Below, piece after piece: positions 1 to 33,325 of a stretch of DNA of 33,325 nt. The notes under the pieces were generated by a model. The model was not told where the DNA came from and made no database searches. It saw nothing but the letters and a program-made list of their open reading frames with translations. Position 1 is the stretch's first letter, and each line of letters starts with the position of its first letter. Origin of the DNA: Actinomycetota bacterium (lineage in GTDB: Bacteria > Actinomycetota > Humimicrobiia > Humimicrobiales > Humimicrobiaceae); assembly GCA_023487035.1 (NCBI GenBank), contig JAMDEN010000101.1, positions 1-33,325 of the forward strand, read 5' to 3'. Made by a program: the position numbers and the translations under genes.

Positions 1-645
1 AAAAATTCGGGTGGAGCTTCAAGATGTATTGCTGATATAGGCTCTCATTGGATGGATACAGTTCAGGAAGTCCTTGGCGATAAGATAGTGGAGGTATGTT
101 CTGATTTAGCAATAATATATAAAATTAGAAAAAAACCAATAACTCAGGTTGAAACGTTTGCTACAACCACAGATATTGAATATGAAGAAATAAAAGTAGA
201 TACAGAAGATTATGGTGCTGTAATGTTTAAAATGAAAAGCGGTATTCACGGTGTTTTTTATGTGTCACAAGTCAGTGCAGGTAGAAAATGTTTTTTTAAT
301 TTTGAGATAGACGGAACTAAAAGTTCAATTTATTGGAACCAGGAAATTGCTGATTGGATGTGGATTGGCTATAAAGATAAATATAACCAGCAAGTTATAA
401 GAAATCCTAATCTTATGGCGGAAGAGAATAGGCAATATACATTACTTGCAGCTGGACATCCTGAAGGTTGGAATGATGCAGAAAGAAATAATATTTATAA
501 TTTTTATAAGTATATATTGGATGGTAAAAAGTTAGGAAAGGATCCCAGCGATTTTGCTACTTTTGATGAGGCTCATTACATTATGAAGCTTACGGAAGCA
601 ATTTTAGAAAGTAATAAAACAAAAAGATGGATTAAACTTGAGTGA
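1..645 (+). CDS. Gfo/Idh/MocA family oxidoreductase, C-terminal part (5' truncated by window edge)
   Basis: Reading frame open from base 1 (KNSGGASRCIADIGSHWMDTVQEVLG...), with GSHWMD and the C-terminal 'NDAERNNIYNFYKYILDGK' region typical of MocA-type dehydrogenases; stop at 643-645. Confidence 0.85.
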   Translation, partial: KNSGGASRCIADIGSHWMDTVQEVLGDKIVEVCSDLAIIYKIRKKPITQVETFATTTDIEYEEIKVDTEDYGAVMFKMKSGIHGVFYVSQVSAGRKCFFNFEIDGTKSSIYWNQEIADWMWIGYKDKYNQQVIRNPNLMAEENRQYTLLAAGHPEGWNDAERNNIYNFYKYILDGKKLGKDPSDFATFDEAHYIMKLTEAILESNKTKRWIKLE

Positions 646-847
646 TTGCAGTAGTCTTGATTATTAGTATTTTCTTGAATTATTTAAGAGTTTTAGTTTT
701 TAGTAAATGTAGAGATTAGTCCAATCATAAAAGTGATAAGAAATTTTTGGAAAGAAAATGATAAGTCAAAGTTTAAATTTTCAGCAGGTTTATGTGATGT
801 TCATGAAGGAGTAAATACTTTTGGACATAGGATCTTGTTACAGATTA

Positions 848-875
848 CACTGGCTAAAAAATTATTTAGCCAGTG
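848..875 (+). terminator. Putative hairpin/terminator
   Basis: Perfect 11-bp inverted repeat CACTGGCTAAA-aaatta-TTTAGCCAGTG; no clean T-run follows. Confidence 0.5.
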
Positions 876-1088
876 CATTTAGTCAATATATTTAGTTAAT
901 ATTTAAATAAAATAAATATTTTTTAATATAAATTTTTATTACATATTTTTTGGTAAATAAAAAGATTTGACATATTTATTATTTATGATGATTTATACTT
1001 ATGCAAATTTTTTAGATATTAAAATATATCTCATGATCTTATGCTAATTATTTAAAATAAATAATAATTTTAATTAGAGGAAAAATAA

Positions 1089-2522
1089 ATGAAACTTAAT
1101 CAAACTGAGGTTCTGTCAAATAAGGAAATAATAAAAATAGATGAAACCTCAAAAGAAATCCTTGAAGAAACAGGCGTAAAAGTACTTAGTGAAAATGCAC
1201 TAGATATTTATAAGCAGGCTGGTTGTAAAGTAGATTATGACAAAAAAATAGTTAAAGTACCTTCTAAATTAGTTGAAAGATGCATAAAATCTTGCCCTTC
1301 AGAATATAAATTATTTAGCCGAGATAAAGATAGTTATTTAGATTTTGGTAAAAATGTTGGTTATTGTGCTTCTGGACATAATGCAATTTATATGCTTGAT
1401 TTAGAAACATTGGAAAGAAGACCTGCAACAAAAGAAGAAGTTGGAAATTTTGCAAAAATTTCGGATGCACTTGACAATATTCACATAGTTGGGGTGGAGG
1501 CTATGCCTCAGGATGTTCATCCAAAATCTTCAATTCTTCATGCAATAGATGCAGTAGTAAATAATACTAATAAACATATTTTTTATTCTCCTGAAAATGT
1601 TGATGAAACAAGAGCTTCACTTGAAATGTTAAAAATTATAAATGATGGTGAAAGGCTTCAGAAAACGCCAATTGCTATTTGCCAGCTTTCGCCAATAAGT
1701 CCGCTTACATGGTCTAAAGGTACAATTGAAGCAGTAACAGAAGTATCAAAAGCCGGGCTTCCTTTATGTTTTTTACCTCAGCCTTATTGTGGTGTAACAT
1801 CTCCAATAACTTTAGCGGGTACATTAGTTACAAATAATGCAGAAACCTTATCTGGTCTGGTATTAACTCAATTAATAAATGAAGGAACACCAGTAATATA
1901 CGGCGCAGCCTGGACTACTTTTGAAATGAATAAAGGAACAGTGCTTATAGGAACTCCTGAAAGATGTCTTCTCTCTGTTGGAGGATCTCAGATTGCGAAA
2001 TATTATAAAATTCCTTCTCATTGTATTGCTTTTGATACAGATTCAAATATTTATGATGAACAAAATGGTTTTGAAAAAATTTTTAATCTTATTGCTACCC
2101 TTCAATCTGGAATAAATTTAGTAGTTAATGCAGGTATGTTTTCTACAGGCATGACTGTTAGTTATGAACAACTTATTGTTGATGCTGAAATGGCAAGTTT
2201 CGTTTATAGATATTTAAAAGGCATAGAAGTCAATAAAGATACCTTGTCTAAAGAAGTTATTAAAAAAGTGGGACAGCATGAAAGTTATATGATGGAACCT
2301 CAAACAATGAAATATATAAGGCTTGGTGAGCATGCACCATATAAGGTTTCAAACAGGGATGTATATGAAAACTGGAAAAGCAAAGGAAAACCTTCAATTA
2401 CAGATAATGCAAGAAAATTAGCATTGGAAATCATAAAAGATCATAACCCAAAACCATTGACGAAAATAAAACAGGGAAAGTTAAGAGAAATAATTGCAGA
2501 ATTTGAATCTCAATTTAAATAA
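1089..2522 (+). CDS. Trimethylamine methyltransferase (MttB) superfamily protein, non-pyrrolysine type
   Basis: 477 aa, MttB-like motifs (ATKEEVGNFAKISDALDNIH, CQLSPISPLTW, QPYCGVTSPITLAGTLV, MVSYEQLIVDAEMASFVYR-like segment); continuous frame with no in-frame TAG; RBS-like 'agagga' upstream. Confidence 0.9.
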   Translation: MKLNQTEVLSNKEIIKIDETSKEILEETGVKVLSENALDIYKQAGCKVDYDKKIVKVPSKLVERCIKSCPSEYKLFSRDKDSYLDFGKNVGYCASGHNAIYMLDLETLERRPATKEEVGNFAKISDALDNIHIVGVEAMPQDVHPKSSILHAIDAVVNNTNKHIFYSPENVDETRASLEMLKIINDGERLQKTPIAICQLSPISPLTWSKGTIEAVTEVSKAGLPLCFLPQPYCGVTSPITLAGTLVTNNAETLSGLVLTQLINEGTPVIYGAAWTTFEMNKGTVLIGTPERCLLSVGGSQIAKYYKIPSHCIAFDTDSNIYDEQNGFEKIFNLIATLQSGINLVVNAGMFSTGMTVSYEQLIVDAEMASFVYRYLKGIEVNKDTLSKEVIKKVGQHESYMMEPQTMKYIRLGEHAPYKVSNRDVYENWKSKGKPSITDNARKLALEIIKDHNPKPLTKIKQGKLREIIAEFESQFK

Positions 2523-2910
2523 AATATAAATAATAAAAGAAATTTATTATAAATAACTATAACTTTTCAAATTAAATTTAAAAAGTATTTTAATTTATAA
2601 TTAATTGTTAATTACTTCTTATGATAATATATAAATGTTATAGATTATAGAAGTAATCAGATGTAAGGTAATCAAATATTAATAAGTTTTTTATTATTTA
2701 CATTATATTTAAAAGACCTGTTTTTAGTTTAGAATTTAGCATTTATAGATAAAATACTGAAAATTTTGAATTTGTAAATAAATATTTATAAAAATAGTTT
2801 TTTATATTTTGGTAAAAAATTATTTGAATCTTAAAAATTAATGTAATTTTTTTATAATTTTACAGTTTTTAAGTATATTTTTGCCTATAATAACAGAAAT
2901 AGGAGATATA

Positions 2911-4431
2911 ATGGCGGATACAAATGAGATTAAAACAATAAAACCAAAAGTAGGTTTTATATCTTTAACAGAGCCTCCAAGAGCATTATCTTTTGCTGAT
3001 GAATTAAATAAATATATTTTAATTAAGCATAAAGAATTCAAAGATTTTTTAATTAAAAATGATATTGATGTTGTAGATGCCTCAGAACTGGCTCAAAGAC
3101 CTGACAATCCAAAAAGTATCATTGGATTTTATTCAAGCACAGACATACAAAAAGCAATAGATGTTTTTAACATTAATCATATAGAAGCCATAATCATTGG
3201 TTGCTGGCATTGGACAGACCCGATGTTTGTTGTTGAAATAGCAAGATCAGCTAATAAGCCTATTCTTTTATATGGTGAAGAAGATCCTGCCTGGGCTGCA
3301 CCCTGTCTTATTACTGCTGGAGGTGCATCACTTTGGGATAATTCACCTAACAGATTTGCGCAAGCTCATGAAAGAATTTATGGTAATAAGGAATCTGTTA
3401 TTCAATGGATTAGAGGAGTAACTGTACTGGAAAAACTAAGAAGAGGAAAACTTTTACTATGGGGTGGTTCCTATGCTTTAAGGATGGAATTTCTGCAGGA
3501 TGATTATCCTTATTTAAAATCTTTTTTAATTGGAGATATTTTACTTGAAGACCAATATACATTAATTAAATATGCTGAGCAGGTTTCAAGCTCAAGAATA
3601 GAAAGTTTTGTAAACTGGCTTCGAAATGGTGGAACTAAATTTAATTTTGATAATTTAAAATTTACTCCTGAAGTATTAAACAAACAGGTAGCACTGTATC
3701 TTGGGGCAAAAGATAGAATTAAAGAGCTTGGAAGTGACATTATCGGGGTATCAGTAAAATGTTTTAACGACATGTCTGATGTTTATGGTATTGTACCTTG
3801 CTTTCTTCCTGCATTTCTTCCCTATATGTATGATAGCGAAGGTGAAAGAAATCAGATACCGACAGTTTGTGAGGGCGATACTAAAGCCTTAATTTCATCC
3901 ATATTACTTTCATATTTTGCAGGCGGAATTCCAGCACTTTTTGGAGATGTTACAACTATTAACAAGGATTATTATCTGATATCAAACTGTGGAGCTTCAT
4001 CAATATATTATTCATGTAAATCCTGTAAAGTTAATGAAGTTTTAAGTAACCTTACTATAGAAGCAAACTCTGAAGGAGTCAGTGGGGCAGCAGTAGGCTA
4101 TGATGGTTTTGAAGCTGATATGACTGTCATAAGATTACTTCGTTCAAAGGGTAAATATTTTATGCACTATGGTCTTGGCACTTCAATTCCAATGACTGAT
4201 CAGAGGAAAGATGCCATATATTTTGGAAGGACAAATCCGCATACAGCTATAAAGATGAATGTGGATAAGGATTTATTTATAAATGCTCTTGGCGCCAATC
4301 ATCTGATTGCAATACCTGGAAATTATTTAAAGGAAACTGAATATTTTTGCAGACAGGTAGGAATAGAGCTATATAGAATTGATTCGGATGAGGGCATTAA
4401 AAGCTGGCTTAGCAGGGTATATTATCTGTAA
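2911..4431 (+). CDS. L-fucose/L-arabinose isomerase-like protein
   Basis: ~506 aa; resembles the FucI/AraA-like isomerase superfamily (IIGCWHWTDPMFVVEIARSANKPILLYGEEDPAWAAP; CEGDTKALISSILLSYFAGG). ATG at 2911 with 'aggag' at 2901 preferred over the TTG at 2881 in the ORF track. Confidence 0.75.
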   Translation: MADTNEIKTIKPKVGFISLTEPPRALSFADELNKYILIKHKEFKDFLIKNDIDVVDASELAQRPDNPKSIIGFYSSTDIQKAIDVFNINHIEAIIIGCWHWTDPMFVVEIARSANKPILLYGEEDPAWAAPCLITAGGASLWDNSPNRFAQAHERIYGNKESVIQWIRGVTVLEKLRRGKLLLWGGSYALRMEFLQDDYPYLKSFLIGDILLEDQYTLIKYAEQVSSSRIESFVNWLRNGGTKFNFDNLKFTPEVLNKQVALYLGAKDRIKELGSDIIGVSVKCFNDMSDVYGIVPCFLPAFLPYMYDSEGERNQIPTVCEGDTKALISSILLSYFAGGIPALFGDVTTINKDYYLISNCGASSIYYSCKSCKVNEVLSNLTIEANSEGVSGAAVGYDGFEADMTVIRLLRSKGKYFMHYGLGTSIPMTDQRKDAIYFGRTNPHTAIKMNVDKDLFINALGANHLIAIPGNYLKETEYFCRQVGIELYRIDSDEGIKSWLSRVYYL

Positions 4432-4837
4432 GTTAATATTTTAAGATAAGTATAAGGGATAATATTTTTTTTACTCTCTTATATATTGTCTATAATTGAA
4501 TATTATAGGGTTATTTAAAAATATAATAATATTTTTTATGAGGGTTTTATTTTACTAAGTTTTGATTATTTTTTTAAAATTATTAATTTATAAGCTGGAA
4601 TGAGTAAAACTAATGCTAAAATAATGTTAATATCAAAGTAATTATTGATAATTATGCATTTATTGATTAAATAATATAATCTTTTGCTCTTTATTCACTT
4701 TATATAAACATTATTTGCATTAATTACAATTATTAATGTGATGCAAATAAAAGTAATTATTTATTTTATATATACGTTATTTAAAAACGTAATTAAAACT
4801 TTATAAATAAGTATTTGAATAAGAAGGTGAAATTAAG

Positions 4838-5878
4838 ATGCCATTAGCAGATATAAGACCTTATCTTGAGGATTCAAGAAATAAAAAATATGCGCTTGGT
4901 TGTTTTAATGTTTTTGATACTGAAACACTTGAAGGTGTTATTGAGGCAGCAGTAAATAAGAGAACCCCTATAGTATGTGCAATTTATGAGCCTCAGTTTA
5001 AATATAGTGATCTTGAATCTTTTACAGATTTAATAAAAAATATTGCTTCAAAAACAGACATTCCGGTTATATTACATCTTGATCATGCAACAGAGTTAGC
5101 TTCCATAGTCAGAGCAATTAAGTGCGGGTTTACTGCTGTTATGTTTGACGGGCCTGTTGGAGCAAGTTTTGAAGAGAAGGTGGAAAAAACTAAAAAAGCA
5201 GTAGAAATTGCTCATCTTGCAGGAGCAACAGTTGAAGCTGAACTTGGTTACATTACCCGTGTTGGTGTTGATGAAAAAGCAAGTCAGGAAAATATAGCTG
5301 ATCCCGGACTGGCAAAAGAATTTGTTGAGAAAACTGGAATAGATATTTTAGCTCCAGCAATAGGTTCAGTTCATGGGATGGGCGAGCAAAAAGCAACCTT
5401 AAATCTTGAATTATTAAAACAAATTGCAAACAGCACAAATTGTTATTTATCTTTACATGGGGGTAGTGGAGTAGATGACACTATTGTTCAACAGGCTATA
5501 GATCTTGGAATTAATAAAGCATCGGTTTATACAAGATTGTCAAATAGAGCAATAGAAAGAGTAAGACAAAGTTTGACAACAGGCAAAGGAGATATTTCTG
5601 CAGTATTAAATGAAGTTCGTAATGGATTCAGAGAAGTTGTGGAAGACAGGCTGGAAGTTTTAAGAAGTGTTAATATATGTAATCCAGGACAGGGACAGGA
5701 TATCTGTCATTATTGCACTTCTGATAAATTTTGTGTTTCAAAAGTATCACGACCATTTTCTTCAGATAATCAGCCTTACATAAAGTCTTCTGTAATAGGA
5801 AATGTAACTGATAGAACTTATGAAGAAATTATTAATAATGTCAGCAGTATTATTGCTGATTATATTAAAAATAAGTAA
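4838..5878 (+). CDS. Class II (zinc) ketose-bisphosphate aldolase, FBA/GatY-type, with Cys-rich C-terminal extension
   Basis: GCFNVFDTETLEGVIEAA, HLDHATE, AEAELGYI-like segment, SVHGMGE, LSLHGGSGV (His ligands conserved); RBS 'aaggtga' upstream. Confidence 0.92.
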   Translation: MPLADIRPYLEDSRNKKYALGCFNVFDTETLEGVIEAAVNKRTPIVCAIYEPQFKYSDLESFTDLIKNIASKTDIPVILHLDHATELASIVRAIKCGFTAVMFDGPVGASFEEKVEKTKKAVEIAHLAGATVEAELGYITRVGVDEKASQENIADPGLAKEFVEKTGIDILAPAIGSVHGMGEQKATLNLELLKQIANSTNCYLSLHGGSGVDDTIVQQAIDLGINKASVYTRLSNRAIERVRQSLTTGKGDISAVLNEVRNGFREVVEDRLEVLRSVNICNPGQGQDICHYCTSDKFCVSKVSRPFSSDNQPYIKSSVIGNVTDRTYEEIINNVSSIIADYIKNK

Positions 5879-5895
5879 CGCATGAAAGGAAGAGT

Positions 5896-7404
5896 TTGAG
5901 TTTACTTGGAATTGATTTAGGAACATCCGGAATAAAATGTGTTGCTTATAATTCTGATGGTTTGCCAATAAAGAAAGTTTACAGAGAATATTCTTTATTT
6001 ACCCCTGATATTGGTACAGTTGAATTAGATCCGGAAATTGTCTGGGAAAATTTAAAGAAAAATCTTATTGAATTAAATTCATATGAGGCAGTAAAAAAAG
6101 ATGCTGTTACAGCTCTTAGTATTTCTGTATCGGGAGATGAAGCTCTTCCAATAGATAAAAATGGTAAAGTTCTTTATAACACTATCATGTCTATGGATAA
6201 AAGAGGGAGAGATGAAAATAATTATATTAATTCAATTATAGGATCAGAAAAGGTTTTTAAATTAACAGGGCAGCCACCTGATAGCATATATGCTTTAAAC
6301 AGATTGCTTTGGTTTAAAAATAAAATGCCAAAGATTTATGAAAATACTTATAAATTTTTGTGCTGGGAGGATTTTATTTTTTATAGACTTGGTGCAGAAC
6401 CTTCAACCGATTTTTCAGTTGCATGCAGAACTTTAGCTTTTGATATTACAAAAAATTGCTGGTCAGAAAATATTATAAATAAGGTAGGTATAGATGTTTC
6501 TTTATTTCCCAAAGCTTATCCTTCAGGGACAATTGTTGGTGAAGTGTCTGATAAGCTTTCAAAAGAACTTGGATTTAAAAATAAAGTAGAAATAGTAACT
6601 GGTGGCTTTGATCAATGTTGTGCTGCATTAGGTGCAGGGATTACAGAGAATGGAATGGTATCTCTTGGTACAGGAACTATGGAAGTAATGCAGGTTTGTT
6701 TTAAAAAACCAAAATTCAGTAAAAAAATGATGGATGAGGGTTACTCTTTTAATACTCATGTTTTAAAAGATTTATATATTTGTCTTTCTCTTAATTTTAA
6801 TGGAGGGGTTATATTTAAATGGTATAGAGATACACTCGGATTTGAAGAAAAAATTAAAGCAAAAGAGCAAAATATTGAAGTTTATGATCTTATCATGGAT
6901 AGTGCAAAGAACTCTAATTTCCCTGTTCTTTTTTTGCCATATTTTGAAGGTGCTCAAACTCCCTGGAAAAATCCTTCTGCTACAGGGACAATATTAGGTT
7001 TAACATTAAGAACTAAAAAAGAAGATATAATTAGGGGGATAATGGAAGGTATAACTTTTGATTTAAGGCTTAATCTGGAAAAAATTCAGGAATCCGGTAT
7101 AAATATTGATGCAATAAGAGTTACAGGAGGCGGTGCCCGTTCAGACACATGGCTTCAATTTAAAGCAGATATTACAGGTAAAGTTATTCATAAACTGGAT
7201 ATAGATGAAGCAGGATGCATGTCTGCTGCTGTTTTAGCAGGTTATGGTTCAGGAATTTTTAATTCAGTATCAGAAACTATAAACAATTGGGTTAAAATAA
7301 AAAAGGAATTTAAACCAGATATGGAAAAATATAAAAAATATCAGTCAGGATATTTGCAGTTTATTGACGCATATAAAACATTGTCAAGGGGACGTAAAAT
7401 TTGA
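5896..7404 (+). CDS. FGGY-family carbohydrate kinase (xylulokinase-like)
   Basis: LLGIDLGTSGIKCVAYNSDG N-terminus, VTGGFDQCCAALGAG, VSLGTGTMEVM, RVTGGGARSDTWLQFKADITG; TTG start with 'aaggaaga' RBS. Confidence 0.92.
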   Translation: MSLLGIDLGTSGIKCVAYNSDGLPIKKVYREYSLFTPDIGTVELDPEIVWENLKKNLIELNSYEAVKKDAVTALSISVSGDEALPIDKNGKVLYNTIMSMDKRGRDENNYINSIIGSEKVFKLTGQPPDSIYALNRLLWFKNKMPKIYENTYKFLCWEDFIFYRLGAEPSTDFSVACRTLAFDITKNCWSENIINKVGIDVSLFPKAYPSGTIVGEVSDKLSKELGFKNKVEIVTGGFDQCCAALGAGITENGMVSLGTGTMEVMQVCFKKPKFSKKMMDEGYSFNTHVLKDLYICLSLNFNGGVIFKWYRDTLGFEEKIKAKEQNIEVYDLIMDSAKNSNFPVLFLPYFEGAQTPWKNPSATGTILGLTLRTKKEDIIRGIMEGITFDLRLNLEKIQESGINIDAIRVTGGGARSDTWLQFKADITGKVIHKLDIDEAGCMSAAVLAGYGSGIFNSVSETINNWVKIKKEFKPDMEKYKKYQSGYLQFIDAYKTLSRGRKI

Positions 7405-7455
7405 CATAAAATTTAAAAAATATTAAGACAAAAATTAAAGTAAAAAGGAGTAAAA

Positions 7456-8151
7456 ATGGTTCCAAAACTTATTTTAATGTTTACATTAAATGATGTAACA
7501 GTTCCAGACGCACTGGATTATTTTGAACAGGTAAAAGATCTTCCTGTGGATTTTTTTGGTTTCAAGGAAATAGGACTTCCTCCAGAAAAAATGCAGCAGT
7601 TAAATGACAAAATCCATAGTGCGGGCTTTAAATCATTTCTTGAAGTTGTAGAATATGAGGAAGATAAGATTTCAGGTCCTGCTCAGCAAGCTGTTGATAT
7701 GGGCTTTGATTATCTTATGGGAACAATATATTATCCTTCTATTTGGGATATTGTTGGTAAAGGTTCAAATAAGAAAATAAATTATTTCCCATTCTTTGGA
7801 AAAATTTATGATAGACCTTCCATTCTTGATGGTACAATAGATGAACTTGTAAGTGAAGCAAAAAAACTTGAAGCTCTTGGCGCTGATGGTTTCGATCTTC
7901 TTCTATATAGATATAAATATCCAGATAAAATTGATGAGCTGGCAAAAAGAGTTGTAAGTGAAGTAAAAGTTCCAGTAGTTTCAGCAGGTTCAATTAACAG
8001 CTGGGAAAGGCTTCAGGCAACAATTGATCAGGGCTTTTGGGGTTTTACAATTGGTGGAGCATTTTTTGAAAAAAAATTCGTACCTGATGGCTCGTACAGG
8101 GATAATGTTAAAGCAGTTGTTGATTACTTAAAAAAAGCAGATAAGAAGTAA
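7456..8151 (+). CDS. TIM-barrel protein (HisA/NanE-like phosphate-binding barrel; exact activity unknown)
   Basis: 231 aa, alternating beta/alpha pattern, C-terminal 'VPVVSAGSINSWERLQATIDQGFWGFTIGGAFF' like the phosphate-binding loops of HisA/NanE-type barrels; RBS 'aaaggag'. Confidence 0.6.
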   Translation: MVPKLILMFTLNDVTVPDALDYFEQVKDLPVDFFGFKEIGLPPEKMQQLNDKIHSAGFKSFLEVVEYEEDKISGPAQQAVDMGFDYLMGTIYYPSIWDIVGKGSNKKINYFPFFGKIYDRPSILDGTIDELVSEAKKLEALGADGFDLLLYRYKYPDKIDELAKRVVSEVKVPVVSAGSINSWERLQATIDQGFWGFTIGGAFFEKKFVPDGSYRDNVKAVVDYLKKADKK

Positions 8152-8346
8152 AATAGCATAATAAAAGTAAGATATCATAATAAAAATAAGACAGATATTA
8201 TAATAAAAATAATAAAAAAAAATAAAAGACAAAAAACAACAATAAATAAAAAAAATAAATAATAAACAAATAAAATAATAAATAAACAAAAAAATAAATA
8301 AATAATTTGTTATTTTTATTAAATAATTTAAGATTATATAAATTTT

Positions 8347-8384
8347 ATTGCATAGCTATTTTTAATTAAGCATAGCTATGCAAT
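8347..8384 (+). terminator. Putative rho-independent terminator / long hairpin
   Basis: Perfect 13-bp inverted repeat ATTGCATAGCTAT-ttttaattaagc-ATAGCTATGCAAT followed by a T-rich tract. Confidence 0.6.
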
Positions 8385-8589
8385 TTTTATGCAATTTTAT
8401 TTTTATTTTTATTATTTTAAAAAAATTAAGTTTATTGTATTTTTGTATTAAAATTATTTTTAATAAATTGGTAAATATCATTTTATATTTGGCATAAAGC
8501 ATATAAAGTATTTAAAGTATTTTCTATTATTTAAATAAAGTATTTTTCATATAAAGTAATTTTTAAAATAAACCAAATTTAATTTATTT

Positions 8590-9063
8590 ATGTCTAAAAT
8601 ATGGCTTGAATTATTTTTAGGAAAAATTGGGAGTTATATAGTAAATTTTTTTTCAAAATACTATATCTGGATATTACCTTTTGTTTTTGTTTATGGAATA
8701 TTCATGAGTCTTGCCTCATATAATTTAAGAAGAATCGAAAAAAAAGTAAATTATGAAATTATTAATCAGACAAGATATCTTTTAAGAAAAAATCCTAAAG
8801 CTAATTTCATAAGTGTTGTTGATAATATAGTAATTAACTGGGAAGAAATAGTTAAACTTTATTCTTTTTTCCCTTATGTTGCTAATGAGTTTGATTTTTG
8901 GGTAACTAAAGTAAAACCTTCAAAAGTTAGAGAGCTGATAATGGGGGATGAAAACAGAATAAGGCTTGTTCTTGAAAGACAAAATATATTTTTTGAAGGC
9001 GATAAAAAGGGGATAAGACAAAATTTATATTTAAATTATACAAATAAAATTTTTAAAAAATAA
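8590..9063 (+). CDS. Hypothetical protein with N-terminal transmembrane helix
   Basis: 157 aa ORF, hydrophobic segment 'YYIWILPFVFVYGIFMSLASY', then charged soluble domain; no clear RBS. Confidence 0.6.
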   Translation: MSKIWLELFLGKIGSYIVNFFSKYYIWILPFVFVYGIFMSLASYNLRRIEKKVNYEIINQTRYLLRKNPKANFISVVDNIVINWEEIVKLYSFFPYVANEFDFWVTKVKPSKVRELIMGDENRIRLVLERQNIFFEGDKKGIRQNLYLNYTNKIFKK

Positions 9064-9192
9064 GATAATAAGATAATATTAATATATTTCTGCAAAATAA
9101 AATTTATTTTTAAATAATATTTATTCTTAAAAAAATAATTCCTACTCTTATAATCTTATAAATAATCTTATAAAATTAATATTTATTCATTC

Positions 9193-10497
9193 TTATGAAA
9201 ATAACTTAAGAATAGGTTTAATTATTTGAGTTAAAATCCAATAAATTAAATTTGAACCCATCCCTAAACTTGATGCGCTGTTATATCCTTCTGCTATTTG
9301 AAGAGCTTCTTTTTTGGTTAAAAAGTCAGTTATAAATCCGCTCATATCAGTTGTAATCAGCAGCACTAAAGGGATAATAATTAATGCTGAAATAAAACTT
9401 CTGAAAATATCACCTCTTGATGGTCCGATAGCCCATACAAGAATTAATGGAATTATTACAAGATCAGCGCCAGGAAGAACTTTATTACCCGGCAAAATTG
9501 ACGCAATGTAAACTGTTAAAGGAATCATGACTGTAGAAAGACCAATAACTGAAGCATTTCCGGCAACAATAATAGAGTTAAGTCCTACATATATTTCTCT
9601 TTTTGTTATTTTACTGTTAATAAATATTCTGATATCAGTAATTATTGGGATAAGTCCTTTGTAAATAAGAGTTACTGAGCGCGGCATTAAAATGGTAATT
9701 ATAGAAAGATAAATACCTGAAAGACAGGAATAACCAAAACTTGGCCAGAAGCTTAAAGGAAAATTCCTGTATCTGGTGATTGCCCCGATAATAAAACCTA
9801 AAATAAAACCAATAATTAAAGGTTCACCGGCTACTCCTAATTTATATTGAATTTCCTCGTAAAATATATGAATTCTTTTTATAAATGGAATTTTATTTAA
9901 AATAAAATTAACAAAATCTGATACTGGAGCCCACACTACAGTTTGAGGCTGCGGATTTGATACCCCCTTTAATCCATAATAGCTGCCAATATAAGGAGCA
10001 TAAATGTCTGCCATAACAAAAGTTATTGTAGCAATAACACATGAAAATAAAATCCCCAGCCATTTTATTCCAGTTATTTCATAAACCAATAAGCCTGAAA
10101 ATAAAAAAATCCATAAATTCCATAAATCTATATTAATAGTTCGCGTAAGTCTGAGAAAAAGCATAAAAATATTTAAGGCTATTATTATTAACGCAAACTG
10201 AATAACTGTGGGATTATACAAATTAACTTTTTGAGAAACCATCCAGCCTGCATCAATAACCTGAAATTTTTTATTTGTAACTGAAAGGATAGTGTTAATT
10301 ATCGGATTAAAAAAATTAATATAAAAACTTAAAAGCAATGAGAAGGAAAGAAGACCAAGATAAATGTAAACAGAATTTTTAAGTAAAATAAGCTTATTTC
10401 TTGTAGTAACTAAACCTATAATAAATAATAAAATAGGTATAAGCCCTGCAGGTCCTATATCAGAAAGAATTTTCATAATCTTATATATAATTTCCAT
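9193..10497 (-). CDS. PTS galactitol-family EIIC (GatC-like) permease
   Basis: 434 aa polytopic; resembles GatC: RLTRTINIDLWNLWIFLFSGLLVYEITG, NKIPFIKRIHIFYEEIQYKLGVAGEPLIIGFILGFIIG, IVAGNASVIGLSTVMIPLTVYIASILPGNKVLPGADL. Confidence 0.82.
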   Translation of the reverse strand: MEIIYKIMKILSDIGPAGLIPILLFIIGLVTTRNKLILLKNSVYIYLGLLSFSLLLSFYINFFNPIINTILSVTNKKFQVIDAGWMVSQKVNLYNPTVIQFALIIIALNIFMLFLRLTRTINIDLWNLWIFLFSGLLVYEITGIKWLGILFSCVIATITFVMADIYAPYIGSYYGLKGVSNPQPQTVVWAPVSDFVNFILNKIPFIKRIHIFYEEIQYKLGVAGEPLIIGFILGFIIGAITRYRNFPLSFWPSFGYSCLSGIYLSIITILMPRSVTLIYKGLIPIITDIRIFINSKITKREIYVGLNSIIVAGNASVIGLSTVMIPLTVYIASILPGNKVLPGADLVIIPLILVWAIGPSRGDIFRSFISALIIIPLVLLITTDMSGFITDFLTKKEALQIAEGYNSASSLGMGSNLIYWILTQIIKPILKLFS

Positions 10498-11056
10498 TAT
10501 TTAAAATTTACTATCATTTAAATTTTTTAACTATTTAAATTTTAATTATTTAATTTTGTTTAAATAGTTTAAATATTATTAGTATTTATTTAAATTCCTA
10601 AGAATTTTTATCTTAAAATGCAAAGAAAATATAACTTTAGTTTTATTATAAATTATTTTAAATAAGAAAAATTTAAAATAACTAATTTAATAATCAATTT
10701 ATTAATTTTAAGAGTTTAAAAGATTATAAATAAAATTACTTTTTACAATATATCAAAAATTACATTATTATTTAAGAAAAGCACAACAATTTTATAAATT
10801 TTATAAAAATATTTATTTTCTGTTCTTGAAAAATTTTATTATTTAATATTATATATTAATAATTACTTATGATTATTTTATAAAATTACGCACAAAATAT
10901 TAATAATAATTGCATATATGCAATAAAATGCATATTTTTTGTCTTTTAATTTTTATAATAATAACATATACTTAATTTCTAATAAGAATTAAAAATAATA
11001 ATTAAAAGTTATTAGAAAATTATTAAACAGGTTTTATTTTTTGAGAGGAGTAAATA

Positions 11057-12559
11057 ATGTATGAAGTAATAATGCCCAAGATGGGTGAAACAATGGAGGC
11101 AGGTACTATAGAAAAATGGAGAAAAAAAGAAGGAGATAAAGTTGAAAAAGGAGAAATACTTTACGATCTTACTACTGATAAAGTAACACTTGAAGTTGAA
11201 TCATTTTTTTCAGGTTATTTAAGAAAAATAGTAAGACATGAAGGCGAAGAAGTGCCAATTATGGAAATAATTGCTTATATTGGAGAAAAAGACGAACCTC
11301 TTCCTGAAAATGCAGAAGCTTCTAAAGCACAACCTGTTAAAAATATCGAAGATAATGCGCAAACTGAAACAGAGAAAAAAACAATGCCTGAAGATACAGG
11401 CAAAACCAACAGTTTAATTACTCAACCTTCAGAAATTGAAACAAAAGCAAAAGAAATATCCATTTCTCCAATAGCTAAAAATATTGCACAGAAATATAAT
11501 ATTGATATTACTAAGCTAAAAGGAACAGGTCCTTCAGGCAGAATAGTTAAGGAGGATGTGGAAAAAGCAATTGCTGAAGGGTTATCAGCAAAGTCACAAG
11601 AATCTCAAATTGCAGGTACTCAAAGAACAGAAAGGTTATTTATTTCTCCTTTTGCAAGAAAAGTTGCCTCTGATTTAGGAATAGACATTAAAACGGCAGC
11701 GATAAATGGCACAGGTCCAAATGGAAGAATAATCAGTAAAGACGTTATTTCCTTTTCCAAATCATCTCAAGCGCTAAAAATTCAACCTCAACCTTCTTAC
11801 TTTGAAGAAAAGCAATTTGCTAGAGAAGAAGCAAAAGAAGAAGAAATTCCTTCAACAATTAAAGTTTTATCTTCAACTCCTTTAAAAGGAGTAAGAAAAG
11901 TAATTTCAGAAAGAATGTTGCAATCAGCCCAAAATATTCCTCATATTCTTCTTTATTCTGTATGTGATGTTGCCAATCTTATAAATTTAAGAGAAAAAAT
12001 AAAACCAAAAATTGAACAAAAATATGATTTAAAAATTACGTTTACAGATTTTTTCGTTAAAATCTGCGCCATTGCATTAAATGAATATAGAGGTGTTAAT
12101 GCTTCTCTTCAAAATGATAATCATATTATTTATGATGATATAAATATAGGAATCGGGGTAGCTGTACCTTCAAGTAATACTTTAGTAGTTCCTGTAATAT
12201 TTAATGCAGATAAAAAAGGTATTCTTGAAATTGCTCAGAAAAGATCTGAACTTGTTGAAAAAGCCAGAAATGGAAAACTTAGCCTTGAGGAAATGTCAAA
12301 CGCAACATTTACTATAACAAATTTAGGAATGTATGGAATAAGATCATTTACTGCTATTATTAATCCGCCTCAAGGTGCGATTATGATGGTGTCTGAAATG
12401 TATGAAACTCCTGTTGCCAGAAATGGTAAAATTGAAATAAGTACTTGTATGGAAATCGGTGTTGCTGTTGATCACAGGATAATTGATGGAGCACTTGCAG
12501 CACAATTTCTTCAAAGAGCCAGGGAATTAATAGAAAATCCCGAGATGTTGATATTATAA
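11057..12559 (+). CDS. Dihydrolipoamide acyltransferase (E2) of a 2-oxoacid dehydrogenase complex, with two E3-binding domains
   Basis: N-terminal lipoyl domain (MPKMGETMEAGTIEKWRKKEGD...TTDKVTLEVES), two PSBD-like modules (ISPIAKNIAQKYNIDITKLKGTGPSGRIVKEDV and ISPFARKVASDLGIDIKTAAINGTGPNGRIISKDV), catalytic VDHRIIDGA; RBS 'gagaggag'. Confidence 0.95.
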   Translation: MYEVIMPKMGETMEAGTIEKWRKKEGDKVEKGEILYDLTTDKVTLEVESFFSGYLRKIVRHEGEEVPIMEIIAYIGEKDEPLPENAEASKAQPVKNIEDNAQTETEKKTMPEDTGKTNSLITQPSEIETKAKEISISPIAKNIAQKYNIDITKLKGTGPSGRIVKEDVEKAIAEGLSAKSQESQIAGTQRTERLFISPFARKVASDLGIDIKTAAINGTGPNGRIISKDVISFSKSSQALKIQPQPSYFEEKQFAREEAKEEEIPSTIKVLSSTPLKGVRKVISERMLQSAQNIPHILLYSVCDVANLINLREKIKPKIEQKYDLKITFTDFFVKICAIALNEYRGVNASLQNDNHIIYDDINIGIGVAVPSSNTLVVPVIFNADKKGILEIAQKRSELVEKARNGKLSLEEMSNATFTITNLGMYGIRSFTAIINPPQGAIMMVSEMYETPVARNGKIEISTCMEIGVAVDHRIIDGALAAQFLQRARELIENPEMLIL

Positions 12560-12588
12560 AATTATAAACTAAATACAATAATGAAAAA

Positions 12589-12918
12589 ATGATAAAAGAT
12601 GACGAAGCAAAAATTATTCTTTTTTGTATAAATTGCAATGCTGAAACACCGCATACTGTTACCTATATTGGAGATTATTTGAAAAGTATCCAATGTGATA
12701 ATTGTCTTAAAAAAGTTGAAATAGACAGAAGACATTTAAGAACAGTATTTGCAGAAGATTTTATTGACAGAATACTTTCAAAACCTCATAGAATGTCGCA
12801 AGATTTCAAAGAAGCAATGGCTTATCTTGTTCCTTTCTTGCCAAAAAGACTTCTAAAAGAGCCAAAGAAAGTCATAAAAGAAATAATTGAAGTTTTAAGA
12901 AAAAAAAGCGAAGAATAA
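12589..12918 (+). CDS. Small zinc-ribbon protein
   Basis: 109 aa, two CxxC pairs (FCINCNAETPH ... QCDNC) followed by helical C-terminus; sits between E2 and E3. Confidence 0.75.
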   Translation: MIKDDEAKIILFCINCNAETPHTVTYIGDYLKSIQCDNCLKKVEIDRRHLRTVFAEDFIDRILSKPHRMSQDFKEAMAYLVPFLPKRLLKEPKKVIKEIIEVLRKKSEE

Positions 12919-13230
12919 TAAATAATAATTATGATAAATAATAGTTAAAATAATTAAAAACTAAAAATTAGGAACGAAAAATAGTAAAAAGTATAAATTT
13001 TTATATTATTTATCTTAATTTTTTGAATTATTCTTAAATTATAAATTATTTAATTCATGATTATTTTTTTATGTGCTTTGTTATATTTAATTTTTTTCTT
13101 TATTTTATTAATTTTACTTTGTTTTGTTTTATTTTTTTGACTAATTTTTACTAATTTTTTTAATTAAAAATTTTTTTATTTAAAGAATTAAAATTAAATT
13201 TTATTTTTAATAAATAGGAGAAAGCAAAAA

Positions 13231-14622
13231 ATGGAATTAAAAAATGTTAATATTGCTATTTTAGGTGCAGGACCGGGTGGTTATGTAGCAGCGATTAGAG
13301 CTAAAAAGCTCGGATTAAATGTATTAATAATTGAAAAGGCAGATCTTGGTGGAGTTTGTCTTAACTGGGGCTGCATTCCTACTAAAGCTCTTACTCATAT
13401 TAGCGAAGTAATTGAATCAATAAAGAAATCTGCTGAACTTGGTATAAATATTACAGGAATGGATATTGACTTTAAAAAAGTTATGACAAGAAAACAAACT
13501 GTTGTTAATGTTTTAAGAAATGGACTTGAGTATAACTTCAAGAAAAATAATATAGAAATTGTAAGAGGCAGTGGAAAACTTATTTCTCAAAATAAAATAG
13601 CAGTTAAAGGAAATGATGGAAGCGATATTGAAATAACTGCAAAAAATATAATTATTGCAACTGGATCCCATGCTTCAAGTGTGCCACCGTTTATTCTTGA
13701 TAATGAGGGTATTCTTGATAATGTAGGGATTTTATCTTTAAAGGAACTTCCAAAATCTATTCTTGTTGTTGGAGGCGGAGTAGTAGGATGTGAATTTTCA
13801 AGTGTTTTTTCCACATTAGGGACAAAAGTTACCATCGTTGAAGTAATGCCAAGAATACTTCTGAATGAAGATGATGAAGTTGCAAATTTAATTGAAAAAA
13901 CCTTTACAAAAAAAGGAATTAATATTTATACAAATGTTACTGTTAAAGAAGTTAAAAAATCGGATAATCAGTATAGATGCATCTTAAGTAATGGTGAATC
14001 AATTACTGTTGATAAAATACTTGTATCTGTTGGAAGAAAACCGAATACTGATGGCATTGGTTTAAATGAAGCTGGAATTGAGCTTGATAACAAAGGTTTT
14101 ATTAAAGTTGATAAATATTTAAGAACAAATGTAAAAAATATTTATGCAATTGGTGATGTTATTGGAGGTTATCAGCTGGCTCATGTTGCATCTGCAGAGG
14201 GGCTTGTTGCTATTGACAATATCTGTGGTAAAGAACGAGTAATGAAATATAATGCAGTGCCATGGGCAGTATTTACGCTTCCAGAAATTGGTACTGTCGG
14301 TCTTGGTAAAAAACAGGCGGAAGAAAAAGGTTATAAAGTTAAAACAGGAATGTTTCCTTTTAAAAACAGCGGCAAAGCATTTGCCATGCAGGAAATTGAA
14401 GGTTTTGTTAAAATATTTACTGACTTTTCAACAGGAGAAATTTTAGGTTCAACAATTATCGGGCCAAAAGCTACTGAGCTTATTCATGAAATTGCTGTTG
14501 CAATAAATGGTGAACTTACAATTGGTTATATTGCTGATGCAATTCACTCTCATCCTACATTATCTGAAGCAGTAATGGAAGCAGCAGAAGACTGCTTTGG
14601 CCTCTCCACTCATAAAATATAA
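13231..14622 (+). CDS. lpdA: Dihydrolipoyl dehydrogenase (E3)
   Basis: GAGPGGYVAAIRAKKLG, GGVCLNWGCIPTKAL redox motif, VGGGVVGCEFSSVF, YAIGDVIGGYQLAHVA, HSHPTLSEAVMEAA; RBS 'ataggag'. Confidence 0.95.
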   Translation: MELKNVNIAILGAGPGGYVAAIRAKKLGLNVLIIEKADLGGVCLNWGCIPTKALTHISEVIESIKKSAELGINITGMDIDFKKVMTRKQTVVNVLRNGLEYNFKKNNIEIVRGSGKLISQNKIAVKGNDGSDIEITAKNIIIATGSHASSVPPFILDNEGILDNVGILSLKELPKSILVVGGGVVGCEFSSVFSTLGTKVTIVEVMPRILLNEDDEVANLIEKTFTKKGINIYTNVTVKEVKKSDNQYRCILSNGESITVDKILVSVGRKPNTDGIGLNEAGIELDNKGFIKVDKYLRTNVKNIYAIGDVIGGYQLAHVASAEGLVAIDNICGKERVMKYNAVPWAVFTLPEIGTVGLGKKQAEEKGYKVKTGMFPFKNSGKAFAMQEIEGFVKIFTDFSTGEILGSTIIGPKATELIHEIAVAINGELTIGYIADAIHSHPTLSEAVMEAAEDCFGLSTHKI

Positions 14623-14710
14623 GACATGAGATAAGAAAAAGTAAAAAAATAAAAAAGCGAAAAGCTAAGAAAAGTAAAAAATAAAAAATAAATGAAATAA
14701 AAATTAATAC

Positions 14711-14738
14711 TTGCAATATATTTTATTTTATGTATAAT
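14711..14738 (+). promoter_or_regulatory. Sigma70-like promoter for the SorC-type regulator gene
   Basis: TTGCAA (14711-14716), 16 bp spacer, TATAAT (14733-14738), ~100 bp upstream of the CDS. Confidence 0.5.
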
Positions 14739-14785
14739 GAACTTATAATTAGTGAAATATATTTTATAGTATGAAATATCTTGAA
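14712..14785 (+). promoter_or_regulatory. Cluster of operator-like motifs (TGAAATATATTTYA)
   Basis: TGCAATATATTTTA at 14712, TGAAATATATTTTA at 14753, weaker TGAAATATCTTGAA at 14772. Confidence 0.45.
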
Positions 14786-14836
14786 AATTAATCTTATTTT
14801 TTATTTTAATATAATATAGATTTTATTATTAAAAAA

Positions 14837-15787
14837 ATGATTGATGATAGGGTTATAGCAAGAATAGCAGAATTATTTTATATTCATAATATAAGTCAGT
14901 ATGAAATTGCTGATAAATTCAATTTTTCCAAAGCCAAAGTCTGCAGATTAATAAAAGAAGCAAAAAAAAGAAAAATAATAGAATTTCAGATAAAAAATGT
15001 TGATAAAAGACCAATTGAATTAGAGCAAAAGTTTGAAAAAAAATTCAAACTTAAAGAAGCAATAATTTTTTATAATTCAGATATTAATACTTGCGATGAA
15101 GAAGTAATTTTTCAGGAGATAGGAAAAATTGGCACAGATTATATTCACAGGATAATTGATAATAATTTAAATTTTGCTCTTACCTGGGGTAAAACCCTTT
15201 ATTACGTTATAAAAAATCTGAAAGTTGACAAAAAATATAATGTTAATGTTTTTTCAACTATCGGCAGTGTAAGTCTTACGGAAACAGCGTACCAGAATGT
15301 TAATTTAGCCCAAATGCTTTCCGAGAGAATTGGAGGTACTTGTTACCCCATTTATCTTCCCCTAATTCTTGAAACACCTGAATTAAAAGAATCCCTTACG
15401 CAGGAAAATGTAATAAATAAGGTAATAGGTGATACTTCAAAAATTGATTATTATTTTACCAGCTTAGGCACAATTTCTAAGAATTCAAGGATGTATACCC
15501 TCGGTGGTTTTGACTTGAACTTTTTTAATGCTTTAATAAGTAAAAAAATAGTTGGTGAGATAGGCTTAAATTTTTATGATATAAACGGCAATTTTATAAA
15601 AGCAGGCCTTGAAGATAGAACAATAAATCTTAGTGTTGACGAAATACAAAAAATTAAAAATAAGATTGTTATAGCATTTGGTGATGAAAAAGTTGATGCA
15701 ATATCCGGTTTTCTTAAAACAAAAATTGCAGATGTTTTAATTACTGATTCGAAAACAGCTGAAAAAGTTTTAGAAAAAGCGGAATGA
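14837..15787 (+). CDS. SorC/DeoR-type sugar-binding transcriptional regulator
   Basis: N-terminal HTH 'IARIAELFYIHNISQYEIADKFNFSKAKVCRLIKEAKKRKIIEFQI' and a SorC-type sugar-phosphate-binding domain (FALTWGKTLYYVIKNL, NVFSTIGSV). Confidence 0.9.
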   Translation: MIDDRVIARIAELFYIHNISQYEIADKFNFSKAKVCRLIKEAKKRKIIEFQIKNVDKRPIELEQKFEKKFKLKEAIIFYNSDINTCDEEVIFQEIGKIGTDYIHRIIDNNLNFALTWGKTLYYVIKNLKVDKKYNVNVFSTIGSVSLTETAYQNVNLAQMLSERIGGTCYPIYLPLILETPELKESLTQENVINKVIGDTSKIDYYFTSLGTISKNSRMYTLGGFDLNFFNALISKKIVGEIGLNFYDINGNFIKAGLEDRTINLSVDEIQKIKNKIVIAFGDEKVDAISGFLKTKIADVLITDSKTAEKVLEKAE

Positions 15788-15834
15788 GCAAAAAATTATT
15801 GAGGTAAGTTTAAAATATTTTTTTTGTCTTTATA

Positions 15835-15867
15835 TGAAATAAATTTAAAAAAATGAAATATATTTCA
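15835..15867 (+). promoter_or_regulatory. Tandem operator-like motifs upstream of E1alpha
   Basis: TGAAATAAATTTAA (15835) and perfect palindrome TGAAATATATTTCA (15854), 19 bp apart. Confidence 0.45.
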
Positions 15868-15946
15868 AATAAAATTAATAAGAGGAAAATTTAAATAAAT
15901 TACAAAAAATTAAAATTATAAATATTTTTGCTGGAGTGGAGGATTT

Positions 15947-16891
15947 GTGAAGATAGAAGAAAGTAAAAAACTGCAATTTCTGGAAAAAATGATATTTATA
16001 AGGCAATTTGAATACAAAATTATTGATTTTGCCAGAACTGGCAAAATATATGGCTCTGTTCATCTTTGTGTTGGTGAAGAAGCATGTGCTGTGGGTACAG
16101 GGTTTGCCTTTAAAAAAGAAGATTATATATTGCCAACCCACAGAGGCCATGGTCAGGCTATTGCAAGGGGTACAGATCCAAAAAAACTTTTGGCTGAAAT
16201 TTCAGCAAAGGAAACGGGTTTATGCAAAGGTCGAGTAGGTTCAATGCATTTTTTTGATAAAGAAAACAACATTGTTGGTTGTCAGGGTATTTTAGGTGCG
16301 CAATTTCCTATAGCGGTTGGTGTAGGACTTGCAATTAATTTAAGAAAAGAAGATAGCATAGCTGCCTGTTATTTTGGAGACGGAACCTCAAATCAGGGGT
16401 TATTTTATGAAGGTATGAATTTTGCTTCCATATGGGATTTACCTATATTATTTATCTGTTTAAATAATCTTTACGGAATGGGAACTCATTATAAAAAAAC
16501 TTGCAAAATAGATATTTATGAAAAAGCTAAACTTTTTGGTATAAAAACTGATACTGCTGATGGAAATGATGTTGAAGAAGTTTATGAAAAAACATTAAAA
16601 CTTTCAGAATATATCAGAAAAAATAAAAAGCCAGGATTAATTGAACTATATACTTACAGGTGGCTTGGTCATTCTGCACTTGATAGCCGTCCTTACAGAC
16701 CTAAAGAAGAAGTAGAAGAATGGATAAAAAAAGATCCGATAAAAAGATATGAAGAAAAACTTTTAAAGGAAGGTATTCCAGTGGAAGAAATAGATGCAGT
16801 AAAAGCATCAGTTGAAAAACAAATTGAGGAAACTGCGAAATTTGCTGAGGAAAGTCCATTCCCTGAATTTACAAAAGATATGGAAATATAG
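15947..16891 (+). CDS. 2-oxoacid/acetoin dehydrogenase E1 alpha subunit (TPP-dependent)
   Basis: MIFIRQFEYKI, GEEACAVGTGFAF, HRGHGQAIARG, GRVGSMHFF, GDGTSNQGLFYEGMNFAS (TPP motif), YRWLGHSALDSRPYR; GTG start with 'gtggagga'. Confidence 0.93.
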   Translation: MKIEESKKLQFLEKMIFIRQFEYKIIDFARTGKIYGSVHLCVGEEACAVGTGFAFKKEDYILPTHRGHGQAIARGTDPKKLLAEISAKETGLCKGRVGSMHFFDKENNIVGCQGILGAQFPIAVGVGLAINLRKEDSIAACYFGDGTSNQGLFYEGMNFASIWDLPILFICLNNLYGMGTHYKKTCKIDIYEKAKLFGIKTDTADGNDVEEVYEKTLKLSEYIRKNKKPGLIELYTYRWLGHSALDSRPYRPKEEVEEWIKKDPIKRYEEKLLKEGIPVEEIDAVKASVEKQIEETAKFAEESPFPEFTKDMEI

Positions 16892-16910
16892 AAAGGCGGG
16901 TTTGAAATAA

Positions 16911-17897
16911 ATGACAAGAGATTTAACATATGCCGAAGCTTTAAGAGAAGCTATGCGAGAGGAAATGGAAAAGGATAAAGGAGTTTTTCTGGTTGGTGAA
17001 GATGTTGGTCAGGGTTATAGAGGCTGCTTTGCAGTATCGACCGGACTTTATGAAGAATTTGGTCCATATCAAATTATTGATACTCCTATTTCTGAAAATA
17101 CTATCTTAGGTTGCGGGATAGGAGCTTCTTTAGTTGGGATGAAGCCTATTGTTGAAATGATGTTTGCAGATTTTGTTGCTGTTGCTTTTGATGGTATTCT
17201 TAATCAGGCTGCAAAGGTGAGGATGATGAGTGCTAATCAATATAAGCTCAATCTTGTTATAAGGCTTCCAGGAGGTTCAAAAAATGGAACAGGTCCTCAA
17301 CACTCACAATCATTAGAATCTATTTTTATGTCAATTCCAGGTATAAAAATTGCATGTCCAGTTACTCCTTATGATGCAAAAGGTCTATTAAAAGAAGCTA
17401 TAAATCATGAAGATCCTGTAATATTTTTTGAACATAAGAAACTTTATTCTTTGAAAGGGCCAGTTCCTGAAGAGGAATATAAAATTCCTTTTGGAGTTGC
17501 AAGAATTGCAAGAGAAGGCAAAGATCTTACTATTATTGCTATATCATATATGGTTAATGTTGCGCTGGAAGCTGCTGAGATTCTTAAAGAAAAGCATAAT
17601 CTTGAAATTGAGGTTATTGATCCAAGAACCATTGTTCCATTTGATTTGGAAACAGTCGGTAAATCTCTTAAAAAAACAAATAAAGCTATCATAATTGAAG
17701 AAGGAATTAAAAGAGATGGAGTTGGTGCAGAAATTTCATCACTTATTATGGAAAATTTCTTTGATTACCTTGATTTTCCTGTAAAAAGGATAGCTTCAAA
17801 AAATTCAATAATTCCCATGTCACCCCGTTTGGAAAAAGCTGTAATACCAAACAAGGAATCGGTAGTTAAGGAAATTGAAGATTTATTAATACTTTAA
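16911..17897 (+). CDS. 2-oxoacid/acetoin dehydrogenase E1 beta subunit
   Basis: TYAEALREAMREEMEKDKGVFLVGEDVGQGYRG, DTPISENTILGCGIGASLVGMKPIVEMMFADF, IDPRTIVPFDLETV; RBS 'aaaggcggg'. Confidence 0.95.
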   Translation: MTRDLTYAEALREAMREEMEKDKGVFLVGEDVGQGYRGCFAVSTGLYEEFGPYQIIDTPISENTILGCGIGASLVGMKPIVEMMFADFVAVAFDGILNQAAKVRMMSANQYKLNLVIRLPGGSKNGTGPQHSQSLESIFMSIPGIKIACPVTPYDAKGLLKEAINHEDPVIFFEHKKLYSLKGPVPEEEYKIPFGVARIAREGKDLTIIAISYMVNVALEAAEILKEKHNLEIEVIDPRTIVPFDLETVGKSLKKTNKAIIIEEGIKRDGVGAEISSLIMENFFDYLDFPVKRIASKNSIIPMSPRLEKAVIPNKESVVKEIEDLLIL

Positions 17898-18101
17898 ATA
17901 TAAATATTAAACAATATTAATTAAGTAAAATACAAAAAATTAAATTTAGATAGAAATTATTAAAAAATTAAGATTTAAAAAAAATAAAGAAAATAATTAA
18001 AAATTAGTTAAAAAGTTTAGGGGTTTTAAGAAAGTAAATACAAAGATTTTAATAAAAAATAATAAAAAATCATAAAAATTAAAAAGATGGGGGAGAAATA
18101 T

Positions 18102-18851
18102 ATGGCTGAATCATTAAAAGGAAAAGTTGCTGTAATTTCTGCAGCAGCATCTGGATTTGCAAAAGCTACTGCTGAATTATTTGCACAAAAGGATCAATGT
18201 AATTTGATATTGACAGACATTAACGAAGAAGGTCTTGAGCAAACTGCTAAAAATTGCATAAATTATGGCTCAAAAGTAATTTATTATAAGGGTGATGTAA
18301 CCAAGCTTGAAACATTTCAAAGAGCATTAAAAGAATGTCTTGATAACTTTGGTAAAGTTGATTTTCTGATTAATTATGCTGGAGGAGCAGTTCGCGTTGC
18401 TCCTATTGAAGAAATGGATGATGAAGTTAATAAAAAAATAATAGATTTGAATCTTAACAGCACAATTATGAGCTGCAGAACTTTTACTCCTCAATTTAAG
18501 AAACAAGGATTCGGGAAAATAATAAATGTTTCAAGTGCATGCGATAGAAGATCATGGCCAGGCTGGTCTGTTTATTCAGCTGCAAAGGCAGCAGTAAATG
18601 CATTTACAAGGTGTCTTTATACTGAATTAAGACCACACGGAATTTGTGTTTCTCTTTTAGTACCTGGAGGTTCAAATACCGGTTTTCAGCAAGCTGCACA
18701 GGGAGTACAACGTTTTGAATGGGACGAACAGCTAGCTGTAAGACCTGAACATTTTGCAGATATGGTATATCAAACCTGTGCTTTAACAAGAGGCGGATGT
18801 GTTACTGAATTAGTATTATATGGTTTAGCTCAGGATGTTAGCGGTTATTAA
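18102..18851 (+). CDS. Short-chain dehydrogenase/reductase (SDR) with degenerate Gly-rich motif
   Basis: VAVISAAASGFAKATAELFA, NYAGG, INVSSA, YSAAKAAVNAF (YxxxK). ATG at 18102 preceded by 'gggggag' preferred over 18087. Confidence 0.88.
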   Translation: MAESLKGKVAVISAAASGFAKATAELFAQKDQCNLILTDINEEGLEQTAKNCINYGSKVIYYKGDVTKLETFQRALKECLDNFGKVDFLINYAGGAVRVAPIEEMDDEVNKKIIDLNLNSTIMSCRTFTPQFKKQGFGKIINVSSACDRRSWPGWSVYSAAKAAVNAFTRCLYTELRPHGICVSLLVPGGSNTGFQQAAQGVQRFEWDEQLAVRPEHFADMVYQTCALTRGGCVTELVLYGLAQDVSGY

Positions 18852-18886
18852 TAAAAGTCATTAAATTCCCGGGCAAGGAGTTTTAA

Positions 18887-19576
18887 ATGAATGATATTTT
18901 AAAAAAACTAAATGAATTAAATCCTGGCAGAAATATTGTTTCAGCAGATGATAAAAGCTTCAGGCAATACGGGACAATTCATAAGAGATTTAAAATTGAT
19001 AAATTAATGAAATATCTTGAAAAAGATAATCAGGTTAAAGAAGAAGTAGTTTATATAGCTGATGTTCCTGAACTGTTAAATGAATATGGTGATGAATTAA
19101 AGCCGATTATAAATGGAATTTATGCAGGTATGGATGTTCAAGCAGGAAGATGTCTTGCAATAAACAATAAGCTTAATGCTCTTGAGTATCATCAGGGAAG
19201 CGAAACATATATTTCAGGAACAGATATGGTAATGCTTCTTGGACTCGAGCAGGATATAGTATGGCCAAAAGGTACATATGATTCTTCTAAAATTAAAGCA
19301 TTTTATGCTCCTAAAGGCAGAGTTATAGAATTAAAAGGTGGTTGCATGCATTTTGTAGGTATTAATGTGTACCAGAAAGAAGGAATAAATGTAGTAGTAA
19401 TGCTACTGAAAGGCACAAATACAAAATTTGAGTTTAATAAGGATCAGAATAGCCAGGATAAGTTAATAATTGCAAAAAATACATGGTTTTTAGCTCATTC
19501 TGAATATAAACAGGCTAAAGATGCAGGATATCACTTGGGTTTAACGGGTGAAAATTTAACTTTTAAAACTCTTTAA
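18887..19576 (+). CDS. DUF4867-like protein
   Basis: 229 aa with a cupin-like pattern (LEYHQGSETYISGTDMVMLLG, FYAPKGRVIELKGGCMHFVGI); resembles DUF4867 from memory; RBS 'aaggag'. Confidence 0.65.
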   Translation: MNDILKKLNELNPGRNIVSADDKSFRQYGTIHKRFKIDKLMKYLEKDNQVKEEVVYIADVPELLNEYGDELKPIINGIYAGMDVQAGRCLAINNKLNALEYHQGSETYISGTDMVMLLGLEQDIVWPKGTYDSSKIKAFYAPKGRVIELKGGCMHFVGINVYQKEGINVVVMLLKGTNTKFEFNKDQNSQDKLIIAKNTWFLAHSEYKQAKDAGYHLGLTGENLTFKTL

Positions 19577-19775
19577 TAAAGGTTTGTAATAAAAATTTTT
19601 AAATTATTTAAAAAACTATAAGAGATAAGAACAAAGATAGAAAATGCTGATAAATAGGGCAAGAGAAAATAAAAAAAATAAAATTTTTGGTTAGAATTGA
19701 AAGGGGGTGTAAAAATTTATTAATAAATAAGTTAAAAGGAGGTGGGTTGAAACATTAAAGTAAAATAAGGGAGGG

Positions 19776-19803
19776 GTTTGTATTAAGTTGCCTTAATACA
19801 AAC
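19776..19803 (+). promoter_or_regulatory. Hairpin/palindrome in the leader of the ABC transporter SBP gene
   Basis: Perfect 11-bp inverted repeat GTTTGTATTAA-gttgcc-TTAATACAAAC, 72 bp upstream of the start codon. Confidence 0.5.
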
Positions 19804-19875
19804 ACCAAAGAGAATTTTAAATTATTCGATTAAAAAAAACAATTAAAAATAAACAAAACAAGTAAAGGAAGTAAA

Positions 19876-21171
19876 ATGAGTAAAAAATTAAAATTAGTTT
19901 ATGTAGTTGCTCTATGTGTAGTAGTAGCTCTTACAATGGCTATTGCAGGTTGTAAGTCACCTACAGCTACAACTGCAGCTGCAGAAACAACTGCAGCTGA
20001 AACAACTGCAGCTGAAACAACTGCAGCAGCTGAAACAACTGTTTTGATACCTAAAGCTGATGATATAATATTAAATGGAACAGTGGCTATAAGAGATGAT
20101 GATGTTGGTCCTGAGGGGGATAAAAGCACACCTCCTGCTAAAATAACTCTAGGTTCAAAAACTTTCCAAGATTATATTGATATGGCAAGAGCTGGAAAAA
20201 TTGAAGCAGAGGCAGATATAGTTAATAAAGTTAAAGGAAAAACTGCCGCAATAGTTATGAATAGCATGGACTTTGACTGGGCTCAACTACAAGTAGCTGG
20301 TTTAAAAATGATATTGGAAGCTTTTGGAATTAAAGTTCTTTCAGTTACTGGCGGAGAATGGAAAGCGACAGTGCAACAAGATGCTATCCAAAATGTAATA
20401 CAACTTAAACCAGATGTACTTTTAAGTATTCCAGTTGACCAAACTATAGAAGGGCCAATTTATAAGGAAGCAGTTAATGCTGGAATTAAATTTGTTGTTA
20501 TAGATATGGTACCAAAAGGTTTATCTTATAAAAATGGGGACTATGTTACTGCAGTGTCGGCAAGTAGCCGTGGAAATGGTACTGCGGCAGCAGATATTAT
20601 GGCTGATTATTTTGTAAAAGTAGGAATAACTAAAGCAAAAGTAGCTGTTTTAAGACTCAATTTCTTGCATCAAGTAACAGAAGAAAGAGCCCTTGGATTT
20701 GAAAATAGGTGTGCTAAATACTATCCTTGGATTGATACTTCAATAAAGGCAGATTTTGATATCGCTGATCTTGTTGGATCTACTTATGCTACGACACAGG
20801 GATTATTAACTAAACACTCTGATTTAAATGGTATGTTTGTTGTTTGGGATACTCCAGCATCCGGTGCATGGGATGCTTGTAGAGAGGCAGGGATAGATCC
20901 TAAAACATTTTGTATCACAACTAGTGACTTAACAGATTCTGCAGCACTTGAAATAGCTTCTGGGGGTTATTTAAAAGGATTAGGTTCTCAGGATCCATTT
21001 GTCCAAGGAGTTGCCGAATCTCTTAGTGCAGTAAAAGCTCTTATAGGAGAAGAAGTTCCGCCTTTTATTGCTATTCCTGGTTATGCGGTCACCCGAGATA
21101 ATTTATTAGAAGCTTACAAATTTTTATTTCAAAAAGAACCACCTGAAAATTTAAAGAAATACTATGAATAA
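19876..21171 (+). CDS. Sugar ABC transporter substrate-binding lipoprotein (ribose/type I periplasmic-binding family)
   Basis: Signal peptide with lipobox AIAGC, Thr/Ala/Glu-repeat linker, PBP fold motifs (KPDVLLSIPVDQTIEGPIYKEAVNAGIKFVVID; DLNGMFVVWDTPASGAWDACREAG). Confidence 0.92.
   Translation: MSKKLKLVYVVALCVVVALTMAIAGCKSPTATTAAAETTAAETTAAETTAAAETTVLIPKADDIILNGTVAIRDDDVGPEGDKSTPPAKITLGSKTFQDYIDMARAGKIEAEADIVNKVKGKTAAIVMNSMDFDWAQLQVAGLKMILEAFGIKVLSVTGGEWKATVQQDAIQNVIQLKPDVLLSIPVDQTIEGPIYKEAVNAGIKFVVIDMVPKGLSYKNGDYVTAVSASSRGNGTAAADIMADYFVKVGITKAKVAVLRLNFLHQVTEERALGFENRCAKYYPWIDTSIKADFDIADLVGSTYATTQGLLTKHSDLNGMFVVWDTPASGAWDACREAGIDPKTFCITTSDLTDSAALEIASGGYLKGLGSQDPFVQGVAESLSAVKALIGEEVPPFIAIPGYAVTRDNLLEAYKFLFQKEPPENLKKYYE
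19965..20041 (+). repeat. In-frame short tandem repeat (15-bp unit, GCTGAAACAACTGCA-like) encoding the TTAAE linker
   Basis: Repeated gcagctgaaacaact units; protein ATTAAAETTAAETTAAETTAAAETT. Confidence 0.85.
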
Positions 21172-21254
21172 AAAATTAATTATTGAGGATTTATAAATGA
21201 ATAAGAGAATCATAGAATTTATAAAGCAAATATTATAAAAAAATATTAAGAAAA

Positions 21255-21284
21255 ACCGGTAGCAGAATAAAATTCTGCTACCGG
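21255..21284. terminator. Perfect hairpin immediately 5' of the group II intron
   Basis: CCGGTAGCAGAAT-aaa-ATTCTGCTACCGG, 13-bp perfect stem; on the - strand it is followed by TTTTT. Confidence 0.75.
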
Positions 21285-21290
21285 AAATAA

Positions 21291-23188
21291 GTTTGCCCGA
21301 CATGGGCAGTAACTCGGCGGTGAAAGTCCGCTATGAGCTTGGTAGTGGGAATCATTAGCCAACAGCAAGGGTGTCCACCGTGAGGGGGAATCTGAAGGAA
21401 GCTTAGAGGCAAAATCCCGCACCGACGAACAGAAACTGCATATAAGGCATATGTGGAACGGACAAGTTTGCTTATCAAAACAAAGTCCAACACTACCCGA
21501 ATTCCACAGTGTAAATGCAGCGGTGACATGGGATGAAAGTTGCTGCTCTTAACCGGGGAGGTCTGGCAGATACTCTTGCGGATAAGCAGGAAACCCATAC
21601 AGTGATGTACGGGCTTTAACTGCCAGAAGTCAGCAGAAGTCATATTACCATGTAAATGGGAAGGACTGAACAATAGGAGGTTTTCAAAGTTTGAAGTATA
21701 CGAAGAAATATAACAAAAGCAGACAACTCCACAAAAGCGGAGGCTGCCTGTGCAAGGATAAAGCGGAACTTGAAAGTAGCACAGGAGCGCATAGTATTTC
21801 TTCCATGTGCCAAAGCAAAGAAAACGATGTAAGTGAGTATACAGATGGATTGCTTGAGAAAATCCTTGACAGGCATAACTTAAATCTTGCATACAAAAGA
21901 GTTATGCAAAACAAAGGAAGCCATGGAGTTGATAAAATGAGCACAGAAGAGCTTCTGTCATTTTTAAAACAAAATGGAGATAAAATCAAACAGTCTATAC
22001 TTGACGGGACATACCGTCCCAGTTCTGTCAGAAGGGTTGAAATACCTAAACCTGATGGGAAAGTAAGGCTACTTGGAATACCTACAGTGCTTGACAGGCT
22101 AATACAGCAGGCAATAGCCCAAGTACTTACCCCTATATTTGAAAAGCAGTTCTGTGTTTCAAGCTACGGGTATAGACCGGGCAGGAATGCAAAGCAGGCA
22201 ATAGCCAAATGCAAAGATTATATTGAAGAAGGCTATACATGGGTTGTTGACATTGACATTGCAAACTATTTCGACAGCGTAAATCATGACAAACTGATAA
22301 GGCTTATATCAAAAACTATAAAAGACGGTAGGATAATATCCCTTATTAGAAAATATCTTAATTCAGGAGTCATGATAAATGGTGTTGTAATAGAAACACA
22401 AGAAGGAACGCCGCAAGGGGGAAATTTATCACCCCTGCTTGCTAACATTATGCTAAATGAGCTTGACAGAGAACTTGAAGACAGGGGCCTTAAGTTCTGC
22501 CGCTATGCTGATGATATAAACATTTATGTCAAAAGCAGAAAAGCAGCAGATAGGGTTACGGGCAGTATCACAAAATTTATTGAGGATAAACTAAAACTTA
22601 AAGTCAATAAAGACAAAAGCAGTGTTGATAGACCATGGAAGCCCAGGTTCTTAGGGTTCTCTTTCTACCATAGGAAAGGTGGAGTAGGGATACGAGTACA
22701 TCATAAAACTGTTGTAAAATTTAAACAGAAGCTAAAGAAGATAACAGGAAGAAGCAATGCCATGAGTATGGTTTACAGGATGCTGAAGTTAAAGCAGTTA
22801 ATAACAGGATGGGTAAACTACTTTGGTATTGCAGATATGAAAGGACTTGCAGAATCATTGGATGAGTGGTTAAGAAGAAGGATAAGAATGTGCTTCTGGA
22901 AGCAATGGAAGAAAATCAAAACCAGACATGACAATCTTGTCAGACTTGGTATTGAAAACTCCAAAGCTTGGGAATTTGCAAACACAAGAAAAGGCTACTG
23001 GTGTATAGCCAATAGCCCGATTCTTTCGACAACATTTACCAATGAATACCTGAAGAATTTAGGGTTTCAATCAATAGCTGAAAGATACTCATTAGCGCAT
23101 TAATTCTATTGAACCGCCGTATGCCGAACGGCTTGTACGGTGGTGTGAGAGGTCGGCTGCTCAAATAATGAGTAGCCTCCTACTCGAT
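21291..23188 (+). mobile_element. Group II intron (likely class IIC) with ORF in domain IV
   Basis: 5' end GTTTGCCCGACATGGGC...; RT/maturase ORF; 34-nt domain V candidate at 23111-23144 (gaaCCGCCGTatGCCgaacGGCttgtACGGTGGt) and domain VI with 3' end ...CCTACTCGAT. Boundaries inferred by eye. Confidence 0.92.
21691..23103 (+). CDS. ltrA: Group II intron-encoded reverse transcriptase/maturase, no C-terminal HNH endonuclease apparent
   Basis: RT motifs (IPKPDGKVRLLGIPTVLDRLIQQAIAQVLTPIFE, YGYRPGRNAKQAI, DIANYFDSV, GTPQGGNLSPLLANIMLNELD, CRYADD), maturase domain X (RMLKLKQLITGWVNYFG), WLRRRIRMCFWKQWKK; TTG start with 'aggagg' RBS. Confidence 0.96.
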   Translation: MKYTKKYNKSRQLHKSGGCLCKDKAELESSTGAHSISSMCQSKENDVSEYTDGLLEKILDRHNLNLAYKRVMQNKGSHGVDKMSTEELLSFLKQNGDKIKQSILDGTYRPSSVRRVEIPKPDGKVRLLGIPTVLDRLIQQAIAQVLTPIFEKQFCVSSYGYRPGRNAKQAIAKCKDYIEEGYTWVVDIDIANYFDSVNHDKLIRLISKTIKDGRIISLIRKYLNSGVMINGVVIETQEGTPQGGNLSPLLANIMLNELDRELEDRGLKFCRYADDINIYVKSRKAADRVTGSITKFIEDKLKLKVNKDKSSVDRPWKPRFLGFSFYHRKGGVGIRVHHKTVVKFKQKLKKITGRSNAMSMVYRMLKLKQLITGWVNYFGIADMKGLAESLDEWLRRRIRMCFWKQWKKIKTRHDNLVRLGIENSKAWEFANTRKGYWCIANSPILSTTFTNEYLKNLGFQSIAERYSLAH

Positions 23189-23316
23189 TTAATAAATAGA
23201 AAAGTGACAAAATTAAGTTCAAATGATAATTTTATTTTTCAAGTTATTAAAAATAGGGTTTATTTGATTTATTTTTATACAAAATTTTTTATTTATAACA
23301 AAATAAGGTGAATTTT

Positions 23317-24852
23317 ATGCAAGAGCTTAAAATAAATAACGATGCAGAAGATAATTATATTTTAGAGATGTTAAATATTAATAAAAATTTTATTGGGGTA
23401 AAAGCACTTGAAGATGTTAGTTTTAGATTAAAAAAAGGAGAAGTCCATGCTATTGTAGGAGAAAATGGAGCAGGCAAATCAACTTTAATGAAAATATTGA
23501 TGGGTGTATACATAAAGGATAGTGGTGATATTATTATTGATGGGAAAAAAGTTGAATTTAAGTCAGCTATAGATGCATACAATATGGGTATTAGTATGAT
23601 TTTTCAAGAACTTAGTTTAATTCCCCAATTAACTGTTAGTCAAAATATTTTTCTTAGAATAGAACCTAGAAGTAAATTGCCTTTTTTTGTAAACGAAAAT
23701 AGTATAACTAAAAAATCACTAGAATTAATGAAGAATTATAAAATAAACATTAATCCTGATATTAAGGTTGAAAATTTAAATAGAGGGACTTCTCAAATTG
23801 TAGAAATTTTAAAAGTATTAGCACAAAAATCGAAAATAATAATAATGGACGAGCCAACTGCATCTTTAACAAGGGAAGAGGAATTAATACTCTACAATAT
23901 AATTAAAATGTTAAAAACAAAAGGGATGTCTATTATTTTTATATCTCATAGATTGAAAGAAATTTTTGAAATTTGTGATTATGTAACCGTTTTAAGGGAC
24001 GGAAAAAATGTAACAAGTAAAAATATTGCTGAAATTAACGAAAAAAATCTAATTGAGTTAATGACAGGGAAAAAAATAGAATGTTTGCACCACAAAGCAG
24101 TAACTACTTTAGATTCAAAGGATGAAAAGTATGTTTTGGAAGTAAATAAATTATCTTTTAAATCAAGATTAATGGGAGTAAGCTTTAAAGTTAAAAAAGG
24201 TGAGATATTAGCAGTTACTGGTCTTATGGGTAGTGGTAAAACTGAAATTGCCACTATATTATTTGGTTTAAATAAACCAGATACAGGAGATATATTTGTC
24301 AATGGCAGAAAAGTCGATTTTAAAAATCCTTTTGATGCAATTAAAGAGGGATTATTTTTAATTCCAGAAGATAGAAAAAACGAAGGTTTATTTTTGAGTC
24401 ATTCAATTGAACACAACTTAATTCTCCCAATAATTAAAAAAATTTCAAGAGGATCTTTTGTAAGTGATATTAAATCTAAAAATAAAGCCCAGGAACAAGT
24501 AAAAAATATGTCTATAAAAACTCCTAGTATTAAACAGGAAGTAAGATATTTAAGCGGAGGGAATCAGCAAAAAGTTGTTATTGGAAAATGGCTAATGGAG
24601 AGGCCAACAATTTTAATTTTAGATGAACCTACGGTTGGGTTAGATGTTAAATCTAAATCAGAAGTAAGAAAGATTATATGTGATTTGGCTAAAAGTGACT
24701 GCAGTGTTATTGTATTTTCTTCAGATTTGGATGAAATTATAGAGATTGCAGATAGAATTATTGTGTTATATAAAGGGACTGTATTTAAAGAATTTATAAA
24801 TTTTCCAGCAGTCAAAGAAGAAATTTTGCATAGTGCTATTCAAGGAATATAA
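23317..24852 (+). CDS. Sugar ABC transporter ATP-binding protein (RbsA-like, duplicated ATPase)
   Basis: Walker A GENGAGKST, MDEPTASLT, second domain GLMGSGKTE, LSGGNQQKVVIGKWL, LDEPTVGLDV. ATG 23317 after 'aaggtg' preferred over GTG 23308. Confidence 0.95.
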   Translation: MQELKINNDAEDNYILEMLNINKNFIGVKALEDVSFRLKKGEVHAIVGENGAGKSTLMKILMGVYIKDSGDIIIDGKKVEFKSAIDAYNMGISMIFQELSLIPQLTVSQNIFLRIEPRSKLPFFVNENSITKKSLELMKNYKININPDIKVENLNRGTSQIVEILKVLAQKSKIIIMDEPTASLTREEELILYNIIKMLKTKGMSIIFISHRLKEIFEICDYVTVLRDGKNVTSKNIAEINEKNLIELMTGKKIECLHHKAVTTLDSKDEKYVLEVNKLSFKSRLMGVSFKVKKGEILAVTGLMGSGKTEIATILFGLNKPDTGDIFVNGRKVDFKNPFDAIKEGLFLIPEDRKNEGLFLSHSIEHNLILPIIKKISRGSFVSDIKSKNKAQEQVKNMSIKTPSIKQEVRYLSGGNQQKVVIGKWLMERPTILILDEPTVGLDVKSKSEVRKIICDLAKSDCSVIVFSSDLDEIIEIADRIIVLYKGTVFKEFINFPAVKEEILHSAIQGI

Positions 24853-24898
24853 TAATAACTTTTTTATTTGGATATTTTAAGGAGGTTAAAAACAAATA

Positions 24899-25885
24899 AT
24901 GGCTAAAGAGAAAATAATTGAAGATACAATTATAAATCAGGATTTGAGAAAAAAAGATCGTATTAAGATAATATTTAGGTCAAACATTGTTTTTGTTGCT
25001 TTAGTAGTAGTTATTGCTGTATTTGGTTTTATATCACCAAATTTTTTTAGATTTGAGAATATTCTTAATATAGGAAGACAACTTTCTATTCTTTCGATAA
25101 TGGCATTTGGTATGACACCAGTAATTATTTCAGGTAATATTGATCTTTCTGTTGGGGCAACCTTAGCAATGGCATCTATGACTACAGCTTTAACTATACA
25201 AGCAACTGACCAAGTTATATTAGGTGTAATAGTAGGACTAGCAACTGGTGCCTTTATAGGATTTTTAAATGGTTTTTTAAGTACTAAAGGTGGAATTCCA
25301 TCTTTTCTTACTACACTTGGCATGATGGGAGCTGTTAGAGGATTTGCTATGATTATTACTTCTACTTTAGCAGTACAAGTTTATAATCAAAAATATTGGT
25401 CGTGGTTTGGAGATGGCAAAATAGGTTTTTTACCAACTTCTATTATGTGGACTATCATTGCATTTGTATTTATTCATGTATTATTAAGGTATAGTACTCT
25501 TGGTAGATATATTTATGCTGTAGGAGGAAATCTAAGAGCTGCAAATTTTACTGGTATTAAAACTGATAAAGTTGTTATATGGTCATTTGTTATATGTGGC
25601 ATATTTTCAGCTTTAGCAGGAATTATTTTATCTTCAAGAATGCATGCTGCTAGACCAAATATTGGAGAAGGATACGAATTGAATGCAATTGCTGCAATAA
25701 TACTTGGCGGGGCAAGTCTATTTGGAGGGAAAGGTAATGTAATAGGCACTCTTTTAGGAGCTTTGGTAATCGGAACCTTGGGTAATGGTTTAATTCTTAT
25801 TGGATTTGATACTTATGTCCAAACAATGGTAAGAGGTATAGTTATTATTGCCGCTGTTCTTTTTGCAGGGAGAGAGAAGGTATAG
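24899..25885 (+). CDS. Sugar ABC transporter permease (RbsC-like)
   Basis: Polytopic; GMTPVIISGNIDLSVGATLAMASM, LLRYSTLGRYIYAVGGNLRAANFTGIKTD, NAIAAIILGGASLFGGKGNVIGTLLGALVIG; RBS 'aaggaggtt'. Confidence 0.95.
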   Translation: MAKEKIIEDTIINQDLRKKDRIKIIFRSNIVFVALVVVIAVFGFISPNFFRFENILNIGRQLSILSIMAFGMTPVIISGNIDLSVGATLAMASMTTALTIQATDQVILGVIVGLATGAFIGFLNGFLSTKGGIPSFLTTLGMMGAVRGFAMIITSTLAVQVYNQKYWSWFGDGKIGFLPTSIMWTIIAFVFIHVLLRYSTLGRYIYAVGGNLRAANFTGIKTDKVVIWSFVICGIFSALAGIILSSRMHAARPNIGEGYELNAIAAIILGGASLFGGKGNVIGTLLGALVIGTLGNGLILIGFDTYVQTMVRGIVIIAAVLFAGREKV

Positions 25886-26167
25886 ATTAATTAAGAATGA
25901 GATTAATTAATTATTCTGATAAGCAAAACAATTTAATAAAAACTATGAAGTTAAATTAAATTATGTAAGAAGAACCTTAAGATATATAAAAATATTAATA
26001 TATTAAGCACAAACTATATATAATGAACATTAAGTTGGTAAGCTATCATTATAATATAAATTTTCAAAAAAAGAAATTTTTGATAAGAAAAATTTAATTT
26101 AAATTTATTTTATAATATTTTAGCTTATATTTAATTATTAACACGATAGATAGGAGAGTTAGAGAAA

Positions 26168-27346
26168 ATGGAAAATTTTGTTTTTCAAAGCCCAACAAGA
26201 ATAATTTTTGGGAAAGGCTCAGAAGAAGAAGTAGGAAAAGAAACAAAAAAATATACAAATAAAGTTTTACTTCATTATGGTGGTCAAAGTATTAAAAAAT
26301 TTGGGTTGTACGACAAAGTAATTAAGTCTCTAAAAGATGAAAATATTGAAATATTTGAGCTTGGTGGTGTTAAACCTAATCCAAGACTCGATCTGGTTTA
26401 TGAAGGTATAAAAATATGTAGGGAAAATAAAATTAATTTTGTTTTAGCAGTTGGCGGAGGAAGTGTTATAGATTCTGCAAAAGCAATTGCTATAGGTGTT
26501 AAATATGACGGAGACGTATGGGATTTCTTTGAAGGCAAGGCACTTTCCGGAGATGCAGAAGTTATTCCTGTTGGTGTTGTGCTTACAATACCTGCAGCAG
26601 GAAGTGAGGCAAGTATTTCTGTAGTAATAACTAAAGAAGAAGGCCTGTTAAAAAGAGCTTATGATGATGAAAATGTAAGGCCGGTGTTTGCAATTCTAAA
26701 CCCAGAATTAACTTTTACTCTTCCAAAAGAGCAAACCCTTAATGGTATTGCAGATATCTTTGCACATGGACTTGAGAGATATTTTACTAATGCAAAAGAT
26801 GTAGATTTTTCAGACAGACTTCTTGAAGGATCTTTCAGGTCATTAATTAAAAATTCTTACTTAGTTCTTGAAAATCCTTTAGATTATGGCCCACGTTCAG
26901 AAATTATGTGGAATGGTTTGCTGATTCAAAATGGCATATTCGGCATGGGAAGAATAGATGATTGGGCTTCACACATGATAGAACATGAACTAAGTGCAAT
27001 TTATGATATTGCACATGGAGCAGGACTTTCAATTGTTTTTCCTGCATGGATGGAATATGTCTATAAACATGATGTTAACAGGTTTGCACAGTTTGCCGTA
27101 AGAGTTTTTGGAATTGAAGTTTATTTTGATGATATTGAAAAAACAGCAGTTGAAGGTATTAAAAGACTTAAAGGATTTTTTAAAGAGATAGGGCTGCCTA
27201 CTACATTAAAAGATGTAAATATTCCAGATGATAAAAAACAACTTGAATTAATGGCAGATAAGGCAACTAGAAGAGGCCCAATTGGAAATTTTGTTAAACT
27301 AGAAAAAAATGATGTGCTGAATATTTTAAAACTGGCTGCAAAATAA
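26168..27346 (+). CDS. Iron-containing alcohol dehydrogenase (butanol dehydrogenase/YqhD-like)
   Basis: FQSPTRIIFGKG, GGVKPNPRLDLVYEG, AVGGGSVIDSAKAIA, IPAAGSEAS, HGLERYFT, HELSAIYDIAHGAGLSIVFPAWM. Confidence 0.94.
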   Translation: MENFVFQSPTRIIFGKGSEEEVGKETKKYTNKVLLHYGGQSIKKFGLYDKVIKSLKDENIEIFELGGVKPNPRLDLVYEGIKICRENKINFVLAVGGGSVIDSAKAIAIGVKYDGDVWDFFEGKALSGDAEVIPVGVVLTIPAAGSEASISVVITKEEGLLKRAYDDENVRPVFAILNPELTFTLPKEQTLNGIADIFAHGLERYFTNAKDVDFSDRLLEGSFRSLIKNSYLVLENPLDYGPRSEIMWNGLLIQNGIFGMGRIDDWASHMIEHELSAIYDIAHGAGLSIVFPAWMEYVYKHDVNRFAQFAVRVFGIEVYFDDIEKTAVEGIKRLKGFFKEIGLPTTLKDVNIPDDKKQLELMADKATRRGPIGNFVKLEKNDVLNILKLAAK

Positions 27347-27474
27347 TTTTTTAGCAGAAAATATAGAAATATTGAAATATACAACATTGATTAGAAAGTT
27401 CAAAAATAAAAATAAAAAGTAGCTCATACGATATAATAATCATTTAACAAATAAAAAATGAGGGGTGATCAGCA

Positions 27475-28947
27475 ATGAAAGACTATAAACTATTTATCGA
27501 TAATAAATGGGTTGATGCTTCAGATAAAAATACTACTCCAGTAATTAATCCAGCAAATGGGGAAATAGTAGCAAATGTTGCATTTGCTACTAAAGAAGAT
27601 GTTGATATGGCAATAATATCAGCAAGAGAAGCATTTGATAAAGGACCTTGGCCAAAAATGAGCGCAATGGAGAGAGGTCGTATCCTTAAAAAATGTGCTG
27701 ATATTATAATGAGAAGGTTAGAAGAATTTGCATTAGTTGAAACATTGAATGTAGGGAAACCTATAATAGAAAGCAGGAATTTGGATATTCCTATGACTGC
27801 AGACTGTTTTGAATATTATGGTAATTTAATTGTCAGTGTTAATGGGGAATGTATCCCGGTAGGTCCTGCAGCATTAGATTATACTTTAAAAGAACCAATT
27901 GGTGTAGTTGGTGCAATAACACCATGGAATTTCCCAGTAGCATTAGCAGTTAGAAAAATAGCTCCTGCAATAGCAGCTGGAAATACCATGGTTATAAAAC
28001 CAGCTTCATTTACTCCCTTGACAACTATTATGCTTGGAGAAGTATTCCTGGAGGCAGGTCTTCCCAAAGGGGTTGTAAATATTGTGCCTGGGTCTGGTTC
28101 AGTTACAGGAGAAGCTATTATAAATAGTCTTTTAATTGATAAATTCAGTTTTACAGGATCAAAAAAAATTGGTTCTAGGGTAATGGAAAAAGCTTCCTGC
28201 TGTGCTAGTTCTGTATCTCTTGAATTAGGAGGAAAAGCTCCTGCTATAGTTTTTAAAGATGCAGACATAGATACAACTATTAAAGGTATTCTATTTGGTG
28301 CATTTCTTAATCAAGGTGAATGCTGCTGTGCTGCTACCCGGGTATTGATTGATAAATCTATCCATGACCGATTTATGGAGAAATTTGTTCCAGCAGTTGA
28401 ATCAATACGTATCGGACTACCTATTGAAGAATCAACACAGATGGGTCCAATGATTACACAATCTCATCAGAAAGAAGTACTTAAATATATAGAACAAGGG
28501 ATTAAAGAAGGTGCTAAGCTGGTTTGTGGAGGCAAAATTCCTGTAGATGAAGAACTTAAAGACGGATTCTTTATTATGCCAACAATATTTGACAATGTTA
28601 TGCCAAATATGACTATATATCGTGAAGAGATTTTCGGACCTGTTTTAGTAATTTCAATTTTTAAGAATGAAGAAGAACTTATTGAAGCTGCCAATGATAC
28701 TCAATTTGGTTTAGCAGCGAGTATTTTTACAGAAAATTTAAGAAGGGGTCATGTAGTAGCAAGAAAATTAAAAGCAGGTACGGTATGGATTAATATACAC
28801 AACTTTGTTTATTCCCAAGCTCCATATGGAGGTTATAAGCAAAGTGGTATAGGGCGTGAACTTGGTAAAGAGGGAATAGAAGAGTACATGGAAACTAAGA
28901 ATGTAATCACCTATCTAGATGAAAAACCTTTCGACTGGTATAAATAA
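27475..28947 (+). CDS. NAD(P)-dependent aldehyde dehydrogenase (betaine-aldehyde-dehydrogenase-like)
   Basis: FIDNKWVDASDKNTTPVINPANGE, TPWNFPVALAVRKIAPAIAAGN, FTGSKKIG, LELGGKAPAIVFKDAD, NQGECCCAATRV, EEIFGPVLVISIF. Confidence 0.95.
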   Translation: MKDYKLFIDNKWVDASDKNTTPVINPANGEIVANVAFATKEDVDMAIISAREAFDKGPWPKMSAMERGRILKKCADIIMRRLEEFALVETLNVGKPIIESRNLDIPMTADCFEYYGNLIVSVNGECIPVGPAALDYTLKEPIGVVGAITPWNFPVALAVRKIAPAIAAGNTMVIKPASFTPLTTIMLGEVFLEAGLPKGVVNIVPGSGSVTGEAIINSLLIDKFSFTGSKKIGSRVMEKASCCASSVSLELGGKAPAIVFKDADIDTTIKGILFGAFLNQGECCCAATRVLIDKSIHDRFMEKFVPAVESIRIGLPIEESTQMGPMITQSHQKEVLKYIEQGIKEGAKLVCGGKIPVDEELKDGFFIMPTIFDNVMPNMTIYREEIFGPVLVISIFKNEEELIEAANDTQFGLAASIFTENLRRGHVVARKLKAGTVWINIHNFVYSQAPYGGYKQSGIGRELGKEGIEEYMETKNVITYLDEKPFDWYK

Positions 28948-29073
28948 TAAATATAAGCTTTAATATAAACCAAGTTCTTTTACTTGATTATATTAAGAAG
29001 GTTTTTAATATAAAATACTTGCTTGTATTAATTTAAAGAAATGTAGTAAGTTGTTAAAAAAAGGAGTTTAAAA

Positions 29074-30300
29074 ATGAAAGAATCATTATCTTATCACACG
29101 AATAATTGGTTCGTAAGCTCTTGGAACTATTTTGAAAAAGTTACAGAGGAATTTAATTTCCCTAAAAAAGTTCAGTTTCACGATGTTACATTGAGAGACG
29201 GAGAACAGCAGGAAGGTCTAGTTTTCAGGAAAGATGAAAAAGTAAAAATTGCTGAACAGCTTGCAGAAGTTGGAATAGATAGGATTGAAGCCGGAATGCC
29301 TGTAGTTTCCAAGGAAGATGAAGATGCAATTAGGGAAATAGTAAAGAGAAATCTTGGTCCTAAAATTTTCACTTTTTCAAGATGTGTGATTGATGATGTA
29401 AAAATGGCTGCTGATTGCGGAGTCGACGGCATTGTAATAGAGATACCGTCAAGCAGGCATATTATAGAAAAAGCTTACGGTTGGACTGTTGAAAAAGCAA
29501 TGGAAATGTGCATTGAATCTACAAATTATGCTAAAGAGCTTGGTTTATATACCGTTTTTTTTCCGGTAGATATGACAAGAGCGGAATTTGACTGGTTTTT
29601 GGAAATGATTCACAGAGTTTCTACAGAAGGACATATGGATGCTTTAGGGATAGTTGATACTATGGGTGTATTGTCTCCACATGCTGTAGGATACATGATA
29701 AAAGAAATAAAGAAAAAAATCTCCAAACCTCTTGAAGCACATTTTCATAATGACTTTAACTGTGCTGCTGCAAATTCTGTTATGGCTGCGGCTGCAGGCG
29801 TGGAAGTTATACATACATCAATTTGCGGCATAGGTGAAAGAGCTGGTATGGCAGGTTATGAGGAAGTAGCTATGATGTTAAAAACCATGTATGGTGTTGA
29901 TGTGAATATTAACTTCAGTAAACTATATCCAACAGCAAAGTTAATGCAGGAATTATTAAAAATTCAGTTTCCTTCAACTAGACCGATTGTAGGAGATGGT
30001 ATTTATGCTATCGAATCCGGAATTGTTACAAATTGGCTGAATAGGGTATTGCCTGAAAACGATGAACTCGAAATTACACCTTTCCACTGGAATTTTGTAG
30101 GGCAGGAGGCACCAAAGATAGTGCTAGGGAAACATAGCGGGAAAGCATCGATACTTAATGCACTGGAAAAGATAAATATAAAAATTGATGATGATAAAAT
30201 AATAAATGAAATTTTGGATAAAGTTAAAAATAAAGCATCAGTTAAGAAGAATATTCTCAATGAAAAGGAATTTAAAGAAATTGTTGAAGAAACAATTTAA
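29074..30300 (+). CDS. HMGL-like TIM-barrel enzyme of the isopropylmalate/homocitrate/citramalate synthase family
   Basis: HDVTLRDGEQQEGLVFRKDEKVKIAEQLAEVGIDRIEAGMP, AHFHNDFNCAAANSVMAAAAGVEVIHTSICGIGERAG, HSGKASI; C-terminal LeuA-type regulatory domain appears absent. Confidence 0.88.
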   Translation: MKESLSYHTNNWFVSSWNYFEKVTEEFNFPKKVQFHDVTLRDGEQQEGLVFRKDEKVKIAEQLAEVGIDRIEAGMPVVSKEDEDAIREIVKRNLGPKIFTFSRCVIDDVKMAADCGVDGIVIEIPSSRHIIEKAYGWTVEKAMEMCIESTNYAKELGLYTVFFPVDMTRAEFDWFLEMIHRVSTEGHMDALGIVDTMGVLSPHAVGYMIKEIKKKISKPLEAHFHNDFNCAAANSVMAAAAGVEVIHTSICGIGERAGMAGYEEVAMMLKTMYGVDVNINFSKLYPTAKLMQELLKIQFPSTRPIVGDGIYAIESGIVTNWLNRVLPENDELEITPFHWNFVGQEAPKIVLGKHSGKASILNALEKINIKIDDDKIINEILDKVKNKASVKKNILNEKEFKEIVEETI

Positions 30301-30439
30301 TGGTTTTTATAGGAAAGATTAATTCTTAATTAATTATGGAAGACATTCTATAAAAAGAAAAGCTAAAAATATTAAATTGTCAAAGAACAATTAAAATTAA
30401 AAATATTTCTAAACATTCGCTCTTTGAAAACTAAATAAG

Positions 30440-31684
30440 TTAAGCAGCAACAGCATAAGGAGCTTGCTGTATAAATACTCTTGAAGGATCGTAGTATGAT
30501 TTGTATTTTAACATTGAATACATCATTCTTATTATTTTTACAGCTATTTTAATCAAAGCTTTTTTAGCAGGCATTCCGGCTGATACCATATCATGGTAAT
30601 ATTTTCCAAGATGACTATTGTGTTTTACAGCAGCAACACTTGAAAGATATAGCATATATCTTAAGTCTTTAGGACCTGCTTTTACAATTGAGGGGTTTTT
30701 CTTTTTGTACTTTCCTGATTCAAATATTTTTGGGTAAAACCCAATAAAAGAGACAAGTTTGTCTGAATTTGGAAAGCGACCTACATCTCCCACAGCAGCA
30801 ATAAAGGCAGCAATTGTACCAATACCCGCACCTTTAATTGAATTTAGGATGTCAAAGTTTAGCCTGTTGCCATCTTTGGGATCATCAGGATTTAAGATTG
30901 ATTTAATCTCAAGCTCTATATCTTTTACTTTGGCTGACAGTGAAGCTATCTCTTCAATCTGCATAGATATTGATATTCCTCTTGACTTATGAGCTTTACC
31001 GGAATAAAAACTATCCCTGGCAGCAGCTATTAACTCTTTTGCTTTATCAGCTGAGTAGTTGCATCCCTGGTATCTTCTAAATATCTTAACCAGCTTTCCA
31101 ACAGTAGCATCTTTTGCCATATGGCAGGAAGTCGGGTATTTTGATATAATTTCCATAGATACCTTTGAGAAGGGATAAGAGATTATCTTTGTATATTCAG
31201 GAAATACAAGATAAAGAAGTGCAAGAACACTTTTCTTTAAATCTTTTACCCTTCTCTCAAAAGAATGCTTTATTCTTACAAGTTCTCTAAGCTCAAGAAT
31301 TGACTCATCTGATATATAAAGATCATCAAACTTTCCACCTCTTACAAGATTAGCAATAGCGGCAGCATCAAGGGAATCGGTTTTAATCTTAGATCCCAGT
31401 GCCTGGCGATACTTCTTTACCTGATATGGGTTTAGCAGAATACAGGATATGTCCTTTTGTTTTAGGTATGAATACATATTTTCCCAGTAATTGGAGGATA
31501 TCTCCATACCGACTACAATTTGGTCTTTTCTGCAGCTAAATAGTTTTGAGAGTAGTTTTTCGATTCCTTCCTTGGAATTTGTGATGTTAAAGGGACTAAA
31601 AATTTCATTACCGTCTTCATCAATTGCTACTACCCTGGAAGTTCCTTTAGCAAGATCTAATCCAGGATATACTTTCTGGCTCAT
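30440..31684 (-). CDS. IS110-family transposase
   Basis: 414 aa: N-terminal DEDD domain (YPGLDLAKGTSRVVAIDEDGNE; GMEISSNYWENMYSYLKQK; KTDSLDAAAIANLVRGG) and C-terminal Tnp_20-like domain (LNSIKGAGIGTIAAFIAAVGDVGRFPNSDKLVSFIGFYP). Confidence 0.95.
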   Translation of the reverse strand: MSQKVYPGLDLAKGTSRVVAIDEDGNEIFSPFNITNSKEGIEKLLSKLFSCRKDQIVVGMEISSNYWENMYSYLKQKDISCILLNPYQVKKYRQALGSKIKTDSLDAAAIANLVRGGKFDDLYISDESILELRELVRIKHSFERRVKDLKKSVLALLYLVFPEYTKIISYPFSKVSMEIISKYPTSCHMAKDATVGKLVKIFRRYQGCNYSADKAKELIAAARDSFYSGKAHKSRGISISMQIEEIASLSAKVKDIELEIKSILNPDDPKDGNRLNFDILNSIKGAGIGTIAAFIAAVGDVGRFPNSDKLVSFIGFYPKIFESGKYKKKNPSIVKAGPKDLRYMLYLSSVAAVKHNSHLGKYYHDMVSAGMPAKKALIKIAVKIIRMMYSMLKYKSYYDPSRVFIQQAPYAVAA

Positions 31685-31699
31685 GGTTTTAATCCTTTC

Positions 31700-31885
31700 T
31701 GTTATAATTTATTAATTGCCAAGCAGTTCCTGCTTATTTACTGACTTATTACAAAGCCTCGTTATAATTGGTACTTAAGCAATTTAAGTCCAAATCATTC
31801 TGATAATTGTTTTTTATAGTCAGTAGCAAGAAAGCAAAAGTCTTTCTAAATTGGTCTGTCAATTTAAGACAGCCCAAAGGAGGGT
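31700..31885 (-). ncRNA. Candidate IS110 bridge-RNA region upstream of the transposase
   Basis: Several stem-loops in the 5' non-coding end: AAGCAG-GAA-CTGCTT (31721-31735), long-range ACTGACT/AGTCAGT (31740-31746 with 31818-31824) enclosing TTGG-ACTTAA-attgc-TTAAGT-a-CCAA (31768-31793), AGAAAG/CTTTCT (31829-31847), CTGTC/GACAG (~31856-31874). Confidence 0.4.
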
Positions 31886-31957
31886 ATATTTGTCTTTCTG
31901 CTTAGCTTATTTATTTATATAAATTGATTTTACAATAAAGAGTATTATTAATAAATA

Positions 31958-32989
31958 ATGATTATCTTATTATACGAGAATATTCTTATGGATAAAAATT
32001 TTTATAAAGTAGTTTTAACTGAATACGAAAATAAACCTACTGATATAGAGGAAAAAATTTTAAGCAAAATCAATGTCGATTTTAGATATTTAAATACATT
32101 TGATGAAAGTATTATTATCCAAGAAGCCAGAGATGCTGATGCATTAATATGTACTTGGGCTAAAATTAACTCAACTGTCATTAGTGAAATGAGAAAATGT
32201 AGAATAATTGTAAGGTGCGGCATAGGTGTTGACAATATTGATATTGAAGCTGCATCCAAAGCAGGAATTTGGGTAGCAAATCTTCCGGATTATGCAATTT
32301 TAGAAGTAACAAACCATACGATAGCTTTAATTTTAGCATTAAACAGAAAATTATTTTTATATAATTTCGGAATAAGAAATGGATTATGGGGTTTTAGTGT
32401 CGGAGTTCCTATTAAAAGAATTGATGGACAGACACTGGGACTGATAGGATTTGGCAATATTGCTCAAAATGTTTCAAAAAAATGTATTGGATTAGGACTA
32501 AAAGTCATATCATTTGACCCAAATATAGATGAAGATTATATGATTAGCTGCGGGGTTGTTAAGGTTGATAGCCTATACTATTTGTTGAAAAATTCTGATT
32601 TTGTATCATTGCATGTACCATTGAATGATTCTACTAGGGGAATAATAGGAGAAAAGGAATTAAAAATGATGAAACCTGATGCGTATCTGATAAATACTGG
32701 AAGAGGCGGCTTAATTAATGAACCTTTATTAATAAAAGCAATAGAAGAAAAATGGATTGCAGGAGCAGGACTTGATGTTTATTTAAACGAGCCAATAAGT
32801 AAGGATAATAAACTGTTAAAATTAGAAAATGTTATTTTAACGCCACACGTTGCTTATTATTCAGAAGAAGCTATACTGGATCAGCGAAGAATGGCTGCAG
32901 AAACGGTACTGGGAGTGTTAATGGGAGGCACTCCAAAATCTTTTGTTAATAAAAATTTGCTAATAAAATATGGAAAAAATATAAATTAG
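31958..32989 (+). CDS. D-isomer-specific 2-hydroxyacid dehydrogenase (SerA/CtBP-like)
   Basis: IIVRCGIGVDNIDIEAASKAGIWVANLPDYAILEVTNHTIALILAL, LGLIGFGNIAQNV, LINTGRGGLINEPLL, AGAGLDVYLNEP, LTPHVAYYSEEA. Start could also be ATG at 31988. Confidence 0.92.
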   Translation: MIILLYENILMDKNFYKVVLTEYENKPTDIEEKILSKINVDFRYLNTFDESIIIQEARDADALICTWAKINSTVISEMRKCRIIVRCGIGVDNIDIEAASKAGIWVANLPDYAILEVTNHTIALILALNRKLFLYNFGIRNGLWGFSVGVPIKRIDGQTLGLIGFGNIAQNVSKKCIGLGLKVISFDPNIDEDYMISCGVVKVDSLYYLLKNSDFVSLHVPLNDSTRGIIGEKELKMMKPDAYLINTGRGGLINEPLLIKAIEEKWIAGAGLDVYLNEPISKDNKLLKLENVILTPHVAYYSEEAILDQRRMAAETVLGVLMGGTPKSFVNKNLLIKYGKNIN

Positions 32990-33160
32990 CAAGATAATAA
33001 AAAAGTAAAAGTAGAATTTATTTTTTTGTCATTATTTCTATATGTTAATTTACTTTTAAACTTACAGAAATTGTTGAAGTGCACTTTTAGTTACAAAATA
33101 GTTATTAATATTGATTGACAAAAAAATATTATAAATAAAATATAAATAAATTACATAATA

Positions 33161-33174
33161 TGAAATATATTTTA
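33161..33174 (+). promoter_or_regulatory. Operator-like motif upstream of the terminal Fe-ADH
   Basis: TGAAATATATTTTA, identical to the site at 14753; weaker 10/14 match ATAAATAAATTACA at 33142, 19 bp upstream. Confidence 0.35.
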
Positions 33175-33202
33175 TATTTATAAAAGAAAAGGAGAACTAA
33201 AA

Positions 33203-33325
33203 ATGATATCTAGTTTTGAATACATCACTCCAGTAAAGGTTGTTTTTGGACCTGGCAAAATTAAAGAGGCCGGCCAAATATTAAAAAACTATGGAAACAA
33301 TGCACTTATAGTAAGCACAGGGGAT
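33203..33325 (+). CDS. Iron-containing alcohol dehydrogenase, N-terminus (3' truncated by window edge)
   Basis: MISSFEYITPVKVVFGPGKIKEAGQILKNYGNNALIVSTGD; RBS 'aaaggag' upstream. Confidence 0.85.
   Translation, partial: MISSFEYITPVKVVFGPGKIKEAGQILKNYGNNALIVSTGD

What the first reader, a model, noticed from the sequence alone, without database searches (positions are those of the whole stretch)
31690..31900. Structured 5' leader of an IS110 element: candidate bridge RNA
Seen: on the transposase strand, the ~200 nt upstream of the IS110 transposase has no ORF but a series of stem-loops: CTGTC-ttaaatt-GACAG, AGAAAG-acttttg-CTTTCT, a long-range ACTGACT...AGTCAGT pairing that encloses TTGG-ACTTAA-attgc-TTAAGT-a-CCAA within a large, mostly unpaired loop, then AAGCAG-GAA-CTGCTT. 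Established: IS110-group elements encode a bridge RNA in the non-coding end upstream of the transposase, with internal loops that base-pair with donor and target DNA. Inference: the 31747-31817 interior loop is a candidate recognition loop. This would be a bridge recombinase/RNA pair from an AT-rich bacterium.
Basis: partly seen in the sequence, partly recalled or inferred. Interest (0 to 1): 0.72.

Follow-up and report, generated by a model that had tools for sequence, protein, structure and literature searches.

The report
A bridge RNA of an IS110 transposon
The stretch just upstream of this jumping gene encodes a folded guide ("bridge") RNA of the recently discovered IS110 type; its closest relatives aim theirs either at ribosome-binding sites of host genes or at the ends of another transposon, so it is a good natural example of a known system rather than a new one.

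Summary
The finding is real. Window 30341-31978 (minus strand) is a complete ~1.64 kb IS110 element. It has CT cores at both ends, an intact 414-aa DEDD transposase with IS621's catalytic residues, and a 292-nt non-coding left end. About 190 nt of that end (31718-31907) folds well (z -4.45). In ten homologous copies from one AT-rich actinomycetotal family the fold is kept in 97% of cells, with 12 pairs showing compensatory changes.
The loops behave as bridge-RNA guides. Its guides match the insertion flanks across copies (permutation p 4e-4 left, ~0.01 right). One guide class matches the end of IS91-like transposons; the other is anti-Shine-Dalgarno.
A helix closing the whole RNA uses AAGCAG and CTGCTT instead. 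The window copy's own flank does not match its own guide (2/7), which is unexplained. New member of a known kind; expression and activity untested.

The parts
30341..31978 (-). whole IS110 element, core to core (left core CT 31978-31977; right core CT 30342-30341)
   Evidence: homologous copies in unrelated flanks share sequence exactly between these points; coordinates; a paralogous empty site of a sister copy shows one CT and no duplication
31966..31976 (-). right-donor side (RD) of the left end, CGTATAATAAG, containing a TATAAT -10-like box
   Evidence: invariant in intact left ends
31718..31907 (-). structured core of the bridge RNA
   Evidence: fold z -4.45; covariation; covariance model finds it only at this element or its remnants in 40 class genomes
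31898..31906 (-). 5' strand of closing helix P1 (GCTAAGCAG)
   Evidence: 90/90 cells paired, 3 pairs with compensatory change
31718..31726 (-). 3' strand of closing helix P1 (CTGCTTGGC)
   Evidence: 90/90 cells paired, 3 pairs with compensatory change
31830..31898 (-). target-binding loop: base stem GAAAGaCAA/TTTGCTTTC with apical stem 31851-31877
   Evidence: helices 3 and 4
31878..31886 (-). left target guide with core, TACCCTC-CT (anti-Shine-Dalgarno type)
   Evidence: position-matched guide/flank test over 11 copies, p = 4e-4; matches this copy's own flank at only 2/7
31840..31847 (-). right target guide ending in AG (AGAAAG), followed by handshake-guide-like AC
   Evidence: 6 copies, 10/12 matches in the first 2 nt, p = 0.017; first 4 nt p = 0.008
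31740..31824 (-). donor-binding loop: base stem ACTGACT/AGTCAGT, apical stem 31768-31793
   Evidence: base-stem length 69 vs shuffle mean 50.7, max 64 in 2000; apical helix with 5 compensatory pairs
31796..31802 (-). left donor guide (CAGAATG; AGAATG matches LD ATAGAATGT)
   Evidence: loop-restricted shuffle p = 0.005; AGAATG invariant in 10 copies
31758..31768 (-). right donor guide ATTAT(A)ACGAG, reverse complement of CTCGTATAAT with a one-base bulge
   Evidence: loop-restricted shuffle p = 0.011; TAACGAG invariant in 10 copies
30440..31684 (-). IS110 transposase, 414 aa; D10, E61, D103, D106, S323 align with IS621 D11, E60, D102, D105, S241
30343..30352 (-). left-donor side (LD) of the right end, TATAGAATGT
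   Evidence: invariant in the intact right ends compared

Best explanation
The leader is the bridge RNA of an IS110-group insertion sequence. By analogy with IS621, the excised circle joins RE to LE and forms the donor ATAGAATGT-CT-CGTATAAT. The RNA's donor loop pairs with both strands of that junction, and its target loop pairs with both strands of a chromosomal site around a CT core. The DEDD/serine transposase then exchanges strands at CT without a target duplication. Within this family the target loop occurs in two programmes: class A (GAAYTTG-CT) aims at a repeated 25-mer at the end of IS91-like elements, and class B (..CCTC-CT) aims at Shine-Dalgarno sequences just upstream of start codons, in antisense orientation. 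The window copy carries a class B guide. Shown here: element boundaries, conserved structure, donor complementarity, guide/flank co-variation across copies. Inferred: transcription, RNP formation, recombination.
For: Full IS110 transposase with IS621 catalytic residues. Non-coding LE 292 nt against RE 97 nt. Ends constant, flanks unrelated. Sister copy L100 and its empty paralogue L122 share the target with a single CT and are otherwise identical across the junction. Covariation: 97.0% of cells paired against 29-47% for slid versions; 12 pairs and 25 cells with double changes, 0/500 shuffles for both. Left target guide against flank 58/77 matches, permutation mean 40.7, p = 4e-4, p = 1e-4 without the window copy. 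Right target guide p 0.008-0.017. Donor guides p 0.005 and 0.011 within the loop. Anatomy matches the published IS621 description: one-U linker after the left target guide, AU linker after the left donor guide, discontiguous right donor guide, RTG ending in the core complement, then handshake bases; here AC is the reverse complement of donor positions 6-7 GT (for IS621; here).
Against: The window copy's own left flank (GAATATT) matches its own guide (TACCCTC) at only 2/7 positions. Within each guide class alone the permutation test is not significant (p 0.1-0.2), so the signal is mainly between classes, and the copies are related. Donor sequences do not vary, so donor-guide covariation could not be tested. 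No empty site for the window copy was found. No expression data. The junction -35 box is weak.
Confidence: 0.93

Rival explanations
1. The leader is only a structured 5' untranslated region or attenuator controlling transposase expression, with no guide function.
For: It directly precedes the start codon and is strongly folded.
Against: It predicts neither loop strands complementary to the element's own ends nor loop strands that change with the insertion flank.
Confidence: 0.04
2. The target guides look matched only because related copies sit in related sites (shared ancestry), not because the RNA selects the site.
For: Copies are related; within-class tests are not significant; the window copy mismatches.
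Against: Flanks beyond the target are unrelated. L037 and L100 have nearly identical leaders but differ by C/T in the guide, and their targets differ at the same position in the same way. The class A target exists as many empty repeats.
Confidence: 0.03
3. For the window copy specifically: it did not insert with its present guide. Either its target loop changed afterwards, or its flank was mutated or replaced by recombination with an older insertion. (This is an add-on to the best explanation, not an alternative to it.)
For: Guide/flank 2/7 match; the flank fits class A guides at up to 5/7, while the window's left target guide is the same as that of sister L034, which does match its own target at 6/7.
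Against: Off-target insertion by the present guide is not excluded; the site is still 12 nt from a start codon, like other class B sites.
Confidence: 0.5

Closest known systems
IS621 (and ISCro4) bridge RNA-recombinase systems (PMC11208160, PMC11208158; PDB 8wt6, 9t56)
   Same: Transposase homologous over RuvC and Tnp domains with all catalytic residues; RNA in the left end; target loop then donor loop; CT core; linkers and handshake bases in the same places; discontiguous right donor guide.
   Different: A 9-bp helix closes both loops, whereas the text on IS621 describes a 5' stem-loop followed by two loops; one-base instead of two-base bulge in the right donor guide; transposase only distantly related.
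IS900 of Mycobacterium avium subsp. paratuberculosis (IS110 family)
   Same: Reported target motif CATGNNNNNNTCTCCTT (PMC8141618) has the same form as class B sites: an antisense start codon followed by an antisense ribosome-binding site. That reading of the motif is mine.
   Different: No sequence comparison with IS900 was made here; in this family the anti-SD stretch lies on the left-target side and includes the core.
IS4321/IS5075 (IS1111 group) that target Tn21-family ends (cited in PMC11187229)
   Same: Targets the end of another transposon, as class A copies do.
   Different: IS1111 group has its RNA downstream and subterminal inverted repeats; class A here targets IS91-like (Y2_Tnp) ends and the RNA is upstream.
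seekRNA of ISEc21 (IS110 family; PMC11187229)
   Same: Target-selecting RNA from the non-coding region of an IS110 element.
   Different: No direct sequence comparison made.

Membership tests
IS110-group bridge RNA system | DEDD RuvC domain plus Tnp domain with catalytic serine | tested here: met
   PF01548 and PF02371; NF033542 above cutoff; D10, E61, D103, D106, S323 aligned to IS621
IS110-group bridge RNA system | long non-coding end upstream of the transposase holds the RNA (IS1111: downstream) | tested here: met
   LE 292 nt, RE 97 nt; covarying structure in LE
IS110-group bridge RNA system | conserved RNA structure with two internal loops | tested here: met
IS110-group bridge RNA system | donor loop strands complementary to the RE-LE junction | tested here: met
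   p 0.005 and 0.011 in-loop, 0.014 jointly over the whole leader; invariant, so no covariation test
IS110-group bridge RNA system | target loop strands complementary to the insertion site | tested here: met
   met for the family; not met by the window copy's own left flank (2/7)
IS110-group bridge RNA system | core dinucleotide shared by both ends, no target duplication | tested here: met
   L100 against empty paralogue L122
IS110-group bridge RNA system | promoter reconstituted at the RE-LE junction | tested here: inconclusive
   perfect TATAAT next to the core; candidate -35 TTTTCT at 17 nt is weak
IS110-group bridge RNA system | RNA expressed, bound by transposase, required for recombination | not testable with these tools
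   needs experiments
IS1111 group | RNA downstream of the transposase (long right end) | tested here: not met
   RE is 97 nt
Rfam family | match at gathering score | tested here: not met
   none over the leader

The most novel reading that the evidence does not exclude
A single bridge RNA family that naturally switches between two opportunistic targets: an anti-Shine-Dalgarno guide that lets the element land just upstream of almost any gene, and a guide for the ends of IS91-like transposons. Left-end remnants kept in front of host genes in many genera may have been adopted as leader or promoter sequence.
Probability: 0.3. Interest if true: 0.55.

Novelty: new member of a known kind. Interest (0 to 1): 0.42.

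Why it matters
It adds an AT-rich, distant branch of bridge recombinases with full anatomy (donor, both target guides, core, empty site), which is useful for mining programmable recombinases. It also gives natural evidence of retargeting between a universal host signal (the ribosome-binding site) and another transposon's end, which makes guide evolution testable.

Tried and rejected
Viral contigs: no relative. Rfam: no bridge-RNA-like family matches. Empty site for the window copy: the neighbouring dehydrogenase gene has no DNA match in 39 other class genomes. Widening to the phylum gave no further transposases at E <= 1e-70 or RNA copies at E <= 1e-3. Covariance-model search of 40 class genomes added no further full guide/target pairs. 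Reading class A targets as a coding motif was rejected: no long ORF spans the site, and it is the end of a repeat. Right end and target of L037 could not be recovered: its transposase is truncated.

Full report
What is there. The minus-strand ORF 31684-30440 is a complete IS110-family transposase (PF01548 E 2.7e-34, PF02371 E 1.7e-19, NF033542 above its cutoff). Its residues D10, E61, D103, D106 and S323 align with the IS621 residues D11, E60, D102, D105 and S241. Named relatives are MAGs of AT-rich Actinomycetota. Close transposase relatives at E <= 1e-60 occur in 6 of 40 genomes of the class, all in one family, and no further ones appear at E <= 1e-70 in 398 genomes of the phylum.

Boundaries. 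Aligning homologous copies that lie in unrelated flanks gives a sharp left end CT-CGTATAATAAG and right end TATAGAATGT-CT, i.e. window 31978 to 30341. The sister copy L100 sits in a repeated sequence. The empty paralogue L122 in the same genome (G004) has the same sequence across the junction with a single CT, and no duplication. The non-coding ends are 292 nt upstream and 97 nt downstream of the gene, the IS110 and not the IS1111 arrangement as described in PMC11208160.

Structure. The leader 31718-31911(-) folds at -50.7 kcal/mol, z = -4.45. In ten copies (alignment A1) the consensus fold has 44 pairs; 97.0% of cells are paired, against 29-47% when partners are slid. 12 pairs and 25 cells show changes on both sides, against 5.6 and 7.6 in shuffles (0/500 for both). 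The layout is a closing helix (GCTAAGCAG/CTGCTTGGC, 90/90 cells), a target-binding loop, then a donor-binding loop whose base stem changes sequence but not pairing in most copies. A covariance model of this RNA finds it in 9 of 40 class genomes, twelve places, each at this element or a remnant of it.

Donor guides. The strand 3' of it carries ATTAT(A)ACGAG, the reverse complement of CTCGTATAAT with one extra base. Shuffles restricted to the loop strands give p = 0.005 and 0.011; over the whole leader the joint p is 0.014. The donor does not vary among copies, so covariation could not be tested. Published IS621 anatomy also has a discontiguous right donor guide, a single-U linker after the left target guide, an AU linker after the left donor guide, and handshake bases after the right target guide that pair with donor positions 6-7. 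Here those bases are AC, the reverse complement of donor GT, in all ten copies.

Target guides. Seven-nucleotide left guides against left flanks: 58/77 matches over 11 copies, permutation mean 40.7, p = 4e-4, and p = 1e-4 without the window copy. Within classes alone the test is not significant (p 0.1-0.2). Right guides over six copies: 10/12 in two positions, p = 0.017; 15/24 in four, p = 0.008. L037 and L100 have nearly identical leaders; their left guides differ by C/T, and their targets differ the same way.

Two target classes. Class A (GAAYTTG-CT) lies in a 25-bp motif found in 20 of 40 class genomes, up to 18 times per genome, with no hit for the reversed control. In several loci it is the end of a longer repeat whose ORF matches Y2_Tnp (IS91-like). 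Class B guides (..CCTC-CT) match antisense Shine-Dalgarno sequence. Among 19 non-class-A left ends, many of them old remnants, 13 have an antisense ATG 6-16 nt from the core against a background of 17% (p about 9e-7). That background is the whole window, not start-proximal DNA, so the p-value is indicative. IS900 has the comparable motif CATGNNNNNNTCTCCTT (PMC8141618), so this type of target is not new.

The window copy. Its guide TACCCTC is class B and equals that of sister L034, which fits its own target at 6/7. The window's own flank GAATATT fits at only 2/7 and fits class A guides at up to 5/7. No empty site is available. Either the target loop or the flank changed after insertion, or the insertion was off-target. 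This is unexplained.

Promoter. TATAAT lies directly beside the core in the left end; the candidate -35 TTTTCT at 17 nt in the RE-LE junction is weak. Expression is inferred only.

Verdict. It is a new member of a known kind, with a closing helix that may distinguish it from IS621. Interest is moderate, from the two natural target programmes.

Noticed in passing
L020 (G000:C106), bases 1-5000: A second, distant IS110-family element (29% identity) in exact tandem dimer, period 1645 bp, identical over 1647 bp, with a longer right non-coding end.
   Followed up: partly
L057, L059, L043, L044, L093, L096, L047, L051 and others: Left-end remnants (often the first ~90 nt) of this element stand alone in front of genes in many genomes of the class, with no transposase-related sequence detected downstream; possible adopted leaders or plain decay.
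   Followed up: partly
window 21374-23103: Group II intron: Rfam D1-D4 matches at 21374-21666 followed by a reverse transcriptase-like ORF at 21691-23103.
   Followed up: no
L110, L112, L115, L122, L125: A repeated element end GATCCARAAGCAARTTCTTATAAAT, in several loci attached to an IS91-like Y2_Tnp gene, is the target of class A copies.
   Followed up: partly
L034 left flank: The copy in G004:C144 sits just upstream of what looks by eye like the translation initiation factor IF-1 gene, apparently without an ATG start; no family search confirmed it.
   Followed up: no
L016 (G000:C161:3023-6516): A decayed second copy of the same element in this genome, interrupted by about 1.6 kb of other sequence.
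   Followed up: partly
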